A model generated the notes under the pieces. The model was given only the letters and a program-made list of their open reading frames with translations, was not told where the DNA came from and searched no databases. Made by a program: the position numbers and the translations under genes. From Calditrichota bacterium (GTDB lineage: Bacteria; Calditrichota; Calditrichia; Calditrichales; Calditrichaceae): DNA of 64,000 bases. Positions within the stretch are counted from its first letter, which is position 1; each line of letters begins with the position of its first letter. The stretch spans positions 1-64,000 of the forward strand of contig JAJRSO010000035.1 in assembly GCA_024278755.1 (NCBI GenBank), in the 5' to 3' direction. This document shows, one piece after another, positions 1 through 64,000 of this stretch.

Positions 1-636
1 AATGAGGCGGCTCAGCTGGTTAGCCTACCCTTTAGCAGGGCCGGCGGTATGGGCATGACAGGCGGTGGAATGATGGGCATGGGCCGCCGTGAACGCCGAA
101 CCGGATTTCCCAGTGGAAGCGCATTTGACATTGCCCGTTTTAATATCGTTAAAAAAGAGACAGCATCTAAATCCCTGCCGGCCGTTCTTTCTAAAATCCC
201 ACAGCCCGATGTTGCGCAGGCCATTAATACAAATAATCCCAGACGCTTTGTATTTGCCATGGGACGTGGCAGCGCCACGATCAACGGACGCAGTTTCGAA
301 ATGACTCGGGTAGCCGATGATGAGATTGTTAAATTAAATACAACGGAAGTGTGGGAACTGGTTAACGGCGGCATGGGCATGATGCAAATGCCACATCCGG
401 TACACGTGCACGGTCTGCAATTCCGAATCATCGAGCGCACAGCAGGCTCAGGCTGGGCCTCCATAAAAGACGGTTTTGTGGATCAGGGCTGGAAAGACAC
501 CGTGCTGCTTATGCCCGATATGCGCGTCAAAATTTTACTACGTTTCGAGGATTATACCGGATTGTTTTTGTACCACTGCCACAATTTAGAACATGAAGAC
601 ATGGGCATGATGCGTAATTATTTAGTGGAAGCGTAG
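1..636 (+). CDS. Multicopper oxidase, C-terminal part (gene starts before the window)
   Basis: The reading frame is open from base 1, so the N-terminus lies outside the window. Two copper-binding signatures of the third cupredoxin domain are visible: HPVHVHG at about 391-411 and HCHNLEHEDMGMM at about 574-612. The latter carries the HCH, the downstream His and the axial Met of the type 1 site, as in CueO/CotA-type oxidases. A Met-rich segment (GMGMTGGGMMGMG, 49-87) resembles the Met-rich insert of cuprous oxidases. The likely role is oxidation of Cu(I) or another low-potential substrate outside the cytoplasm. Location beside a copper ATPase supports copper detoxification; the exact substrate is inferred. 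Confidence 0.9.
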   Translation, partial: NEAAQLVSLPFSRAGGMGMTGGGMMGMGRRERRTGFPSGSAFDIARFNIVKKETASKSLPAVLSKIPQPDVAQAINTNNPRRFVFAMGRGSATINGRSFEMTRVADDEIVKLNTTEVWELVNGGMGMMQMPHPVHVHGLQFRIIERTAGSGWASIKDGFVDQGWKDTVLLMPDMRVKILLRFEDYTGLFLYHCHNLEHEDMGMMRNYLVEA

Positions 637-661
637 TTTTATAAAGAGAATAGAAAGATAA

Positions 662-697
662 AAAAGCCTTTCTGTTTTTGTACACAGGAAGGCTTTT
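662..697. terminator. Bidirectional rho-independent terminator between convergent genes
   Basis: AAAAGCCTTTCTG (662-674) pairs with CAGGAAGGCTTTT (685-697) with one wobble. There is an A run on one side and a T run on the other. It lies between the stop of the multicopper oxidase and the stop of the convergent lipoprotein gene, so it can serve both. Confidence 0.8.
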
Positions 698-713
698 CAA
701 TTCTGTTAAAAAT

Positions 714-1352
714 TTAATTATTCGGATCGTAAGGCATCATACCGTTAGGAATAAAATCCCAGTCGATACCCGGCTCTACTTCGTGTGCCAGTTCAGGATG
801 CGGACCGCCATCCAGTGTAAAAGAACGTACTGCGATGTGACGGAACCATAAAATTTTTGTGGGATGTTTGCTGCCGTCGTCTACCCGTACAAATTCATGA
901 TAATGCACGATTCCGGTTTTAGCATAGCGTTTGGCCTTCTCCATAGACCAGGTGTCGATGATTCCCTGCACAACGTAGAGCAAGGCACCGTCCGGAGCAT
1001 CCGAAGACCACCAGTTCGGTTTACCAAATGGACCCGTATTATAATGTCGGCCCTGCAGTCGATTAGGTGTAACCTGCTTCCAGAAATGTCCCGGAATATC
1101 GGTTGCCCCATTCGGGCCGTCCGGAGCGCCAGGTGCAAGATAATATCTATCGCCGTCAATCATCACAACCGGTCCATGGACAAATTCTTTTTTTGCGGAA
1201 ATTTTTGATAAATTTATATCTTGCGAAAGTTCAGCATCGGTAATCGACTGGCTTTCTGCCGGTTCTGTTTCAACCGGGCTTTGCTGGCAGGAATATAAAA
1301 ATAAAATACTTAAAATTAACAATGCACTTGTTTTATAAAATTTGTGTAACAT
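714..1352 (-). CDS. Lipoprotein of unknown function
   Basis: The protein has 212 residues with an N-terminal signal and a lipobox ending in Cys22 (LYSC), so it should be anchored in a membrane outside the cytoplasm. The mature part starts with an acidic, low-complexity stretch. It continues into a compact domain rich in Trp, His and Pro (for example GHFWKQVTP, GKPNWWSSD, HYHEFVR and KILWFRHIAVR). I do not recognise a family. It faces the multicopper oxidase and lies upstream of and divergent from a DUF302 gene, so a link to metal or redox stress is possible but only inferred from position. Confidence 0.75.
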   Translation of the reverse strand: MLHKFYKTSALLILSILFLYSCQQSPVETEPAESQSITDAELSQDINLSKISAKKEFVHGPVVMIDGDRYYLAPGAPDGPNGATDIPGHFWKQVTPNRLQGRHYNTGPFGKPNWWSSDAPDGALLYVVQGIIDTWSMEKAKRYAKTGIVHYHEFVRVDDGSKHPTKILWFRHIAVRSFTLDGGPHPELAHEVEPGIDWDFIPNGMMPYDPNN

Positions 1353-1746
1353 ATTTCACCCTGAAAGGTGTTGACAAAATTTGATTTGATTTAAATAAAA
1401 CGGAAAACTGCCTGATACTTACGGTTCATGCATAAAACCTCCTCTATGCTCAATAGGCCTTTCCAAAAACACTGAATAGAATTAAAACAATAAAAGTCAC
1501 GCGATTATCACAAACTCTGAACATTTATATCATTTTTCATTTTTATGTGTAGACTATTCTGCTGACCATTTGTAGAATAGTCTACACATAAATTTAACTC
1601 CTGTTCCTTTAATTAAATTTATATATCGGCTATTCCTTTTATAAACAAAGTGTTAAACTAAAACGAAACAGTGAAATACCGTATTGGCACAGTCTTTGAA
1701 TAAGACTAAACAAAATATCAACACGAATCCAAAAGAGGAACAAAAA
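1353..1746. other. Divergent intergenic region, AT-rich, with one long inverted repeat
   Basis: No coding region is supported here. The stretch separates the lipoprotein gene from the DUF302 gene, which point away from each other, so it should hold both promoters. The only structured element seen is the perfect inverted repeat at 1542-1592. Confidence 0.6.
1542..1592. promoter_or_regulatory. Perfect 19-bp inverted repeat in a divergent promoter region
   Basis: TTTATGTGTAGACTATTCT (1542-1560) is repeated exactly as its reverse complement at 1574-1592, with a 13-base spacer. It sits between two diverging genes, so a terminator role is unlikely, and there is no T run. An operator for a dimeric or tetrameric regulator, or a structured leader for the DUF302 gene, are the main options. 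Confidence 0.55.
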
Positions 1747-2133
1747 ATGAGTTATTATTTTTCAAAAGAAGTAGACGGCGATTTTGACGCTGTCATTGAT
1801 AAAGTGAACAGTGAATTACAAAACGAAGGTTTTGGCGTCCTGGCGGATATCAATATTCAGGGAGCGTTAAAAAACAAGCTGGGTGTGGATTTCCGTAAAT
1901 ACCGCGTACTGGGCGCCTGTAACCCGCCTTTTGCTTTAAAAGCGTTAAAAGCCGAAGATAAAATCGGTACCATGCTGCCCTGCAATGTCGTGGTACAGGA
2001 AGCGGAAGACGGAAGAATAGAAGTCGCCGCCATCAATCCGGTGCAATCCATGATTTCTGTAGGAAACGACAAATTAACAGAAATTGCATCTGAGATCGGT
2101 GTAAAGCTTAAAAAAGTAATTGAAGCTTTGTAG
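1747..2133 (+). CDS. DUF302 domain protein
   Basis: The protein has 128 residues. The start at 1747 was chosen because it follows a GAGG-type ribosome site and begins at the family N-terminus (MSYYFSKEVDGDF). The frame extends upstream without a good start. The sequence fits the DUF302 alpha/beta fold throughout: an amphipathic segment KVNSELQNEGFGVLADI, then YRVLGACNPPFALKAL with the conserved CNP, then MLPCNVVVQE with its conserved Cys. Members are small cytoplasmic proteins often found with metal or redox stress genes; the biochemical role is unknown. It lies immediately upstream of a SHOCT protein and a copper ATPase and may share their transcript. Confidence 0.85.
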   Translation: MSYYFSKEVDGDFDAVIDKVNSELQNEGFGVLADINIQGALKNKLGVDFRKYRVLGACNPPFALKALKAEDKIGTMLPCNVVVQEAEDGRIEVAAINPVQSMISVGNDKLTEIASEIGVKLKKVIEAL

Positions 2134-2267
2134 AAATGTTCAAGAAATTTTAAATGACACAAAATATTTGTCTCTCTTTCTCTTAAAACCGCACGTACTC
2201 AGTAGTACAAATTCAGAGTAAGCGCATGAGACGGAGAAAGAGTAGGAAGCAAACAAAGGAGTTAACA

Positions 2268-2504
2268 ATGATGGGCGATTTTGGAATGGGAATGGGTTCG
2301 GGGTTTGGCTGGATATTCTGGTTACTTTTAATTGTAGCTGTCTTCTTTTTATTTCGCGGGGGCTTTTTAGGTTGCGGAATGGGCCGACGCGGCAATGATA
2401 CTGGCAGCTCAGAAGAATCACCATTAAGCATTCTTAAACAACGGTATGCTAAAGGGGAAATTAGCAAGGATGAGTTCGAACGAATGAAGAAGGAACTTCT
2501 TTAA
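2268..2504 (+). CDS. Small SHOCT-domain membrane protein
   Basis: The protein has 78 residues from the ATG at 2268, which has an AAAGGAG site seven bases upstream; a second ATG follows at once. A Gly/Met-rich start (GDFGMGMGSGFG) is followed by one transmembrane helix (WIFWLLLIVAVFFLF). The C-terminal SHOCT motif reads LSILKQRYAKGEISKDEFERMKKELL in two overlapping segments. SHOCT (short C-terminal) domains often end small membrane proteins and may mediate oligomerisation. Many metal-resistance clusters carry such proteins, but no activity can be assigned. Confidence 0.85.
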   Translation: MMGDFGMGMGSGFGWIFWLLLIVAVFFLFRGGFLGCGMGRRGNDTGSSEESPLSILKQRYAKGEISKDEFERMKKELL

Positions 2505-2584
2505 CTTGGAATTGGGAGTTTGGAACTTAAAAATAGTATCCCATAACCTCCTTTACAAATTTATTAAAAAAGCAGGTAACAAAA

Positions 2585-4672
2585 ATGAATGCACACAAAC
2601 AGCACAATCACAGCGATAAAACGCACGAACACATAGCGCACACAGCGCATACACACGAAGAACATAATCACATGAATCACGATAAACATGGCGCGGGCGG
2701 CCACGATCACGACACACATAACCACCATGATCACCATGCCATGATGGTGCGGGATTTTCGTAAGCGCTTCTGGATTTCGCTTGTCTTAACGCTGCCGGTT
2801 CTTTTATTGTCCCCAATGATTCAGCGGGTAATCGGTTTAGGTGACGCCCTGCGCTTCAGCGGAGATCTACTCATCGCTTTTTTAATTTCCAGTTTTATCT
2901 TTTTCTACGGCGGCTGGCCCTTCTTAAAAGGAATGGTGGACGAACTGAAGAAAAAAACGCCCGGTATGATGAGCTTAATCGCCCTGGCCGTAACCGTGGC
3001 CTACGTATACAGCAGCGCCGTTGTATTTGGACTGGGTGGTAAAATTTTCTTTTGGGAACTGGCCACTTTAATCGATATCATGCTGGTGGGACACTGGATT
3101 GAAATGAAATCGGTAATGGGCGCCTCCCGCGCTTTGGAAGCGCTGGCCGAGCTGATGCCTTCGGACGCGCATAAAATATTAGCGGACGGCTCCATTGTCG
3201 AAACACCGTTGGGTGAACTCAAAACCGGCGACCGGGTTCTGATAAAGCCCGGTGAGAAAATTCCGGCCGACGGAATCATTGAAGAAGGACAATCGTCCGT
3301 AAATGAGGCCATGCTCACCGGAGAATCAAAACCGGTGGTTAAAAGCATTAACAGCAAGGTTATCGGCGGTTCCATTAACGGCGAAGGTTCCTTAACCGTT
3401 AAAGTCGAAAAAACCGGCAAGGATTCGTTTTTAGCACAGGTAATCGATCTGGTTCGTCAGGCGCAGGAAAGTAAATCCAAAACACAGGATCTGGCTAACC
3501 GGGCCGCGTTTTGGTTAACGCTAATCGCCATTGGCGCTGGCGGACTGACCATGTTTGTCTGGCTGGCTATTATGCATCAGGATTTTGCATTTGCGCTGGA
3601 ACGAACCGTTACCGTAATGGTGATTACCTGCCAGCACGCTCTGGGGTTGGCCGTTCCGTTGGTTGTGGCCGTTTCCACTGCAATCTCCGCCAAAAACGGA
3701 TTGCTGATTCGCAACCGCGGCGCTTTCGAACAGGCTCGTAATCTTCAGGCCATTATTTTTGATAAAACCGGCACTTTAACGCTTGGTAAATTTGGTGTGA
3801 CCGATACGGTTATTTTTGACGAACGTTTAAAAGCCGAAGACGTGTTAAAAAATGCGGCGGCGGTAGAAGCGCATTCCGAACACCCCATTGCACTCGGTAT
3901 TGTACAATCGGTATCTGCCTATCCAAAGGTTTCAGACTTTAAAGCTATTCCAGGAAAAGGCGCCAAAGGCAAAGTGGACGGTAAAGAAGTGATGGTTGTA
4001 AGTCCCGGTTATTTAAGAGAAAACAATATCCCCATGAAAAATAAACGAATCGAACAGCTCGGTTCTCAGGGTAAAACGGTTATTTTTGTACTGATTGACG
4101 GCTTCTTAAGCGGCGCCATTGCTCTGGCCGATATTATCCGGCCGGAATCAAAAGAGGCCATTAAGCGTATTAAAGAAATGGGTATCCGCACGATGATGCT
4201 GACCGGTGATAACAAACAGGTTGCGGCCTGGGTTGCCGAAGAGCTGGAACTGGACGAGTATTTTGCCGAGGTTCTGCCTCAGGAAAAATCTGCAAAAGTA
4301 AAAGAAGTACAGGCACGCGGTTTAACCGTTGCCATGACCGGCGACGGCGTTAATGACGCTCCGGCGCTGGCGCAGGCCGATGTAGGAATTGCCATCGGCG
4401 CCGGAACAGATGTGGCGGTAGAATCGGCCGATATTATTTTGGTACGCAGCAATCCCCAGGATGTATCCGCTATTATCGGACTGGCAAAAGCAACCTACAA
4501 AAAGATGGTGCAAAATTTAATCTGGGCGACCGGATACAATGCCTTTGCCATACCGCTTGCTGCCGGCGTTTTATACAGCTACGGCATTATTCTCAGCCCG
4601 GCAATGGGTGCGGTACTCATGTCTTTAAGCACTGTAATTGTGGCAATTAACGCGCGATTTTTAAAGATTTGA
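2585..4672 (+). CDS. CopB-like heavy-metal P1B-type ATPase with His-rich N-terminus
   Basis: The protein has 695 residues. The first 55 are extremely His-rich (about 20 His) and replace the usual HMA domains, as in CopB-type (P1B-3) copper or silver exporters. All cytoplasmic ATPase motifs are present: TGES in the actuator domain, phosphorylation site DKTGTLT (Asp393), SEHP of the nucleotide domain, and TGDGVNDAP. Membrane helices flank these. The transport-site motif, usually CPH in this group, reads Cys349-Gln350-His351 ([12 protein letters not shown]), so the helix-breaking Pro is missing. The neighbourhood (multicopper oxidase, DUF302, SHOCT, small Cys protein) supports copper export. Metal specificity with a CQH site is uncertain. 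Confidence 0.9.
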
Positions 4673-4689
4673 GGGACAAGGAGGGTTCT

Positions 4690-4800
4690 GTGAAAAACAT
4701 CTTTCGTCTGTTATTTCTACTTAAATCGATGGCGTGTCCGCTCGGTTACTTCGACAACGACGGTAAAAACAGTTTCGGTAAAATGAGACTTCTAAAATAA
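4690..4800 (+). CDS. Possible 36-residue small protein
   Basis: A GTG codon at 4690 follows a very strong ribosome site (AAGGAGGG, 4678-4685) right after the ATPase stop. It opens a frame of 36 codons ending at TAA 4800. The product begins with a short hydrophobic stretch (KNIFRLLFLLKSMACPLGY) and ends basic. I recognise no family. The strong ribosome site and position between two metal-resistance genes are the only support; it could be a chance frame. Confidence 0.3.
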   Translation: MKNIFRLLFLLKSMACPLGYFDNDGKNSFGKMRLLK

Positions 4801-4879
4801 AGAATGTCCCTTAGGGACTTTCGGGACAGGTCGGAATTTGCATCCGGCTTGTCCACCTATATTAAGGAAGGAAACAATA

Positions 4880-5056
4880 TTGTCAGAATCTTTACAAAAC
4901 ATTCTTTTGGCCGGACTGCTTGGACTGGCATTAGGATTCATTTTATTCCGGCTGATAACACGCACAAAAATGCTGCTTTCGAATAGAACTCCGGCCTGTC
5001 ATGGAGACGGAGAGGAGTCATGTAACCATTGCCATCCCGATAAAGCTGTAAAATGA
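4880..5056 (+). CDS. Small single-pass membrane protein with Cys/His-rich tail
   Basis: The protein has 58 residues from a TTG start at 4880, chosen for the AAGGAAGG ribosome site at 4864-4872. A single membrane helix (ILLAGLLGLALGFILFRLI) is followed by a short tail with four Cys and two adjacent His in CHGDGEESCNHCHPDK. This looks like a metal-binding tail of a small metal-handling membrane protein (compare FeoB-associated Cys-rich proteins). The stop overlaps the ATG of the next gene (merR) in an ATGA arrangement, which suggests translational coupling. The function is inferred only from the Cys/His tail and context. Confidence 0.65.
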   Translation: MSESLQNILLAGLLGLALGFILFRLITRTKMLLSNRTPACHGDGEESCNHCHPDKAVK

Positions 5057-5529
5057 AAAAATATATTGAGAACAAGAAAGGCAACAAAACGCTTATGTCT
5101 GAAGTGACCATCGGAAAGCTGGCGCAAAATGCCGGCGTCAATATCGAAACCATTCGTTTTTACGAACGCAAAGGTATTATGCCCAAACCGGTGCGTAAAC
5201 CGTCCGGGTTTCGTCTCTATTCGGATACCGATTTAAAACGGCTCAATTTTATCCTAATGGCAAAACGGCATGGATTTACCTTAGCCGAAATCAAAGACTT
5301 GCTGGAATTGCGCGTCAATCCACAATCCACCTGTGAAGAGGTTCGGTACAAGGCAAACGAAAAAATCCGTGTCATCGAAGAAAAATTACGCGAACTTAAA
5401 CGGATGCAGAAAGCCCTGCAAACCTTGGCCGCTAGTTGTCACGGTTCCAATCCAACGGGCGACTGTCCCATTCTGGAGGCCTTTGAGCAAAAACCATCCA
5501 CCAATACTTCTGAAATCAAAAGTCGTTAA
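5053..5529 (+). CDS. merR: MerR-family regulator, mercury type
   Basis: The N-terminal winged helix-turn-helix (TIGKLAQNAGVNIETIRFYERKGIM) is followed by a dimerisation coiled coil. Three Cys are placed like the Hg(II) ligands Cys82, Cys117 and Cys126 of Tn501 MerR: STCEEV, then SCHG, then DCPIL. This distinguishes it from CueR or SoxR types. The first ATG (5053) overlaps the upstream stop; an internal ATG at 5095 gives a 144-residue protein, the length of classical MerR, so the true start is open. It lies upstream of and in the same direction as merTP-merA, whose operator is at 5994-6011. Confidence 0.88.
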   Translation: MKKYIENKKGNKTLMSEVTIGKLAQNAGVNIETIRFYERKGIMPKPVRKPSGFRLYSDTDLKRLNFILMAKRHGFTLAEIKDLLELRVNPQSTCEEVRYKANEKIRVIEEKLRELKRMQKALQTLAASCHGSNPTGDCPILEAFEQKPSTNTSEIKSR

Positions 5530-5993
5530 TCGGGCATCTACAATCTCAAAGATTAATGATTGCAGATGAATGAATTATAATTTGCCGTGGTCGTAGCCAA
5601 AGGCAGAGAATGCCAATTTGCACTTCTTATATTGACGCATCCCGGTTTGATTGAAAAAACTGTCCCCACCCCATCCCTTTCTTATTCATAAGGAGAAGAA
5701 CTGACTTGCCACGAGAGTTATCTCGTGGATAAGGGATGTACAAAAAGTTATCCGGGATTTATCCCAATATTTTATGTGTGCCCCGATGATTGTATTGGGC
5801 AAAAACCCTTAATAGGTAAGGTTTTCTGCATCCCCCGGCAAAAGCCGAGGGCAAGGCAAGTTTAAAACATATCCCCGACAAGCCAGACTTGGTTCGGAAT
5901 TATATTGTTCCGTCGCTTCTTTCTGAAATCACTATTCGGTAATCGTTATTCTGTATTTTTCTTTATTCTTTAAAAAATTACTTTTCCGGGAAC
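5530..5993 (+). other. Long leader region between merR and merTP with two hairpins
   Basis: No gene is supported. CCACGAGA/TCTCGTGG (5709-5716 and 5721-5728) forms a perfect eight-pair hairpin with a GTTA loop. CCCCCGGC-AAAA-GCCGAGGG (5832-5851) forms a second. Neither is followed by a T run. The 534-base distance between merR and merTP is much longer than usual in mer operons. Confidence 0.5.
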
Positions 5994-6011
5994 ACTGTAC
6001 CATAGTACGGT
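5994..6011 (+). promoter_or_regulatory. MerR operator upstream of merTP-merA
   Basis: ACTGTAC-CATA-GTACGGT is a dyad with the GTAC-N4-GTAC core of the known merO operator and one mismatch between its arms. It sits 53 bases before the merTP start, where the stretched-spacer promoter that MerR untwists would be expected. The flanking -35 and -10 hexamers are weak matches to the usual consensus. Confidence 0.7.
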
Positions 6012-6063
6012 TCGTTATACGATTTATAAAGAACCGAAACGTATAATAAACCCGAGGTGAAAA

Positions 6064-6696
6064 ATGAAATTCAAACCATTAAATAACAACTCCGATTCCA
6101 AGCGCGGAATCGCCGGCGCCATAATTGCCGCCATTGCCGCTTCCGTCTGCTGTGTCGGTCCGCTTGTTTTATTAGCACTTGGCGTGAGCGGCGCCTGGGT
6201 TGGCAGCCTGACCGCTCTGGAACCCTTTCGGCCCTATTTTATGGGCGTCACCTTTATCTTTTTAGGCTATGCTTTTTACCGCATTTACCGCAAACCAAAA
6301 GCCGAAGAATGTGAACCGGGCAGTTACTGCGCCAATCCCAAATCGGAGAAAATCAATAAAATTTCACTATGGTCGGTCACATTTCTGATTTTAGTTCTGT
6401 TCGCGATCCCTTATATGGCCGGAATGTCGGTTGGAACGCAGAACAATATAAAGCAATCTGCCATCTTTTCCGCGGCTGAAATTAAACGACTGACCTTAGA
6501 CGTTCCGGGAATGAACTGCCCGGCCTGTCCCTTTACCGTGCAAAAATCACTGAAAAATTTAGACGGCGTCATCCAGGCAGAAGCCAATCTGGAGCAGAAG
6601 AAAGCGGTGGTTTTATACGACCCCACAAAGGTCACGCCAAAACAAATGATAGAAGCAACAACCAACGCCGGTTATCCCTCGACCGTAATGAAATGA
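6064..6696 (+). CDS. merT: Fused mercuric ion transporter MerT-MerP
   Basis: The protein has 210 residues. The first part is a MerT-like membrane protein: a helix carrying the vicinal pair Cys29-Cys30 (ASVCCVGPLVLLALG), a second helix, a loop with Cys83 and Cys89, and a third helix around 103-121. The last 70 residues form an HMA (MerP-like) domain with MNCPAC (Cys152, Cys155) in a GMNCPACPFTV context. It would take up Hg(II) outside and pass it through the membrane to MerA, with the periplasmic carrier covalently attached. Such MerTP fusions are known outside the Tn21 type. A GAGGTG ribosome site precedes the ATG. Confidence 0.9.
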   Translation: MKFKPLNNNSDSKRGIAGAIIAAIAASVCCVGPLVLLALGVSGAWVGSLTALEPFRPYFMGVTFIFLGYAFYRIYRKPKAEECEPGSYCANPKSEKINKISLWSVTFLILVLFAIPYMAGMSVGTQNNIKQSAIFSAAEIKRLTLDVPGMNCPACPFTVQKSLKNLDGVIQAEANLEQKKAVVLYDPTKVTPKQMIEATTNAGYPSTVMK

Positions 6697-6771
6697 GCTG
6701 TGGATAAATGATTTTTTCGTGCTTTTCGGTAATTATCTGTTGTAAAAAAATGAATAAGAAATGAGGATAAA

Positions 6772-8412
6772 ATGGAAATCAAAACAATTCAACTGACTAT
6801 TAAAGGAATGACTTGCGACCATTGTGCCGCCAGCGTAACCAAACAACTGGATGCGGATGGCATTCTGGATAAAAACGTCAGCTACAAAGAAGCGGACGCG
6901 ATGGTAACCTTCGATGAAAACAAAATATCCGGCGCGGAAATTGAACAATTGATCAATGCTACGGGACATTATCAGGTAACCGGACTATCCGAACTAAAAA
7001 ATGACTCCGTAAATGAAAAACACCTGATAATCGTCGGCGGCGGTTCGGCGGCCTTTGCGGCTGCCATTCAGGGCGGTGAACTGGGCGCTAAAGTAACCAT
7101 GATAAACGACGGTCTGCCCATCGGCGGCACCTGTGTAAACGTGGGCTGCGTGCCTTCTAAAAATTTAATCCGCGCCGCGCAAGTCCTGCACAAGTCCGGA
7201 CAGAACCCCTTTCACGGAATAAAAACAGAAGGGCGGCTAACGGATTTTAAAAAGCTCATTGAACAGAAACAGGAACTGGTGCTGGATTTAAGACAGCAAA
7301 AATATATCGATGTGGTAAAAGACAAACCGGGTTTCAGGCTGATTAAAGGCCGCGCTAAAGTGGCCTCCTCCACTGCGGTAGAAGTAAACGGGGAAACTAT
7401 AAACGGAAGCCATCTTTTAATCGCCAGCGGCGCACGCCCCAACATCCCTGATATTCCCGGACTTGCCGATGTTCCCTATCTAACCAATGAATCTGCTTTT
7501 GAATTAGAGGAGTTGCCGGAATCGCTTATTATTTTGGGCGGACGCTATGTGGCCCTGGAAATAGCTCAGATGTTTGCCCGTCTCGGCAGCAAAGTAACTG
7601 TTCTGCAACGTTCTGGCCGCATACTGCCTACCGAAGCGCCTGACCTAACAGAGGCGCTTAGCGGTTATCTAAAAGAAGAAGGAATCGAAATTCTAACCGG
7701 AAACGAAGTTCAAATGGTAAGCGAACACAACGGAAAGATTCTGGTGGAAACGCTTGTACATGGTAAACGACGACAATTTAAGGCTGAAAAAATTATTGCA
7801 GCCGCCGGACGCAGCGCAAATACAAATAATATGGGACTAAAAGAAAATGGCGTTGAGCTGACCCAATCCGGCTTTATACATGTAAATGAACATCTGCCAA
7901 CGTCCGTACCGACTATTTACGCCGCCGGGGATGTACTGGGAAAACGTATGTTTGTCTACACGGCCGCCTACGAAGGAAAACTGGCCGCGGCCAATATGTT
8001 CGGAACCAATAAAAGCAAGCGGAACTACAGCGTTGTGCCCTGGGTGGTGTTTACCGATCCGCAGGCGGCCGGTGTGGGACTGGATGAGGTACAAGCCGCG
8101 AAAAAAAATATCGATGCAGAAACGGCGCTTTTACCGCTCGCTTATGTGCCGCGTTCCCTCGCCGCAAAAGATACGCGGGGATTTATCAAACTGATCCGGG
8201 ACAAAAAAACCGACCGACTCGTTGGCGCCCGCATCCTGGCGCCGGAAGGCTCCGAACTTTTAATGGAAGCTGCGCTGGCCATTAAATTTGGCATCACAGT
8301 TTCACAATTAAAAGAAATGTTTCATCCCTATTTAACCCTTTCCGAAGGCATCAAACTGGCCGCCATCACTTTTGATAAAGATGTAAAAGAGCTGAGCTGC
8401 TGCGCCACCTGA
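6772..8412 (+). CDS. merA: Mercuric reductase with N-terminal HMA domain
   Basis: The protein has 546 residues and reduces Hg(II) to Hg(0) with NADPH in the cytoplasm. An HMA domain (GMTCDHC, Cys15/Cys18) leads into a class I pyridine nucleotide-disulfide oxidoreductase. The FAD site is IIVGGGSAAFAA (87-98) and the redox pair is GGTCVNVGC (Cys121/Cys126). An NAD(P)-binding domain near 245-275 (LIILGGRYVALEIAQMFARL) reads GGRYVA where GGxxxA is usual. The extreme C-terminus has the vicinal Cys543-Cys544 (LSCCAT) that hands Hg(II) to the active site and marks MerA against other family members. It lies 75 bases after merTP under the same operator. Confidence 0.95.
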   Translation: MEIKTIQLTIKGMTCDHCAASVTKQLDADGILDKNVSYKEADAMVTFDENKISGAEIEQLINATGHYQVTGLSELKNDSVNEKHLIIVGGGSAAFAAAIQGGELGAKVTMINDGLPIGGTCVNVGCVPSKNLIRAAQVLHKSGQNPFHGIKTEGRLTDFKKLIEQKQELVLDLRQQKYIDVVKDKPGFRLIKGRAKVASSTAVEVNGETINGSHLLIASGARPNIPDIPGLADVPYLTNESAFELEELPESLIILGGRYVALEIAQMFARLGSKVTVLQRSGRILPTEAPDLTEALSGYLKEEGIEILTGNEVQMVSEHNGKILVETLVHGKRRQFKAEKIIAAAGRSANTNNMGLKENGVELTQSGFIHVNEHLPTSVPTIYAAGDVLGKRMFVYTAAYEGKLAAANMFGTNKSKRNYSVVPWVVFTDPQAAGVGLDEVQAAKKNIDAETALLPLAYVPRSLAAKDTRGFIKLIRDKKTDRLVGARILAPEGSELLMEAALAIKFGITVSQLKEMFHPYLTLSEGIKLAAITFDKDVKELSCCAT

Positions 8413-8438
8413 TTGTAGCTTTTTAATCCAACCGAACC

Positions 8439-8556
8439 GTCATTCCGCTAAAATTCCGCCCCGTGGAAATAAAGAGGAATCCCGTTAGAATAAACAATGC
8501 ATTCACAGAGGGGTTCCTTCGGTTTGCTCCTTTGGAGCCGCACCGTTCGGAATGAC
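8439..8556. repeat. Dispersed hairpin-type repeat, GTCATTCCG ends
   Basis: The stretch is bounded by GTCATTCCG (8439-8447) and its exact reverse complement CGGAATGAC (8548-8556). It lies in the 309-base gap between merA and the ArsR-type gene, which otherwise contains no gene. Related elements with GTCATTGCGA-type ends lie at 12023-12107, 17757-17825 and 20166-20265. Confidence 0.55.
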
Positions 8557-8690
8557 AGAACAAGGCGCCCTGTCTGTAATCTACGAAATTCTGCCTGCCG
8601 GTTTCGGACAGATAGCAAAACCAATTCAAAATCACGCTATGGCTAAGATTAATAGTAAATAAACTTGAACTCCCGGATGGAATATATTAT

Positions 8691-8710
8691 ATTTGAGCAA
8701 TCGTTCAAGT
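8691..8710. promoter_or_regulatory. Likely ArsR/SmtB operator
   Basis: The dyad TTGA-GCAATCGT-TCAA (8693-8708) is embedded in AT-rich flanks and ends about 13 bases before the repressor start. Size and position fit the operators bound by SmtB/CadC-type repressors, which usually control their own transcript. An AT-rich -10-like stretch (TATATTATAT) lies just upstream. Confidence 0.5.
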
Positions 8711-8721
8711 GAGGTGAAAAA

Positions 8722-9078
8722 ATGAGTGGTTCGGATGTCTGCTCAACCAATATTGTGGATCAGCAAAAAGTAGATTTTGTTGCCGGCGCGCTGCCGACCG
8801 AAGCCGAAAATATGGCTATGGCCGAGTTATTTAAAGCGCTTGGCGATCCAACGCGTCTGCGTATTGTACAGGCCTTGGCCCTGGAAGAACTATGCGTCTG
8901 TGACCTGACCGCTTTGATGGATATTTCCATCTCTGCCATTTCGCACCAGCTTCGTCTGTTACGGAATCTGAAAGTTGTTAAATTTAGGAAATCCGGCAAG
9001 ATGGCTTATTACAGTCTGGACGATGATCATGTATTGGAATTAGTCACTTTAACCCGAGAACATATCGCAGAGCAATGA
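8722..9078 (+). CDS. ArsR/SmtB-family metal-sensing repressor with two metal sites
   Basis: The protein has 118 residues with a winged helix core (LFKALGDPTRLRIVQAL, then SISAISHQLRLLRNLKVV). The alpha3N-type thiolate site of CadC is suggested by ELCVCDL (Cys58, Cys60) plus Cys7 near the N-terminus. The alpha5 site of SmtB is also complete: Asp101-x-His103-x10-His114-x2-Glu117. This combination indicates sensing of Zn(II) and/or soft metals such as Cd(II) or Pb(II). A GAGGTG ribosome site precedes the ATG. The stop overlaps the next gene by four bases, and the RND efflux genes follow, so it most likely represses that efflux operon. Confidence 0.9.
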   Translation: MSGSDVCSTNIVDQQKVDFVAGALPTEAENMAMAELFKALGDPTRLRIVQALALEELCVCDLTALMDISISAISHQLRLLRNLKVVKFRKSGKMAYYSLDDDHVLELVTLTREHIAEQ

Positions 9079-9509
9079 TACTAAAAAAGAAAATATTACA
9101 TAGTTTACTGGGTTTTACCATTCTGCTGCAAGCGGCTTTCTTTCAGGTAGCCATGCCAAATTTAGTGCTCTGTATCGGCGATGACGGACACGTGGCTTTT
9201 GAATGGCGCTCACAAAACACCTCCGGCCGCCACAAAGACAGTGTCATTCCCAACCTGTTTTCACACGGAAAAATAGCCCAACCGGTCGCAGGTAAGATAG
9301 ATTGTACCGACATTAATCTGCATTTTCATCCTTCTCAGGCAGAAAAAACGCATAATAAAAATGTCACTAAAACAATATTAAACGTATTTTATGCGCTTGA
9401 AGCAAGGAATCAGGAAAAAATAAATTCTTCTGTTTCCGTAAAAATAATTCAACCGCCTCCGGTAAACCTCAACATCGGAATCGATCAGAGTCCCGTTCTG
9501 ATCATTTGA
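9075..9509 (+). CDS. Exported protein of unknown function in the efflux operon
   Basis: The protein has 144 residues. A basic N-terminus and a hydrophobic segment (LLGFTILLQAAFFQVA) form a signal peptide. The mature part starts PNLVLCIGDDGHVAFEW and has a His-containing motif (DINLHFHP). I recall similar small exported proteins next to RND metal pumps in related phyla but cannot name a domain. The ATGA overlap with the repressor gene shows it belongs to the operon. A periplasmic metal-binding or chaperone role is only a guess from the His/Cys content and position. Confidence 0.7.
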   Translation: MILKKKILHSLLGFTILLQAAFFQVAMPNLVLCIGDDGHVAFEWRSQNTSGRHKDSVIPNLFSHGKIAQPVAGKIDCTDINLHFHPSQAEKTHNKNVTKTILNVFYALEARNQEKINSSVSVKIIQPPPVNLNIGIDQSPVLII

Positions 9510-9677
9510 TCCGCACCCATATATTTTCAGCTCAGCTTGGTCTGAGTATTCATTCATAAACCGTCTTTGCGGATGTCGGAATGAACAAAGCATTGTATTC
9601 CTATCCGTTATTCCCGCGAAGATAAATTTAAATATTCGAATCGGTTTAAATCAATACATATTAAGATGGAGTTAAAA

Positions 9678-11015
9678 ATGTTAAACAAACCATTCACGGT
9701 TCTTATACTTGGGCTCACCGCCGCATTTATTTCCGGATGTGCAACTGCGCGAAAGGCCTCGCTGCCAGCCGCCGCTTTGCCGCTGGTACAGGAACAGATA
9801 GCGCAAACCGAGTCCGCCGCATTTAAAAGCGCAGCAGGCGGCTCCCTAATGCTTGAGGAGGCCATTTCCCGGGCGCTGAAGCATAATCCGCAATTACGAA
9901 CCTTTAAAATGGAAATTAAGGCCCGTGAAGCGCGTACCTTTCAGGAAAGCCGTTTACCCAACCCCGAGCTTATGATTGATATGGAAAACATTGCCGGCAA
10001 CGGTCCGTTTAACGGACTAAAAGGCGCGGAAACCACCATCGGCATTGGGCAGTTAGTGGAAATCAGCGGAAAACGCAGCAAGCGCGTAAAAATTGCCGCC
10101 CTGCAAAGCGACCTGGCGCTGTGGCAATACGAAATTGAACGTTTAAATGTCATTACCCGGGTGCGCAGCCTGTATTTACAAGTGCTTTCGGCACAAAAAA
10201 AGATAAGTCTGGAAGGTAAACTGGTAGAACTTGCCCGGGCTTTTAAAACCAATGTGGATACGCTGGTAAAAGGCGGACGCCTTTCATCGGCCGAAAGCGC
10301 CCGCGCTCAGGTGGAGCTTTCCAATCGCGAACTCGGTCTGCGCCAAAGCAAGCGGGAATTTAATAATGCCCGCCTCCTGCTGGCCGCAGTTTGGGGAGCG
10401 AACAGCGTTGATTTTGATACGGTGAGCGGAAAGCTGAAGCATCGTTTTTCCATACCATCGACGGAAAAACTGATGCATGCTTTACCGGAAAGTCCATTGC
10501 TTATCCTGCAAAATACGGTTATTAAAAAACAAAAAGCCGAGACGGCCCTGGCCGATGCCCGCTCCATTCCAGATCCGGTATTCAGCGCCGGATACCGCCG
10601 CTTTAATGAAAGCGGCAACCAGGCGCTGGTGGCCGGACTAAGCATTCCCATTCCCCTGTTCGACCGCAATCAGGGTGGCAGGCAGGAGGCGCGTTTTCGC
10701 GAACAACAGAGTGCACAGCAACTGCAAAGCCTGCGCACCAATCTGAATGCGGAAATCAGCGCCCGTCTGGAAATCATGCGCGGCCTGACAAACGAAATTA
10801 CAACCATGCAGGATATGATTATTCCGCAGGCCAGGGAAGCGTATCGTATCATTCGGCAAAACTACCGACTCGGCAAATACAGCCTTATGGATGTGCTGGA
10901 TGCTCAGCGGCAGCTTTTTGACGCCGAAGGGAACTATATCAACGCGCTGGCCGCTGTTCACCTTCAGGTTATCGAATTGGAAGGCCTGCTCGGCCGTTCA
11001 TTGGAATCATTATAA
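9678..11015 (+). CDS. TolC/CzcC-type outer-membrane efflux lipoprotein
   Basis: The protein has about 445 residues. The start at 9678 is preferred over 9666 because GGAG inside the earlier codons gives it a well-spaced ribosome site. A signal with lipobox (FISGCATA) precedes two OEP repeats. Typical features are LEEAISRALKHNPQLR near the first helical hairpin, long coiled-coil helices, and the closing motif YRLGKYSLMDVLDAQRQLFDAEGNYI split across the final helix. It would form the outer-membrane channel of the tripartite pump encoded by the next two genes. Spacing to the adaptor gene is 14 bases, so they are co-transcribed. Confidence 0.9.
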   Translation: MLNKPFTVLILGLTAAFISGCATARKASLPAAALPLVQEQIAQTESAAFKSAAGGSLMLEEAISRALKHNPQLRTFKMEIKAREARTFQESRLPNPELMIDMENIAGNGPFNGLKGAETTIGIGQLVEISGKRSKRVKIAALQSDLALWQYEIERLNVITRVRSLYLQVLSAQKKISLEGKLVELARAFKTNVDTLVKGGRLSSAESARAQVELSNRELGLRQSKREFNNARLLLAAVWGANSVDFDTVSGKLKHRFSIPSTEKLMHALPESPLLILQNTVIKKQKAETALADARSIPDPVFSAGYRRFNESGNQALVAGLSIPIPLFDRNQGGRQEARFREQQSAQQLQSLRTNLNAEISARLEIMRGLTNEITTMQDMIIPQAREAYRIIRQNYRLGKYSLMDVLDAQRQLFDAEGNYINALAAVHLQVIELEGLLGRSLESL

Positions 11016-11029
11016 ATAAGGAAAAGAAA

Positions 11030-11980
11030 ATGAAACAAATTCAAACTAAACGACTCATTCTGTTTTCGGTTTTAATGTTTGTAATTATAAGCTGCGGAAC
11101 AGAACCCGGAACTAAATCGGAAAAACCCGAAGCCCACAACGAAGCAGCGGAAGAACATAATGAAATTGTACAACTTAGCCAGCAGGAATTAGATGAATTT
11201 GGCGTTGTGCTTGCCGTGGCGGGACCGGCCAAATTGCAAACCCATGTTTCGCTGCCCGGTGAAATTATCATTCCGCCGCATAATCTGGCGCACATTCACC
11301 CCCGTTTTCCGGGCATGGTAAAAGAGGTACGCAAAACCATCGGCGACCGGGTTCAGAAAGGAGAAGTACTGGCAGTCATCGAAAGCAACGAAAGCCTGTC
11401 CGACTATAAAATCAAATCGCTCATCGACGGCACCGTTATCGAAATGCACCTGACCCGCGGGGAAATGATTGACGATGCCAAACACGGCTTTGTGGTAGCC
11501 GACTTAAATACCATTTGGATTTATCTGCAAGTCTATCAGAAGGATCTGCCCTATGTTCGTAAAGGGCAAAAAGTGCTTATCTCGGCCGGAAAGGGTCTGC
11601 CCGAAACGGAAGGCATTATCAGTTACATCGCACCCATCATTGATGAACAAACCCGAACCGCCGACGCCCGCGTGGTTTTACGTAACCGAAAAGGGCTTTG
11701 GAAACCCGGTTTGTTTGTAACCGGGCGTATCGTTACCGAAGATATTACAGTGGATGTGGCCATACCCAAAACAGCGTTGGAAACCTTTGAAGGCGAAACG
11801 GTGGTGTTTGTTAAAGAGACAGAAGGGTTTAAACCGCAGCCGGTGCATATTAACCGTGAGAACGACACTCTGGTAGAAATAGAACACGGACTAAAAGCGG
11901 GCCAAACCTATGTCAGTAAAAACGGTTTTGTACTCAAAACCGAATTAATGAAAAGTGAATTTGGCGATGGTGATCATTAA
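11030..11980 (+). CDS. CusB/CzcB-type RND periplasmic adaptor lipoprotein
   Basis: The protein has 316 residues with a lipobox at Cys22 (IISC) and a His/Glu-rich segment (AHNEAAEEHNEI) that may bind metal. The membrane-fusion core follows: a barrel-sandwich (lipoyl-like) domain with FPGMVKEVRKTIGDRVQKGEVLAVIES, a beta-barrel (GLWKPGLFVTGRI) and a membrane-proximal domain near the end. The hairpin between lipoyl halves is very short (YKIKSLIDGTVIEM), as in compact heavy-metal adaptors. It connects the inner-membrane pump with the outer-membrane channel. The metal is not determined by this sequence. Confidence 0.9.
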   Translation: MKQIQTKRLILFSVLMFVIISCGTEPGTKSEKPEAHNEAAEEHNEIVQLSQQELDEFGVVLAVAGPAKLQTHVSLPGEIIIPPHNLAHIHPRFPGMVKEVRKTIGDRVQKGEVLAVIESNESLSDYKIKSLIDGTVIEMHLTRGEMIDDAKHGFVVADLNTIWIYLQVYQKDLPYVRKGQKVLISAGKGLPETEGIISYIAPIIDEQTRTADARVVLRNRKGLWKPGLFVTGRIVTEDITVDVAIPKTALETFEGETVVFVKETEGFKPQPVHINRENDTLVEIEHGLKAGQTYVSKNGFVLKTELMKSEFGDGDH

Positions 11981-12022
11981 AAAGTTATATGCCATTTAAA
12001 CACTGAAAGGGGCCGGATTTTT

Positions 12023-12107
12023 GTCATTGCGATACCGCTATGCGGCAGAAGCAATCTCTTACAGATAAAAAGGATCGCTTCACCCGATTCCCGGAGTTCG
12101 CGATGAC
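12023..12107. repeat. Dispersed hairpin-type repeat, GTCATTGCGA ends
   Basis: GTCATTGCGA (12023-12032) and TCGCGATGAC (12098-12107) are inverted with one mismatch. The element lies in the 169-base gap between adaptor and pump genes, so it would be transcribed within the operon and could fold as an internal hairpin. Confidence 0.55.
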
Positions 12108-12149
12108 AGCCCTTGTTTTAATAGTTAAAAACTTTGGAGAAAACAATAC

Positions 12150-15100
12150 ATGAACAAAATCATAGAATTTTCATTACGCAATAAACTGCTTATGCTGTCC
12201 CTTGCCGTGCTGGTGATGGCCGGCGGCTGGTTCAGTTATAAGCAGTTGCCTATCGACGCTTTTCCGGACGTCTCCCCTTCGTTGGTGCAGGTATTTACCG
12301 AAACCGAAGGACTGGCTCCCGAAGAAATTGAAAAATATATCACCTTCCCGGTAGAAGCGGCTATGAACGGGCTGCCGGATTTGGAGACCATCCGTTCCGT
12401 TTCCAATTTCGGTTTGTCGGTCGTCAATATCTATTTCAAAGACGGCACAGATATCTATTTTGCCCGGCAGGTGGTCAACGAACGGCTGCAGGAAGCCCGC
12501 GAACAGATCCCGGAGGGATTTGGCGACCCGCAGATGGGTCCCATTTCCACCGGCATGGGGCTGGTTCTTTTTTATTACCTGGAAGACACCACCGGGCAGT
12601 ACTCGCTGACCGAACTGCGTACACTTCAGGACTGGCTGATTAAATACCAGTTGCAAACCGTACCCGGTGTAACCGAAGTACTGGGCATCGGCGGCTGGGA
12701 GAAGCAGTTTCAGGTGTCCATTGATGCGAACGCCCTGCTGAGATACGATTTTACCATTCAGGATATTATCGAAAAAGTAGAATCCAATAACCTGAACGTG
12801 GGCGCCCAGTTCATCGAAAAGAATGCCGAAGAATTCATTGTTCGTTCCGTGGGCCTCGTCAAAGATATGGCGGATATCGAAAACATCGTCATCAAAACCG
12901 AAGACGGCACCCCTGTTTATTTAAAACAGGTCGCCGACGTAAAAATCGGCGGAGCCGTGCGCCGCGGTGTGCAAACCCGTGACGGTATCGAAGAAGTAGT
13001 GGCCGGGATGGTGGTTAAACTCTACGGGAGTAATTCATCCACCGTTATCGGCAAGGTGGAAAACAAATTGGCCGAAATCAACAAAATGCTGCCGGAAGGA
13101 ATTAAAATTATTCCATATTACCAGCAAAAGTCTCTGGTAGAGGCGGCGGTCAATACGGTAACGGACGCTTTGTTACAGGGTATTCTGCTAGTGGCGCTTA
13201 TTTTAGTCATCTTTATGGGCTCCATCCGTCCCAGCCTTGTAGTGGCCCTGGCCATACCCTTTTCTATTTTGTTTGCGTTTATCGGTATGCGCTATCTCAA
13301 TCTCTCCGTTAATCTGATGTCTTTTGGCGGTCTGGCCATCGCCATCGGAATGATGGTGGACGGCACCATCGTCATGGTAGAAAATGTAGACCGTATGCTA
13401 CGGCAATCGAAGTCTGACGAACCGCGCATCCATGTGGTGGCCCGCGCCGCCCGTGAAGTGGCCCGTCCCATATTATTTGCAATCAGCATTATCATTGTAG
13501 TTTTTCTGCCGCTTTTTACCCTACAGGGCGTAGAAGGTAAAACCTTTAAACCGCTGGCCTATACGGTTTCTCTCGCCATGCTCGGTTCCCTCATTTTTGC
13601 CATTGTACTGGCGCCGCTCTTTTCGCAGATGCTCATGCGCCGCCCCAAAAAAGCGTTAAAGGCGGGTGAACAGGCCAAAGAAGTAGCCATCGTACGTTTT
13701 TTAAATAGACTCTATCTGCCGCTTATCCGCTTCTTTGTAAAAAGACGCAGTATGGCCATCACCCTGGCAGCGTTGCTTTTGATTGCCGGCGGCTTTATTT
13801 ATCCACGCCTCGGATCGGAATTTACGCCGACCCTTCAGGAAGGAACGATTATTCTGCGGCTGACCATGGCGCCTTCCATTTCTTTAAATGAAAGTACGCG
13901 CATCACGCAAATTGTGGAACGGCGTATCATGAAAGTGCCCGAAGTGGAACATGTGGTTACGCGCATCGGCCGCGGCGAAGTGGGCGCCCATACCGACCCC
14001 ATCAACAGCGCTGAAATGTACATTTTACTGATTCCCCAGGATGAATGGAAGTCGGCCGACTCACAACAGGGACTGGAAGGCGTAATCCGGGAAGAAGTAG
14101 GCGAAATTCCCGGTGTGCTTTCCAATTTTACCCAGCCCATTCAAATGACCGTGGACGAATTGCTGGAAGGCGTGCGCGCCGAGCTGGCCATCAAACTGTT
14201 TGGGGACGATTTGCAAGTGCTCAAAGAAAAAGCGGATGAAATTGCCCGTGTCATTCAGCAGGTTCCCGGAGCCGCCGACGTACAGCCCGATCAGGTAAGC
14301 GGAACGCCACAGCTCTTGATTCAGGTAAACCGGCAGGCCATCGCCCGTTACGGAATTAATGTGGAAGACGTACAAAAAGTTATTCGCGCCGCGGTGGGCG
14401 GTGAGGTGGCCGGACAGTTATTCGAAGGCGTGCGCCGTTTTGATATTCTGGTGCGTTTTAGTCCCGATTTCCGCAGTACCGAAAACTCCATTCGCCAAAT
14501 TCTGGTGGAAACCCCGGAGGGCGCCCATATTCCGCTGGAGCAGTTGGCTGATATTCATGAAATTGTCGGGCCGCGGCAGATTACACGCCAGAACAGCCAG
14601 CGTTTTATCACCATTCAAAGTAACGTTACCGGCCGGGACATCGGTTCCTTTGTGGCGGACGGCCAGAAAGCTATCGAAGCCAATGTGGACCTTCCTCCGG
14701 GCTACCTTGTTACCTGGGGCGGGCAGTTCCGCCTGCAGCAGGAAGCCAATAAACGGTTGGCTGTGGTTATTCCGGTGACGCTGATTATTATTTTTATCCT
14801 GCTCTTTTCCAGCTTCGGTTCGCTTAAAAACACCTTGTTGATTCTGCTGAATATTCCGCTGGCTCTGGTGGGTGGTGTGGCCGGATTGTGGCTGACCGGA
14901 CAGAATCTTTCGGTGCCGTCGTCTATCGGATTTATTGCGCTGTTCGGCATCGCCCTGGAAAACGGTATGGTGCTGGTTACGTATCTGAATCAATTACTAA
15001 AAGACGGCGTACCGGTGGACGAGGCGTCTGTCAAAGGCGCTCTGCTTCGTTTGCGTCCCGTGTTAATGACCGCGGTTACCACCGCTCTGGGACTCATTCC

Positions 15101-15260
15101 CTTGTTGATTGCCAGCGGCGTGGGCAGCGAAGTACAGCGTCCCCTGGCCACCGTGGTCGTGGGCGGGCTGGTTACCTCCACCCTGCTGACCTTGTTGGTT
15201 ATCCCGGCCATTTACAAATGGTTTGCCATAGATACCGACCGTGAAACACAAATGGATTAG
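12150..15260 (+). CDS. Heavy-metal efflux RND pump, CusA/CzcA family
   Basis: The protein has 1036 residues, full length for the HME-RND family, with 12 membrane helices and two large periplasmic loops. The proton-relay helix 4 reads AIGMMVDGTIVMVENVDRML, keeping the Asp and Glu typical of CusA/CzcA. The extra upstream Asp of CzcA-type LDFG is absent (LAIAIG), which resembles monovalent-metal CusA-type pumps. The three-Met relay of CusA is not obvious, so the substrate (Cu/Ag versus Zn/Cd/Co) stays open. It works with the preceding channel and adaptor proteins in the inner membrane, driven by proton influx. Confidence 0.92.
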   Translation: MNKIIEFSLRNKLLMLSLAVLVMAGGWFSYKQLPIDAFPDVSPSLVQVFTETEGLAPEEIEKYITFPVEAAMNGLPDLETIRSVSNFGLSVVNIYFKDGTDIYFARQVVNERLQEAREQIPEGFGDPQMGPISTGMGLVLFYYLEDTTGQYSLTELRTLQDWLIKYQLQTVPGVTEVLGIGGWEKQFQVSIDANALLRYDFTIQDIIEKVESNNLNVGAQFIEKNAEEFIVRSVGLVKDMADIENIVIKTEDGTPVYLKQVADVKIGGAVRRGVQTRDGIEEVVAGMVVKLYGSNSSTVIGKVENKLAEINKMLPEGIKIIPYYQQKSLVEAAVNTVTDALLQGILLVALILVIFMGSIRPSLVVALAIPFSILFAFIGMRYLNLSVNLMSFGGLAIAIGMMVDGTIVMVENVDRMLRQSKSDEPRIHVVARAAREVARPILFAISIIIVVFLPLFTLQGVEGKTFKPLAYTVSLAMLGSLIFAIVLAPLFSQMLMRRPKKALKAGEQAKEVAIVRFLNRLYLPLIRFFVKRRSMAITLAALLLIAGGFIYPRLGSEFTPTLQEGTIILRLTMAPSISLNESTRITQIVERRIMKVPEVEHVVTRIGRGEVGAHTDPINSAEMYILLIPQDEWKSADSQQGLEGVIREEVGEIPGVLSNFTQPIQMTVDELLEGVRAELAIKLFGDDLQVLKEKADEIARVIQQVPGAADVQPDQVSGTPQLLIQVNRQAIARYGINVEDVQKVIRAAVGGEVAGQLFEGVRRFDILVRFSPDFRSTENSIRQILVETPEGAHIPLEQLADIHEIVGPRQITRQNSQRFITIQSNVTGRDIGSFVADGQKAIEANVDLPPGYLVTWGGQFRLQQEANKRLAVVIPVTLIIIFILLFSSFGSLKNTLLILLNIPLALVGGVAGLWLTGQNLSVPSSIGFIALFGIALENGMVLVTYLNQLLKDGVPVDEASVKGALLRLRPVLMTAVTTALGLIPLLIASGVGSEVQRPLATVVVGGLVTSTLLTLLVIPAIYKWFAIDTDRETQMD

Positions 15261-15275
15261 TGAACGAACTGACTA

Positions 15276-15311
15276 TTAGGAATTGGAAACTATAAAATTT
15301 CCAGTTCCTAA
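15276..15311 (+). other. Stable hairpin between pump gene and PII-like gene
   Basis: TTAGGAATTGGAAA (15276-15289) pairs with TTTCCAGTTCCTAA (15298-15311) apart from one wobble, around an eight-base loop. No T run follows, so it is not a standard terminator; it may stabilise or process the operon transcript. Confidence 0.45.
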
Positions 15312-15350
15312 TTAAAAGAAGATAAAAAGCTAAATTTAAGGATAAAAATT

Positions 15351-15686
15351 ATGAAGCATATTATTGCATATATCAAACCGCACAAGCTTGATGCCGTTAC
15401 TCAGGCATTGCACCAGATAACCGAATTAACCGGCATGACCGTACTGGAAGTGAAAGGTTTTGGCCGGGGACGAAAAAAGGAACTTTCACCCGAAGAACAA
15501 TTAAGTGATTTTGTTCGCCACTTTAAAATAGAAATTTTTTGTAAAAGCAAAATTGTGGATGACGTTCTGAAAGCGATTGAGCAATCGGCCTATACGGGTT
15601 TACGCGGAGATGGAAAAATTTATATTTGTAGTGTGCAGGATGCCCTCCGTATCAGCTCCGGCGAACGTGGCGAAAAAGCGATTTAA
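15351..15686 (+). CDS. PII-like signalling protein linked to the metal pump
   Basis: The protein has 111 residues, the normal PII size, with the ferredoxin-like core starting MKHIIAYIKPHKLDAVTQAL. The T-loop region (VKGFGRGRKKELSPEEQLSDF) lacks the Tyr51 uridylylation site of GlnB/GlnK. The C-terminal part keeps TGLRGDGKIYICSVQDALRI, matching the PII B-loop signature. A PII subgroup encoded next to CusA/CzcA pumps has been described (PII-NG). This protein fits that group and probably adjusts pump activity or senses a nucleotide or metal. It follows the pump gene by 90 bases on the same strand. Confidence 0.85.
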   Translation: MKHIIAYIKPHKLDAVTQALHQITELTGMTVLEVKGFGRGRKKELSPEEQLSDFVRHFKIEIFCKSKIVDDVLKAIEQSAYTGLRGDGKIYICSVQDALRISSGERGEKAI

Positions 15687-15943
15687 ACAGTTATCAACTA
15701 TTTTGGACTTCTTATTCATTTTGCATAATGGAAAAAATATCCTGGGGTTGTGTTTTCATCCCGCTGTATTTATGTTGTTTATAGGTTCTTTTTTACTGAA
15801 AACTCTAAAACAGCATAAACGCAGCGGGATAAATCCAGGCCGGTTTAATAGACCACCGTTTTCTGTTACGCTACAGCAGCCTGGTACGCCTGATTTGCCG
15901 GTTTGTTATTAAAACCCCCTTTAGTCAACCATCGGAGGAAGCA

Positions 15944-16501
15944 ATGAATAAAGCAAAAATAACTATTTATATCTTTTTTTCTGTTTTTCTGATTTATATG
16001 CTTTTCATACTGGTCCGTTCACTACGCTCTCCGGATCATATTCATTCACGTGACGATGTACCGCAACAAACCAATCCGCTTCAGGCCAAAAAAGCCGTAG
16101 ACGAATTGCAATCCCGTTTAAAAAACGAACCGGAAAACATTGCCTTATGGCTGAAATTAGGTCATATTTATCTGGAACAGCAAAGTTTTGAAAAAGCAGT
16201 TACCCTTTTCAGAAAAGCAGTTGTCGTAGCTCCTGAAAATGCGGAAGCGCTTGTCGACCTGGGAATTGCGCTTAACGCCGTTAAAAAAACCGAAGAAGCC
16301 TTTCATACATTTAAACTGGCTACCGAAAAATTTCCCGATTATGCCGAAGGATGGCTGCGCCTCGGGTTAATCTATCGTTTTCAAAAGAACGATAATGCCA
16401 AGGCCCTGGAATATTTGGAGAACTATCTTACCCTTGAACCGGCAAACGATATTGCAACCAAAGTAAGAAACGAAATCAACAAAATTAAAGCGGAAAGATA
16501 A
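15944..16501 (+). CDS. Membrane-anchored TPR protein
   Basis: The protein has 185 residues with one N-terminal membrane anchor (ITIYIFFSVFLIYMLFILV). Roughly three tetratricopeptide repeats follow (for example LWLKLGHIYLEQQSFEKAVTLFRKAV, then AEALVDLGIALNAVKKTEEAFHTF), with the repeats exposed outside or inside depending on orientation. TPR domains bind partner proteins. The layout resembles CcmH/NrfG-like TPR tails, but no cytochrome genes are nearby. A GGAGG ribosome site precedes the ATG. It lies between the PII-like gene and the CDF transporter and ends 18 bases before the latter. Confidence 0.8.
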   Translation: MNKAKITIYIFFSVFLIYMLFILVRSLRSPDHIHSRDDVPQQTNPLQAKKAVDELQSRLKNEPENIALWLKLGHIYLEQQSFEKAVTLFRKAVVVAPENAEALVDLGIALNAVKKTEEAFHTFKLATEKFPDYAEGWLRLGLIYRFQKNDNAKALEYLENYLTLEPANDIATKVRNEINKIKAER

Positions 16502-16519
16502 TTTTAAAACGGGAATAAA

Positions 16520-17419
16520 ATGGCACACGAACATACGCATACCCATTCTGAAGTCAAAGATTACGGCAAAGCATTTGCAATTGGAATTGCTTTAAACCTT
16601 ATTTATATCATCATCGAAGCAAGCTACGGCTTTATGATTAATTCACTCGCACTTATTGCTGATGCAGGACATAATTTAAGCGATGTTTTAGGTCTGCTGC
16701 TTGCCTGGGGCGCCAGCTATCTTGTAAAAAAAGCCGCCACGGAAAAACACACCTATGGCTTCAGAAAGTCGTCCGTTTTGGCGGCATTGTTAAATGCGTT
16801 GATCTTACTGGTTGCCATTGGCGCCATTACCTGGGAAGCGATTGGACGTTTCGGCAATCCCCAAATTATCGAAGGTAAGATCGTAATGATTGTAGCCGGA
16901 ATCGGCGTACTCATTAACAGCGCTACGGCACTCTTGTTTTTCTCCGGCAGAAAGCAGGACCTCAATATAAAAGGAGCCTTTCTGCATATGGCCGCGGACG
17001 CCGGAATTTCATTGGGCGTTGTTATAGTGGGAGTGGCGCTGATATATACAAGCTTGCACTGGTTAGACCCGCTAATCAGTATTCTCATCGCTTTGATCAT
17101 TTTTTGGGGAACATGGGGATTATTAAAAGATTCCGTAAATCTGGCTCTGGACGCCGTTCCGGAAAATATTGATAAAAAAGATATTGAACAATATCTGGCA
17201 TCTCTGCCGGAAATTGAGAAATTTCACGACTTACATATCTGGGCTCTGAGTACAACCGAAACCGCGCTTACCGTGCATGCAGTTGTGCACCATGCTTGCG
17301 ATCGAAACAGATTAATCGAAGCAATAAGCGATCAGTTAAAACATAAATACAATATCATTCACTCTACAATTCAGCTGGAAGATTTAAGCAAAACAGACTG
17401 CACGCAAAATCAGATTTAA
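16520..17419 (+). CDS. Cation diffusion facilitator (CzcD/ZitB type)
   Basis: The protein has 299 residues. A His-rich start (MAHEHTHTHSEV) is followed by six membrane helices. The transport-site residues are visible in helix 2 (IADAGHNLSDVLG, HxxxD) and helix 5 (MAADAGISLGVV, with the family's usual HxxxD His missing or shifted to HMAAD). A cytoplasmic C-terminal domain (DLHIWALST) follows. It exports Zn(II) or related divalent ions in exchange for protons. It is the last gene before a strong terminator, so the preceding efflux operon may include it. Confidence 0.9.
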   Translation: MAHEHTHTHSEVKDYGKAFAIGIALNLIYIIIEASYGFMINSLALIADAGHNLSDVLGLLLAWGASYLVKKAATEKHTYGFRKSSVLAALLNALILLVAIGAITWEAIGRFGNPQIIEGKIVMIVAGIGVLINSATALLFFSGRKQDLNIKGAFLHMAADAGISLGVVIVGVALIYTSLHWLDPLISILIALIIFWGTWGLLKDSVNLALDAVPENIDKKDIEQYLASLPEIEKFHDLHIWALSTTETALTVHAVVHHACDRNRLIEAISDQLKHKYNIIHSTIQLEDLSKTDCTQNQI

Positions 17420-17491
17420 AAAGCGCCATAAAAAATTACAACCGTCCTAAATAATCAATACGTTGTATGCATCAGTCTATTGGTAACAGAT

Positions 17492-17536
17492 AAACCGTAA
17501 TTCTCCTTTGGAGCTGTCGGTTACGGTTTCTTTTTT
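17492..17536 (+). terminator. Rho-independent terminator of the metal-efflux block
   Basis: AAACCGTAA (17492-17500) pairs with TTACGGTTT (17521-17529), followed by CTTTTTT. The loop itself can form a small CTCC/GGAG hairpin. Confidence 0.75.
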
Positions 17537-17756
17537 AGCCGCGGACGAACACGGATGTTCACTTACTAAACCCTCAGTGTTTATTGTTTCGGCTGCTTAA
17601 ATTTATTCGCGACCAAAATTTCTTTTCGCAATAGCCCGAAAAAGGTGCTGGCCCGGATAAATCGAAATGCAAGCAGAGGTTGAAACATATATTGATAATA
17701 ATAAGCTATGATCTTAATTCAAAAGAACAACCTAAATTGAGCGATTTTTTGAGTTG

Positions 17757-17825
17757 TCGTCGCGAGCGAGCGTGGCGAGCTACGATAAGATTGCCACTCC
17801 CGATGCTTCGGGATCGCAATGACAG
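17757..17825. repeat. Dispersed hairpin-type repeat, GTCGTCGCGA/TCGCAATGAC ends
   Basis: The left end GTCGTCGCGA and the right end TCGCAATGAC are near-inverted copies. The interior has the GAGCGAGCGTGGCGAGC and GATTGCC segments typical of this repeat type. It belongs with the elements at 12023-12107 and 20166-20265. Confidence 0.5.
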
Positions 17826-18263
17826 GTTCAATAACGAGCGAAAGGAATTATCGCTCAATTCAGGTACAAATAACAAAAATCATAATAATATCAAACAAAA
17901 ATCCCCTTGCAGATATATGTTTAAATTTTAGAATTTAAGTTTATTTGTTACTTGACGCTTGTATTTTAATGTTTCCTAAATTTCATTTTAGAAATTTTGG
18001 TATGATGTAAAAAGGCCTCTATCCATCTCCCCTTGCCGGGAAGAATGTCTTATAAGCGGAGTCACGGTTTTTTTTTAATAAAAAGAGACAAGCTCTTGGC
18101 ATTCCGATAGAAGCTTTGAGAATCACCGAAAAAACAGTACGCTCTTTTTCATCTTGTCACATTCATATATCCCAAGGCATATAAATCCGTTTCCCGGCAT
18201 TTATACATTCGAGAATGTTCATAAAATTGTTTTGTGACTAATATTTAAAAAAAATATAAAATA

Positions 18264-18281
18264 TGAATGGACATTCATTCA
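18264..18281. promoter_or_regulatory. FadR-like (TetR-type) operator of the beta-oxidation operon
   Basis: TGAATGGACATTCATTCA has perfect TGAATG/CATTCA outer arms. It agrees at 16 of 18 positions with the Bacillus FadR consensus as I remember it (TGAATGAMTANTCATTCA). It lies 108 bases upstream of the acyl-CoA dehydrogenase start in an AT-rich region. No fadR gene is in the window. Confidence 0.6.
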
Positions 18282-18389
18282 TTTTTTATTATATTAACGG
18301 TAAGCTTTATTTTAAAGTGGTCGAATATATAAAAATTCTTCGGCAATATACAAAATTAACGACCCATCATTGAATAGAAGGAGTTCATT

Positions 18390-20156
18390 ATGGCTGTTGG
18401 CGGAAGTTTTATTGTAGAACCCATCGGACGCCGTAAAATCTTTACGGTGGATGAAATCAGCGAGGAGCAACGGGAAATCGGCCGTATGGCAGAATCGTTT
18501 GCCATCGAGCAGATGAAACCCAAAAAGAAGGAGATTGAAAAACTCGACGAAGAACTCACCCGCAGATTTATGCGCGAGCTGGGCGAATTGGGTATGCTGA
18601 GCGTCGATATTCCCGAAGAATATGACGGTATGGGTATGGACAAAGTGACCTCGGCATTAATCAATGAGAAAATCGCCTTGAGCGAGTCCGGTTCTTTTAT
18701 GGTGACTTTTTCGGCGCACACCGGTATTTCCACCCTGCCCATCGTCTTCTTCGGTTCGGAAGAACAAAAGAAAAAATATCTCCCCAAGCTGGGCAACGGC
18801 GAGTGGATCGGTTCCTATGGCTTAACCGAACCAGGCGCCGGTTCCGACGCCCTGGCGGCTAAAACAACAGCTGTATTAAGCGACGACGGTAAACACTACA
18901 TTCTTAACGGAAGTAAACAGTTTATTAGCAACGGCAGTTGGGCGCAAACACTCATCTGTTATGCTAAAATCGACGGCGAAAAGTTCACCGGATTTATCGT
19001 CAATATGGATCTGCCCGGCGTGGAAATTGGCGCGGAAGAGGTGAAAATGGGCTACAAGGGCTCCAGTACCGTTAGCGTTGTTTTAAATGATGTAAAGGTG
19101 CCGGTGGAAGATATGCTGGGCATTCCCGGCAAAGGACATCATATCGCCTTTAATACGCTGAATATCGGACGTTACAAGCTGGGGGCCGCCGTTTTGGGAT
19201 CGTCCAAAGCCGCAATAAACGAAGCGGTAAAATATGCCCTGGAACGCCGTCAGTTCGGTCAGCCCATTGCCGATTTTGACGCTATTAAATCCAAATTTGC
19301 TAATATGATGGTACGCACTTACGAACTGGAAAGTATTCTTTACCGTACGGTAGGCGATATTGACGCGGCGATCAGCAAGCTGGACCCCAAAGCGGATGAT
19401 TATTACCGCAAAATTATTCCGGCCATCGAGACCTACGCCACCGAGGCCTCCATGACTAAAGTATTTGGGACCGAGGCGCACTGGATCACCACCGACGACG
19501 GTTTACAGATTTTCGGCGGTTACGGCTATACGGAAGAATACCCGCTGGCCGCCATGGTGCGCGATACCCGCGTCGACCGCATCTTCGAAGGCACCAATGA
19601 AATCAACCGGCAGATAATTACCGGCTATTTTTTAAAGAAAGCCCTTACCGAAGAACTACCCATTCGCAATAGGATCAAACAAAATGAAGAATTACTGAAC
19701 GGCGCTTCGGTTCAGATAGAAGGCAAGATTTTACGGGCCGAAAAAACCGCCCTGGAATATGCCAAAGCCGTTACCCTGAATGTCTTTAATGAATCCATCA
19801 TTCGTTTTGGTCAGGCCCTGCGTCATGAACAACAGTTGGGTGAACTGCTGGCGGATATGTTTACGGATGTGTATGTGATGGACAGTGTTCTGGCGCGGGT
19901 AAGCCAATATGTGGAAAACCACGATTATGAATCGAACCGTACCAACATCGCCCAGATCAGTACGATGCTGGGAACGCAACGCATTATGACAAACGCGCGC
20001 ACGGCGCTGCTCTCCATCGAAACCGAACACGAACGGGATAAAGCGCTAACCGATTTGGAGAAATTGTCTCGTCCTGCAGGACTGCGTTTAAACCTGTTTG
20101 AACTGCGGCGTAAGCTGGCGGATTCGTTGTATGAGCACGGAAAATATATGTTATAA
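18390..20156 (+). CDS. fadE: Acyl-CoA dehydrogenase, FadE/VLCAD-like
   Basis: The protein has 588 residues and catalyses the first, FAD-dependent oxidation of acyl-CoA in beta-oxidation. The acyl-CoA dehydrogenase core shows GLTEPGAGSDA, the ADH-family GSKQFISNG, and YGYTEEYPLAAMVRDTR followed by the catalytic-Glu segment FEGTNEINR. About 180 further residues form a C-terminal helical extension like that of very-long-chain enzymes and Bacillus FadE (about 590 residues). A GAAGGAG ribosome site precedes the ATG. It is the first gene of a three-gene operon with thiolase and a bifunctional hydratase/dehydrogenase. Confidence 0.93.
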   Translation: MAVGGSFIVEPIGRRKIFTVDEISEEQREIGRMAESFAIEQMKPKKKEIEKLDEELTRRFMRELGELGMLSVDIPEEYDGMGMDKVTSALINEKIALSESGSFMVTFSAHTGISTLPIVFFGSEEQKKKYLPKLGNGEWIGSYGLTEPGAGSDALAAKTTAVLSDDGKHYILNGSKQFISNGSWAQTLICYAKIDGEKFTGFIVNMDLPGVEIGAEEVKMGYKGSSTVSVVLNDVKVPVEDMLGIPGKGHHIAFNTLNIGRYKLGAAVLGSSKAAINEAVKYALERRQFGQPIADFDAIKSKFANMMVRTYELESILYRTVGDIDAAISKLDPKADDYYRKIIPAIETYATEASMTKVFGTEAHWITTDDGLQIFGGYGYTEEYPLAAMVRDTRVDRIFEGTNEINRQIITGYFLKKALTEELPIRNRIKQNEELLNGASVQIEGKILRAEKTALEYAKAVTLNVFNESIIRFGQALRHEQQLGELLADMFTDVYVMDSVLARVSQYVENHDYESNRTNIAQISTMLGTQRIMTNARTALLSIETEHERDKALTDLEKLSRPAGLRLNLFELRRKLADSLYEHGKYML

Positions 20157-20165
20157 TACTTCACC

Positions 20166-20265
20166 GTCATCGTAAGGAGTCCGGCGCCTACCCATTTAAA
20201 GCGGGCCGAACAGATGCCGGACGACGCTGGATTGCTTTATCCGGCAACGCCGAATGCGCAATGAC
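20166..20265. repeat. Dispersed hairpin-type repeat inside the fad operon
   Basis: The stretch is bounded by GTCATCGT (from 20166) and GCGCAATGAC (20256-20265), with GC-rich internal pairing (GCCGG, CCGGC). It fills the 157-base gap between the dehydrogenase and thiolase genes. Confidence 0.5.
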
Positions 20266-20313
20266 GTTAATTTTCAGTTTAAATAGAATTTAAATCTTTG
20301 AAGGGAGTATGCA

Positions 20314-21447
20314 ATGTCAGAAAAATACGCAGTAATTATCGACGCCGTCCGCAGTCCCATCGGCGTAAAAAACGGAAAAATGGTTGGTATCCGTCCGGAT
20401 GAATTAAGCGCAAGAGTGATTAAAGCCCTGCTGGAGCGCAATCCCAAATTGCCATTGGATAAAATTGAAGATGTTATTTTAGGATGCGCCTTCCCGGAGG
20501 CAGCACAGGGCATGCTCATGGCCCGCGGCGCAGCGGTTCTGGCCGGAATTCCCAAAGAAGCCGGCGCTAAGGTGGTTAACCGTTTTTGCGGTTCATCCAT
20601 GGATGCCGTACACCAATTAAACCAGGCAATCATGGCCGGCGATCTGGAATGTGGAATCGCCGTCGGCACCGAAGATATGTTTGGCGTACCCATGGGCGGT
20701 TACAATCCCAGTTTTCATCCCGATTTGGTAAAACAAAAGTTTTATATCGGCATGGGCGAGACGGCCGAGAATCTGGCCAAAGAGCTGAATATCTCCCGTG
20801 AAGATCAGGAAGAGTTTTCCATAAATTCCCATCGTAAAGCGTTGGACGCTCAGGCCAACGGCCTTTTCGAAAACGAAATTATTCCCATCGAATTTAAAGG
20901 GAATACCATCACAAAAGACGAAGGGCCGCGCGAACCGGATGTGGAAAAAATCCGCTCGCTTAAACCAGCTTTTGATAAAAAAGGCACCATCACCGCGGCC
21001 ACATCCAGTCCGGTGACCATCGGTTCGGCCGCCGTCTTAGTAATGAGCAACACGCTGGCCGAAGCATTGGGTTTAAAACCGCGGGCCAAAATAATTGCCC
21101 GTGCCGTGGCCGGAGTGGAATGGGAATTGATGGGCAAAGGGCCTATCCCGGCTTCCGCCAAAGCTTTGGAACGGGCGGGAATGACCATCGACGATATCGA
21201 TTATATTGAACTGAATGAAGCCTTCGGCGCTCAGTCTCTGTATGTGATCCGTAAAACCGGCTGGCCGCAGGAAAAGATTAATGTAAACGGCGGCGCCATT
21301 GCCGTTGGACATCCGCTGGGTTGTTCCGGGGCGCGCATTTTAACCACTCTTTTAAATGTTATGGAACAGAAGAACGGAAAATACGGCCTGGCGACCATGT
21401 GCATCGGTTCCGGACAAGGCATTGCAACCATCATTGAACGGATGTAA
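20314..21447 (+). CDS. fadA: Acetyl-CoA acyltransferase (thiolase), FadA type
   Basis: The protein has 377 residues and carries out the last step of beta-oxidation, cleavage of 3-ketoacyl-CoA by CoA. The nucleophilic Cys is in [11 protein letters not shown], the His in NEAFGAQ plus [16 protein letters not shown], and the second catalytic Cys in MCIGSGQG. The length is slightly under the usual 390. A GAAGGGAG ribosome site precedes the ATG. The next gene starts 12 bases after its stop, so the two are co-translated from one message and probably form the trifunctional enzyme complex. Confidence 0.95.
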
Positions 21448-21459
21448 AAGGAGGCTCTG

Positions 21460-23793
21460 ATGAACGAAATAAAAAAAGTAGCCATTTTGGGAGCCGGCGT
21501 AATGGGCAGCCAGATCGCCGCCCATCTTGCCAATGCCGGTATTCCATCCCTGCTATTCGATTTAAACCAGGAACTGGCTGAAAAAGGGTTACAGGCGGCT
21601 CTGAAACTGAAACCGGCGCCTTTTTACAATCCGCGGGATATTAAATTAATTACGCCCTTAAACTACGAAGATCATCTAACTCAATTAGGCGAAGCCGGCT
21701 GGGTTGTGGAAGTGATTGCCGAACGCCTGGATTGGAAACAAGATCTGTTTAGACGTATTTTACCTCACTTAAACCCGGATGCTATTGTAACTTCAAACAC
21801 ATCGGGATTACTTATCGAAGATATGCTACAGGGGATGCCGCAAAATTTCAGAAAGAATTTTTTAGTCACCCATTTTTTCAACCCGCCCCGTTATATGCAT
21901 TTACTGGAAATTATTCGCGGTAAAGAAACCGGTGACAAAGCCGTGCAAACCCTGGTGGACTTTTGTGAAAACAAGCTGGGCAAAGGCATTGTGTATGCCA
22001 ACGATACGGTCAATTTTATCGCCAACCGCATCGGGGTGTTCGGCATGATGCTGACCATGCAACTGGCGCAGAAAATGCAGTTGCGTCTCGAAGAAGTGGA
22101 TAAACTCACCGGCCCGATTATGGGTAGGCCCAAGAGCGCCACCTACCGCACCGCCGATGTTGTGGGGCTGGATACGCTGGCACACGTGGCGCAATCTTCC
22201 TATGATAAAGGCGAAAACGACGAACGGCGCGATGTATTTAAAGCGCCGGATTTCATGCTCAAAATGATTGACAATAATTTGCTGGGACAAAAAACCCGGG
22301 CCGGCTTTTATAAAAAAGTGGATGGGAAAATACAATCCATTAATTTTGAAACCCTGAAATATGAACCGCAGATCAAGGTGCGTTTTACCTCCTTTAAAAA
22401 CGCCAAATCCTACAGCACCACCGGCGAAAAAATCCGGGCTTTGGCCTATGCCGATGACAAAGCGGGAAAGCTGGTCTGGGAACTTTTATCGCAAACGCTG
22501 ATTTATGCCGCCAACCGCATTCCCGAAATTGCCGATGACTTGGTGAATGTCGATCGGGCTATGAGATGGGGGTTTGGCTGGGAACTTGGTCCCTTTGAGA
22601 TTTGGGATATGCTCGACCCGGTGCGCTCGGTACAGCGTATGAAACGGGAAGGCAAACAGGTGCCGGCCTGGGTCAACGAAATGCTGCAAACGGAGACACC
22701 GTTCTTTTATAAAGAGAGCGACAAAAAACGCTGGTTCTATTCCCTGCCGGATAAGGCGCACAAACCCATTCCGGAGAATGTAAAACAGATTCAGCCAAAG
22801 CTGCAGGGCACGCGCGTGAAAAAGAACTGGAGCGCCAGTGTGTATGATATTAACGACGGTGTGGCCTTTTTGGATTTTCACAGCGTTTTAAAAGCCGATC
22901 TGAATCCGGTAGACGGTTCCATGCTCGATATGCTGGCCGAAATGGTGGAATGGATTCCGGCGCAAAAATTTAAAGGACTCATTATCAGCAGCCTCGGGCC
23001 CAATTTTTCGGCAGGCGCTAATTTGCAGCTGCTGTTAGAAATGAGTAAAGCAAAAAACTGGAAAGCCGTAGAGCAGCTGAGTAAGACCTTTCAGGATATT
23101 ACGCAGGCCCTGCGTTTCGCGCCTTTCCCGGTCATATCCGCTCCGTTTAACATTACGCTTGGCGGAGGATTCGAAATCTCTGCCGCTTCAGACCGCATCG
23201 TTGCTTCTGCCGAGTTATACTGCGGCGCGGTGGAAGTGGGCGTGGGCTTGATTCCGGGAGCAGGCGGTAACCTGCGCGTCCTGATGAATTTTTTAAATAG
23301 TATGTCCCGCATGCGTTCCGGCCCTTTCCCTCCGGTTCAAAAAGCCTTCGAAACGATTGGATTTGGCAAGGTCTCCTCTTCGGCAAAAGAAGCCGTGAAA
23401 CTGGGTTATCTGCAGCGCAGCGATACCATTGTCATTAATCCCGACCATCGGATTTACGAGGCGAAACGGGCCGTTCTGGAACTAGCCGAACATTACCAGC
23501 CGCCCAAAGAACGGGAAGATCTGTTTCTGCCAGGGCCGGATGGCTTTGCAGTGATCGAAGATTCCCTGAACAGCTTTTTAAAATTGGGTAAGATTTCGGA
23601 ACACGATTGCCTGGTTGGCAAAAAGCTGGCCTGGGTATTATGCGGCGGCAAAGAAGCATCCGCTGTCAACCCGGTACGGGAGCAGGATGTTCTGGATTTG
23701 GAACGGGAAGCTTTCGTAAGTTTGTGCGGCGAGAAGCTAAGCCAGGAACGTATGGCGTATATGCTTAAAACAGGCAAGCCGCTACGGAACTAA
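21460..23793 (+). CDS. fadN: 3-hydroxyacyl-CoA dehydrogenase / enoyl-CoA hydratase, FadN type
   Basis: The protein has 777 residues. Unlike E. coli FadB, the dehydrogenase comes first: NAD-binding [19 protein letters not shown] at residues 8-26, then the HAD motif [11 protein letters not shown] and the C-terminal HAD domains around 180-400. The enoyl-CoA hydratase (crotonase) domain occupies roughly 470-700, with oxyanion-hole segments [14 protein letters not shown] and [16 protein letters not shown]. This order and length match Bacillus FadN. It hydrates enoyl-CoA and oxidises the 3-hydroxyacyl-CoA product, working with the neighbouring thiolase. An AAAGGAGG ribosome site precedes the ATG. 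Confidence 0.94.
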
Positions 23794-23806
23794 GCCTCAT
23801 GAAAAA

Positions 23807-23846
23807 AAACGGCTGTCGCAAAAAGAGCGGCAGCCGTTTATCAATG
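23807..23846 (+). terminator. Terminator of the fad operon
   Basis: AAACGGCTGTCGC (23807-23819) pairs with GCGGCAGCCGTTT (23827-23839) with one wobble and a seven-base loop, just after the fadN stop. The following T run is short. Confidence 0.7.
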
Positions 23847-23993
23847 AGCATCAGTGAATTTGCCAACCTTACAGTTAGTGACTTCAATTTACCTAAACTT
23901 TTCTTCGGTTAAAAGAACTTTCAAAAGAAGCGGATACATTTAACATCATCTTTAAGCTGATGTTAGACCCAAAGTATTATTGAATTCGGCGGA

Positions 23994-24299
23994 TCACGCT
24001 GTATCCTGATAGGTATGAACTTCTTTTTTGATTCTTTTTCCAACTTGATCTTCAGCTAAATCCAAATCATAATCCATTTGAAGACCGAGCCAAAACTGTG
24101 CAGAAGTTCCAAAAAATTTAGCAAAGCGTAATGCTGTATCCGCAGTAATTCTTCTTTTCCCCAAAGCAATCTCATTTATTCTACGAGCGGGTACCCGCAT
24201 ATCTAATGCTGCACGATTTTGACTTAAATTCAATGGCTTAAGAAATTCCTCAGTAAGGATTTCTCCCGGATGAATTGGAGCAATTTTATTTAGTGCCAT
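23994..24299 (-). CDS. higA: HigA-type antitoxin (XRE helix-turn-helix)
   Basis: The protein has 101 residues with the HigA family start (IHPGEILTEEFLKPLNLSQNRAA), a helix-turn-helix (LNLSQNRAALDMRVPARRINEI), and the conserved segment TADTALRFAKFFGTSAQFWLGLQ. It neutralises the HigB RNase encoded just upstream and represses the shared promoter, as known for this family. The toxin gene ends 10 bases before its start, so both come from one message. Gene order (toxin first) is typical for higBA. Confidence 0.93.
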   Translation of the reverse strand: MALNKIAPIHPGEILTEEFLKPLNLSQNRAALDMRVPARRINEIALGKRRITADTALRFAKFFGTSAQFWLGLQMDYDLDLAEDQVGKRIKKEVHTYQDTA

Positions 24300-24309
24300 T
24301 ATTTATCTC

Positions 24310-24591
24310 CTAATGATAATCAATAATTTCCACTTTAAAGGCATCATTCTCATGCCATTCAAAACATATTCGCCATTGATCATTTATACGTATACAATGC
24401 TGCCCTTCTCGATTACCCCTAAGTTCTTCCAACCGATTTCCAGGTGGCATTTTTAAATCCTGTATATTTTGGGCTCGGTTCAACATCCTCAATTTTCTTA
24501 ACGCTGAGCGTTGGATATCAGTTGGAATCTTCTTGGAATAATTCCTATTAAAAATCTTCTCTGTCTCTTTACATTTAAATGATCGAATCAT
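24310..24591 (-). CDS. higB: HigB-type toxin (RelE superfamily mRNA interferase)
   Basis: The protein has 93 residues with the family pattern: a start MIRSFKCKETEKIF, a basic helical middle (ALRKLRMLNRAQNI), NRLEELRGNREGQHCIRINDQWRICF in two segments, and a closing VEIIDYH. The RINDQWRICF strand and terminal His are hallmarks of the ribosome-dependent RNase fold. It lies first in a two-gene operon with higA. The ATG is very close to the predicted transcription start and has no ribosome site. Confidence 0.93.
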   Translation of the reverse strand: MIRSFKCKETEKIFNRNYSKKIPTDIQRSALRKLRMLNRAQNIQDLKMPPGNRLEELRGNREGQHCIRINDQWRICFEWHENDAFKVEIIDYH

Positions 24592-24596
24592 AGCAA

Positions 24597-24625
24597 AAAA
24601 TATAACGCGTAACGTTAAATGTCAA
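24597..24625 (-). promoter_or_regulatory. higBA promoter with overlapping dyad, apparently leaderless
   Basis: On the minus strand TTGACA (24625-24620) is followed after 17 bases by TATTTT (24602-24597), with the higB ATG ending at 24591. Transcription would start at or within a few bases of the ATG. The spacer contains TAACG-TTACG-CGTTA, an inverted repeat suited for HigA binding and autorepression. Confidence 0.65.
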
Positions 24626-24794
24626 ATGGTTTTATTTTATCTTTGGGTTTAATCTATGAATTAACTCTAAAACCGATTCCATCGATAGAATGGAAATTTT
24701 CAACTCAATAATAACGACAAGTTAAAAAAGTGATAGAATCGATAATCACCCTTTTTAGACCAGACTCATCTATTATTATATATCAGAATCGCAA

Positions 24795-25568
24795 CTAATA
24801 TCGAAAATGCTTTATTTTCTCACCCTTTTGACCAATTTCGGACATGGCTTCGATACCGATTTGAAGATGTAAATCGCGGAACTTTTGCGTAACCATTTTA
24901 TCCGATTCTTCCGTTTTTATTCCGGCCGGGATTAAGGGCATATCCGAAACCAGCAGCAGCGCGCCCCGCGAAATTTCGTTAGCATGCCCCACCACAAAAA
25001 CGGTGGCGGTCTCCATATCAATGGCAATGGAAGACAGTGCGCTCAGATATTTTTTAAATTTGTCGTCCCACTCCCACACCCGGCGGTTCGTCGTGTACAC
25101 AACGCCGGTGCGGTATTCCTGTTTATGTTCAATAATTTTATCGGATACAAATTTATGCAGTTTAAAAGAAGGAAGCGCCGGCACCTCCGGAGGAAAATAA
25201 TCGTTACTGGTTCCTTCGCCGCGGATGGCGGCAATGGGTAAAATAAAATGACCGATTTCGGTCGTATGTTTCAGGCCGCCGCATTTCCCCAAAAACAAAA
25301 CCCCTTTGGGGCTGCGGGCTGTTAGCAAGTCCATAATCGTGGCGGCATTGGGGGACCCCATCCCATAATTAATTATGGAAAGCCCTTCCGTATTGGTAGC
25401 CGTTTGCATGGGTCTCCCCAACCCTTTTACATCACAGTTAAATTGTTCTGCAAAAGTGGTTACATAGTCGGGGAAATTAGTGATTAAAATATAATCGCCA
25501 AAATCATCAATTTTTGTACTCGTGTAGCGCGGCAGCCAGTTTCTGGCAATATCCAGTTTTGTTTTCAT
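24795..25568 (-). CDS. amn: AMP nucleosidase, short form
   Basis: The protein has 257 residues. It belongs to the PNP/UDP phosphorylase superfamily and hydrolyses AMP to adenine and ribose 5-phosphate. Typical features are INYGMGSPNAATIMDLL, FLGKCGGLKHTTEIGHFILP, and the substrate-binding IAIDMETATVFVVGHAN with its Met-Glu pair, followed by LLLVSDMPLIPAG. The N-terminal regulatory domain of the E. coli enzyme (484 residues) is absent, as in the Bacteroidetes-type short enzymes. It is a single gene with about 100-base gaps on both sides. Confidence 0.9.
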   Translation of the reverse strand: MKTKLDIARNWLPRYTSTKIDDFGDYILITNFPDYVTTFAEQFNCDVKGLGRPMQTATNTEGLSIINYGMGSPNAATIMDLLTARSPKGVLFLGKCGGLKHTTEIGHFILPIAAIRGEGTSNDYFPPEVPALPSFKLHKFVSDKIIEHKQEYRTGVVYTTNRRVWEWDDKFKKYLSALSSIAIDMETATVFVVGHANEISRGALLLVSDMPLIPAGIKTEESDKMVTQKFRDLHLQIGIEAMSEIGQKGEKIKHFRY

Positions 25569-25685
25569 AATATCTTCAATCTAATAGAGTAAATTAGTTA
25601 GCCACGGAGAACAAAAAAACTTAATTGGTTAAGTCTCAGAATCTCCGGTTTATGTCTTTATCCTGCGGTGTTACCGTAAAGCTCG

Positions 25686-26465
25686 TTATTCTTTCTCCAA
25701 TGTAACCGTTAAGTCCAACGGTTTGTCCGGAATAATGGTTACCGCTTTTGTTTGGGTAATATACCTGTCTTTAATAAAAACCAGATGGATGGATGCCGGT
25801 ACGGTTAAAACGCCAAGTTCGCTGCCCTTTTCATCAAGCCATATTATTGCTTCTTTTATGGGAAAAACAGTATAATCGACTTCGATATCTCCTTTAGCAT
25901 CACTTGTCGCCAAAGGAATGCAGTTTAAAGACTTGATTTGAGCCGGATCGATCATATTGATAAAAAGATTTTTAGAATCCCGGAATTCATCCGTAACAAA
26001 TTGGTAGGTATAAATAGTATTGGTAAGATATTTCCCCTCATCATTTTTTCCATCCCATTGAACTGCATACATTCCCGCCTGAAGGTTGCTATCAATTATA
26101 GTGCGTAATACAAGCGTTGAATCGAGTCTGTCAACAATCCTTAAAGTGGCAGAAGTGGATTTTAGCAATGAAAACATAATATGTGTCTGGGGATTGAATG
26201 GATTCGGATAGTTTTGATACAAACGATCGTTGGCAGGAATTGAATCTTCCAGGCCGGCGCCTTCTGTTTTATTAAAACCGATGCGTTGCTTATACCCCTG
26301 GTTGAAATCCACAAAAAAATGCAATCCGGCATTTTCGATAGGATTTTTATTCTCATCCTGAAGGTGAATAGTGAGTTTATTTAGATCTTTAGTATCGGTA
26401 GAAACGTTACATGAAAGAAAAATAAAAAGACTGCTGAAAACAATGAAACAGATATAATTTTTCAT
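25686..26465 (-). CDS. Lipoprotein with internal FCB-type 'NYPNPFNP' segment
   Basis: The start is placed at 26465 (MKNYICFIVFSSLF), giving 259 residues. A signal with lipobox (LSC) precedes a beta-rich region and then the sequence LYQNYPNPFNPQTHIMFSL. The FlgD-Ig-like domain follows (AGMYAVQWDGKNDEGKYLTNTIYTY). In Caldithrix and relatives this motif normally begins C-terminal secretion/sorting domains. Here about 100 more residues follow, including a carboxypeptidase-regulatory-like segment with VDYTVFPIKEAIIWLDEKG. Its function is unknown; a surface or periplasmic structural role is likely. Confidence 0.7.
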   Translation of the reverse strand: MKNYICFIVFSSLFIFLSCNVSTDTKDLNKLTIHLQDENKNPIENAGLHFFVDFNQGYKQRIGFNKTEGAGLEDSIPANDRLYQNYPNPFNPQTHIMFSLLKSTSATLRIVDRLDSTLVLRTIIDSNLQAGMYAVQWDGKNDEGKYLTNTIYTYQFVTDEFRDSKNLFINMIDPAQIKSLNCIPLATSDAKGDIEVDYTVFPIKEAIIWLDEKGSELGVLTVPASIHLVFIKDRYITQTKAVTIIPDKPLDLTVTLEKE

Positions 26466-26565
26466 CCTCACATCCCGCCGCAATTAGTTAAATCAGCGTT
26501 AACAGAAAACCTCTTTGCCAAAAACCGAAGGCGATGAATCAGTCTTTTTAGAAGCGCTACGATGC

Positions 26566-27279
26566 TTACGCTCCTGACAAAGCTGATAAAGGATTGTCAG
26601 GCGGCGTCATTGTTATTTCACGCGCCCAGTTGTATATAATTTTTACCTGCTGTTCGATACTGAGATTCGATGTATCCAGTTCCCGGGCGCCCTCTGCCTT
26701 TTTAAGCGGCGAATGGCTGCGAGAGGTATCCAGTTTGTCGCGGTTGGCAATTTCCCGTTCCACCTCTTCGTAGGTAACCGATTCACCGTTTTTCTGCAAT
26801 TCCAGCAATCGGCGCTGCGCTCGCGCCTGTAAGGTGGCGATCATAAATACTTTTAATTCGGCATCCGGCAGGACAACCGTTCCAATATCCCGGCCGTCCA
26901 TAACCACACCGCCTGCTTTGGCTAATTCACGCTGTTGCGCCACCATTTCGCGGCGTACCCCGGCATAAGACGAAAGGACGCTGATTACGCTGTTAATTTC
27001 CGGCGTGCGAATTTGACTGTTCACATTTTCATCGTTCAAAAGGGTAATCTGCTCACCCATTTCCAGCCGCAGACGTATCCGGTTTTCTTTAACACAGATT
27101 TCCACTAATTTTTCATCGCTCATATCCACGCCGGCCCGCAGCGCAGCCAGCGTCGCCGCGCGGTACATGGCTCCGGTATCGATATAGAGATAGCTTAGTT
27201 TTTTGGCCAGAAGACGAGCGGTGGTACTTTTACCGGAAGCCGCCGGGCCGTCAAGCGCAATTGAAATTTTTCGTTTCAT
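26566..27279 (-). CDS. cmk: Cytidylate kinase
   Basis: The protein has 237 residues. It phosphorylates CMP and dCMP with ATP in pyrimidine nucleotide synthesis. The P-loop GPAASGKST is at about 10-18, with IDTGAMYRAATLAAL, VVMDGRDIGTVVLPDAELKVFMIA in two segments, and the lid with RDKLDTSRSHSPLKKAEGA. Slightly longer than the usual 220-225 residues because of its C-terminal tail. The start codon follows directly on the stop codon of the upstream gene, so translation is probably coupled. Confidence 0.95.
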   Translation of the reverse strand: MKRKISIALDGPAASGKSTTARLLAKKLSYLYIDTGAMYRAATLAALRAGVDMSDEKLVEICVKENRIRLRLEMGEQITLLNDENVNSQIRTPEINSVISVLSSYAGVRREMVAQQRELAKAGGVVMDGRDIGTVVLPDAELKVFMIATLQARAQRRLLELQKNGESVTYEEVEREIANRDKLDTSRSHSPLKKAEGARELDTSNLSIEQQVKIIYNWAREITMTPPDNPLSALSGA

Positions 27280-28980
27280 CTATTCTTTCATGCGTACGCC
27301 GGCCTCTTCCGAAAGGAAGAGCCAGCCGATAATTTTACCCGGTTCAATTTCTTTGGACTGCGTCCAGTACTCGCGATCGCGATCGTACTGGGAACTGGTG
27401 TCTTCCGGCGGAATGGCGTCAATTTCCGCTTTGATTTTTTTAAAGCGTTCCTGCCAGGCGACAAAATTACTTTCGCGCAGGTCAATCCAGCCTTCCGCCG
27501 TCCATTTATCGATATTTTCCGTTGTGATTTCCAACTGGTTTTCTCCCCGGTAAGCGGGAATTTTCATTTCCGGTCCGCGCAGCAAACTCTTCCCGTCGCT
27601 TAATAAAATGGGAATGCCGATGGACAGAATCTCCGAGCGTAGCTTGGCGTCCGTTTTAATCTGTTCCTGAGCGCAACTGGCAATAAAGGCCGGGCTGTGA
27701 TTGATGACTTCGTCCATAGTAAAGCGGCAGCGTTTCAGCAGGTAGGCTTCGTACAACAATTTGCTCAGTCGCGGCGGGCCAAGTAACTCAAAGGCCACGC
27801 TATCGGAATTGTGTTCGTTTTGCAGACGCTGCATTTTTTGCAGGGCGCTTTCACGCAGGGAACCGGCGCGGTAGGTGGGTCCCATCGATGCATTGTCCAG
27901 CGCGTTGATAATATCGTGACCGGTATTCCCGCCCAGAATTTCGTAAACCACATTGTTGGCGATTTCCTGCGGGGTTACAAATTCCATCTGCCCGCGCGAG
28001 GTGATGGCCGTAAATTCTTCGTAACTGAAAATGCCGTTTTCGCCGGTATCGATAAACACTTTTTTAAGTTTTTTATTTAGCGGCGTCCAGGGGCCTTTCT
28101 TCATTTCCCGTGAAATTGTGCCCTTTAGCCTGAGTGCGTTTTCCGGAGGACAATCGTATATATCCACTGATTTCCCGCGTTTTTTTATTTCGCCGTATTC
28201 GATTTTTTTCCAGGCGATGGCCGCGGTGGGTTTAATCTCTTTTACAATAGGCGCATCCGGCGTTCGCGCCATCAGCCAGAGCAGCATGGTGTGCGAACCG
28301 GCCAGAGCGGATTTGCTAAGCAGCATGCGCGACGGTTTTTCTTCACTGTGCGTGTAGGGAATATTCAGCCCCATGCCGCCGGTGCCGCTGGTTCCGATTT
28401 TTAAATAGATTTTTGTCTGCGCTTCTTTTAACCCGGCATATAAGATTTGAATATGACGGATCAGCTGCGGTGTGTACTGGGTAAGCAGCAGACGTTCGAT
28501 AGAGGAGATATCTTCATCCGTCTGTTTCCCCTCCTTTAACAAATGAAGCGACTTGAGCACTTCGATGGAACTGGTGAAAATATCCTGATAGGCCAGCGCC
28601 GTGGCAGAATTGACACAATCTACCACAATATCGGCCTTGTGTCTGGTCATCACCTGGTACAGAAAAGAATGGTCCAGAATATCCTGCGTCAGATCGCTTA
28701 GCACATCGGTAATTAAAACGGAACGGTTTTCGGCATTGTTTAAAATATCGGTCCGTCCCAGGTCTTTTAAACTATCCCGTACAAACATGTTGCCCCATTC
28801 GGGAATCAGAGGGATTTTGGTCGTCTTTTTTAAATCGCGTACCGCTTCTTCGGATTGCCATTTTTCAAGAGAAAGAATAATAAGCTCCGATGCGCCTTCA
28901 TCAATCAGACGCTTACAAACGGCCATACCCACCAGCCCCCAGCCGCCGAGCACCAATACTTTTTTGTCTTTAATTACCAT
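27280..28980 (-). CDS. Uncharacterised NAD(P)-binding Rossmann protein
   Basis: The protein has 566 residues. The N-terminus has a clear dinucleotide-binding motif (KVLVLGGWGLVGMAVCKRLI), as in extended short-chain dehydrogenase/epimerase-like folds. Later segments include DIVVDCVNSATALAYQDIF, KIGTSGTGGMGLNIPY, and a helical C-terminal half. I recognise no family beyond the nucleotide-binding domain. Its first codons overlap the rluB stop by 11 bases and its stop abuts the cmk start, so it is an integral member of this housekeeping operon. Confidence 0.75.
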   Translation of the reverse strand: MVIKDKKVLVLGGWGLVGMAVCKRLIDEGASELIILSLEKWQSEEAVRDLKKTTKIPLIPEWGNMFVRDSLKDLGRTDILNNAENRSVLITDVLSDLTQDILDHSFLYQVMTRHKADIVVDCVNSATALAYQDIFTSSIEVLKSLHLLKEGKQTDEDISSIERLLLTQYTPQLIRHIQILYAGLKEAQTKIYLKIGTSGTGGMGLNIPYTHSEEKPSRMLLSKSALAGSHTMLLWLMARTPDAPIVKEIKPTAAIAWKKIEYGEIKKRGKSVDIYDCPPENALRLKGTISREMKKGPWTPLNKKLKKVFIDTGENGIFSYEEFTAITSRGQMEFVTPQEIANNVVYEILGGNTGHDIINALDNASMGPTYRAGSLRESALQKMQRLQNEHNSDSVAFELLGPPRLSKLLYEAYLLKRCRFTMDEVINHSPAFIASCAQEQIKTDAKLRSEILSIGIPILLSDGKSLLRGPEMKIPAYRGENQLEITTENIDKWTAEGWIDLRESNFVAWQERFKKIKAEIDAIPPEDTSSQYDRDREYWTQSKEIEPGKIIGWLFLSEEAGVRMKE

Positions 28981-29692
28981 GTTCCGTTCCTCCTTTTAGC
29001 AGAGCGGTTTCCTGCGTCGTTAGTTTCCTCCATTCTCCGGGCTGCAAGCCCCTGGCTGTAATCCCGGCAAACGAAATTCGCTCCAAAACTTCAACTTCAT
29101 AATCAAACAATTCAAACATTCTTCGTATCTGACGGTTGCGCCCTTCTTTCAGTTCAATTTCCAGAAAACTGGCGTTATCTTTAATTCGGATTTCGCGGAT
29201 TTTACACGGCTGGGTCATTTTATCATCCAGCATTACTCCGGCGCGCAGTTTGTGCAGGTCAATCGGGCGGATAACCCGATCCAGTAGCGCATGATATATT
29301 TTGGTCACCTTAAAATTAGGATGAATGAGACGATTGGTCAGCTCGCCGTCATTTGTCAGAATAAGTACGCCGCCGGTATCGTAATCCAGCCGGCCTACCG
29401 GATAGATACGCTCCACGATGCCGATTAAATCCACCACGGTCTTGCGGGCGTACTGATCGTCCACCGTGGTTACCACACCGCGCGGTTTATTGAGAACAAC
29501 ATAGGTAAAGTTTTTAGTAATCCGAACCGGATCGCCTTTGTACAAAACCGTATCTTTGTTTTCATCGATCACCACGCCAAGGGTGGTTACCGTTTCGCCG
29601 TTTACCTGAACCAATCCGGCCTGTATCAAATCATCACATTTGCGTCTTGATGCAACGCCTGCATGAGCTAAAAATTTATTTAGACGCATCAT
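28970..29692 (-). CDS. rluB: Pseudouridine synthase RluB type
   Basis: The protein has about 240 residues from the ATG at 29692; the frame extends upstream within scpB but only from 29692 does it match the family (MRLNKFLAHAGVASRRKCDDLI, an S4 RNA-binding domain). The catalytic Asp lies in YPVGRLDYDTGGVLILTNDG. Further family segments are LNKPRGVVTT and EGRNRQIRRMFE. It makes pseudouridine in 23S rRNA (RluB modifies position 2605 in E. coli; RluE or RluF roles cannot be excluded). Overlap with scpB is 17 bases, in the common scpA-scpB-rluB order. Confidence 0.9.
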   Translation of the reverse strand: MMRLNKFLAHAGVASRRKCDDLIQAGLVQVNGETVTTLGVVIDENKDTVLYKGDPVRITKNFTYVVLNKPRGVVTTVDDQYARKTVVDLIGIVERIYPVGRLDYDTGGVLILTNDGELTNRLIHPNFKVTKIYHALLDRVIRPIDLHKLRAGVMLDDKMTQPCKIREIRIKDNASFLEIELKEGRNRQIRRMFELFDYEVEVLERISFAGITARGLQPGEWRKLTTQETALLKGGTEHGN

Positions 29693-30464
29693 TGTCTTGC
29701 CTGTCTCCCGTCTCCGCTTGCATATTTTCCGTATCTTCCGCTTTGTCCCCCGCCGCCGGCGTCCCGGTATCAAACGGCTTCTTTTTAACTTCGGCTTCCG
29801 GTTGAGATTGTGTTTCTCCGTCTCCTGTCTCCGCCATTCCTTCTTTCGTTTCCACGCCGAGCATACTGCTCAGTCCCAGTTCTTCGGGATACATCTGTTG
29901 TAAAGCGGTCTGGTCTAAGCTTTCCAGAAATTTATCATCGCTTTTTAAGAGTTCGTCTATTTCTTTTAGTTTAGGCAGATCCTTTATACTTTTCAATCCG
30001 AAATATTCCAAAAAGGTTTTTGTTGTTCCATAAAGCAACGGATTGCCCGGCGCCTTCATCCGGCCGGTTACGGTAATCAGATTACGCTCAATCAGCGTAC
30101 GCATTACGGCGTCCGAATTAACGCCGCGGATGGCTTCGATTTCCGTTTTGGTAACCGGCTGCCGATAGGCGATAATAGCCATGGTTTCCAGCGCCCGCTG
30201 GGTCAGATGTCCGGCGGCCCGGCTGCGGTAGAGTTTTTTAATTAGAGAAGAGAACTCCGGCCGGGTGACAATTTGAAAACCGCCGGCAACTTCTACAATT
30301 TGCAACGGAGACTGAATGGATTCGTAAGCCTTGTTAATTTGATCGATATTTTTACGAATCTCTTTTTCCGATTCCAATTCTAAAATATCTTTAATTTTTC
30401 TCGAAGCGAGCGCCGTATCGCTGGCAAAAAGCAGCGCTTCGATCTGCTGTTTTAACGTATCCAT
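29676..30464 (-). CDS. scpB: Segregation and condensation protein B
   Basis: The protein has 262 residues with two winged-helix domains. Typical segments are QIEALLFASDTALASRKI, VAGGFQIVTRPEF, and the highly conserved RALETMAIIAYRQPVTKTEIEAIRGVNSDAV in two stretches. ScpB dimers bind ScpA and, with SMC, form the chromosome-condensing complex. The last 60 residues are a low-complexity acidic/Gln/Glu tail not needed for the fold. It starts three bases after the scpA stop. Confidence 0.94.
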   Translation of the reverse strand: MDTLKQQIEALLFASDTALASRKIKDILELESEKEIRKNIDQINKAYESIQSPLQIVEVAGGFQIVTRPEFSSLIKKLYRSRAAGHLTQRALETMAIIAYRQPVTKTEIEAIRGVNSDAVMRTLIERNLITVTGRMKAPGNPLLYGTTKTFLEYFGLKSIKDLPKLKEIDELLKSDDKFLESLDQTALQQMYPEELGLSSMLGVETKEGMAETGDGETQSQPEAEVKKKPFDTGTPAAGDKAEDTENMQAETGDRQDNDASK

Positions 30465-30467
30465 AAC

Positions 30468-31190
30468 TTAGGCTGCTTCTCTCGGTTTTATTCGAATATC
30501 ATCAAATACTTTCGATTGACGCACAATGATTTTTTTATCCCGCACCAATTCCAGTAATGAAACAAAGGTGACAATCAGAACAATTTTTTCTTTAATTTCG
30601 CGCATAATATCCTGAAACAGAACGACTCCGGAATCTTTTAGTTTATTCAGGATAAATTCGGCCTGCTGCTCTACGGTTACATCAATTTTGCGCACTTCGT
30701 GATAGGTAACCTTAGGCTTATTGTCCATGGCCTTACGAAAGGCAACCATCAGGTCAAATAAGGTTACCTGGTCCAAAAACTCTTCGTCGGAAACATCTTC
30801 TTTTAACGTGAGATAATCAAAGTATTTACGTTTATACACTTTACTGCGCATCTCTTCGAGATCATCCAATTCGTAGGAGGCTTCTTTAAAGCGTTTGTAT
30901 TCCAGCAGCCGCTCTACTAACTCGATGCGCGGATCGTCCGGTTCTTCGCCTTCGATTTCTGTTTTGGGTAGCAGCAAGCGCGCTTTGATATGCATCAAAA
31001 TAGCGGCCATTTCGATAAAATCGCCGGCCACATTTAAATCGAGCAGTTGCAGGGTTTCGATATAAAGCAGAAATTGTTCGGTAATCCGGGAAATAGGAAT
31101 ATCGTAAATATCCACTTCGTTCTTGCGGATCAAAAACAAAAGCAGATCAAAGGGTCCCTCAAAGATGTCTAATTTTACACGGTAACGCAT
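30468..31190 (-). CDS. scpA: Segregation and condensation protein A
   Basis: The protein has 240 residues. It is the kleisin subunit bridging SMC heads. Typical features are FEGPFDLLLFLIRKNEVDIYDIPISRITEQF in two stretches at the N-terminus, AGDFIEMAAILMHIKARLLLP, and a C-terminal winged helix ending VFDDIRIKP. First gene of the run scpA-scpB-rluB-(Rossmann)-cmk on this strand. Confidence 0.94.
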   Translation of the reverse strand: MRYRVKLDIFEGPFDLLLFLIRKNEVDIYDIPISRITEQFLLYIETLQLLDLNVAGDFIEMAAILMHIKARLLLPKTEIEGEEPDDPRIELVERLLEYKRFKEASYELDDLEEMRSKVYKRKYFDYLTLKEDVSDEEFLDQVTLFDLMVAFRKAMDNKPKVTYHEVRKIDVTVEQQAEFILNKLKDSGVVLFQDIMREIKEKIVLIVTFVSLLELVRDKKIIVRQSKVFDDIRIKPREAA

Positions 31191-31277
31191 TTCTTTTACA
31201 ATTTTAAATTTTAGATTTTGAATTTTAGATGGTTTGTATTTTCATTTATCATTCAAAATTTATCATTTAAAATTTCC

Positions 31278-32255
31278 TTACCCCATTTTCATGGCTTTAT
31301 GTACATCGTCCATGGTCTCTTCGGCTACCTGGCGGGCTTTTTTGATGCCGCTGTCCAGAATATCCTGCACATCATCCATATGCTGTTCGTAGTGAGTGCG
31401 TTTTTCACGCATGGGTTCAAAATAGCCGGCAATCTTCGCCGCGCAATTCTGCTTACAGGCCACGCAGCCCAGCGCGCCGCTTTCACAACCTTCGCGAATT
31501 TCATCCACCTCGTCCGGATTAAATTTTTGATGATAGGTAAACACATTACACACATCGGGGTGCCCCGGATCGTTACGGCGCACCTTTTGTGGATCGGTTA
31601 CGGCCGTGCGTACTTTTTTGAAGATATTTTCTTCATTATCGGAAAGCAGAATAAAATTATCGTTGGATTTGCCCATCTTGCGGCCGTCTAATCCCGGCAG
31701 ACGGGAAAAGGTGGTCAGACGGGTGGCCGGTTCCGGAAAGACGTCGCCATAAGTCTGATTAAATTTTCGGGCTAATTCCCGTGTGATTTCCACATGGGGC
31801 GCCTGGTCTTCGCCCACGGGCACCACATTGGCCCGGTAGATTAAAATATCGGCCGCCTGCAATACCGGGTACCCAAGATGCCCGTAAATCATCGTATCCT
31901 GATTCAGATCGCGGGCCTGTTCTTTGAGCGTAGGATTACGTTCCAGCCGTTCTTTGGTAATCAGCATCGAAAAGAGCAGATGCAGTTCTGCATGCTGTTT
32001 TACCTGTGACTGTATAAAAATAGGATTATCGGGATTTATTCCGGCGCTCAGCCAGTCGATAATCATTTGGATTGTATTTTCCTGTACCTCAAAGGCAGCG
32101 GACGGATTGGTGGTAAGGGCGTGCCAGTCCGCCACAAAAAAGAAGCTGTCAAATTCATCTTGTAATTTAACCCAGTTTTCCAGGGCACCGGCGTAATTAC
32201 CGAGATGCAGCCGGCCGGAAGGGCGCATTCCGCTTAAAATCCGTTTATAGGCCAT
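31278..32255 (-). CDS. trpS: Tryptophanyl-tRNA synthetase
   Basis: The protein has 325 residues from the ATG at 32255, which has an AGGAG ribosome site; an upstream in-frame ATG (32312) lacks one. Class I signatures are HLGN (RLHLGNYAGAL) and KMGKS in place of KMSKS (DGRKMGKSNDNF). It attaches Trp to tRNA(Trp). The sequence includes a CxxC...C cluster (GALGCVACKQNCAAK) in the C-terminal part, as in thermophile enzymes that carry a 4Fe-4S cluster or Zn site near the anticodon-binding region. Confidence 0.95.
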   Translation of the reverse strand: MAYKRILSGMRPSGRLHLGNYAGALENWVKLQDEFDSFFFVADWHALTTNPSAAFEVQENTIQMIIDWLSAGINPDNPIFIQSQVKQHAELHLLFSMLITKERLERNPTLKEQARDLNQDTMIYGHLGYPVLQAADILIYRANVVPVGEDQAPHVEITRELARKFNQTYGDVFPEPATRLTTFSRLPGLDGRKMGKSNDNFILLSDNEENIFKKVRTAVTDPQKVRRNDPGHPDVCNVFTYHQKFNPDEVDEIREGCESGALGCVACKQNCAAKIAGYFEPMREKRTHYEQHMDDVQDILDSGIKKARQVAEETMDDVHKAMKMG

Positions 32256-32546
32256 ATTAACTCCTGTTATCATGTAGATTTTTAATTTACAAAAACATCG
32301 TCTTTTGGACAAACAAAGTTTCCGATAGAATGAAGCAAGAAAACCGCATTAAAACTTTTGAAGTTTAGAATCCGCCAGCTTGGACGCTACCGAATAAAAA
32401 AAAATAAATCGCCGGTATCTTCCGTTACGTTATTATTAAAAGTAACGCCGGTTACGCAGATAAAACAGATACACACAGGTATTATATTGAATCTCTTTTA
32501 GTCTGTCTCCGAGCTTTCTGCGGCTAATAGTTAATAGAATACAGGT

Positions 32547-33326
32547 TTAGAAATAACTGCGAATACCCGCAAAATTACCCGATAGCTCTGCGCTAAACAG
32601 CGGATCGCCCGGTTGCAGGGAATTAATGCGTACCAGGCCGCGGGCATGTAAAAGTTTGCCCGCGCCGAGGCAAAACCCCACATGGGTGATTTTATCCGAC
32701 GACTCTGTAAAAAACATCATGTCTCCGGGCTGTCCGTCGAGCGGATTGTCTGCCACTTGCCGGGCGTCTTCGTACTGCATCCAGGCGTCGCGGCGCAGAA
32801 CAATTCCAAACATTTTATGAACAAGCTGCATTAAACCGGAACAGTCAAATCCTTTGGGTGTTTTTCCGGCCCATAGATAAGGAACGCCCATAAAACGTTT
32901 GGCATAGTTTAGCAGATTTGCGCGCGATAGCGGCGGGAGAGGTTCCGTATTTATCTTTTCAATCCAGGCTTTTACCCCGTCCGGAAGCAGTACCTGCTGC
33001 CAGGAATCCGTTTGCTCCAATAAATAAACATACCCCCCTGCCGTTCCGTCGCGCAATACGGAGGCATTCGAATCCGGCTGATCGTAAAATTTCAGCAATT
33101 CCGAAGTGATTATTTTTTTCGGAAGGTTCTCTAATTCCGGCTGTTCGCAGAGTTGGAAACGGTTCAGCCAGCCTTCGTAACCGTCTTCGCAGCGGATTTG
33201 AATAAAATCATTTTTTCGGCTTAGAATCCGAACCGGTTCACCGAGCACAGCCTGCGTATCCGCTTCGCTGTGAAAGGTCGGGTTGCGGTAGATAAGCGCG
33301 GCGCTGACGTTAATATATGCCTTCAT
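32547..33326 (-). CDS. SH3-NlpC/P60 cell-wall peptidase
   Basis: The protein has 259 residues. Two SH3-like bacterial domains (about 1-65 and 70-125, with YEGWLNRF and VKAWIEK) precede an NlpC/P60 peptidase domain. The catalytic Cys is in YLWAGKTPKGFDCSGLMQL, the His in THVGFCLG, and the third polar residue is the His of LLHARG. This is the dipeptidyl-peptidase VI / YkfC type that cleaves gamma-D-Glu-diamino acid bonds in murein peptides. No signal peptide is visible, so recycling of imported muropeptides in the cytoplasm is likely. Confidence 0.9.
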   Translation of the reverse strand: MKAYINVSAALIYRNPTFHSEADTQAVLGEPVRILSRKNDFIQIRCEDGYEGWLNRFQLCEQPELENLPKKIITSELLKFYDQPDSNASVLRDGTAGGYVYLLEQTDSWQQVLLPDGVKAWIEKINTEPLPPLSRANLLNYAKRFMGVPYLWAGKTPKGFDCSGLMQLVHKMFGIVLRRDAWMQYEDARQVADNPLDGQPGDMMFFTESSDKITHVGFCLGAGKLLHARGLVRINSLQPGDPLFSAELSGNFAGIRSYF

Positions 33327-33866
33327 ATTTATTCCTTTGCTGTGTGTACGGTTTGTTTTATCGGCTTCCGTAACAAATTGCTTAGCCTTGGATCCCGCCT
33401 ACAGGCTCCAAGATTAAGGAACTTTCCTGTTAATGCTTGTTTCTTCCAGAAGGTTAAATCTGTTACGTTTACGAAATCCCAATCTTTCATTAAACGTTAC
33501 ACGAAAACCGCGAAACCACACAAAGAAACCAAATAACTTAATACCTCTTATTCTTTAGCGTCGAACTTATAAATCCCATATAAAATCTAAAATCATTAAT
33601 CAAATCTTCGTGATGCCTTCGTGGCCCTTCATGTAACCCCATTTCCCGGAAAGGCTTTTATTTACACGAAAGCCGCGAAGCCTGCGCGAAGCCACACGAA
33701 GCGACTTTGTGGCTAGCGCTTTTTTATCCCTTCAAAATAAGTTAAAATAAATTGCGTAAAAGACAAAACATTTTAATCGTGCACACGGTCACAGATTTAA
33801 AAAAAATCTTTCACTAATTAGAGGAATTCCATATCTTAAGCGGTAAAACATAAACCGGAGGTTGCA
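33327..33866. other. Gene-free stretch with degenerate repeats
   Basis: Divergent gap between the NlpC/P60 gene and the FecR/barrel gene. It contains the repeat at 33492-33635 and a second block (33660-33715) with CGAAGCC/CACGAAG motifs. No coding frame is supported. Confidence 0.55.
33492..33635. repeat. Dispersed intergenic repeat, copy 1
   Basis: The sequence contains ACGAAAACCGCGAAACCACAC and CCAAATAACTTAATACCTC, which recur with few changes at 45840-45980. The spacing between the blocks is similar in both copies, with CTTCGTG segments at the right end. Confidence 0.6.
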
Positions 33867-36026
33867 ATGCGTATCCTATCTTTTTTGTTTTTTCTTCTCT
33901 TTGTTTCCAGCCTGTTCGCGGAAAACGCCAAAGTTAAATTTATGATTGGCGAAGTTCGCGTTAAACAGGTTTCACAGCAAAAAGGCTGGAGCGGCCTGAA
34001 AATGCAGATGCCGCTACAGGAAAAAGACATCGTCCGCACCGGCGTACAGTCCCGCTGCGAAATTGAACTGCCGGACGGTTCCATTACAAAAATTTTGGCA
34101 AATTCCATCTTAGAACTGCGCAACTTCCCCGACCCTGCCGATGAAAGCATTAGTCTGTTTACGGGAATCGGCAAATTTTTCTTTAAAGTAAAGAAAGTCC
34201 TGAAACGTAAATTTCAGGTGAACAGCCCGGTGGCCGTTGCCGCTATCCGTGGAACCGAGTTTCTCGTTATCAATAACGGCGATAAAACGGAAATTATGGT
34301 TCGAAAGGGGCAGGTGGATTTAAGCGATACCTATATGCGCAATACCGTTCAGATTATGCCGGGATTCAAATCACACCTCACCGCGGGTTCGGCCCCAACG
34401 GTTCCTGCCGCCCTTTCCGACGCCGAAAAAGAAGCGCTAAATAAACTGGCGCAGGACAGCGGTGCAAAGAAAAAAACTCAAAAAATAAAACGCATTAATG
34501 ACGATGTGGTGCCGACGCCGGCACCGGTTAAAAAGAGCAGTACCCCGCCGCCGCCACCCGCGCCAACACCGAAAGCATCTCCGGGAAACGGGAATGCAAA
34601 AACGGGCGGATTCCGCACGGGCGTTACCGTCGGCGCCGTAACAATCGATGATAAGCTTTATAATCAAATCGGTCTGCGTCCGGAATTTTCCATAGGGAAA
34701 CTCGGGGTCGCGCTCGATTTAACCTTTTACATTGATGACGAAGGCAATATCCGTGACGATAACTGGAATTCCTTCAATGATATTATCGAAAAAATTTATT
34801 ATGTGCGCTGGGGGCACCGCAACGATCCGCTCTATGTAAAAGTCGGCGCCATCGATAATTACCGTCTCGGTTTTGGCCTGTTAATGAATCATTATTCCAA
34901 TACGGTGGAATATCCCAACGTAATTCGTACCGGCGTCGAGTTTGGCCTTAAAACGAATACATACGGCGTTGATTTTATGTTGAACAATATAAACGAACTA
35001 TTTAACGGCGGCGGTTTGATGGGCGCCCGTTATTCGCAAAATCTGATTGGCGGATTTCAGGTGGGCGCCAGCGTGGTTTTTGACCGCAACCAGTACAAAG
35101 GCCTGAAAGACCGGGACAACGACGGTACTCCGGATTATCTGGACGCTTTTCCCGATAACAGAAAACAGAATTTAGATACCGACCGGGACGGCATTCCCGA
35201 CTCTAAAGATTTTGACAGGGACGGCAACGGTTTTACCGATAACTATGATTTATTGATTGAAAACGGAATGGATCCGAATTTAATTAACGATGCCAATTAT
35301 CTGGCTGATCCGCTCAATTTTGCCAAAAACTACCTGGATCCTGAACCGTTTAACACCAATAATGCAGAAGGCAAAACCCAGATCGCTCTGGCCCTTGATC
35401 TCTCGTATCCAATCCTTACATTCGATTATTTAAAATTAACCGCGTATGGCCAGTACGCCAACTTCCCCAACAATGACGGCGCCTGGGGAATTACCGCCCC
35501 CGGATTTCTGGCAAAATTTGCCTTTATTAACGCCTATGCCGAATACCGGATTTTCAGCGCCGGATTTCTGCCGGAGTACTTTAACACCACCTATGAACTG
35601 GAACGGGCCACTTTTGTGGGCGATACCATCCTGACCAAAGCCGATAAGCTGAAGAATATCAAAGAAAGCATGAACGGATATGTTATTGGAGCCGACTTTG
35701 ACCTTTTTCATTTTCTTATTTTTGGCGCGGAATATCAGAATATGAGCAGTAAGAATTTTCAGTTGCGCACGCTGCGCTCTACGCTCGATTTAAATACCAG
35801 CTTTATTCCGCGAATCAATCGCGCCGGCGCTTATTATATGCAGAACAATGCCGAAAAACTGTTCCGTAAAACCGAAGGCACCATCGTTGGCTATCGTTTG
35901 GAATATGAAATTTCCGGCGGCGCCTCTCTGCTGTTTGACTACCGCATCACCTATCGCGATTTGAATGGCAACGGTAAACTGGAACCGGTAAGAACGACAA
36001 ATATCCAGACGGTTATGCATTTTTAA
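33867..36026 (+). CDS. FecR-domain envelope protein with TSP3-like repeats and probable beta-barrel
   Basis: The protein has 719 residues. A signal peptide (LSFLFFLLFVSSLFAE) leads into a FecR domain (about 25-150: GEVRVKQV, IVRTGVQSRCEIELPDGS, AVAAIRGTEFLV). A Lys/Pro linker (about 205-240) follows. The rest is rich in alternating aromatic strands such as VKVGAIDNYRLGFGLLMN, typical of an outer-membrane barrel. Inside it, near residues 412-465, lie Asp-rich calcium-type repeats (DRDNDGTPDYLDAF, DTDRDGIPDSKDF). It is probably an outer-membrane protein; its ligand is unknown. GGAGG-like ribosome site before the ATG. Confidence 0.8.
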   Translation: MRILSFLFFLLFVSSLFAENAKVKFMIGEVRVKQVSQQKGWSGLKMQMPLQEKDIVRTGVQSRCEIELPDGSITKILANSILELRNFPDPADESISLFTGIGKFFFKVKKVLKRKFQVNSPVAVAAIRGTEFLVINNGDKTEIMVRKGQVDLSDTYMRNTVQIMPGFKSHLTAGSAPTVPAALSDAEKEALNKLAQDSGAKKKTQKIKRINDDVVPTPAPVKKSSTPPPPPAPTPKASPGNGNAKTGGFRTGVTVGAVTIDDKLYNQIGLRPEFSIGKLGVALDLTFYIDDEGNIRDDNWNSFNDIIEKIYYVRWGHRNDPLYVKVGAIDNYRLGFGLLMNHYSNTVEYPNVIRTGVEFGLKTNTYGVDFMLNNINELFNGGGLMGARYSQNLIGGFQVGASVVFDRNQYKGLKDRDNDGTPDYLDAFPDNRKQNLDTDRDGIPDSKDFDRDGNGFTDNYDLLIENGMDPNLINDANYLADPLNFAKNYLDPEPFNTNNAEGKTQIALALDLSYPILTFDYLKLTAYGQYANFPNNDGAWGITAPGFLAKFAFINAYAEYRIFSAGFLPEYFNTTYELERATFVGDTILTKADKLKNIKESMNGYVIGADFDLFHFLIFGAEYQNMSSKNFQLRTLRSTLDLNTSFIPRINRAGAYYMQNNAEKLFRKTEGTIVGYRLEYEISGGASLLFDYRITYRDLNGNGKLEPVRTTNIQTVMHF

Positions 36027-36072
36027 TTGTGGGAACGACTCAATTTGTCCCCAATAGTTTTATGGAATCTAT

Positions 36073-36756
36073 TTGAATTTCCCGAAAATTAAAGCCCTCA
36101 TTTTTGATATGGATGGCGTTCTGGTAGATACCGAACCCATCCATATCGAGGCCTTCCAAATATTTATGGATACCCTCGGTCTTGAATACGATCCCGTTTA
36201 TGTCCATTCCTTTGTTGGGTATTCCATTGACCGGAATGTACGTAAAATAAATGCCGATTTTTTAAAAGGAAGAGAAATAGCGGTGGACGAGGGTGTTTCC
36301 CGGCGGGATAAAATTTATATTGCCCTTCTAAAAAAATCCCTGCGCGCCCCTCTGACCGGCGTAACAAATCTATTGGAATTCTGCCGGGAAAATTCAATTA
36401 CCTGCGCTTTAGCCTCATCCTCCTGGCAGGCGCAGGTGGAACTGATTTTAAATATTCTGGAACAAAACGGATATCCTCTGCGCGAGCAGTTTCAGTCCGT
36501 TGTAGACGGCGATCAGGTAGCCGCCCGCAAACCGGCTCCGGATATCTATCTAAAAACCATTCGGAATCTCGGTCTGCCCGCTTCTTCCTGCTGGACTATC
36601 GAAGATTCCGCCGCCGGCGTAAACAGCGCCAAAGCCGCCGGACTATTTGCCATCGGACTCCTCACGCCGTTCAATACACGGCAGCAGTTAAAGAAGGCCG
36701 ATTTAGTGGTTCCTTCCCTTTTCGAAGCAGAATCTTTTCTGTACACTTTGCTCTAA
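36073..36756 (+). CDS. HAD-superfamily phosphatase, beta-phosphoglucomutase-like
   Basis: The protein has 227 residues from a TTG start at 36073. The nucleophile motif FDMDGVLVDTEP (Asp12, Asp14), the motif II Ser/Thr in CALASSSWQAQV, and motif IV in SCWTIEDSAAGVNSAKAAG are all present, with an alpha-helical cap (subfamily IA). Such enzymes hydrolyse or transfer phosphate on sugar phosphates or nucleotides; the substrate cannot be read from the sequence. It follows the barrel gene by 46 bases with no strong ribosome site. Confidence 0.88.
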   Translation: MNFPKIKALIFDMDGVLVDTEPIHIEAFQIFMDTLGLEYDPVYVHSFVGYSIDRNVRKINADFLKGREIAVDEGVSRRDKIYIALLKKSLRAPLTGVTNLLEFCRENSITCALASSSWQAQVELILNILEQNGYPLREQFQSVVDGDQVAARKPAPDIYLKTIRNLGLPASSCWTIEDSAAGVNSAKAAGLFAIGLLTPFNTRQQLKKADLVVPSLFEAESFLYTLL

Positions 36757-37205
36757 CCGGAGATTGATTGCTACCCGGATATTTTTATAATTAGGGAAAC
36801 TTATTAAAGATTAATGCGCTACCGGATTGATACCGTTTTTCTCACGCAACAGGGGTATTGCAAAATGAGAGATTACGCAGAGAACCCAATGCGCGCAAAG
36901 AAATGCAAGTAAGGTATGAACCCTGGTTTTAGCTTTTCCTGGCGATACTTTACGCGCTTTGCGGTTTAACTAAAAATTGCAACGCTTAAAGACGCAAATC
37001 CACGCCAATATCTAATAGAGATAATCAAACTTCATTTTGTTATTTTTATATTTCTCCGTGTTACTTCGTGGAAGAATAAAGAACGCGACGAATCCTAAAA
37101 GGCTTCGCGACAGATTAATCGCCAAATATAATTGCACCTTTCCGAATTTTTATGTAAAATTAATTCCCAAAAAACGGTCTCACACACCTTTCTTTTGGAG
37201 CGCAT
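36757..37205. other. Gene-free stretch upstream of carA
   Basis: The 449 bases show no supported gene. They contain low-complexity segments that resemble worn copies of intergenic repeats (AGATTACGCAGAG, CTTTGCGGTT, CTTCGTGGAAGAA). The carA ribosome site (GGAG, 37197-37200) is at its right end. Confidence 0.5.
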
Positions 37206-38270
37206 ATCGAAACACAAAACGCACGCCTCATTTTAAAAGACGGCACTGTTTTTCAGGGTGCATCCTTTGGCTACCCGCATTCTGTGGCCGGAGAAGTCGT
37301 CTTCAGCACCGGAATGACCGGCTACCCCGAAGCCCTATCAGACCCTTCATTTTACGGACAAATTTTAGTGTTTACCTTTCCGCTTCTTGGCAATTACGGA
37401 ATGCCGGCCGGAGATACCGCAGAGCATTTTCTGGCTAACTACGAATCCTCTTCCGGACAGGTTTCGGCGCTGATTGTGGAAAACTATTCGGAATATTATT
37501 CGCATCATAGCGCGTCAACCAGTCTTGCTCAGTGGCTGTACAATCAAAAGATTCCGGCCATCACGGGAATTGATACCCGGGCGCTTACGCAAAAAATTCG
37601 GGAATCCGGCGTTATGCTGGGTAAAGTGATTATTGGGGACGAAGACGTCCCCTTTTTTGATCCCAACCGCGAGAACCTGGTTGCGCGGGTTAGTATCCCA
37701 CAGGTACAGCGTCTCGGTTCCGGAAAAAAACGGGTGCTTTTAATGGACTGCGGCAGTAAACACAGCATTATCGCCGAACTGGCCGGACGGGATGTCGAGA
37801 TTATTCGCACCCCCTGGAACTATCCCATTCGCGATGAAAATTTCGACGGCCTGCTTATCTCCAGCGGTCCCGGTGACCCGGCAAAATGCACGGAAACGGT
37901 GGAACAGGTTTCCCATGCGCTTAACGCCGATATCCCCACATTTGGCATTTGCCTCGGACACCAAATAATGGCCCTGGCCCTTGGCGCGGAGACCTATAAA
38001 ATGAAATACGGCCACCGCAGTCAGAATCAACCGGCACTTGACACGCAAAGCGGCCGCGCTTATATCACTTCACAAAATCACGGATTTGCGGTTGATACAA
38101 AAAAATTACCACAAGGCTGGACACCGCTCTTTACAAATTTAAACGATAATACCTGTGAAGGCTTAGTCCATAAATCCGGCCGCTTTTTCAGCACTCAGTT
38201 TCACCCGGAAGCCGCGCCGGGTCCGGTGGATACCCGCTATCTTTTTGATAGATTTGTGGCATTGCTCTAA
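37206..38270 (+). CDS. carA: Carbamoyl-phosphate synthase small subunit, apparent ATC start
   Basis: The protein has 354 residues if started at 37206. It releases ammonia from glutamine for CarB. The conserved N-terminus ARLILKDGTVFQGASFG is encoded upstream of the first canonical start (GTG 37284). In this frame back to the stop at 37161 there is no ATG, GTG or TTG. ATC at 37206 stands five bases after GGAG and exactly where family members begin. Glutaminase residues are present: Cys249 in FGICLGHQ and the HPEA motif (FHPEAAPGP). carB follows after about 155 bases. Confidence 0.9.
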   Translation: METQNARLILKDGTVFQGASFGYPHSVAGEVVFSTGMTGYPEALSDPSFYGQILVFTFPLLGNYGMPAGDTAEHFLANYESSSGQVSALIVENYSEYYSHHSASTSLAQWLYNQKIPAITGIDTRALTQKIRESGVMLGKVIIGDEDVPFFDPNRENLVARVSIPQVQRLGSGKKRVLLMDCGSKHSIIAELAGRDVEIIRTPWNYPIRDENFDGLLISSGPGDPAKCTETVEQVSHALNADIPTFGICLGHQIMALALGAETYKMKYGHRSQNQPALDTQSGRAYITSQNHGFAVDTKKLPQGWTPLFTNLNDNTCEGLVHKSGRFFSTQFHPEAAPGPVDTRYLFDRFVALL

Positions 38271-38424
38271 TAGCGGGTGGAAATTTGAAGGAACCTGTTT
38301 GTGGAGGTTGTATTGAGCGCTTCTAAACTTTCGAAATTTAGAAGTAGTTTTTACATTGAATCCTTTCAGGTTCCGCCTGCCGGAATTATGAAAACTTATT
38401 TACGGAAATCGAAGCGGAGAAAAA

Positions 38425-41400
38425 ATGACCGAAAAAAAATATACGAAAATTCTTCTTCTCGGCAGCGCCGCCCTAAAAATCGGCGAAGCCGGTGAATTTG
38501 ATTATTCCGGCAGTCAGGCCATAAAAGCCCTTCAGGAAGAAGGGGTAAAAACAATCCTAATCAATCCAAATATTGCCACCATCCAAACCTCCGATCATCT
38601 GGCCGATAAGGTCTACTTCCTGCCGGTTACCGCCGAATATATCGAACGGGTAATTATCAAAGAAAAACCGCAAGGCATCCTGTTGGGCTTCGGCGGACAA
38701 ACCGCCCTAAACGTGGGGCTGGAACTATTCCGCAGCGGCTTTCTAAAGAGACAGAAGGTAGAGGTGCTGGGCACTCAACCGCAAGCCATCATCGATACGG
38801 AAGACCGCAAACGGTTTATTAAAAGGTTAGATGAAATTAATATAAAAACATCGCGCAGCGCAGTGGCGGAAACGGTGAAAAAAGCAGTGCAAACGGCGGA
38901 AAAGATCGGTTATCCGGTGATGATTCGCGTGGCCTACGCGCTTGGCGGACTCGGTTCCGGCGTCTGCAGGAATCAAACGGAATTGGAAGAACTGACTGAA
39001 AAAGCGCTTAGCCACGCGCCGCAGATTTTAATTGAGGAATACCTCGCCGGCTGGAAAGAAATCGAATATGAAGTGGTACGCGATCGCGCCGATAACTGCA
39101 TCACAGTCTGCAATATGGAAAACTTTGATCCCATGGGCATTCACACCGGCGAGAGCATTGTGGTTGCGCCCAGTCAGACCCTCAATAATCACGAATACCA
39201 CCTGCTGCGCGAAATCGCCATCAAGGTTATCCGGCATTTGGGTATCGTAGGTGAATGCAATATTCAGTACGCGTTGGATCCGCAGTCGGACGACTACCGG
39301 GTGATCGAAGTAAATGCCCGCCTTTCGCGCAGTTCGGCGCTGGCTTCCAAAGCCACCGGATATCCGTTGGCCTTTGTGGCCGCAAAGCTTGGTTTGGGAT
39401 TCACTCTGCCCGAATTAAAAAACAACGTTACAAAAACCACTTCCGCTTTTTTTGAACCGGCGCTGGATTACGTGGTGGTTAAAATTCCGCGTTGGGATTT
39501 AAAAAAATTCCGCCGTGTCTCACGAAAAATCGGTTCGGGAATGAAATCCGTTGGAGAAATTATGGCCATCGGCCGCCATTTCGAAGAGGCTCTGCAAAAG
39601 GGTCTGCGTATGCTGGAAACCGGCGCCGAAGGGCTGGTAGGCAATACAAATTTACATTTTTCAGATTTAACCGACGAACTAAAAGCGCCCACCGAAGAGC
39701 GTATTTTTGCGGTCGTACAGGCCTTTCAGCAGGGCTTTACTATTAAAGAAGTACACGAGCTAAGCCACATCGACCGCTGGTTTTTGCATAAGCTTAAAAA
39801 CGTCGCCGATATCGCCCACGACCTGACCCTGTTTAAAAAACAAACGCCGCCCCTTGATTTACTGAAACGTTCAAAACAGGCAGGATTCTCCGACCGGCAG
39901 ATTTCCACCCTGTGCCAAACCGGCGTAAAAACAGTAAACGCCTGGAGGCAGGAACAAAACCTGCATCCCTTTATCCGTCAGATTGATACCATGGCCGCCG
40001 AATATCCCGCGCAAACCAATTATCTCTACCTCACCTACAACGCATCCAAAGACGATATCGGTAAGCCGGACAAACCGCCGGTAATGATTTTGGGTTCCGG
40101 CGCCTACCGTATCGGCAGTTCGGTGGAATTCGACTGGTGCGCCGTAAATTCCGGCATGACACTAAAAGCACTCGGCTGCCAGACCATTATGCTCAATTAC
40201 AATCCCGAAACGGTGAGCACCGATTACGACCAGTTTGATTTTTTAATTTTTGATGAAATCAGTCTCGAATCCATTTCCGAGATTCATTTAAAATTACGTT
40301 TGCAGGGAGTCGTTATTTCCATGGGCGGACAAATCCCGAACAACCTGGCTCTGCCCCTGCAGCAGGCAGGCATCCCGGTACTGGGCACCGATCCGCGCCA
40401 AATAGACAATGCCGAAAATCGCCATACCTTCTCTTCCATGCTGGATCGCATCGGAGTGGATCAGCCGGAATGGAAAGAGCTCAGTTCGCTAAAAGACGCC
40501 TTCCGTTTTGCCGGAAAAGTGGGTTACCCGGTTTTGGTGCGGCCTTCCTATGTGCTTAGCGGTGCAGCCATGGCCGTGGCTTCCAACGATCAGGAACTGG
40601 AATTATATCTAAAGAAAGCCGTCACCTTATCTCCCGAACATCCTACGGTAATCAGTAAGTTTTTGCTAAATGCCAAAGAGATTGAAATGGACGCCGTGGC
40701 CCAAAAGGGTGAAATTATCGCTTACGCTATTTCCGAGCATGTGGAAAATGCGGGCGTACATTCCGGCGACGCCACACTGGTATTTCCGCCGCAACGGCTT
40801 TATCTCGAAACCATTCGCCGGATTCGGCAGATTACCGCTAAAATCGCCGCCGAGCTTCAAATAAGCGGGCCGCTTAATATTCAGTTTATCGCCCAACAAA
40901 ACGAAGTAAAAGTTATCGAATGCAACCTGCGCGCCTCACGAAGTTTCCCGTTTGTATCCAAAATGCTTAAGTTCAATTTTATCGACCTGGCCACCCGGGT
41001 TCTTTTGAAACAAGCGGTGGAACGGCCAAAAAAATCATCCTTCGAACTAAATTATGTGGGTGTAAAAGCGCCGCAGTTTTCGTTTACACGCCTGGAAGGC
41101 GCCGATCCGGTAAGCGGTGTGGAGATGACTTCCACCGGTGAAGTAGCTTGCCTGGGTGATGATTTTAACGAAGCCTATCTGAAGGCGTTGCAGGCGGTGG
41201 GATTCCGCTTTCCTTTTAAAAGTATTCTGCTTTCCACCGGTTCCATCGAATCCAAAGCAGAATTACTGGAACCGGTTCGCAGTCTGCAGGAAATGGGCGT
41301 AACCTTGTTTGCCACGGACGGCACGGCCAAATTTCTCCGCAAAAACGGCCTTAAGGTAAAACGGTTGTTCTGGCCCCTCGAAAAAAAATCACCCAATGTG

Positions 41401-41616
41401 GTGGATTATATAAAACAGGGTAAAATTGAGCTTGTTATCAATATTCCAAAAAACTTCCAGCAGGATGAATTAACCAACGGCTATTTAATCCGCCGTTCAG
41501 CGGTGGATTTCAATGTAATGCTGATTACAAACCGCCAAATCGCCATGCGTGTTATCGAAGCTCTGAATGAGAATCCCACCTTTCCGCTTTGCCACAAAAG
41601 CTGGGACGAATATTAA
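38425..41616 (+). CDS. carB: Carbamoyl-phosphate synthase large subunit
   Basis: The protein has 1063 residues, the family length. It has two homologous ATP-grasp halves; the first forms carboxyphosphate and carbamate, the second carbamoyl phosphate. Typical features are KILLLGSAALKIGEAGEFDYSG in two stretches, RVAYALGGLGSG, the second-half start VMILGSGAYRIGSSVEFDW, and VLVRPSYVLSGAAMAV. A C-terminal MGS-like allosteric domain (SLQEMGVTLFATDGTAKFL) binds regulators such as UMP or ornithine. It supplies pyrimidine and arginine synthesis with CarA. A GGAG ribosome site lies before the ATG. Confidence 0.96.
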   Translation: MTEKKYTKILLLGSAALKIGEAGEFDYSGSQAIKALQEEGVKTILINPNIATIQTSDHLADKVYFLPVTAEYIERVIIKEKPQGILLGFGGQTALNVGLELFRSGFLKRQKVEVLGTQPQAIIDTEDRKRFIKRLDEINIKTSRSAVAETVKKAVQTAEKIGYPVMIRVAYALGGLGSGVCRNQTELEELTEKALSHAPQILIEEYLAGWKEIEYEVVRDRADNCITVCNMENFDPMGIHTGESIVVAPSQTLNNHEYHLLREIAIKVIRHLGIVGECNIQYALDPQSDDYRVIEVNARLSRSSALASKATGYPLAFVAAKLGLGFTLPELKNNVTKTTSAFFEPALDYVVVKIPRWDLKKFRRVSRKIGSGMKSVGEIMAIGRHFEEALQKGLRMLETGAEGLVGNTNLHFSDLTDELKAPTEERIFAVVQAFQQGFTIKEVHELSHIDRWFLHKLKNVADIAHDLTLFKKQTPPLDLLKRSKQAGFSDRQISTLCQTGVKTVNAWRQEQNLHPFIRQIDTMAAEYPAQTNYLYLTYNASKDDIGKPDKPPVMILGSGAYRIGSSVEFDWCAVNSGMTLKALGCQTIMLNYNPETVSTDYDQFDFLIFDEISLESISEIHLKLRLQGVVISMGGQIPNNLALPLQQAGIPVLGTDPRQIDNAENRHTFSSMLDRIGVDQPEWKELSSLKDAFRFAGKVGYPVLVRPSYVLSGAAMAVASNDQELELYLKKAVTLSPEHPTVISKFLLNAKEIEMDAVAQKGEIIAYAISEHVENAGVHSGDATLVFPPQRLYLETIRRIRQITAKIAAELQISGPLNIQFIAQQNEVKVIECNLRASRSFPFVSKMLKFNFIDLATRVLLKQAVERPKKSSFELNYVGVKAPQFSFTRLEGADPVSGVEMTSTGEVACLGDDFNEAYLKALQAVGFRFPFKSILLSTGSIESKAELLEPVRSLQEMGVTLFATDGTAKFLRKNGLKVKRLFWPLEKKSPNVVDYIKQGKIELVINIPKNFQQDELTNGYLIRRSAVDFNVMLITNRQIAMRVIEALNENPTFPLCHKSWDEY

Positions 41617-41806
41617 AATCGGTGTTTTTAGATCGTTCTTTTTCTTTAAAAAAAATTCATAAAGGCAGCTCCATAGTGCATAATATCACATTTTAGCGTG
41701 TTTTAATACAGTAATTTTCTTTATTAATTAAACGAATGGGCGAAAGCAGGATGGAATCGCCTTATTTAAACAAAACCGTGCTATTTATTCAAAAAAGGAG
41801 CTCTCT

Positions 41807-43294
41807 TTGGAAACCATTAAACGCGCCATCATTTACGATCGCAGTCTGAATCCCGAACGTACCAACGCCACATTTGAGCGTCTGGCCGAAGTCCTTGAAA
41901 ATGTTCTCAATGAGCAAAGCGCAGCACACATCAGTAAACTTCTTGATCTGTTGGAGCAGCCCAACCCCAGAAATCAATTGAATGAAAAACAGGCTGATAA
42001 AATTATAGAGTACCTGGACAAGATCGTATTGTCCCGGCAACAAATTCAGGAAATTGGTGAACAATTACAACTATCCGAAATCTCTACCGCCGAAGCCATC
42101 GACATCCATCAGCAGTTTAAGATTCCCGTTTCGCATCCCGAAGAAGATATTATTCCCGTTCAGGGCAAGGGTTGCTGGATTAAAGATACAAAGGGCAAAT
42201 GGTATCTGGATATGGATAGTAATTACAGTGCAACCAACCTGGGCATGTCCAATCCGGAGATTGCGCTTGGTTTATATAATCAGGCAAATACGCTAATTTC
42301 TATGAAAGAAGATCGCATTCAGATCGCCCGTAGCCGTTTTTTAAAAGAGATTCACCAGATGATGCCCCCAGGATTGGATCAGTTTTACTGGCAGAATTCC
42401 GGCGGAGAAGCCGTAGATAAAGCGCTTAAAATTGCCAAGGCCTATACCGGGACAACGCAGGTAATCGCCTTTAAAGGTGGTTTCCACGGTCGTACACATG
42501 GGGCCGTAGCCGTTACATGGAATAAAAAATACCGCGAACCGTTTGGCCTCGATGAAACCGGCTGGGTGCATTTTGCTGATTTTAATGATTTAAACAGTGT
42601 CGAAACGTTGCTTAAAACAACTGGCGCTAAAATCATCATTTTAGAAATGGTACAAGGCGAAGAGGCCGGCAACCGCCCGGCCACACCGGAATTTGTAAAC
42701 GGATTGTGGACATTGGCCAAACAATACGATGCGGTCATTATTGACGACGAAGTGCAGGCGGGTTTCGGAAGAACCGCGGTGAAACAGGGCGACTGGTTTG
42801 CCTGTATGAGTTATGACCTGGTGCCCGATATTATGGTTATCGGTAAATCTTTTGGCGGAGGGTACCCGGTGACAGCAGTTGTAACCAAAAAGAAGATTGG
42901 CAGTAAAATGAAATACGGTTATGACGGATCCACTTTTGGCGGCAATCCCATGGCCATGACGGCCACACTCATTGCCACGCGCCAAATGCGCGAAAAAGAT
43001 GTTACCGGTAATGTTGTAGCCCGGGCAAAACAAATTAAAAGCGGCATTCGAACGTTACGCGAAACCTACTCTATAATCGGCACATACAGCGGGCGCGGCC
43101 TGATGTTTGGTTTTGATTTGGGAAGTGCGGAAAATGTACAGAAAGTTCAGAGTGGTCTGCGGGAGAACGGCGTTAAAGTGAGTCTTTCTTCCGGCAGTAT
43201 GATTCGTTTTTTACCGCTGACAATAATGAGTAAAGGTGAAACGGATTTTTTTCTAAAACAGTTGGAAAAATCGATAAAAATACTGGATAGCTGA
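41807..43294 (+). CDS. Class III aminotransferase with N-terminal extension
   Basis: The protein has 495 residues from a TTG start with an AAAAAAGGAG ribosome site. The first 110 residues are a helical extension outside the usual fold. The PLP fold then begins with GKGCWIKDTKGKWYLDMDSNYSATNLGMSNP in two parts. Key features are NSGGEAVDKALKIA, GGFHGRTHGAVA, VIIDDEVQAGFGRT, and the PLP Lys347 in VIGKSFGGGYPV. It resembles acetylornithine, ornithine or 4-aminobutyrate aminotransferases; the substrate is undetermined. Proximity to carAB fits arginine-type metabolism but a 190-base gap argues for its own promoter. Confidence 0.88.
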   Translation: METIKRAIIYDRSLNPERTNATFERLAEVLENVLNEQSAAHISKLLDLLEQPNPRNQLNEKQADKIIEYLDKIVLSRQQIQEIGEQLQLSEISTAEAIDIHQQFKIPVSHPEEDIIPVQGKGCWIKDTKGKWYLDMDSNYSATNLGMSNPEIALGLYNQANTLISMKEDRIQIARSRFLKEIHQMMPPGLDQFYWQNSGGEAVDKALKIAKAYTGTTQVIAFKGGFHGRTHGAVAVTWNKKYREPFGLDETGWVHFADFNDLNSVETLLKTTGAKIIILEMVQGEEAGNRPATPEFVNGLWTLAKQYDAVIIDDEVQAGFGRTAVKQGDWFACMSYDLVPDIMVIGKSFGGGYPVTAVVTKKKIGSKMKYGYDGSTFGGNPMAMTATLIATRQMREKDVTGNVVARAKQIKSGIRTLRETYSIIGTYSGRGLMFGFDLGSAENVQKVQSGLRENGVKVSLSSGSMIRFLPLTIMSKGETDFFLKQLEKSIKILDS

Positions 43295-43300
43295 AATACA

Positions 43301-43335
43301 AAAAGGCCGTTGTAACTAACAGCGGCCTTTTCTGT
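43301..43335 (+). terminator. Terminator after the aminotransferase gene
   Basis: AAAAGGCCGTTG (43301-43312) pairs with CAGCGGCCTTTT (43320-43331) with one wobble, just after the stop and with T residues at the end. Confidence 0.8.
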
Positions 43336-43692
43336 TGTTCTAAGAGACGATACCTAAATTATCAAAGTAAAAATGGGAAACCCCAAAAACAAACAAGGTT
43401 CGGCGGGCCCAGTCGAGTCGCTCTCGCCGAAATCCACTAACCGATAATTTCAAAAGTCCCAATTTATAACGTGCACCCAAACGGTGGATGCTGGTTTAAT
43501 ATTTAAATAATTGTTCCGTTAGAATTTATGAGTTCACTATAAAAACCACGAATTCCACGAATTTACACGAATCTGTTCAATGTAATTTCAATGAAAACAA
43601 TCCGTGTCTTTCTGTGGAAATCAGTGGCTACGCCTTTTTAGACTGGACTCATTTATTAAATTTCTGTTATTTGTATTTTAGAATCTCACCTG
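43336..43692. other. Gene-free stretch between convergent genes
   Basis: No gene is supported. TTCGGCG/CGCCGAA (43399-43405 and 43425-43431) can pair around 19 bases. The block 43545-43630 contains CACGAATTCCACGAATTTACACGAA-type repeats (in short units), related in style to the repeats at 33.5 and 45.9 kb. Confidence 0.5.
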
Positions 43693-45789
43693 CTATTTTA
43701 ATCCCCTGCGTTTCAGCAACGGTTCAATCTGCGGTTCCTGCCCGCGGAAACGTTTGTACAAGACTATCGGATCTTCGCTGTCTCCTTTTGCCAAGATATT
43801 ATCCCGAAAGACTTGTGCCGTTTTGGAATCAAATAATCCATGCTCCTTAAAGTCCTCAAAGGCATCCGCGTCCAGAACCTCAGCCCATAAATAACTATAG
43901 TATCCGGAGGAATAATCGCCGGAGAAAATATGGCTGAAATAGGGGCTGCGGTAGCGTACCACGATTTCCGGAATTAGGCCAATCTTTTTCATAGAAGCGT
44001 TTTCAAACGTATGGGCGTCTCGCAATACCGTATCGGCAATGGTATGCCAGTCCATATCAAGATACGCGGCCGCCATGAATTCCGTCGTGGCAAAGCCTTG
44101 GTTAAAATGTCCGCTGCGCTGGATTTTATCAATCAAGTCATCCGGCATTGGATCACCGGTTTTATAATGTTTCGCATACTGTTTTAAAACTTTGGGCGCG
44201 GTGGCAAAGTTTTCCATAAACTGGGAAGGCAGTTCCACAAAATCCCGGGCGACAGAGGTTCCCGTTAACGATGGGTAGGTACCGTTAGAGAGCAATCCGT
44301 GCAAGCCGTGACCAAATTCATGAAACAGAGTCAGTACTTCATCCAAACTAAGCAAAGACGGTTTGTCGCCGGTGGGTTTCGAAAAATTACCCACATTGTA
44401 GATGATGGGTGTTACCGCTTTACCATCCAGACGCGACTGTTTACGCAGAGCTTCCATCCAGGCGCCGCCCTGTTTACCGGCGCGGGGAAAATAATCTACG
44501 TACAAGATGCCCACATGAGAGCCGTCAGCATTTTTAACTTCAAAGGTCTTTACATCTTTTTCATACACCGGAATGTCGTGCCGTTCGCTAAACGTTATGC
44601 CGTATAAACGATGCGCCACCTCAAATGCTCCGTCGCGCACATGCTCCAGTTTAAAATAGGGACGCAGCATTTCTTCATCCAAATCGTATTTTTGTTTTTT
44701 CAATTTCTCGGCATAGTACCACCAATCCCAAGGCTTTAATTCAAACTTTTCTCCGGAAGCATAAATCATTTTCTGCAAATCTTTAGCTTCTTCTTTGGCT
44801 TTGTTCAGGGCCGGCGTCCAGACCTGATCCAGTAATTTATAGACATTGGCCGGATTCTTGGCCATGATATTTTCCAGTACAAAATCCGCATGGGTTTTAT
44901 AGCCCAGAAGATGGGCGCGTTTAACCCGAAGAGCGGCCATCTTTGTCAGAATTTTTTTATTATCCAATTCATCATCATGGTCGCCGCGGGTAATGTAACC
45001 CGTGAACATTTTCTCACGCAGCGCGCGTTTTTGGGAATACTGTAAAAAGGGTATCAGGCTGGGTTTGTGCAAGGTAAAAAGCCATTTCCCCTCGTATCCA
45101 TGCGCTTTGGCCGCATCGGCGGCGGCAGCAATAACGTTTTTCGGCAAACCGGACAGCTCTTCTTTATTCTCCAGCAGCATTTCGAAACGGTTATTTTCTT
45201 TGAGTACGTTTTCACCGAACTGTAAACCGAGCATGGAAAGCTGCTGATTAATGGCGCGAAAAGTCTCTTTGTCTTTCCCGCCTAAATTGGCTCCGCCGCG
45301 TACGAAGCGCTGGTAATATTTATTGACCAGCCGCTGCTGTTCGGCAGTTAATCCCGATGCCGCCATAACATCATAAACGGTTTTGATGCGTTTGAATAAA
45401 CCTTCGTTTAGCTTAATATCATCGTTATTCCTGGAAAGAAGGGGTGTTACCTCTTTGGCAATGGCCTGTAATTCAACGTTGGTATCGGCGCCATGTAACG
45501 CAAAAAAGACATTACTAACTTTGGTCAGCAGCTTCCCGCTACGCTCCAGAGCAACAATGGTATTGTTAAAATCCGCTGGGGCAGGATTGTTTACAATCGC
45601 TTTTATCTCTTCCTGATTTTGTTTTATGCCTTCTTTGAAGGCCGGCATAAAATGAGCGCTTTTAATTTTATCGAAAGCGGGTGTTTCGAACGGGGTATTG
45701 TAATCAGAGAAGAACGGATTTTGCTCTTTTTGGGTACAGGACGTCAAGATAATTACTCCCAGAATTAGTGCATAAATAAACTGCTTCAT
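43693..45789 (-). CDS. dcp: Peptidyl-dipeptidase Dcp-type (M3) lipoprotein
   Basis: The protein has 698 residues, full length for M3A metallopeptidases. A signal with lipobox (ILTSC) indicates export and lipid anchoring. The zinc site HEFGHGLHG is at residues 490-498, with the third ligand Glu in the following helix. The family features FSKPTGDKPSLLSLDEVLTLFHEFGH (in segments) and YSYLWAEVLDADAF are present. Dcp removes C-terminal dipeptides from peptides in the periplasm. E. coli Dcp is cytoplasmic, whereas this one is probably outside the cytoplasm. Confidence 0.92.
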   Translation of the reverse strand: MKQFIYALILGVIILTSCTQKEQNPFFSDYNTPFETPAFDKIKSAHFMPAFKEGIKQNQEEIKAIVNNPAPADFNNTIVALERSGKLLTKVSNVFFALHGADTNVELQAIAKEVTPLLSRNNDDIKLNEGLFKRIKTVYDVMAASGLTAEQQRLVNKYYQRFVRGGANLGGKDKETFRAINQQLSMLGLQFGENVLKENNRFEMLLENKEELSGLPKNVIAAAADAAKAHGYEGKWLFTLHKPSLIPFLQYSQKRALREKMFTGYITRGDHDDELDNKKILTKMAALRVKRAHLLGYKTHADFVLENIMAKNPANVYKLLDQVWTPALNKAKEEAKDLQKMIYASGEKFELKPWDWWYYAEKLKKQKYDLDEEMLRPYFKLEHVRDGAFEVAHRLYGITFSERHDIPVYEKDVKTFEVKNADGSHVGILYVDYFPRAGKQGGAWMEALRKQSRLDGKAVTPIIYNVGNFSKPTGDKPSLLSLDEVLTLFHEFGHGLHGLLSNGTYPSLTGTSVARDFVELPSQFMENFATAPKVLKQYAKHYKTGDPMPDDLIDKIQRSGHFNQGFATTEFMAAAYLDMDWHTIADTVLRDAHTFENASMKKIGLIPEIVVRYRSPYFSHIFSGDYSSGYYSYLWAEVLDADAFEDFKEHGLFDSKTAQVFRDNILAKGDSEDPIVLYKRFRGQEPQIEPLLKRRGLK

Positions 45790-46051
45790 AAGTCTCCTTT
45801 ATCATATAATTTATAATTCTTTCAATCGTTAATCGTTTTTATTTTACGCGAAAGCCACGAAAGTCTCACGAAGCGACACAAAGGAACCAAATAACTTAAT
45901 AACTCTTATTCTTTGGCTTCGAACTTAAAAGTCTCAACTAAAATCGTTAATCGAAGCTTCGTGCTTCCTTCGTGTATTTCCGGGTAAAATTAAAATTCCA
46001 GACGTTTTCATTCACCGTTACAAATTTACATTTTTTCACAAAAATGCGCCA
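45790..46051. other. Gap upstream of dcp containing repeat copy 2
   Basis: The gap contains the repeat at 45840-45980 and nothing that looks coding. The dcp promoter should lie near its left end. Confidence 0.5.
45840..45980. repeat. Dispersed intergenic repeat, copy 2
   Basis: GCGAAAGCCACGAAAGTC, CCAAATAACTTAATAACTC and CTTCGTGCTTCCTTCGTG match the repeat at 33492-33635 in order and spacing. Both copies have the orientation shown on the plus strand. Confidence 0.6.
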
Positions 46052-46080
46052 ATAAAAAAACCCGCCACTGTGGACGGGTT
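46052..46080 (-). terminator. Terminator of the Mrp/Mbx-like operon
   Basis: On the minus strand AACCCGTCCACAGTGGCGGG forms a hairpin (AACCCG/CGGGTT plus CCAC/GTGG) and is followed by a run of T. It lies 40 bases after the stop of the dihydroorotate-dehydrogenase-like gene, the last gene of the cluster. Confidence 0.75.
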
Positions 46081-46119
46081 CAAATCAAATCGTAAAACGG
46101 ATGTCAAAGAGGGAGCTTA

Positions 46120-47103
46120 TTATTCTCCTCTGAAATAACGCATAAACTGAACACGCTCATAAACGGCCGGGTCTTCCGACTTGCTTTGACTCATCTTGCC
46201 TCTAAAATCATTGAGGGAAGCAAAATTATGACGATCCATCCAGCTTTCCAATTCCTCCAGCAGGTTCTGTAAATAGGATTTATTGTTTTTATACAAGGTC
46301 GATACAACCTGAACCGAACTAGCGCCGGCAAGCAGTTGTTTAATCACGGCGGCCGCATCATGAACGCCTGTGGATGCGGATAAGTCACATTTAACCCGTT
46401 CGGACATAATGGCAATCCAGCGCAGCGAAATGGATAATTCTTCCGATTTGCTTAAAACGTGCGTAGAAGTCAACTGAAAATTCTCAATGTCAAAATCAGG
46501 GCTCCAGAAACGATTGAATAAAACCAGACCGTCGACACCGGTTTCGGACAGGTTTTGAATAAAAGGACCCAGATTAGACGAATAGTGGCTGATTTTCAGA
46601 GCAACCGGAATGGTGACCCGTTCTTTAACCTTGTTGGCCAGATCAAAATAAATCTGCTCATTTTCTTCGGCGGTTTTATGAAAATTCGTCGGCAGGGCAA
46701 ACACATTCAGTTCCAGGGCGTCGGCGCCGGCCGCTTCAAATTTCTGTGCATAGTAAAGCCATTCATGCGCAGACACACAATTGATGCTGGCAATCACCGG
46801 AATGGATACCGCCGCTTTGGCCTTTTCAATCAGTTTGATGTATGCGCTAAGATTTTTCTCTTTGATTTTGTAATCGTAGTAATCAAAGGCCGACGCATCA
46901 AAACCCTCTTTTTCTGCGCCTTTTACTTCATGTTCCATTTCATGCAGAATTTCTTCTTCGAAAATGGATTTAAGCACAACGGCGCCTGCGCCGAATTTTT
47001 CCAGTTCTTTAATATCTTCTACAGAATCGGTTAATCCGGAACTGCCCACAATAATGGGATTACGCAGGTCCAGTCCTAAATATTTGGTTGCCAGATTTGC
47101 CAT
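46120..47103 (-). CDS. Dihydroorotate-dehydrogenase-like FMN protein
   Basis: The protein has 327 residues with a TIM-barrel FMN fold of the DHODH/PreA type. It starts LATKYLGLDLRNPIIVGSSGLT, with SIPVIASINCVSAHEWL, GADALELNVFALPTN, VALKISHYSSNLG and SASTGVHDAAAVIKQLLAGA. The active-site segment does not match a canonical class 1 enzyme closely, so true dihydroorotate oxidation is not proven. It is 108 bases after the ferredoxin/GltD-like gene with a good ribosome site (AAAGGAAG). PreA-PreT enzymes pair a similar FMN protein with a GltD-like protein, so a functional link is plausible. Confidence 0.8.
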   Translation of the reverse strand: MANLATKYLGLDLRNPIIVGSSGLTDSVEDIKELEKFGAGAVVLKSIFEEEILHEMEHEVKGAEKEGFDASAFDYYDYKIKEKNLSAYIKLIEKAKAAVSIPVIASINCVSAHEWLYYAQKFEAAGADALELNVFALPTNFHKTAEENEQIYFDLANKVKERVTIPVALKISHYSSNLGPFIQNLSETGVDGLVLFNRFWSPDFDIENFQLTSTHVLSKSEELSISLRWIAIMSERVKCDLSASTGVHDAAAVIKQLLAGASSVQVVSTLYKNNKSYLQNLLEELESWMDRHNFASLNDFRGKMSQSKSEDPAVYERVQFMRYFRGE

Positions 47104-47211
47104 TTTATCTTCCTTTGTCTATCTAAAATCTCTTAAAAAACCAAAATTGGAAATTGGGAATTAAGAATGAATTGAATGCGAGTTCCTGATTCCTGTTTCC
47201 CAGTTATTATA

Positions 47212-48984
47212 TTACTCATCCAGTAAAAAATGCGTAATGCCTTCTACCGCTTTAACACCGTCGGCAATGGCGCTGATGGCATCCGCCGTACGGTTCACAC
47301 TGTCGCCACCCGCAAAAATATCCGGAATTGAGGTTTGCTTCAGTTCATTTACAACCATACGGCCGCGCTCGATTTTCAATTCATCCATAACGTCTTTCGG
47401 CAGGAAGGAGTAATCCGCTTCCTGTCCGATAGCGCCGATAACCGTATCCACTTCCAAAATATGCTCGTCGCCTTCAATCAAAACCGGACGCGGACGGCCG
47501 CCTTTATCATCGGCAACCATTTCGGCCATACCATATTTAATGGATTTTACCTTGCCATTATTCCCGATCACTTCCAGCGGAATGCCTTGCGGGACGATAT
47601 GAACGCCTTCATCCTCGGCGCCTTCGATTTCTTCCCAGTCGGCCGGCATATCCTGAACGCGGCGGCGATAGAGAATGGTCACTTCCGCCCCGAGACGGCG
47701 GGAAACACGAGCCGCGTCAATAGCCACATTACCGCCACCGATAACAACCACCTTTTTACCCACATCCACGCTTTTACCCAAATTCACGTCACGCAGAAAA
47801 TCAACGGCCTGAATGGAATTTTCCAACTCTTCGCCGGTTAAGCCCAGTGTGTACGGAATATGAAACCCTATACCGATAAATACGGCGTCGTTTTCTTTAC
47901 GAATGGTTTCAAATGAAATGTCTTTTCCCACGCGGGTATTGTTCACCATCTTCACGCCAACTTTTTCCATATAACCAATCTGTTTATCCAGACTGTCTTC
48001 CGGAAAACGGTACTTGGGAATACCGGCGTAGGTCATACCGCCCATTTTGGGCAAGGCTTCGTAAATAGTTACCTCAAAACCGCGCAGCGCCAGATAATAT
48101 CCGGCAGAGAGCCCTGCCGGACCGCCGCCGACAATCCCTACTTTTTTACCATTCGGTTCGGCAATGACCGGATTTAAGATGGCTGCCGGATCCGGGAATT
48201 GTTCGGTGGCAAATCGTTTTAACCAGCGAATGGCAATCGGTTCGCCGAGATGACCGATGGCACAAACGGTTTCGCACTGACGGGTACACACTTTACCGCA
48301 CATTTCCGGAAGCGGATTATTATCATAAATATATTTTAAGGCTTTGGCGTCATCGGCGTCGGCAATGGCGCCAATATATTCGGGAATATGCATATGATCC
48401 GGGCAGGCGGTGACGCAAAGCGCACAGTCCACACAGCGGGTGGCTTCGGCGCGAGCTTCTTCCTGCATATAGCCCAGCACCACTTCGGCAAAGGATTTCA
48501 CCCGTTCCGCGCCGTCCAACTCCCGCATCGGAACACGGTCAAATTGCAGCAGCGGTTCGCTGTCGCTTTTAACAAAACTGATATGCTCTTTCATTTCGGG
48601 ATTGTCTTTCCCCGGAATAAGCAGATAGGAATCGGGATCGGGCGACGTATGCAGATATTGATCGGTTAAACTGAGCGAACCGGTCGGGCACATGTCCACA
48701 CATAATCCACACCAACAGCAGCGTCCGTTGTCCACGCGCGGGCGCAAACCGGAATCGCCCTTGGCCGCTTCGATTCCGTCTAACTGAATCATATCAATCG
48801 CGTCGTTCTGGCAAATGGTACTACAGGTGCCGCAGCCGATACATTCTTCCAAATCATTGAAATGGAATCCACGGTAACGCTGGGCCGTATCTTTTTTCTC
48901 GATCGGGTAACGTACCGTATGTGGTTTTTTACCTAAAAACTTTAATGCGGAAAAAGGAACCAGAGCGCCTTTTATGTTCATCAT
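47212..48984 (-). CDS. NuoI/MbxN-like ferredoxin fused to GltD/NfnB-type flavoprotein
   Basis: The protein has 590 residues. Residues 1-125 look like the NuoI/MbhN/MbxN subunit: HTVRYPIEKKDTAQRYRGF followed by two 4Fe-4S motifs, Cys48-51-54-58 and Cys89-92-95-99. Residues 180-590 look like the small subunit of glutamate synthase: a further CxxCxxCxxxCP (Cys184-187-190-194) and MCGKVCTRQCETVC (Cys229-233-237-241). An FAD site (VGIVGGGPAGLSAGYYLALRG) and NAD(P) site (VVVIGGGNVAIDAARVSRR) follow. The first ATG pair follows AGGCAAG. It would connect NAD(P)H, through flavin and clusters, with the membrane complex encoded upstream. I know of no standard complex with this fusion. Confidence 0.88.
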   Translation of the reverse strand: MMNIKGALVPFSALKFLGKKPHTVRYPIEKKDTAQRYRGFHFNDLEECIGCGTCSTICQNDAIDMIQLDGIEAAKGDSGLRPRVDNGRCCWCGLCVDMCPTGSLSLTDQYLHTSPDPDSYLLIPGKDNPEMKEHISFVKSDSEPLLQFDRVPMRELDGAERVKSFAEVVLGYMQEEARAEATRCVDCALCVTACPDHMHIPEYIGAIADADDAKALKYIYDNNPLPEMCGKVCTRQCETVCAIGHLGEPIAIRWLKRFATEQFPDPAAILNPVIAEPNGKKVGIVGGGPAGLSAGYYLALRGFEVTIYEALPKMGGMTYAGIPKYRFPEDSLDKQIGYMEKVGVKMVNNTRVGKDISFETIRKENDAVFIGIGFHIPYTLGLTGEELENSIQAVDFLRDVNLGKSVDVGKKVVVIGGGNVAIDAARVSRRLGAEVTILYRRRVQDMPADWEEIEGAEDEGVHIVPQGIPLEVIGNNGKVKSIKYGMAEMVADDKGGRPRPVLIEGDEHILEVDTVIGAIGQEADYSFLPKDVMDELKIERGRMVVNELKQTSIPDIFAGGDSVNRTADAISAIADGVKAVEGITHFLLDE

Positions 48985-49013
48985 ATTTCTTGCCTCGTTT
49001 GTTTTCTTTTTTC

Positions 49014-49096
49014 CCCCTTAAAAAAGAGGGGTAGGGGGGTTGTAATGATTTTCTTAAATTAGAGGACAACCCCTGTCGTCCCCTTTTTTAAGGGGA
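49014..49096. repeat. CCCCCTTAAAA / TTTTAAGGGG-type intergenic hairpin repeat
   Basis: CCCCCTTAAAAAAGAGGGG is followed by TAGGGGGGTTG and, about 50 bases on, CCCCTTTTTTAAGGGG. Related patterns lie at 56812-56895, 61027-61070 and 61266-61315. It lies between the nuoD-like and fusion genes. Confidence 0.5.
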
Positions 49097-49204
49097 CATA
49101 ATTTCTTTATAATTCAAAATTCTAACTCTGTCAATATCAGCTTCCGTAACAAGTTTCCTGCGGAATGACAGATTGGATATTCCTATCCTTAAGCTCTTTG
49201 CGGC

Positions 49205-50320
49205 CTACCGTTCGATCTCCGGCGGACAGGTACCGAGACTGTTCATTATAAAACTTACATCTGCGATATTCATCCCCTTAAGCATCTTTTCCAGCAGGGT
49301 TACGCCGTGCACATATGCGGGCCCGCGGACGTGAACGCGTCGCGGTTTCAGGCTGCCGTCGCTTACCACGTAGTAACCAAATTCACCGCGGGCAGACTCG
49401 GTACGCACATAGGCCTCGCCGGCAGGCACTTTCCATTTAAGCGGATTGGGACCCGGATTGTGAACGGGGCCCTCGGGCATTTTATCCAGCACCTGACGTA
49501 CAATGGATATGGATTGTTCAAATTCTTTCCGTCTTACCATCGCCCGGGAATAGACGTCGCTGCCTTCGTGAGTGATGACTTCCCAATCCAGTTTGTCATA
49601 CACCTCATATGGTTCGTCTTTCCGCACGTCGCGGGCAATGCCGCATCCGCGCAACGGAGGACCGACAACGCCCCACTCTTCGGCCTTTTCTTTGTCGATG
49701 ATGCCAACGCCCTGCGCACGTTTCAGAAAAACGGCATTTTCAAACAGCAGACGGTCGTAATCGGTTAAACGCTCTTCGAGATAATCCAGCACTTTGCGAA
49801 CTCGGTCTTTAAATCCATCCGGCAGGTCACGGCGCACGCCGCCGGCCCAGATGTACATGTGATAGACACGACCGCCTGTCAGTTCTTCAAATAGATCGAT
49901 GATGTAATCACGATCGCCCACCGTCCACTGCGGCATGGTGTACAAACCGGCAGAACCGGACTGTCCACCCATCCATAATAAATAGGTCGCCATCCGCGAT
50001 AATTCCAGCACCATAGTGCGAATATATTGTGCCCGTTCCGGTACTTCCCTGCCTTCGATTTCCTCGATGGCACGAGCCAGATTTTCTTCATTGGGATCGG
50101 GTTCCGGCACACAGATTCGGCAGACAATGGGAAAGCACTGCATCCAAAGCCGTTCTTCCATCAGCTTTTCAAAGCCCCGGTGCAGATAGCCTACATGGGT
50201 AGTTCCTCTTTGTACCGTATCGCCGGTAACCTTCAGCTCAATCATCATATTTCCGGTAATACCGGGATGCTGCGGACCGAGATATAGAGTTGTTTCTTTT
50301 TCTTGCATTATTTCTGACAT
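49205..50320 (-). CDS. NuoD/hydrogenase-large-subunit-like protein with CxxE motifs (Mbx type)
   Basis: The protein has 371 residues, homologous to complex I 49-kDa subunits and group 4 NiFe hydrogenase large subunits (LGPQHPG near the N-terminus; GGQSGSAGLYTMPQW; RTESARGEFGYYVVSDG). In hydrogenases two CxxC pairs bind NiFe. Here the first region reads RIC-VP-E (Cys70, Glu73) and the last GTC-PP-E (Cys365, Glu368), so each keeps the first Cys and has Glu in place of the second. The complex I quinone-site His (HPxxHG) is also missing (HPGITG). It is therefore neither a standard hydrogenase nor a quinone reductase; the catalytic site resembles Mbx/Mbs types at best. Confidence 0.9.
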   Translation of the reverse strand: MSEIMQEKETTLYLGPQHPGITGNMMIELKVTGDTVQRGTTHVGYLHRGFEKLMEERLWMQCFPIVCRICVPEPDPNEENLARAIEEIEGREVPERAQYIRTMVLELSRMATYLLWMGGQSGSAGLYTMPQWTVGDRDYIIDLFEELTGGRVYHMYIWAGGVRRDLPDGFKDRVRKVLDYLEERLTDYDRLLFENAVFLKRAQGVGIIDKEKAEEWGVVGPPLRGCGIARDVRKDEPYEVYDKLDWEVITHEGSDVYSRAMVRRKEFEQSISIVRQVLDKMPEGPVHNPGPNPLKWKVPAGEAYVRTESARGEFGYYVVSDGSLKPRRVHVRGPAYVHGVTLLEKMLKGMNIADVSFIMNSLGTCPPEIER

Positions 50321-50481
50321 AGGGTTAGCCTAATTTTAAGTTTTTTATTCATATTAATAAATCACAATTTTAAAATGCCAAATAACAAATAAATTCCAAC
50401 TCACAAACTCAAAATCTCAATTATTTTTGCAACTGATAATTGGAAATTGGTTTTTGGGAATTGCTTGTCATTTGTCATTTG

Positions 50482-51051
50482 TCATTTACTATCCTTAAAG
50501 TGTGGTACTTCCGTATCGTATTGTTTGGCAATGGTCTCCCGGACATCCTGTTTATCTTCGCGACCTTTACGCCATTCATAGGTTTTATCGACAAATTCGC
50601 GGGTATGAAAGTCCCGGCGCATGGGCGGCATATCTTCCCAGTCTTCCAGAATAAAATCACGCATTCCCGGATGGCCTTCAAAATCGACGCCGTTCATTTC
50701 ATGGATTTCCCGTTCGTAGGTTTCGGCCTGATCCCATAATTTGGAGATGGACTGCATCACAGGTTTTTCCCGTTCCAAACGCACTTTTACCATAATATGC
50801 ACCTTTTGCCGGTAGGACCAAAGATGGTAGACAATCTCAAATTAATTATCTTCTAACCAGTCCACACAGCTCATCATGACCAGATGCTTAAAATCCAGAT
50901 ATTCTTTTAAATAGCTGACAAAAGCCGGCAAAATACCACTGCGGAATTCAACAATAATCCGTCCCTGCCGTTGGATTTTTACCTTGGCCGAACGGAAAGC
51001 GTTGTTAATACTTTGTCTTATTTCTTCTTCGATAATAAATTTGTCGCTCAT
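50482..51051 (-). pseudogene. NuoC/MbxK-like subunit interrupted by one in-frame TAA
   Basis: Two frames, 50842-51051 and 50482-50802, are in the same reading frame. Between them, after MMSCVDWLEDN, a TAA (50844-50842) precedes FEIVYHLWSYRQKVHIMVKV, which is standard NuoC sequence (usually EFE-VYHL). One base change, GAA to TAA, explains it. The second half contains ETYEREIHEMNGVDFEGHP and the RDF motif, as in NuoC. Without the stop the product would be 189 residues, right for the subunit. Causes may be a sequencing error, a real nonsense mutation, readthrough, or restart at GTG 50802. Confidence 0.85.
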
Positions 51052-51154
51052 AAATTTACTCTTTTAATTATTGGCGCTTAACGGTTAGCTGTCAGCATGC
51101 AGCAATCAGTAATTAAATTTAACCGATAGCTGTTTACTGATAGCTGATAGCTAA

Positions 51155-51697
51155 TTACCAGTTATAATCCGGCATTTTCCAGTTTGTAATTACTTTTTTC
51201 TGATTGGCGCGATAGGTATCCAGATTTTCTTTATATTTAACCCAACCCTGCGCGGTTCCGGCATCAATTAGTTTTTGCAGTTCAATAAATCCGTCAATGA
51301 CCGCTTCCGGACGCGGCATGCATCCGTTAATAAAAATATCCACCGGCAAATAATCATCCAGACGTTTAATGGTATTGTATGAGTCCCAGTACATTCCTCC
51401 GTTAATGGTACAGGAGCCAAAGCCCATAACATATTTGGGCGACTGCATCTGTTCGTAGGTCCGGATAACCCGTTTTAGGGTTTTTACGGCCAGATAGCCC
51501 GTAATCAACAGCACATCGGCCTGGCGCGGCGTGGCGCTTCCGGTAATTCCAAACCGTTCGGCATCGTAACGGGACGTCATGGTCGGCGGAATTTCAATAG
51601 CCCCACAACCGGTTCCATAGGCCAATACCCAAAGTGAATGCTTTCGCGCCCATTTGGAAATAATATTTCCCGCTTCTTTTCCCCAGTCTTCTTTCAT
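51155..51697 (-). CDS. NuoB/MbxJ-like 4Fe-4S subunit
   Basis: The protein has 180 residues. It is the small subunit that carries the cluster nearest to the catalytic site. Typical features are TPRQADVLLITG, GFGSCTINGGMYW and VDIFINGCMPRPEAVIDG. Cluster ligands seen are Cys31 (GTGCGAIE), Cys96 and Cys126. Complex I has two adjacent Cys in the first motif (CCAIE) and group 4 hydrogenases have CxxC, whereas this protein has only one there, so the fourth ligand is missing or unusual. It lies between nuoC- and nuoH-like genes in the Mbx order. Confidence 0.92.
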   Translation of the reverse strand: MKEDWGKEAGNIISKWARKHSLWVLAYGTGCGAIEIPPTMTSRYDAERFGITGSATPRQADVLLITGYLAVKTLKRVIRTYEQMQSPKYVMGFGSCTINGGMYWDSYNTIKRLDDYLPVDIFINGCMPRPEAVIDGFIELQKLIDAGTAQGWVKYKENLDTYRANQKKVITNWKMPDYNW

Positions 51698-51789
51698 ATT
51701 TATCCTAAAAATAGTTGTTAAATTCTTTGTTTACAGTTCCCAGCCGTTAATTTTTCCTGGAAATTAGGAATTCGCTCTTGGCAATTTTA

Positions 51790-52692
51790 TTACAATAACA
51801 CCAACAGAAAGCCCGCCAGTCCAATCGCGGTCGGCCATTTCCAGAAAAAAGTCATAGCCTGTTCGGTACGAAAACGCGGATTTACAATCCCCACAAAAAG
51901 CGGGATCAGATAAAAGGCAAATGTTTTAACCAGCAGAATGGCAAAATTGGTTGCGCCACCGAGAAACAGATCCACATAAAGCACCAGCTTCACAAAAGCA
52001 AACATACCGCGATTTGTCTGCATCAGGGCCAGATATTTCCCGCCAAATTCCGAAGGCGGACCGGAGGCGATTTCTGCTGGGGCAAACGGCACGTCAAAGG
52101 GTTTATTGCCCATCATTCCCAGAAAGGCGAACATAGCCGCAACAAAAGCAAACGGCGACTGGAAGATATTCCAGTGCATAAAACTGTCCTGCGCCGCGAT
52201 AATGTTCTGGACGGAGGTGGTTTCGTTTTGCACCATTAAGGTAACCAGCGCGATAACAAATGGAATCTCATAACCGAACATTTGTGTTAAACCACGGCTG
52301 ACACCGATAGCGGAGTTTGGATTCCCAGATTGTCCGGCGCCCAGCGCCATGGCGAGACAGCCAAACACCATAATGTATAAAATGAGAATTAGATCGCCCT
52401 GAAAGCTGAATAATGAAATGGCGTTCTCTCCCACCAGGACGGGAACAAACATCAGGGTCGAAATCGTTCCGGTAATGGCAATATTCGGCGCCAGATGAAA
52501 CATAACGCCATGCGTAATAGCCGAACGTTTCGAATACAGTTTGATCACATCCACCACATTCTGAAAAATAGGCGGGCCATAACGGTGCTGTACCCGGGCA
52601 ATTATTTTTCGTCCGATACCCATATAGGTAAGCCCAACTAACGACCCGATGAAGGGCATAACGATTATCCAGATGATGCTTAATATATCCAT
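51790..52692 (-). CDS. NuoH/MbxM-like membrane subunit
   Basis: The protein has 300 residues and about eight membrane helices. It anchors the peripheral arm to the membrane arm. The typical RVQHRYGPP loop near residues 33-41 (complex I: R-x-GPN type), the acidic cytoplasmic loop with FDVPFAPAEIASGPPSEFGG, and charged residues inside helices are visible. Hydrogenase and Mbx versions have the same RYGPP form. It lies directly between nuoB-like and mrpD'-like genes. Confidence 0.92.
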   Translation of the reverse strand: MDILSIIWIIVMPFIGSLVGLTYMGIGRKIIARVQHRYGPPIFQNVVDVIKLYSKRSAITHGVMFHLAPNIAITGTISTLMFVPVLVGENAISLFSFQGDLILILYIMVFGCLAMALGAGQSGNPNSAIGVSRGLTQMFGYEIPFVIALVTLMVQNETTSVQNIIAAQDSFMHWNIFQSPFAFVAAMFAFLGMMGNKPFDVPFAPAEIASGPPSEFGGKYLALMQTNRGMFAFVKLVLYVDLFLGGATNFAILLVKTFAFYLIPLFVGIVNPRFRTEQAMTFFWKWPTAIGLAGFLLVLL

Positions 52693-52894
52693 AAAAGATC
52701 CTATTTTCTGTTTCCCTTTTTCAAGAACCTATCGAAAAGTTCTGTTGACCTTGTTTAAATTATAACATCCGTTAATTTAACCACTTTTTTTAGCCCTTTG
52801 TTTATCAACGCCCGTTAAAAATTTCCTTCGGAACGACCTCCCGTATACAACTTCTGCCTCAGCAGCGGGGCGCCTTTTTTCGAAAAGGGATTCC

Positions 52895-54751
52895 TTATAC
52901 CAGAAAATCCTTCACTAAAAATAAAAAGGCCAATGCAATTACCACAAACAGCGCATAGGTTTGTCCGTTTCCGGTGTACACATAGCGCATCACATCGAAA
53001 AGGCCTTCCAGATTATCGGCCAGGCTTGCGTATATTTTACTGACGCTGCGTTTCAAGAAGATACTAACGCCGCGGGCAAAAGGCTGGTAAAAATCAACCG
53101 CATAGTGCAAATTAATTTCTTCTCCGGGAACCTCACCGCTGGTATGAATATCTTTTAAACCGACTTTACGCGAACGTTTATACAGGGTATTAAACAGGAT
53201 AAACACAATAAAAAATACTACGGCTACGATATTCATAACCGTTATTGTGCTTACATTTCCGTAACTGTTAAACAACATGGAATGGCTTAAATCAAAAGGC
53301 GCTATCCCCATATACACCTGAGCCTGGTTAATTAAATCCAATAATTGATAGGGATAAAAACCAAGATAAACCGTTAACAACGCTAAAATTAGCATGGGGG
53401 CGCGCATCATCCAGGGCACTTCTTTAACCTCGTCAAACCGTTTGGGACGTTGCCCCAGAAAGATGGTAAAAATAATCCGGTACAAGTACAGGAAGGCAGC
53501 AGTGCTGGCCCCAAAAGCGACCACGGCAAGAAAAATCAGGTGTTTTTCAATCAGAGCTTCGTATATCAGCCATTTACCGGTAAATCCTGATAAAGGCGGC
53601 ATACCGGCAACGGTGATAATACCAAGCAGCACTACGAAAAACGTATAGGGCATCCGTGTAATCAGGCCGCCCATTTCGCTCAGCTTCCGCGTACCGGTTC
53701 TGTAAAAAACGGCGCCAACGGCTAAAAAGAGCATGCCCTTAAAAATAGAATGGTTTACGGCCTGATAGAGTCCGGCGGTTACGCCCATGGACGACGAAAG
53801 AGAGAAACCTAAGATAATATACCCCAACTGCCCGATAGAGGAATAGGCCAGCAATTTTTTCGCATCATCCTGCACAATGGCTTTAAACGTGGCAAGTAAT
53901 GCGGTAATAGCGCCAAACCAGGCTAAAATATATCCCGGCAGAGAAACCCCCTGGATAGTTATTACACTGGAGGCTAATTTACCTGCGCCAAAGACGAAGA
54001 AGAGCAAAGCTAAACCATAAATACCCATTTTGGATAAGGCGCCGGAAAACAACGCCGTAAACGGAGCCGGCGAAATTGTATAGGCGTCGGGCGCCCAGGT
54101 ATGTAAGGGCATCATGGCCGCTTTAACGGCAAAACCAATCACAAACAACACAAACAACCAAATCTGTAAAGTAAGGCTGAAGCCACTCCAACCCGCAGAA
54201 AGGACATCAAACAAAAAGCTTCCCAATTGTGCATAGACGATTAAAAGCGCCGTTAACATAGCATAGGCGCCAATCATACTCATCACAAAATACCGGAGTC
54301 CGGCCGCCTGCGCTTCATAACGGTAATAAATAACCATTAAAAAAGAAGACCAGGTCATTATTTCCCAAAAGAAAAAGAAGGAGAGCAAATCGCCGCTAAC
54401 CACGATTCCGAACATACTGGCTACCGTTATACACATAGCAAAGCAGTAAAAATCAACCCGTTCTTTACCTTTCATATAAGAGCCGGAAAAGATGGCTGTT
54501 AAAATCGCCAAACCAAAGATAATCATTCCAAATAGCCAGGACAGGGGATTGATACGCCAAATAATATCAAACCCAAGCATTTTAAATGTAAAACTGCTCA
54601 GCGTGCCCTGCAATCCGAGAAACAGCCAGCCGGCCCAAATCAGGCCGACAATGGAGACGCCTACCTTAAGGATATAATTGAATTTTCCCACAAGGTATGC
54701 TAATACTGCGGCGCCAAATAAAATGCTTAAAATAAAAGGAATCGTTTCCAT
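52895..54751 (-). CDS. MrpD/NuoL-like antiporter subunit, long form (MbxH' type)
   Basis: The protein has 618 residues. It belongs to the NuoL/M/N-MrpA/D proton-pumping family, with 14-16 helices. Conserved features are WEIMTWSSFLMV (Glu in helix 5), MPLHTWAPDAYTISPAPFTALFSG and LLAYSSIGQLGYIILG. About 100 residues beyond the usual MrpD length give a soluble or amphipathic segment and one extra helix at the C-terminus, as in MbxH'. It would form the second ion-translocating module of the complex. Confidence 0.9.
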   Translation of the reverse strand: METIPFILSILFGAAVLAYLVGKFNYILKVGVSIVGLIWAGWLFLGLQGTLSSFTFKMLGFDIIWRINPLSWLFGMIIFGLAILTAIFSGSYMKGKERVDFYCFAMCITVASMFGIVVSGDLLSFFFFWEIMTWSSFLMVIYYRYEAQAAGLRYFVMSMIGAYAMLTALLIVYAQLGSFLFDVLSAGWSGFSLTLQIWLFVLFVIGFAVKAAMMPLHTWAPDAYTISPAPFTALFSGALSKMGIYGLALLFFVFGAGKLASSVITIQGVSLPGYILAWFGAITALLATFKAIVQDDAKKLLAYSSIGQLGYIILGFSLSSSMGVTAGLYQAVNHSIFKGMLFLAVGAVFYRTGTRKLSEMGGLITRMPYTFFVVLLGIITVAGMPPLSGFTGKWLIYEALIEKHLIFLAVVAFGASTAAFLYLYRIIFTIFLGQRPKRFDEVKEVPWMMRAPMLILALLTVYLGFYPYQLLDLINQAQVYMGIAPFDLSHSMLFNSYGNVSTITVMNIVAVVFFIVFILFNTLYKRSRKVGLKDIHTSGEVPGEEINLHYAVDFYQPFARGVSIFLKRSVSKIYASLADNLEGLFDVMRYVYTGNGQTYALFVVIALAFLFLVKDFLV

Positions 54752-54859
54752 ATTTTTCCTAATTCAATCTGTTAGATTTTGAATAAATCCTTTGCAAAAC
54801 TAAAAACAAAGTACTTCTTTAAATCTCTGCGCTAACGTTTCACAAACTTAAAATTTCCT

Positions 54860-56332
54860 TTATAAACCAGCCGATAAAACTGCTTTTATATAAATTGATT
54901 TATCTATTAATTCCGCTGCCGCCGGTTTTAAATAGGTCATTACCAGGTCGGGATACAAACCGGTCACCAGGGTAATCAGCGCCAAAATAGACATAGCCAC
55001 CAGCGCAGATTTAGGAACATATTGAACCTTTGCGCCATCGTGCGGGGCCTTAAAATAAAGCCTTCCGACCACACGCAAATAATACACTGCTTCGATGATA
55101 CTGCCAAACAGAGCCAGGGTCGCAACAGCGATAAATCCATGGCTAATGGTTTCCGATAAAATAATAAACTTCGACCAGAACCCACTCAGAGGCGGCAAGC
55201 CCAAAATGGCAAACGCGCCAAAGGCAAAAAAGAAACTGAGCAGCGGTTTAACCCGGCCCATTCCGTCCATATCTTCTATGTTTTTACTACCGGAATAGAA
55301 TACAAGATAACCGGCAGAAAGGAAAAGCAGGGGTTTAATCATGGCATGGTTAAACATCTGAAACAGGCCGCCTTCCACACCCCGAGTTGTCGCCAGCCCG
55401 AGCGCGATAAGCACCAATCCCATTTGCCCAATGGACGAAAAGGCCAGCATTCGTTTGAGCTGTTTTTGACGAATGGCCGACATTTCGGCTATTAATAGCG
55501 TTATGATTCCGGCAATGAGAATAAAATGGAAAATGCCCTGAAAACTAAAGATGGTATAAATTAAACGCGCTAAGGCATATACTCCGGCCTTGACCACGAT
55601 ACCGCCAAAGGCCGCGCCGATTGGTGTTGGCGCCTGCGAATATGCATCGGGCGCCCAGCCGTTTAGAGGGAACATTTCCGCTTCGATTCCAAATCCGGTT
55701 ATTAAAAGGATTAAGGCCATAATCGCAATACGCGGATCTACATCTTTTAAACGAACGGCAATTTGCGCCATATTTAGCGTTCCGGTTGTGGCATAAATCA
55801 GGGCAATCCCCAAAAGAATAAATGTAGAGGCCATGCTTCCGATAAGCAGATATTTAAAGGCTGCTTCCGCACCGTCCCGGTCGCGCAGAAAGGCGGTTAA
55901 AGCATAGGATGAAATACTGGTAATTTCCAGAAAAACAAACAGATTAAAAATATCCCCGGTAAGTACCATTCCGGTGGCGCCTGCCGTAAGCAGTAAAAAG
56001 AGCATATGGTATTTTTCATTGGGCTCTTCTTCCACAAAACGGATATTGTAAACGGCAACCACAAAACCAACGAGAGAAATAATCAAAGCCAGTACATTTC
56101 CCAACGGGCCAATGGTCAAATTGATTCCCAGAGGCGGCGCCCAGGCGGCAATAATCACAATAACCGGTTTCACCATCGAATGCGGCAACAGCATAACCGT
56201 TTCGTACAAGTTAAAACCAATTATCAGAACTGGAACATATTTAACCAGGCCTTTGGAAATACGCGCCAGCGGTGGTATTAAAAAAGCCGCGAACAGGGGT
56301 AAGGCAATCATTAATACAGGGTCAAGATACAT
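54860..56332 (-). CDS. MrpD-like antiporter subunit (MbxH type)
   Basis: The protein has 490 residues, the normal MrpD/MnhD length. Conserved residues are in LFVFLEITSISSYALTAFL, PLNGWAPDAYSQAPTPIGA, GGIVVKAGVYALARLI and MLAFSSIGQMGLVLIALG. It carries proton or sodium channels in the membrane arm. Two MrpD copies next to each other are typical of Mbx, whereas Mbh has one; this supports the Mbx-like assignment. Confidence 0.92.
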   Translation of the reverse strand: MYLDPVLMIALPLFAAFLIPPLARISKGLVKYVPVLIIGFNLYETVMLLPHSMVKPVIVIIAAWAPPLGINLTIGPLGNVLALIISLVGFVVAVYNIRFVEEEPNEKYHMLFLLLTAGATGMVLTGDIFNLFVFLEITSISSYALTAFLRDRDGAEAAFKYLLIGSMASTFILLGIALIYATTGTLNMAQIAVRLKDVDPRIAIMALILLITGFGIEAEMFPLNGWAPDAYSQAPTPIGAAFGGIVVKAGVYALARLIYTIFSFQGIFHFILIAGIITLLIAEMSAIRQKQLKRMLAFSSIGQMGLVLIALGLATTRGVEGGLFQMFNHAMIKPLLFLSAGYLVFYSGSKNIEDMDGMGRVKPLLSFFFAFGAFAILGLPPLSGFWSKFIILSETISHGFIAVATLALFGSIIEAVYYLRVVGRLYFKAPHDGAKVQYVPKSALVAMSILALITLVTGLYPDLVMTYLKPAAAELIDKSIYIKAVLSAGL

Positions 56333-56448
56333 CTATTTTTCCTTTTATTTTCAGGCAGAGCGTTCAATTAAAATTCCATTTTTTCGATAACACAGTTTTT
56401 CATACAAGATACAAGTATGTATCGAAATACGGAGAAATGTTTAAACCG

Positions 56449-56790
56449 CTACCATTTTAATTCCCGGATTTTGTTGATGTTTAATGTTTTATGGTGGTCA
56501 TAAATTCGAATTACAATGGATAGTGCCAAAGCCGTTACAGCCACACCAATTACAATAGCGGTAAGCACCAGAGCCTGTGGCACCGGATCCACCATATCGC
56601 CGGCAGTCAGGGTCGGATTAGAAAATATTGGCGCTGTCTTGTCCTTAACATAGCCCAGAGAAACGAGTAATATATTCACACCACTATCGATAAGCGTCAA
56701 ACCTAAAACAATTTTAATCATATTCTTTTTTACCAGTACCGCGTAGATACCGATTAAAATCAAACTAATTGCCGCAACATAGTAAATCAT
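56449..56790 (-). CDS. MrpC/NuoK-like subunit (MbxG type)
   Basis: The protein has 113 residues and three membrane helices. Typical NuoK/MrpC sequence includes IGIYAVLVKKNMIKIVLGLTLIDSG in two parts and VDPVPQALVLTAIVIGVAVTALAL, with the buried Glu/Asp partly replaced. It helps to form the ion path next to MrpD. Confidence 0.93.
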   Translation of the reverse strand: MIYYVAAISLILIGIYAVLVKKNMIKIVLGLTLIDSGVNILLVSLGYVKDKTAPIFSNPTLTAGDMVDPVPQALVLTAIVIGVAVTALALSIVIRIYDHHKTLNINKIRELKW

Positions 56791-56811
56791 TTTTTCCCTT
56801 TAAAATTTTTA

Positions 56812-56895
56812 TTCCAACCTTCCTTTAAAAGGAGGGCAGTAGGTTGTGCCAAATCAAAAACACCCCCATAGTCCCCCTTTGATCAGGGGGAAACA
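56812..56895. repeat. CCTCC/GGGGG-type intergenic hairpin repeat
   Basis: CCTTCCTTTAAAAGGAGGG is followed by AGTAGGTTG and then CCCCCTTTGATCAGGGGG. This has the same general layout as 49014-49096, inside the operon between the MrpB- and MrpC-like genes. Confidence 0.5.
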
Positions 56896-56898
56896 ATG

Positions 56899-57585
56899 TT
56901 ATTTAACCGTCTGTAACATGGTATCCAGCAGGGCTGTAAGCTCGGCGCCTACCTTAAAACCCACGGCCACATAAATCAACGGAATCACGCCTGCGCTAAA
57001 CAGTGTATTTGCCGTGCCGAGCGGTAAAATGTTGGCCAGAAAACTGGAACCGTATGCCAATCCGAGTAAACCGATAATTACAAACACCGAGCCTGCCGAC
57101 GATTCTACTCTTGATAAGATAACATGGTTTACATGATAAGTTCGGTAAGACATAAACATCAGTAAAAAGCCGGATGCAATTATGGCGCCGCCCTGAAATC
57201 CGCCGCCGGGCGTCAGATGGCCGTGAATAAATACATAAGCGCCCAGAATAATAATAAGCGGAAAAAGAATCCGCGCTCCGGTTTTAACAATGACACTGGC
57301 ATTCTGACGCGCCCGTTCGGTGGGCCGTTTACTATATAATAAGGCGCCCATTCCGGTAGCGGCCAAAAACAAAACAGTCACTTCGCCCAGGGTGTCAAAT
57401 CCCCTGTAATTCACAACAATGGAGGTCACTAAATTCGCTGCCCCGGTTTGCTGCAATCCGTCCTGTAAGTATTTTAAACCGACCCCTTCCAACACTCTTA
57501 CCACACCAAAGGGAACCAGTAAAAACGTGGAAAGCAGATAATATCCTATAAATCCTAAAAATAACACGGCTATTGCTTTTCTCAT
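56899..57585 (-). CDS. MrpB-like subunit with MbhE-like N-terminus (MbhE-MbhF fusion)
   Basis: The protein has 228 residues. Residues 1-90 resemble MbhE (ANLVTSIVVNYRGFDTLGEVTVLFLAATG), and the rest MrpB/MbhF (AYVFIHGHLTPGGGFQGGAIIASGFLLMFM in two parts). In Mbh complexes these are separate genes. Its ATG overlaps the stop of the MbhD-like gene by four bases (translational coupling). It is part of the Mrp module that links ion transport to the redox arm. Confidence 0.88.
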   Translation of the reverse strand: MRKAIAVLFLGFIGYYLLSTFLLVPFGVVRVLEGVGLKYLQDGLQQTGAANLVTSIVVNYRGFDTLGEVTVLFLAATGMGALLYSKRPTERARQNASVIVKTGARILFPLIIILGAYVFIHGHLTPGGGFQGGAIIASGFLLMFMSYRTYHVNHVILSRVESSAGSVFVIIGLLGLAYGSSFLANILPLGTANTLFSAGVIPLIYVAVGFKVGAELTALLDTMLQTVK

Positions 57586-57821
57586 TCTTCCATTCTCCCG
57601 GTTCTGCGGATGGTAATCATAAAAATAATTGTAGAAAGACCGACGCCAATTGCGGCTTCGGTTAGGGCTACATCCGGCGCTTGCAATAAATAAAAATAAA
57701 TGGACGCAATCAGACTGACAACCGAACCGGAAATCACCGCGGCAACCAAATCTTTACTGCGAACCGTATTAAGAGCGCCGGCAATTAAAATAACGGTTAA
57801 TATGATAAGTAAAATATCCAT
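57582..57821 (-). CDS. MbhD/MrpB'-like subunit (DUF4040)
   Basis: The protein has 79 residues with about three short helices. The family segment SLIASIYFYLLQAPDVALTEAAIGVGLST in two parts contains the conserved APDVALTEAA. It corresponds to the last part of MrpA in multi-subunit Na+/H+ antiporters. Stop and start codons overlap both neighbours. Confidence 0.9.
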   Translation of the reverse strand: MDILLIILTVILIAGALNTVRSKDLVAAVISGSVVSLIASIYFYLLQAPDVALTEAAIGVGLSTIIFMITIRRTGRMEE

Positions 57822-58177
57822 CAGGCCGCCTCTTCTTTTTCTTCTGATTCCTGTACTGCTTTTTTATAGGCGTCGATATCCTTTTTCTGCCACATCTTAA
57901 TGCCAATACGATAACTTCCCCGGGCCAAAGCATGCGAACTGATAGGATTGGAAAGTAAAATAAACAACGAAATAATCAGTGTTTTTAAAAACCATTCCGG
58001 ATTTATCAGGCCAACTCCCATAATGGTGCCGACAGCACCAAGGGTGGTCGCCTTAGTACCGGCCTGCATCCGGTTATATACATCCGGCATACGTAAAATA
58101 CCCAGAGCGCCTAACAAAAGAAACAGAACGCCAAAACTTGTTAACACATATCCCGTATAATGCAAAGCGTCCAGCAT
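57821..58177 (-). CDS. MrpG-like subunit
   Basis: The protein has 118 residues with three helices. The MrpG motif GILRMPDVYNRMQAGTKATTLG is complete. A charged C-terminal tail (KKDIDAYKKAVQESEEKEE) extends into the cytoplasm. Start and stop overlap the neighbours by one base. Confidence 0.93.
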   Translation of the reverse strand: MLDALHYTGYVLTSFGVLFLLLGALGILRMPDVYNRMQAGTKATTLGAVGTIMGVGLINPEWFLKTLIISLFILLSNPISSHALARGSYRIGIKMWQKKDIDAYKKAVQESEEKEEAA

Positions 58178-58425
58178 TAAAGCCCCCCTTCCAGATAACG
58201 GGCAATAGTCAGTACCCCGACAAACCCCAGCACACCGTAAATAAGGGCAACGTCAATATAGATATAACGATGAAAAAACAGACCGAGCAGTACCAGCAGC
58301 GCTGTAGAAATAGTAGTCAGCGTATCCAGCGCGACAACGCGATCAGAAGTGGTAGGCCCCAGAATAAAGCGCACGGCTGCTAAAACAAGAGCCAAACCGA
58401 TAACGCCGAAAAATATATAAATCAT
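58177..58425 (-). CDS. MrpF-like subunit
   Basis: The protein has 82 residues and three helices, with the MrpF features RFILGPTTSDRVVALDTLTT and IYIDVALIYGVLGFVG. The ATG overlaps the MrpE stop by four bases. Confidence 0.93.
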   Translation of the reverse strand: MIYIFFGVIGLALVLAAVRFILGPTTSDRVVALDTLTTISTALLVLLGLFFHRYIYIDVALIYGVLGFVGVLTIARYLEGGL

Positions 58426-58910
58426 TCAAAAATCTCCTTAATGTATTTTTCGAACACAGCAGAGATTTCCCCAAACGTTTCCTGGGGATTTGTTGTGGTA
58501 ACATTTATCCAGTGAATGTAGAGTTTGTCTTCAATGACGTCTACCGTCAATGTGCCCGGCGTTAAGGTGATGGAATTGGCCAGCGCCAGTTTGGCAATAT
58601 TGGATTTAAGCTTGGTGGGCACTTCTACAATACCCGGGTCAATAGGCATTTTCGGACTAAGTACGCGTTTTGCCACATCCATATTGGCCTTAATCATTTC
58701 CCAAACAAACACAAACAGATAGCGGACTGTAAATACAATTTTCCGAAAAGACAGATTACTTAAACCACCTTCTGAAAATTGTTTTCCGGTATAGAACGCC
58801 ATAATAAATGCTACAACCGCACCGACTATCAACTCGTCGGTTTGCAGCGAGGTAGTAAAGGCTACCCAAAAAATAAAAAACACTAAAAAACTGTAAATAT
58901 ACCTGGACAT
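58422..58910 (-). CDS. MrpE-like subunit, first gene of the Mrp/Mbx-like operon
   Basis: The protein has 162 residues from the ATG at 58910 (MSRYIYSFLVFFIFWVAFTT). The frame extends to an ATG at 58967 but the extra part is charged and does not fit the family. MrpE features are TDELIVGAVVAFIMAFY, VFVWEMIKANMDVAKRVL, ANSITLTPGTLTVDV and YIHWINVTT. This is the first gene, so the operon promoter should lie in the AT-rich region after 58911. Confidence 0.9.
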   Translation of the reverse strand: MSRYIYSFLVFFIFWVAFTTSLQTDELIVGAVVAFIMAFYTGKQFSEGGLSNLSFRKIVFTVRYLFVFVWEMIKANMDVAKRVLSPKMPIDPGIVEVPTKLKSNIAKLALANSITLTPGTLTVDVIEDKLYIHWINVTTTNPQETFGEISAVFEKYIKEIFE

Positions 58911-59410
58911 CGTTTTTCCCGTTTCTTGTAATATCCTGCGCCATTTTGCAACAATTGTGCCGGACATTAAACACGATACAACTCCTTAATATTAAAGAAA
59001 TTAGTACTTGCATATTTTTAAATTCTAAATTTTAGATTCTAAATTTGTGAATTGTATCTTATTGTTTTTCTTTAAAATGGGGTGTTTTTTATATTTAAGA
59101 AATATAAACAGAATTATCATCAATAGGCAGCAGATATAAGCATATTTAATGGATTTTTTAATTATTTTTATGAAAACGGCTAAATATTGATAGATATCCG
59201 AGGGCATGTCCTAAATATTTCATCTATAAACCGCAGAATAAATCCCATAAATTGCAATAAATCGCAAAACTATTTTCATTTTTAGTAATTGTATGAATTA
59301 TTCAGCAGAGAAGAAAACGAATAGAATAATAAAACACCTTTATAAAACGAAATTCGAACCGTTTGGATAAGCAAGATAAAATACAAAATAATTTGCAGGC
59401 CATGTTCATT
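58911..59410. other. AT-rich gene-free stretch upstream of the Mrp/Mbx-like operon
   Basis: No coding frame is supported in these 500 bases. It should contain the promoter of the 14-gene cluster on the minus strand; no clear -35/-10 pair or operator could be picked out by eye. Confidence 0.5.
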
Positions 59411-59485
59411 AAAAAACGCTTCCATCGCCTAAACAAAAAAACAGGTTCAACCTAATCAAAAATAATCGATTAAACGATGGAAGCG
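59411..59485 (-). terminator. Terminator of the dehydrogenase gene with a large loop
   Basis: CGCTTCCATCG (59417-59427) and CGATGGAAGCG (59475-59485) form a perfect 11-pair stem around 47 bases. On the minus strand it is followed by six T residues. It starts 23 bases after the stop of the GLFV dehydrogenase gene. Confidence 0.7.
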
Positions 59486-59507
59486 GCCCTTCTTCCTTTT
59501 AATCACC

Positions 59508-60815
59508 TTATCCCAAATCCTGCCAGTTCATCTGCACCAGCGACCGGATGATTTTTTCTCCGCGGTGTCCGTAAATGGGATTATCCTGCAAAGACAGTTC
59601 ATCGGCCAGACGCACGGCCACATCAACGGGAGATTGATTGTTTTGCTGTGCGTCATTTAAAACTTTCAGCGTCGTGCGAAAAATCGAATGTTCCCATTCG
59701 CGATCCAGGTGACGGGTAAAAAAGGGATCGTTGTCGATATAACCGGATTGTTCGTCGGCGCAATTGACAATGCCCATGCGGTTAGTAAGGAAATCCGGTA
59801 CAAAAGTTACGCCCGTTTCCATAAGCGCTTTGCCATCCCGCTGCGCGTTTTCCAACTGGTTGTTGGCCGCACCACAGATAATTTTAGCTTTAATATTTGG
59901 TATGGTCTGGGGATTCAATACAGCTCCGGTCGCGCAGGGCGCCACAATATCGCACGCTTCAAACAGAATGGAAGCATCGTCGGTGTTCACCGTCCGCGCT
60001 TCGAGGTTACGGTCAGCAAATTTGTTTTTCACCTGCTCTACCAATCTGGCGTCGATATCCGCTGCAATAATTTTCTTTACATTTTTTTCAAACAAAAAAC
60101 CAATTAACGGTTCGGCCACGTGTCCCATTCCCTGCACGGCTACGATCTTCCCTTTTAGCGTTCCCATTTTCAGGAAATTCAGAGCCGCTTCCATTCCGGA
60201 AACAACGCCTAACGCGGTGGGCGCCGAGGGGTTTCCGCTGCCACCCAATTGTTCCGGAATGCAGGTGGTAAAACGGGTTTGCGAAAAAATATGGGCCATA
60301 TCTTCCACACTGGTGCCCACATCTTCGGCCGTTACATAACAGCCACGGATGGAAGTCATTAATTTACCAAAATCCGTATACACGGTTTCCCGCAATTGGG
60401 GATCCATTTTGTCATATTTAGGATTATGGGCCATCACCGCTTTACCGCCGCCCCACCACAATCCTGCCAACGCATTTTTACGAGTCATTCCTTTGGCCAA
60501 ACGCAGGCCGTCCCGAAGATAATCTTCCATAGAATCATATTGCCAAAAACGCACCCCGCCGGCCGCCTGTCCGCGATTGGTACGGTGGACAAATGCCCCC
60601 TGCAAAACATCATACGCGCTGCTGATTTGGAAAAAAGCGCCCTCGTGTTCCATAAAATCACGTTTGTCATTTTGTATAAAATCGGCCAGCTCCTGCAAAG
60701 CGGGATGCGAAGGTTTTACGGTTTTTGTTTCTTTTTCATATACAAAATAGAAACGGTTAATTTTTTCATTTTTTAAAAACTGTAGAAATTCCTGCGGATT
60801 CATTTTGAGTAACAT
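59508..60815 (-). CDS. Glu/Leu/Phe/Val-family dehydrogenase
   Basis: The protein has 435 residues, longer than leucine dehydrogenases (about 365). The N-terminal domain has GGVRFWQYDSMEDYLRDGLR, LAKGMTRKNALAGLWWGGGKAV with two catalytic Lys, and YVTAEDVGTSVEDM. The NAD(P) domain has VAVQGMGHVAEPLIGFL and AADIDARLVEQ. The GGGKAV form points to leucine/phenylalanine-type amino acid dehydrogenases that reversibly deaminate branched-chain or aromatic amino acids. A GGAAGAG ribosome site precedes the ATG. It seems to be a single gene. Confidence 0.9.
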   Translation of the reverse strand: MLLKMNPQEFLQFLKNEKINRFYFVYEKETKTVKPSHPALQELADFIQNDKRDFMEHEGAFFQISSAYDVLQGAFVHRTNRGQAAGGVRFWQYDSMEDYLRDGLRLAKGMTRKNALAGLWWGGGKAVMAHNPKYDKMDPQLRETVYTDFGKLMTSIRGCYVTAEDVGTSVEDMAHIFSQTRFTTCIPEQLGGSGNPSAPTALGVVSGMEAALNFLKMGTLKGKIVAVQGMGHVAEPLIGFLFEKNVKKIIAADIDARLVEQVKNKFADRNLEARTVNTDDASILFEACDIVAPCATGAVLNPQTIPNIKAKIICGAANNQLENAQRDGKALMETGVTFVPDFLTNRMGIVNCADEQSGYIDNDPFFTRHLDREWEHSIFRTTLKVLNDAQQNNQSPVDVAVRLADELSLQDNPIYGHRGEKIIRSLVQMNWQDLG

Positions 60816-60852
60816 AACTCTTCCTTTTTCTGCTTAATACGTTTAAAAATAA

Positions 60853-60945
60853 AAAATAACAAAAATCAAAATACAAATCCCAAATAAATCACAAATTACT
60901 GACAAGTTCCAAATTGAACGATTAAATTATCACCATTTGAGTAAA
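60853..60945. repeat. 93-base direct repeat, copy 1
   Basis: The block is identical to 61332-61424 except for one base (ATTACT versus ATTACA). It is rich in A and composed of units such as CAAAATACAAATCCCAAAT, without coding potential. Confidence 0.85.
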
Positions 60946-61331
60946 TAGAGTCCGTTTATAAAGTCAGAAAATGGTCTATGAGGCTCTCAGGATTCTAATC
61001 TCCCTTTTCCCGATTCCCGGGACTTTTCCCTCCCTGAAATCAGGGAGGGTGTCCCGAGTTTTGGGACGGGTGGGTTAGGATGATAATGTTTACAAATTTT
61101 GCTGTATTTTTATTTTAAAGCAATACGGCACACTTTATGGACAGGCACTAAATAGGCATTTAAAATTTATGTTCTTGTTTCATTGTGATTTAATTGTTTA
61201 TTAATATTTGTATTTTGGAATTTTATATCATTAGTGTCCTGTTAAATTTGAAAAATTTGTTCCGTTAATGAGCCCCCCCCTCCCTTGAAGCGTCAAGGGA
61301 GGAGAAACAGGGGTGGGTTTTGAACCAATAG

Positions 61332-61424
61332 AAAATAACAAAAATCAAAATACAAATCCCAAATAAATCACAAATTACAGACAAGTTCCAAATTGAACGA
61401 TTAAATTATCACCATTTGAGTAAA
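61332..61424. repeat. 93-base direct repeat, copy 2
   Basis: The second copy of the block at 60853-60945, in the same orientation and 479 bases away. Similar but much less conserved text (AATAACAAATAAATTCCAAC) occurs near 50380. Confidence 0.85.
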
Positions 61425-61508
61425 AAGGCATTTAAAATTCAAACTCTAACATTCAACATTTATAATTAAAAGCCTTATTTCTCTCGGTGTTCTCCGTGGC
61501 AAAAGATA

Positions 61509-62033
61509 TCACCATTTATCAAAATGCACGCGCGCTTCTTTATATCGGTTGACCGGAATGGTTTTTACCGCCGGATGGCCGAGCAGTACCAGAGAAACCG
61601 GAACAATCGTTTCCGGCAGTTCGAATAACTCCTTCATTGCCTGCTTGCGCTCTTCCCGCGGATGAATACCAACCCACACGGCGCCCAGTCCGATTTCGTG
61701 CGCGGCCAGTAAAATGTTCTGTGTAGCCGCAGCGCAATTCAACGCATTGTACTCGACCGACGGTTCTATTTGCAGATCGCCGCAAACCAAAACACCGGCC
61801 TGCGCCTGCCGGGCCATTTCCGCATAGGGATGCACCTGCGGAATTTTATCCAGGATTCCCCGTTTGGAAATGACTACAAAATGCCAAGATTGAAAATTCC
61901 TGGCCGAAGGCGCCTGCATGGCCGCTTTTAGCAAAGCCTGTAAATCGTTTCCGGACACTGTCTTTTCCGTAAAAGAACGCACGCTGCGCCGGGTAAAAAT
62001 AGCTTTTAGCGTTTCCAGAATAGTTCCTTTCAT
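61509..62033 (-). CDS. Nitroreductase-family flavoprotein
   Basis: The protein has 174 residues from the ATG at 62033 (MKGTILETLKAIFTRRSVR); an earlier in-frame ATG adds five residues. The FMN-binding TRRSVRSFTEKTV, QAPSARNFQSWHFVVI, and the C-terminal GLGAVWVGIHPREERKQAM are typical. It would use NAD(P)H to reduce nitro compounds, quinones or flavins; the physiological substrate is unknown. Confidence 0.88.
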   Translation of the reverse strand: MKGTILETLKAIFTRRSVRSFTEKTVSGNDLQALLKAAMQAPSARNFQSWHFVVISKRGILDKIPQVHPYAEMARQAQAGVLVCGDLQIEPSVEYNALNCAAATQNILLAAHEIGLGAVWVGIHPREERKQAMKELFELPETIVPVSLVLLGHPAVKTIPVNRYKEARVHFDKW

Positions 62034-62517
62034 AAAAATAAAACACAAAGATAAGAGTTTTTAGATTTAAAAAAAACCGGGGAATAAAAAAACAGCAAAC
62101 ACACATCCATCCTAAATAAATCTTAAAAATCCTGTGCATACGATTATAGCACATTCTCCCTGGCACAGGGTATTGCAGCTTCTAACGAAAACGAAAATTT
62201 CGCTAACCTTAGCCAGGGAAATCTAAAAACAAGGCTCTATTTTGTGATCCTTTCTTTGGACATTGCGTTCAAAGCGTTTAGTTCTTTATTCCGCAACAGC
62301 CATTTTTATTCACACCGCGAGGCGGATTTGCCTGCCGCGAAGGAGGAAAACAACTTACAACCAGATGTTATTTTACAAGTAAATAAATATTTTGCTTATT
62401 TAAAATCGGCCTTACAAATAAGAATCATACGGCCGAATAAAATTAGATAATCCTGTCCCCCCAAAAAATAACAACCTTTATCCTGAATTTTCGTATTTTT
62501 TCGGGTATTCATTTTAA
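62034..62517. other. Divergent gene-free stretch
   Basis: Separates the nitroreductase gene from the phosphatase gene, which point away from each other. A 68-codon frame (62244-62450) has no family resemblance and no ribosome site. Promoters for both genes should be here. Confidence 0.5.
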
Positions 62518-63621
62518 ATGGCGGAAGAAATGGCGCAAAAACAAAAAATGGGCAAGACCCTGCGCGATGATCTTAGACAGGGCGGATTCTTTAAAAATCT
62601 TAAAAAAGAATTTAAGGAACTGGAGTCTTTTTATTTGGATGATGAGCGGCGAGCCCTATTGAAACATATGGGCTGGTTCCGGCGCACGTTTAAATCGATG
62701 ATTTGGCTTTTTAAAAGCCTCTTCTTTCATTTAACAACCGTACGCCGCATTCTGCTGATGGTCGCCGTTATTTTATTTTTCGGTATCAGCGCCCGGATTA
62801 GCGGCGCTGACGTCCAGCTCCAGCGCAACGGTTCCATCGTCAGCCTGTTTATCTTCCTCTTTATCCTGATGCTGGAATTAAAAGATAAACTGCTGGCAAA
62901 AAACGAGCTTCGCGCCGGTCGCGCCGTGCAGGAGGCCCTGATGCCCGAAGAGCAACCCCTGTTTTCCGGCTGGCAGCTTTTTTTGTTCAGCCGGCCGGCC
63001 AACGATGTGGGCGGTGATTTGGTTGATTTTTTTACCGTCGATGAAAACCAGACCGATATTACCCTTTGTGACGTAGCCGGAAAGGGATTGCCCGCGGCGC
63101 TCTTTGCGGCTAAAATGCAGTCCTCCCTGCGGGCCATTGCCGCCGATTATTCTTCCATTACAAAGCTTTCCGCTAAAATAAACGAAATCTTTTGCAGAGA
63201 CGGCATTTCCAGCCGTTTTGCATCCCTGCTGTACTTACGGCTGCAAAGAAATTCCGGGACGGTACGCCTGATGAATGCCGGCCACTTGCCTCCGTTGCTC
63301 GTGGGGTCCGCGCACATCAAAGAATTGCCGAAAGGCGATCCGGCTATCGGACTAAAGAAGGGAATCCGTTATAAAGAGCAGTCCGTTTCACTGAATCCGG
63401 GCGAATTTCTGCTGCTTTATTCCGACGGACTGACCGAAGCCCGCGATGAGAATGGAACCTTTTACGGAGACGAACGACTCACCGCTCTGCTCAAACGGAA
63501 TCACGGTAATTCCGCTCGGCAAATAGCGCGCGAAATTTTACATTCGGTAAAACTGTTTACGGGCGATGCGCCTAAAACCGACGATCTCTCCTTTGTAATT
63601 TTAAAACGCATACTGGAATAA
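62518..63621 (+). CDS. Membrane-anchored SpoIIE/RsbU-type PP2C phosphatase
   Basis: The protein has 367 residues. A basic N-terminal segment is followed by two membrane helices (ILLMVAVILFFGISARI and IVSLFIFLFILMLEL) and then a PP2C-type SpoIIE domain from about 140. Metal-binding motifs are SRPANDVGGDLVDFF, DVAGKGLPAALFAAKM, MNAGHLPPLLV and LLLYSDGLTEARD, and the end DDLSFVIL. Such phosphatases dephosphorylate anti-sigma-factor antagonists (partner switching). No partner gene is visible in the window. Confidence 0.92.
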   Translation: MAEEMAQKQKMGKTLRDDLRQGGFFKNLKKEFKELESFYLDDERRALLKHMGWFRRTFKSMIWLFKSLFFHLTTVRRILLMVAVILFFGISARISGADVQLQRNGSIVSLFIFLFILMLELKDKLLAKNELRAGRAVQEALMPEEQPLFSGWQLFLFSRPANDVGGDLVDFFTVDENQTDITLCDVAGKGLPAALFAAKMQSSLRAIAADYSSITKLSAKINEIFCRDGISSRFASLLYLRLQRNSGTVRLMNAGHLPPLLVGSAHIKELPKGDPAIGLKKGIRYKEQSVSLNPGEFLLLYSDGLTEARDENGTFYGDERLTALLKRNHGNSARQIAREILHSVKLFTGDAPKTDDLSFVILKRILE

Positions 63622-63735
63622 TACTTGCATTAAAGCTGCTTTAAATTAGATTAAGCGGAAACTAAAAATACTTTTACAGCGTTGTTTAATCCGTTATTTT
63701 CAATGCATTGTGTCATCAATTTTATGAGGAATAAA

Positions 63736-64000
63736 ATGAAAAAATTAAGCCTTTTTTTCATCAGCGTCTTATTTTTAATCCGTTGCGCGGCCTATAAAGA
63801 ACTAAAACCAGAACCGGAGCTTACTCCTTTAACCAAGGATTTTATTGAACTTAAGAACGATAAAAAACAGTTTGAACTGGACAAGGATAAAAAATATTTT
63901 ATTACCTTTCCCGCTGCGCCGGCTGAAAATTACTACCTCGCGCTGACCATTAGCGATATGAAAAAACTGCACACCTACTTCACCGATACTTTCGACGACG
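63736..64000 (+). CDS. Lipoprotein of unknown function, N-terminal part (runs off the window)
   Basis: The ATG at 63736 follows a GAGG ribosome site. The visible 88 residues have a signal peptide and lipobox (LIRCAAY), then a Lys/Asp/Glu-rich stretch (DKDKKYFITFPAAPAENYYLAL). The gene continues beyond base 64000, so the family cannot be judged. It follows the phosphatase gene by 114 bases on the same strand. Confidence 0.75.
   Translation, partial: MKKLSLFFISVLFLIRCAAYKELKPEPELTPLTKDFIELKNDKKQFELDKDKKYFITFPAAPAENYYLALTISDMKKLHTYFTDTFDD

Follow-up and report, generated by a model that had tools for sequence, protein, structure and literature searches.

The window (the whole 64,000-nucleotide stretch of Calditrichota DNA that was analysed) carries an operon of 13 genes on its reverse strand (47212-58967), and the last of these genes encodes a fusion protein (Table 1). 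From first to last the genes correspond to MnhE, MrpF, MnhG, MbhD, MbhE/MnhB, MrpC, MbsH, MbsH', NuoH, NuoB, NuoC, NuoD and the fusion, an order that we take to be that of the MBS genes (Mrp-like genes, H, H', M, J, K, L, N). A preliminary description had placed the fusion at the end of an Mbx-type operon and had read in one frame NuoI-type 4Fe-4S motifs, further Cys groups, and FAD and NAD(P) sites. All of these are present in a single ATG-started, stop-free frame of 590 amino acids, and the place of the fusion in the operon is confirmed, although 'Mbx-type' is better read as MBS-type.

Table 1. Genes of the operon and the gene that follows it, in order of position.
Feature	Coordinates	Strand	Match or comment
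Dihydroorotate-dehydrogenase-like flavoprotein (PRK07565)	46120..47103	(-)	follows the fusion gene
Fusion subunit	47212..48984	(-)	MbsN/NuoI-like 2x[4Fe-4S] + Fer4_20 2x[4Fe-4S] + FAD/NADP(H) two-Rossmann domain (predicted)
MbsL/NuoD-like	49205..50320	(-)	best PDB 6u8y_L, 368 bits vs 254 for complex I
MbsK/NuoC-like	50482..51051	(-)	in-frame TAA at 50842-50844 in this assembly
MbsJ/NuoB-like	51155..51697	(-)	best PDB 6u8y_J, 229 bits vs 142 for the next
MbsM/NuoH-like membrane anchor	51790..52692	(-)	best PDB 6u8y_M, 183 bits vs 83 for the next
MbsH' antiporter-like, 618 aa	52895..54751	(-)	best PDB 6u8y_X (618 aa), 338 bits vs 208
MbsH antiporter-like	54860..56332	(-)	best PDB 6u8y_H, 404 bits vs 251 for the next
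MrpC/MbsG-like (NuoK family)	56449..56790	(-)	Pfam Oxidored_q2; NCBIfam cation/H+ antiporter subunit C
MbsE-like (MbhE + MnhB)	56899..57585	(-)	best PDB 6u8y_E, 208 bits vs 71 for the next; Pfam
MbhD/MbsD-like	57582..57821	(-)	Pfam PF13244
MnhG/MbsC-like	57821..58177	(-)	Pfam PF03334
MrpF/MbsB-like	58177..58425	(-)	Pfam PF04066
MnhE/MbsA-like, first gene of the operon	58422..58967	(-)	Pfam PF01899

Within the fusion, residues ~8-123 match NuoI/MbsN and hold two cysteine groups (C48, C51, C54, C58 and C89, C92, C95, C99). Residues 161-263 match Fer4_20 and hold two more (C184, C187, C190, C194 and C229, C233, C237, C241), equivalent to C39, C42, C47, C51, C86, C90, C96 and C100 of Thermotoga maritima NfnB, and the motifs GGGPAG (at 286) and GGGNVAID (at 416) lie in the part that matches Pyr_redox_2 (residues 281-576). 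The top NuoI-type relative of the first part in the PDB is Pyrococcus furiosus MbsN (6u8y_N, 1.6e-24, against 1.7e-14 for the next NuoI). Both parts are placed confidently in the predicted AlphaFold2 structure (pLDDT 91.5, pTM 0.84, with lower confidence over the first 30 residues), and the best Foldseek match of the flavoprotein part is NfnL (5jca, TM 0.89), while no protein with both parts appears among the best 50 Foldseek matches. The architecture is not new to databases: the NCBIfam model NF010590/PRK13984 ('putative oxidoreductase') aligns over 586 residues of the fusion (3-588, to 7-607 of 611 in the model) at 660 bits, which is below the equivalog cut-off of 946 bits, with an identical architecture.

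Conservation of the fusion and its operon

At least 80 loci with the fusion were recovered in a scan of named genome contigs, and those listed span Calditrichota, Bacteroidota, Ignavibacteriota/Chlorobiota, Acidobacteriota/Aminicenantes, Cloacimonadota, Spirochaetota, Marinimicrobia, Fermentibacteraceae-type MAGs, Thermotogota, Halanaerobiales, Clostridiales and Proteobacteria (including Thiohalocapsa, Lamprobacter, Thiothrix, Sedimenticola and Magnetovibrio). Among the matches listed, the closest homologue is 97 per cent identical and is titled Calditrichaceae, the family to which the host belongs. At E<1e-120, the full-length PRK13984 model detects the fusion in 12 of the 40 Calditrichota genomes; of 14 named genomes serving as controls, only T. 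maritima has a match, and there the protein lies above the equivalog cut-off. A closed, single-contig Calditrichaceae genome of 4,978,541 bp, probably that of C. abyssi, also contains the full-length fusion.

The tabulation of both-domain proteins and their neighbours for which the preliminary description had called places a NuoD-like gene directly upstream of the fusion in all 80 listed loci that have at least 1.2 kb of upstream sequence. Where 9.5 kb is available, homology to NuoH, B, C and D and to MbsH and MbsH' was found in 46 of 46 listed loci, and each Mrp-like gene in 41-44 of them. Within Calditrichota, ten genomes have both an MBS-type NuoB and the fusion, one has the NuoB only and two have the fusion only, at least one of these last two loci being cut by a contig end.

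It might be supposed that an assembly or annotation artefact joined two genes here, given that the host genome is a draft of 79 contigs and that the nearby NuoC-like gene has an in-frame stop. The probability of this is negligible, and the artefact reading was rejected: the same fusion occurs in at least ~80 independent loci and in the closed genome, and among the matches listed all 16 cluster cysteines are invariant across 88 loci. The frameshift or assembly junction against which the preliminary description had cautioned is likewise ruled out by the full-length homologues, which are found in the 12 Calditrichota genomes and in at least ~80 other loci. In the NuoC/MbsK-like gene itself the TAA is codon 70, where a relative of the same genus (L020) has a sense codon, and it is either an assembly error or a real lesion.

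Two types of the fusion, ~44 per cent identical, occur in different genera of the Calditrichaceae and fall into separate regions of the NADP(H) clade described below (type 1 in L015, L018 and L022; type 2 in the window, L016, L017, L019 and L020), which suggests horizontal transfer. Identical fusion sequences also appear under different labels (L081 = L022; L018 = L075), and because L081 is titled Caldisericaceae but equals a Calditrichaceae contig, some MAG titles are unreliable. MbsH and MbsH' are separate genes in the window and apparently form one protein of ~1046 amino acids in many lineages (L015:9649-12789, L041:3715-6858, L093:3600-6746).

Proximal cluster and coenzyme site

In MBS, three cysteines around the proximal [4Fe-4S] cluster (MbsJ C28, C93 and C123) hold the catalytic site that cleaves sulfane bonds, while MbsJ C25 and MbsL C85 and C385 are dispensable and the His38 and Tyr87 of complex I are absent (PMC7684303). 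The NuoB-like subunit of the window has C31, C96 and C126 at the positions of the three ligands and Gly at that of MbsJ C25, and its NuoD-like partner has C70 and C365 for C85 and C385, the two Cys that MbsL retains, with T22 and V71 at the quinone His38 and Tyr87 positions. The three proximal-cluster cysteines are kept in essentially all loci examined among the matches listed. A tandem CC in the NuoB-like subunit was seen in one Clostridiales locus only among the aligned loci listed, and among those listed the His38 position is occupied by His in no others than Thermotogota, Mcinerneyibacterium and a single Clostridiales locus. Nor does the NuoD-like subunit have a four-Cys NiFe site: Group 4 [NiFe] hydrogenases (Mbh/Ech) carry two CxxC motifs in the large subunit, whereas here the C-terminal motif is cut to one Cys (TCPPEIER).

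The best explanation of the operon is a bacterial MBS in which MbsN has been fused to a GltD/NfnB-type module. This identity is favored because the core subunits tested match MBS better than complex I, the His38/Tyr87 pair is missing and the three-Cys proximal cluster is kept; it would be a variant rather than a plain MBS because the MbsN domain is joined to a GltD-type flavoprotein and there is no separate MbsN. The likeness to P. furiosus MBS (formerly MBX; 6u8y) covers the kinds and order of the subunits, the top PDB match of each core subunit tested, the proximal cluster, the missing quinone and NiFe residues, and the two antiporter-like subunits with their Mrp-like module. The differences are the Gly in place of MbsJ C25 and the end subunit, where the 208-residue ferredoxin-accepting MbsN of P. 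furiosus contrasts with a 590-residue fusion to a GltD/NfnB-type, putatively NADP(H)-specific flavoprotein. The identity of the subunits and the residues at the active site suggest that the electron acceptor, on which the preliminary description is silent, is sulfane sulfur rather than quinone or ferredoxin.

Residues Y439, R440 and R441 of the fusion form the triplet YRR at the coenzyme site. Among the matches listed, 84 fusions were aligned, of which 44 have YRR and 40 have [ASC][LM]E, as counted from the multiple alignment only; pairwise tblastn scrambled the motif letters in distant members. The [ASC][LM]E triplet is typical of NAD(H) Rossmann folds. In a tree built without the triplet columns the two types are split by one branch, with one change and a support of 100, so that the family splits once, into a putative NADP(H)-type (YRR) and a putative NAD(H)-type ([ASC][LM]E) clade. 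In NfnB and DsrL the YRR triplet binds the 2'-phosphate and is predictive of NADP(H) (PMC7596348), and the flavoprotein module of the window is predicted to use this coenzyme. A NuoEFG module is absent from the operon, and the only 51K proteins in the host genome are RnfC- and PduS-like. The earlier proposal that the fusion provides an entry for nicotinamide coenzymes in place of NuoEFG is thereby supported, by its position in the operon and by the predicted specificity of YRR.

Proposed function and its alternatives

There is reason to think that the operon encodes an NADP(H)-linked bacterial MBS that reduces sulfane sulfur with NADPH and pumps ions in doing so, without bifurcation; we would give this reading a probability of about 0.6. 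NADPH would reduce the FAD in the GltD-type module by hydride transfer. Single electrons would then travel through four [4Fe-4S] clusters, two in this module and two in the NuoI/MbsN-like domain, and reach the proximal [4Fe-4S] cluster that three Cys hold in the NuoB/MbsJ-like subunit, where a sulfane S-S bond (of polysulfide or of an organic persulfide or polysulfide) would be cleaved. The free energy would let MbsH and MbsH' pump H+ and would move Na+ via the Mrp-like module, and the fused module would act as a plain two-electron/one-electron switch and not as a bifurcating flavin. The architecture, the operon, the identity of the subunits, the conserved residues and the motifs are read directly from the sequences; from these we infer which cofactors are loaded, which coenzyme is used, that sulfane sulfur is the acceptor, that ions are pumped and in which direction electrons flow. 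Indirect support for a sulfane role comes from physiology: sulfur induces mbxA of T. maritima 4.4-fold (PMC9431562), and fermenting C. abyssi forms sulfide from sulfur and thiosulfate (PMC5317091). No sulfur gene recurs beside the operon among the neighbors of the fusion loci listed, and adjacent sulfur genes were dropped as a line of support.

Bifurcation had been suggested in the preliminary description. A bifurcating or confurcating enzyme, in which an NfnB-like FAD splits the electrons of NADPH between ferredoxin and the membrane complex, would suit a flavoprotein part whose fold is most similar to NfnL and which keeps the flavin-site Arg (R326, invariant in the fusion homologues among the matches listed). 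Such an enzyme is nevertheless very unlikely. Glu117 of NfnB, a ligand of its proximal cluster, is replaced by Lys256 in the fusion, a residue invariant in all homologues aligned among the matches listed, and StnC of Sporomusa ovata StnABC has at the same position Lys170, which coordinates the cluster in a GltD-type NADPH module that has lost bifurcation (PMC10482914). StnC has the Arg too, and for that reason the Arg does not discriminate. Moreover, no NfnA-type partner is present in the operon, whereas the host has its own NfnAB elsewhere in the genome, and with the NfnB of that pair, which keeps the Glu (LERF), as a control, a bifurcating NfnB was rejected on the Lys/Glu position. The fusion shares with NfnB the eight cysteines, YRR and the Arg and is further set apart from it by being joined to a membrane complex. 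It resembles StnC as a putatively non-bifurcating GltD-type NADPH module feeding a Nuo-like cluster chain, although StnC is a soluble protein, has a NuoG-like part as its fusion partner and is coupled to bifurcating StnAB.

Two further readings were considered. Ferredoxin may have access to the NuoI domain of the fusion. MbsN-type domains take ferredoxin in MBS (PMC7684303), and the complex might be an ion-translocating ferredoxin:NADP+ oxidoreductase, with electrons entering from reduced ferredoxin at the NuoI domain and leaving via the GltD module to NADP+, or the reverse, and with the NuoB cluster as a coupling element only. The fusion brings both sites into one chain, and Pyrococcus Mbx was once described as a ferredoxin:NADP+ oxidoreductase (as quoted in PMC6349859). 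We regard this as unlikely, because the conserved proximal cluster with its open coordination and the subunits of the substrate chamber would then have nothing to do and energy coupling at that cluster would go unexplained, and because Rnf and NfnAB in the host genome already cover ferredoxin/NAD(P) exchange. Still less likely is an NADPH:quinone oxidoreductase, that is, an alternative complex I. The subunit plan is indeed that of complex I minus NuoEFG, and the C. abyssi paper files its locus as a second NADH-dehydrogenase-type cluster (PMC5317091). However, Thr and Val replace the quinone residues, the tandem Cys pair of N2 is missing, and every core subunit tested is nearer MBS than complex I. 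The host's separate Nuo operon, by contrast, has the tandem CC in NuoB and the quinone-site His, which makes the contrast between MBS type and complex I internal to one genome, and with this operon as a control a quinone-using variant was rejected on the active-site residues and the PDB ranking. That Nuo operon (L109, G000:C41:36000-54000) comprises 11 genes (NuoA-D, H-N) without NuoEFG and adjoins genes resembling alternative complex III. The complex of the window has a common ancestry with complex I in the peripheral arm and the antiporter-like subunits and differs from it also in its Mrp-like Na+ module.

For the NADPH-linked reduction of sulfane sulfur that we prefer, the driving force would be small. 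The ferredoxin/polysulfide couple of MBS yields 41 kJ/mol per two electrons (PMC7684303); NADPH/polysulfide would yield less, so that pumping should be modest, with fewer ions expected per turnover, and the direction of flow may reverse. A tentative and rather doubtful extension is that the family as a whole forms a reversible, ion-gradient-coupled sulfane:NAD(P)+ oxidoreductase of two coenzyme types. Anaerobes of the NADP(H) clade, including that of the window, would reduce sulfane sulfur, and sulfur-oxidizing Proteobacteria of the NAD(H) clade (Thiohalocapsa, Lamprobacter, Thiothrix, Sedimenticola) would run the reaction in reverse, using ion-motive force to reduce NAD+ with the electrons of sulfane sulfur and so to supply the fixation of CO2.

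Known relatives and neighboring genes

Complexes of this kind have been described before, and the preliminary description's view of an undescribed system stands only in part. The architecture is in NCBIfam, and the fusion occurs in T. maritima, where the complex goes by the name of MBX; what appears not to have been discussed is the consequence of the fusion. No description of the fusion was found in the openly accessible literature, and priority is uncertain; the accessible parts of the papers on C. abyssi (PMC5317091), T. maritima (PMC9431562) and the Riftia symbionts (PMC11636981) do not mention a fused flavoprotein. T. maritima MBX is presented as a ferredoxin-driven, sulfur-induced MBS homologue of 13 subunits (PMC9431562), and from the relatives L082 and L084 we infer that the fusion is one of these 13. 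Its coenzyme site is probably of the NADH type, as Thermotogota relatives carry SLE or CLE where the window has YRR. C. abyssi belongs, like the host of the window, to the Calditrichaceae, and its locus Cabys_1521-1531 is given as a second Nuo-type cluster without NuoEFG, for which donors other than NADH, e.g. ferredoxin, were proposed (PMC5317091). A study of Riftia symbionts lists Mrp-Mbx as of unknown direction (PMC11636981).

So far MBS has been viewed as an archaeal enzyme driven by ferredoxin, and for its homologues in bacteria (T. maritima, the Riftia symbionts and C. abyssi) the donor has been given as ferredoxin or left unspecified. That many phyla share a conserved NAD(P)H module in this end subunit would change the expected donor, the energy yield and the possible direction of flow, and the fusion would constitute a second, NuoEFG-independent route by which nicotinamide coenzymes enter complex-I-like machines. 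The split between NADP(H) and NAD(H) types is a directly testable prediction.

Three kinds of gene recur next to the operon: those for a dihydroorotate-dehydrogenase (DHOD)-like protein, for rubrerythrin-like proteins and, in Aminicenantes, for Rex-like regulators. The DHOD-like gene (PRK07565) is found in 20 of the 85 fusion loci listed, before the first or after the last gene of the operon, and because it occurs on either side in so many loci its product is probably linked functionally to the fusion complex, as a possible accessory. The pairing of a GltD-type with a DHOD-type protein recalls dihydropyrimidine dehydrogenase, and the protein of the window appears to be without the usual DHOD active-site Cys motif (ELNVFALPTN). 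A rubrerythrin-family gene lies close 3' of the fusion in many loci (e.g. L018:2473-2946, L084:11001-11558, L088:11878-12396), with 14 loci forming one cluster and others being more divergent, and its presence suggests protection against oxygen or peroxide. Upstream of the operon in Aminicenantes/Acidobacteria, a Rex-like gene (Put_DNA-bind_N + CoA_binding; L044:698-1321, L048:636-1280) fits regulation of the operon by the redox state of NAD(H).

Follow-up and report, generated by a model that had tools for sequence, protein, structure and literature searches.

A predicted relative of MBS/MBX-type sulfane sulfur reductases in Calditrichota carries a fused NAD(P)H oxidoreductase-like module

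In [NiFe] hydrogenases the first cysteine of each CxxC motif of the large subunit is a terminal nickel ligand, and the C-terminal tail of this subunit is cleaved off on maturation. The membrane-bound sulfane sulfur reductase (MBS) of Pyrococcus furiosus (formerly MBX, PDB 6U8Y) lacks two of the four NiFe cysteines, and the two that remain, C85 and C385 of MbsL, lie near the proximal cluster (Yu et al. 2020, PMC7684303). This [4Fe-4S] cluster has only three cysteine ligands, C28, C93 and C123 of MbsJ; oxidative removal of its unique iron cost ~98% of the activity, which iron brought back, and Fe-S clusters are the only ones described for the complex (PMC7684303). An MbsL variant with both cysteines replaced (C85A/C385A) was about as active as the wild type, and so was MbsJ C25A; the assays of the published mutants used a cytoplasmic subcomplex and a model substrate (PMC7684303). 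A bacterial 13-subunit homolog, the MBX of Thermotoga maritima, is described as ferredoxin-fed, and its mbxA gene is induced by sulfur (PMC9431562). In Desulfurococcaceae (Thermosphaera, Staphylothermus), operons of an MBX-type complex include a separate SudA/NfnL-type gene, sudA, that is NADPH-linked (PMC3035292, PMC2678158).

Here, we analyze a 64,000-nucleotide stretch of DNA (hereafter the window) from a Calditrichota bacterium (GCA_024278755.1, contig JAJRSO010000035.1, positions 1–64,000, forward strand), in which a first-pass annotation had pointed to an unusual hydrogenase-like large subunit. Judged from its sequence, the encoded complex is a relative of the MBS/MBX-type sulfane sulfur reductases, a known group of membrane enzymes with kinship to respiratory complex I, of which the Cys/Glu pattern of the large subunit is the usual signature. 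The less usual point of this complex and its relatives is a built-in module predicted to oxidize NAD(P)H.

The operon reads, in transcription order, MrpE, F, G, MbhD-like, B, C, two antiporter-like subunits, M, J, K, L and N, running from 58967 to 47212 on the minus strand (Table 1). Comparison with related operons revealed a complete membrane arm of Mrp subunits, H, H' and the M anchor in conserved order. The Mrp gene complement and order are those of P. furiosus MBS, and the P. furiosus mbx gene order agrees with that of the window for the genes tabulated in PMC2678158. Directly downstream lies a dihydroorotate dehydrogenase-like gene (46120–47103, minus strand, PRK07565), and a gene of this type keeps its position in Calditrichota, Ignavibacteria and some Bacteroidales. 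Upstream on the same strand is a Glu/Leu/Phe/Val dehydrogenase-like gene (59508–60815), through which amino acids could serve as a source of NAD(P)H.

Table 1. Features of the MBS-type operon, with coordinates in the window.
Feature	Position	Strand	Evidence
MbsL/MbxL-type large subunit (NuoD/49 kDa family), 371 aa, tailless	49205..50320	-	6u8y_L best PDB match, E 3e-109; motif table; tree
L N-terminal site Cys70-Val-Pro-Glu73 (CVPE)	50102..50113	-	translation, column alignment
L C-terminal site Cys365-Pro-Pro-Glu368 (CPPE)	49217..49228	-	translation, column alignment
MbsJ-type small subunit (NuoB family)	51155..51697	-	6u8y_J, E 3e-67; motif table
MbsK-type subunit (NuoC/30 kDa family), in-frame TAA inside	50482..51051	-	Complex1_30kDa
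MbsM-type membrane anchor (NuoH family)	51790..52692	-	operon comparison
Antiporter-like subunit, H' type	52895..54751	-	Proton_antipo_M, PRK08668, gene order
Antiporter-like subunit, H / MrpD type	54860..56332	-	gene order
MrpC / NuoK-type subunit	56449..56790	-	Oxidored_q2
MrpB-type subunit	56899..57585	-	
MbhD-type subunit	57582..57821	-	MbhD PF13244
MrpG-type subunit	57821..58177	-	PF03334
MrpF-type subunit	58177..58425	-	PF04066
MrpE-type subunit	58422..58967	-	
N fusion: MbsN/NuoI-type two-[4Fe-4S] domain + NfnL/GltD-type flavoprotein	47212..48984	-	6u8y_N, 5jca_L (NfnI), PRK13984

Several lines of evidence place L with MBS. Among PDB chains, P. furiosus MbsL scored better than complex I (2e-74) or MBH (1e-41), and L shares 49% identity with MbsL over 360 residues, as opposed to 39% with the genome's own NuoD. 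A phylogenetic tree separates MbsL and all window-type L proteins, as a single clade (99/99), from complex I and group-4 hydrogenases; MbsL sits on a long branch, so that its exact place within the clade is tentative. A structural search with the L model using VIA-align was uninformative either way, returning complex I chains at tied Z scores of ~44–45, with 6u8y not among the best 50 matches listed.

We aligned L column by column with group-4 [NiFe] hydrogenases (L124–L126) and complex I NuoD, all from the same phylum, its hydrogenases standing in for P. furiosus MbhL. Where the hydrogenases read RICGICSI and DPCYSCTER or DPCYSCAER, and NuoD reads RMDYLASM or RMNYLSPL and DIVLGEIDR or NIIAGELDR, L reads RICVPEPD and GTCPPEIER. 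C70 and C365 (RIC70VPE73 and GTC365PPE368 in the translated reading frame) thus occupy the first cysteine of each hydrogenase CxxC and E73 and E368 the second, bridging one, as the first-pass annotation had described. It had also noted the loss of the complex I quinone histidine; the alignment bears this out, with Thr22 in its place and Val71 in that of the quinone tyrosine. The symmetry of the change, from which selection had been argued, is weaker than it looks: complex I also has an acidic residue at position 368, which leaves only the N-terminal replacement of Cys by Glu as peculiar to this family. L shares with NuoD/Nqo4 the fold and this acid, and differs in lacking the quinone His/Tyr pair and in retaining two cysteines.

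Group-4 hydrogenases such as MBH and FHL share the fold and the two terminal cysteine positions with L, which has neither bridging cysteine nor a C-terminal tail. The protein stops three residues past E368 (...CPPEIER), as does each of the 77 orthologs whose end is intact, whereas group-4 hydrogenases of the phylum run on for about 50 residues past the second motif. A NiFe site in L was ruled out on these two absences. The genome encodes HypC as well as two normal [NiFe] hydrogenases whose CxxC motifs are intact; loss of the NiFe site is thus a property of the L protein and not of the cell, and missing Hyp maturation is unusable as an argument against a NiFe site. An AlphaFold model of L (mean pLDDT 86) falls below 50 at residues 71–74 and 366–371 and so gives no geometry for the site.

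The four residues align with C85, E88, C385 and D388 of MbsL, in a computed numbering that reproduces the published C85 and C385. The Cys/Glu site is therefore not a new kind of site but one already published for MBS, in which two NiFe cysteines are absent and two kept. A scan of 84,980 species genomes for L orthologs yielded 80 loci, mostly in Calditrichota, Ignavibacteria, Bacteroidales, Acidobacteriota, Spirochaetes, Campylobacterota and Chromatiaceae. All 76 bacterial L proteins that span both sites, the window's included, carry C/E and C/E, and only the adjoining residues vary; in P. furiosus the fourth residue is Asp and the other three are identical. The conservation that the first-pass annotation had made a test of its reading was thus found, and the lack of variation at these positions in bacteria of several phyla agrees with its preference for selection over decay. 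Such invariance argues against decay and free variation; alone it is modest evidence for a special role, since 98 of 371 L columns do not vary across 74 complete ortholog rows, and P. furiosus matches 73 of these columns.

A single-contig genome from the window's family (G001, 4,978,541 bases) has the operon with the same residues and the same N protein architecture. A second, more distant type of complex also occurs in Calditrichota (L095, at G001 C1:896000-915500, and L109–L114), with L identity of about 56–60%. Its N protein has the same fused architecture and its L the same four residues. Five more distant Calditrichota L proteins beyond the 76 agree at these positions, and a sixth, cut at its N-terminus, agrees too.

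The small subunit J keeps the three cysteine ligands of the catalytic proximal cluster of MBS, in the shortened J loop typical of that group. Window J contains exactly three cysteines, Cys31, Cys96 and Cys126, corresponding to C28, C93 and C123 of MbsJ, and these ligands never vary among the bacterial J proteins that we compared. At the position of MbsJ C25, window J and all bacterial J proteins compared have Gly; as the C25A mutant is active, evolution appears to have dropped a dispensable residue. J reads TGCG, with one cysteine in contrast to the tandem cysteines of complex I NuoB. P. furiosus MBS thus has the nearest L and J, similar CxxE and Cxx(D/E) sites and the same three-cysteine proximal cluster, and differs at these subunits in the Asp for Glu368 and the Cys for Gly.

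A larger difference concerns N. Residues about 1–125 form an MbsN/NuoI-type domain with two [4Fe-4S] clusters (6u8y_N matches 8–123), and residues about 145–590 an NfnL/GltD-type FAD and NAD(P)H oxidoreductase (5jca_L, NfnI, matches 144–588) comprising a Fer4_20 domain with its own cluster motifs and FAD and NAD(P)H dinucleotide folds. MbsN (208 aa) is devoid of this flavoprotein domain. PRK13984 covers N residues 3–588 (E 2e-198, below the model's cut-off, which was passed in one of 14 control genomes), and this end-to-end match indicates that the fusion architecture exists in curated models. Proteins of about 600 aa with this fusion are encoded at 39 loci (Calditrichota, Ignavibacteria, Bacteroidales, Acidobacteriota and a few others), and 17 of 17 cysteines are invariant among 40 fused N proteins. 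Chromatiaceae, Campylobacterota and Spirochaetes instead have a short, unfused N (about 130–160 aa in most), and at two Chromatium loci (L069, L072) no N subunit was found beside L. We found no description of the fusion in these bacteria in open-licence literature, a search result of little weight. Compared by description, the sudA operons of Desulfurococcaceae resemble the window in pairing an MBX-type complex with a SudA/NfnL-type protein, there encoded by a separate gene and here part of a single polypeptide with N. The fusion together with this precedent suggests NAD(P)H as the electron partner of the window complex, so that its donor may differ from the reduced ferredoxin of MBS. T. maritima MBX, likened to the window complex by description, differs in its ferredoxin supply.

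From the observed family, motif positions, operon and cofactor motifs, we infer substrate, donor, direction and coupling as follows. The N-fused flavoprotein would take up electrons, with NAD(P)H their most likely source, and pass them through the [4Fe-4S] clusters of the N chain to the proximal [4Fe-4S] cluster of J. Polysulfide would be reduced at the proximal-cluster iron that has no cysteine ligand, in a chamber between L, J and M, and the Mrp-type membrane arm would couple the reaction to ion movement. The Cys/Glu residues of L would be the leftover of a former NiFe pocket, near the chamber and neither catalytic nor a NiFe site. We regard this model as probably correct. It also accommodates the sulfur-type substrate that the first-pass annotation had offered as an example, which membership in the MBS/MBX group makes plausible. 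Counting against it are the reading of the donor from a domain fusion only, the strict invariance of two L cysteines that are nonetheless dispensable in the P. furiosus subcomplex, which leaves their conservation unexplained, and the condition of the K gene discussed below.

The first-pass annotation had raised the idea that Cys70, Glu73, Cys365 and Glu368 bind another metal and form the catalytic site. Two cysteines with two carboxylates are a possible metal site in general chemistry, and the four residues are invariant and stand at the hydrogenase NiFe-ligand positions; such invariance is little telling among these orthologs, the C-terminal acid recurs in complex I with no metal there, and the activity of the C85A/C385A mutant, the catalysis at the J proximal cluster and the description of Fe-S clusters only (PMC7684303) make a catalytic metal here very improbable. 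Fold and much sequence in common with NuoD could instead suggest that L, its NiFe site lost, reduces quinone as part of a ferredoxin- or NADPH-fed complex I variant, in line with the Caldithrix abyssi genome paper, where a second ndh locus that lacks NuoEFG was interpreted as proton-transporting with non-NADH donors (PMC5317091). The replacement of both quinone residues and the single J cysteine in place of the tandem pair speak against this, and we give it hardly any credence.

The same complex might also run in reverse, with an ion gradient driving sulfide or polysulfide oxidation to reduce ferredoxin or NAD(P)+. NADPH and polysulfide lie close to each other in redox potential, and relatives with a short N occur in sulfur-oxidizing Chromatiaceae and Campylobacterota, in which the reaction may run the other way; the Riftia symbiont co-expresses an Mrp-Mbx complex and the reductive TCA cycle (PMC11636981). 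The direction may thus differ between lineages, but the members that have been characterized or tested for expression (P. furiosus MBS, T. maritima MBX) are all tied to sulfur reduction and the window lineage has no known sulfide oxidation, and reversal here seems unlikely. A different concern is that the operon of this genome is decaying. In this assembly the K gene has an in-frame TAA at 50842–50844, a real nonsense codon or an assembly error, where the nearest relative (L004) has Glu; if real, this copy is possibly nonfunctional. K is uninterrupted in L004, which is 97% identical in L, in L005 and in other orthologs, all other subunits of the window operon are open with intact cofactor residues, and a single-base assembly error would give the same picture. 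We consider decay rather doubtful.

Polysulfide reduction at the J cluster with NAD(P)H as donor, the model that we favor, allows a bolder and more tentative extension, which we think possible but would not presume. In Calditrichota, Ignavibacteria, Bacteroidales and some Acidobacteriota, the complex would conserve energy as an NAD(P)H:polysulfide oxidoreductase, a full MBS to which an NfnL-type entry module is covalently joined, so that ion-coupled sulfur chemistry is driven by NAD(P)H in place of ferredoxin, or else yields NAD(P)H. The invariant Cys/Glu residues of L would then have a part in coupling or in the handling of protons or persulfide, one that the P. furiosus subcomplex assay could not reveal. 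The comparison with P. furiosus raises a clear contrast between the invariance of the L cysteines and their dispensability in vitro.

What appeared to be a new metal centre falls into a known series, with C,C/C,C in hydrogenases, C,E/C,D or E in MBS, and an acid at the last position only in complex I. Complexes of the MBS type that keep every catalytic residue are found in many bacteria that are not hyperthermophiles, and a large part of them carry the fused NAD(P)H module. At least one genome of this kind, probably that of C. abyssi, was reported to contain a second NADH dehydrogenase locus left unexplained; the second ndh locus of C. abyssi is without NuoEFG (PMC5317091). This organism reduces sulfur, which slightly stimulates its fermentative growth, and the genome paper credits other enzymes (PMC5317091); a complex of the predicted MBS type could account for this effect of sulfur on Caldithrix fermentation.

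Follow-up and report, generated by a model that had tools for sequence, protein, structure and literature searches.

A lone in-frame TAA in the NuoC-like gene of an MBS/MBX-like operon in a Calditrichaceae draft assembly

In MBS-type complexes, by definition, the NuoB-like subunit has a three-cysteine proximal cluster and the NuoD-like subunit retains two of the four NiFe cysteines (PMC7684303). The type case is the membrane-bound sulfane sulfur reductase (MBS) of Pyrococcus furiosus, in which C28, C93 and C123 of MbsJ hold the catalytic three-cysteine cluster (PMC7684303), and whose operon includes an Mrp-type antiporter module. The NuoC of respiratory complex I (PF00329, TIGR01961) shares the domain family of the gene treated here. 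Besides these biological relatives, the interruption of that gene has to be compared with the nonsense variants and consensus errors of draft metagenome-type assemblies; a literature search for artefactual nonsense or G-to-T changes in such assemblies yielded nothing useful.

The window, that is, the whole stretch of 64,000 nucleotides analysed from contig JAJRSO010000035.1 of a Calditrichota bacterium (GCA_024278755.1), carries an operon that the first-pass annotation had pictured as that of complex I. This picture has to be corrected to an MBS/MBX-like one, as an Mrp-type module stands together with NuoB-, C-, D-, H- and I-like subunits (Table 1), and the best match of the NuoC-like protein among solved structures, by sequence as well as by fold, is chain K of P. 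furiosus MBS (6U8Y). The cysteines agree with this assignment, judged by spacing and motif rather than by structural alignment: those of the NuoB-like subunit are spaced as C28, C93 and C123 of MbsJ, and the NuoD-like subunit has C67 and C70 near its N-terminus and C365 near its C-terminus. Unlike the P. furiosus system, the operon is bacterial, its NuoI-like domain is fused to a GltD-like flavoprotein, a DHOD-like gene lies alongside, and the NuoC-like gene is interrupted by a stop. The remaining subunits had been described as intact, and indeed the frames of the NuoB-, D-, H-, L/M- and I-like and of the Mrp-type subunits are uninterrupted. As a separate observation, the DHOD-like gene shares only 76% identity with the corresponding gene of the same-genus genome, against 97% for the neighbouring genes, which suggests a paralogue or a replacement.

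Table 1. Location of the operon, of the interrupted gene and its parts, and of related features elsewhere in the same draft genome (G000). Positions without a prefix are those of the window.
Feature	Position	Strand	Remarks
MBS/MBX-like operon	46120-58967	-	Mrp-type, NuoL/M-, H-, B-, C- and D-like subunits, NuoI-GltD-like fusion
DHOD-like gene	46120-47103	-	
NuoI-like ferredoxin domain fused to GltD-like flavoprotein	47212..48984	-	Intact
NuoD-like (MbsL-like) subunit	49205..50320	-	Intact; PF00346
NuoC-like (MBS/MBX 30-kDa-type) gene	50482..51051	-	189 codons and stop, interrupted at codon 70; identified by PF00329, orthologue alignment and 6U8Y chain K
N-terminal part of NuoC-like gene	50845..51051	-	69 codons ahead of the TAA
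In-frame TAA, codon 70	50842..50844 (plus-strand numbering)	-	
C-terminal part of NuoC-like gene	50485..50841	-	119 codons past the TAA, constraint kept
Only sizeable ORF 3' of the TAA with its own possible start	50482..50802	-	GTG at codon 84, ATG at codon 87; from the ORF list
NuoB-like (MbsJ-like) subunit	51155..51697	-	Intact; only three cysteines (31, 96, 126)
NuoH-like subunit	51790..52692	-	Intact
NuoL/M-like antiporter-type subunit	52895..54751	-	Intact
Mrp-type module	54860..58967	-	All intact; D-, C-, B- (with MbhE domain), G- and E-type by profile, two further small ORFs unassigned
Complex I operon, apparently complete	L050 (G000 C41:40717-49999)		11 genes in the order nuoA-D, H-N, without nuoE, F, G; genes other than those for NuoC and NuoD named by inspection
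trpB-like (tryptophan-synthase-beta-like PLP enzyme)	L066:13395		TGA; Gly in 7/7 aligned relatives, GGA in 6
mglA (MglA-type GTPase)	L088:2822		TAG; GAA/GAG in 9/9 relatives
S9 peptidase	L064:9183		TAA; GAA in 3 closest homologues
OmpR-type regulator	L071:16540		TAA; GAA in closest homologue (74% identical)
PorV-like protein	L078:9325		TAA; GAA in 5/7 homologues

The single in-frame TAA, reported in the first-pass annotation as flanked by conserved coding sequence, is borne out by the reading frame, by a PF00329 match that spans the stop (112.7 bits, gathering cut-off 22.5) and by the alignment of orthologues. The same annotation had counted 39 bases of NuoC-like sequence after the TAA; the conservation in the same frame is real, but its extent was understated, since the open frame and its conservation run on over 119 codons, up to the natural end of the gene. 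The entire frame aligns with orthologues that are single genes, and thus the interrupted frame is not a product of chance. The gene is nonetheless not the NuoC of complex I proper: it reaches 92.0 bits against TIGR01961 (NuoC_fam), whose cut-off is 122.45 bits, and it belongs to an operon of the MBS/MBX type, while the genome encodes the NuoC of its complex I in another gene, at C41, whose product has 38% identity to the NuoC-like protein over 103 residues.

The search for orthologues covered 15 genomes of the family, the window's own included. A close orthologue is missing from some family members, and the five that were compared (G001, G004, G009, G007 and G011) are each one unbroken gene with 60-91% identity, both parts aligning over their full length; the highest value, 91%, is that of G001, a relative in the same genus. 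This comparison with close relatives, proposed together with the original observation, found no separate conserved pieces. Codon 70 is GAA in G001 and G011, CAG in G004 and G007, and CAA in G009, and a stop occurs there in none of the five; the TAA is therefore private to the window's assembly. The remark that TAA lies one base from GAA is supported by two of the orthologues, but CAA, also found among them, is equally one base away, so the ancestral codon is uncertain.

Constraint on the gene is the same on both sides of the stop. Against G001, at a synonymous distance of about 1, dN/dS is equally low before (0.057) and after (0.044) the TAA, which implies that the TAA arose very recently or is absent from the cells altogether. 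An old pseudogene is ruled out by these values together with the TAA being the sole lesion; neither relaxed constraint nor further lesions were seen in the comparison with G001.

The continuing constraint beyond the stop is also what readthrough would predict, whereby a suppressor tRNA or programmed readthrough carries translation across the TAA and yields a full-length subunit. Nevertheless, we consider this very unlikely. TAA, TAG and TGA all interrupt genes in this genome (see below), and all three terminate normal ones (257, 74 and 67 long ORFs, respectively), so that no single suppressor or recoding explains the set. Recoding of TAA in particular is rejected, TAA being the commonest terminator and TAG and TGA interrupting genes as well. 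The stop is not conserved in any relative compared, no single codon is reassigned genome-wide, TAA followed by T is a common context of normal termination in G000, and no suppressor tRNA was seen in the 64-kb window.

A subunit made in two pieces, with termination after codon 69 and a restart at one of the two possible start codons downstream, could draw on the 106-residue ORF that follows, on its possible start and on a weak ribosome-site-like stretch (AAGGTG, six bases 5' of ATG 87). A conserved split of this kind is refuted by the unbroken orthologues, and codons 83-87 are without a nucleotide difference in the same-genus relative, which marks the putative restart site as ordinary coding sequence. 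Furthermore, residues 70-83 would be missing from both pieces. In an AlphaFold model of the read-through protein (mean pLDDT 78 overall, confident to about residue 125), the stop falls on the first residue of a predicted strand (70-79) flanked by two others (56-65 and 84-93); a truncated protein, or one made in two pieces from either restart, would lack this strand. We therefore hold a two-piece subunit to be as improbable as readthrough.

The same kind of stop recurs elsewhere in the assembly, a draft of 3.94 Mb in 79 contigs, of which 1.17 Mb were scanned in stretches. A first codon-usage scan of 767 kb flagged 22 same-frame pairs; most of them are gene boundaries, and six, the NuoC-like gene included, are stops inside single conserved genes. 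The other five (Table 1) are unrelated to it, are interrupted by TAA, TAG or TGA, and carry stops found in none of their listed orthologues; in several of them the Pfam domains are intact on both flanks of the stop. We take two of the genes to be trpB-like and MglA, and Pfam assigns them PALP and Arf-type GTPase domains. Another candidate, OmpA-like (C12:12098), was dropped because its stop is shared by relatives and marks a gene boundary. A second pass brought the total to 1.17 Mb and added further probable cases, most of them in the next 400 kb: RlmD-like (L212:3021), PepT-like (L061:2967), BamD/TPR-like (L211:7733), presumably DUF2202-like (L201:8987) and YpdA-like (L214, near 11652). The RlmD-like gene is unbroken in five relatives, and the PepT-like gene matches unbroken solved tripeptidases across its stop. 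Probable in-frame stops also lie in two surface or outer-membrane-type proteins (L207:19710 and L072:8409).

Many of the flagged stops, in G000 as well as in the control genomes, simply separate two genes that share a frame. Over 741 kb of two related genomes, G006 (a single contig) and G009, the same scan gave only apparent gene boundaries, judged by inspection rather than against relatives, and no stop comparable to those of G000 was apparent. Six interrupted genes against none in similar amounts of sequence gives p of about 0.02 by our own arithmetic, a suggestive excess of private stops in G000.

Judged from the closest homologues, the change on the coding strand would be G-to-T in all five sister genes; the stop in the NuoC-like gene could be G-to-T as well if the ancestral codon was GAA, or C-to-T if it was CAA. 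Given the codon usage of the genome, G-to-T accounts for 20.8% of nonsense opportunities, and the probability of finding only this change is 8e-5 for six of six, or 4e-4 for five of five with the NuoC-like gene left out. Set against C-to-T only, G-to-T shows a weak excess (p = 0.08 with 6/6 and 0.12 with 5/5). 8-Oxoguanine gives such a G-to-T bias, either as damage in the library or as mutation in a repair-deficient lineage, and the apparent bias points to library damage or to a mutator.

Isolated stops of this kind occur in many unrelated genes of the draft genome and in none of the orthologues compared, and hence the likeliest source of the TAA is a wrong base or a rare variant in the assembly rather than a new mechanism. 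Of the four origins first proposed for the TAA, base error and fresh mutation are jointly strongly favoured by the unbroken relatives, by the absence of decay in either part and by the private stops of the same kind in unrelated genes, whereas readthrough is opposed and a conserved two-piece subunit refuted. Our preferred reading, with a probability of about 0.6, is that the TAA at codon 70 stems from an error in the consensus, from damage to the library or from a rare nonsense allele captured in the assembly. A single-base substitution in the assembled consensus would have created a nonsense codon in a gene under normal purifying selection, as one of the private nonsense substitutions scattered across the genome, most or all of them probably G-to-T on the coding strand. 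Damage to the library would be of the 8-oxoguanine type, and a rare allele would have entered the consensus where coverage was low. We infer a cause in the assembly or the library and not in the cells. As in nonsense variants and consensus errors of draft metagenome-type assemblies, the stops are isolated, private, confined to single codons, spread over unrelated genes and of all three kinds, but those of G000 differ in their apparent G-to-T bias. Three points weigh against this reading: a G-to-T-biased mutation in a real lineage would look identical; with nonsense set aside, the invariant columns of five genes hold 6 private missense changes in G000 and 8 in G001, and so give no sign of a flood of errors, in a comparison of low power; and a CAA ancestor would take the NuoC-like stop out of the G-to-T pattern.

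That the sequenced lineage really acquired the nonsense mutation, very recently and with loss or reduction of the subunit, is clearly less probable, though the leading rival. The loss would be tolerated because the MBS/MBX-like complex is needed only conditionally and complex I has an intact operon of its own in the genome, and the wider set of stops would reflect a decaying lineage or one with a G-to-T-biased mutator. Consistent with this are the biased spectrum of substitutions, the absence of a close orthologue from some family members and the complete-looking operon for complex I, whose own NuoC means that loss of the interrupted subunit would not abolish complex I. The first-pass expectation that such a loss would be surprising is thereby weakened. 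Against a real mutation, the MglA, RlmD-like and trpB-like genes are hit too, so that many conserved genes would have been lost simultaneously; in each of them one in-frame stop is the sole lesion observed; and the NuoC-like gene has no relaxed constraint on either side. That the lineage is a natural mutator with many fresh G-to-T nonsense mutations, in which conserved genes such as mglA and that of the MBS-like subunit have just been broken or are rescued in part by readthrough, seems improbable to us.

As a claim about NuoC, the TAA carries little weight, being one stop among many private ones in this assembly, and reads are needed for single in-frame stops in G000 before recoding, split subunits or gene loss are claimed. 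Under the preferred reading of an error or rare allele, the living population probably makes an intact NuoC-like subunit. The operon may encode a sulfane-sulfur or related reductase in the Calditrichaceae. Were the mutations real, the genome would exemplify the rapid accumulation of nonsense codons in nature.
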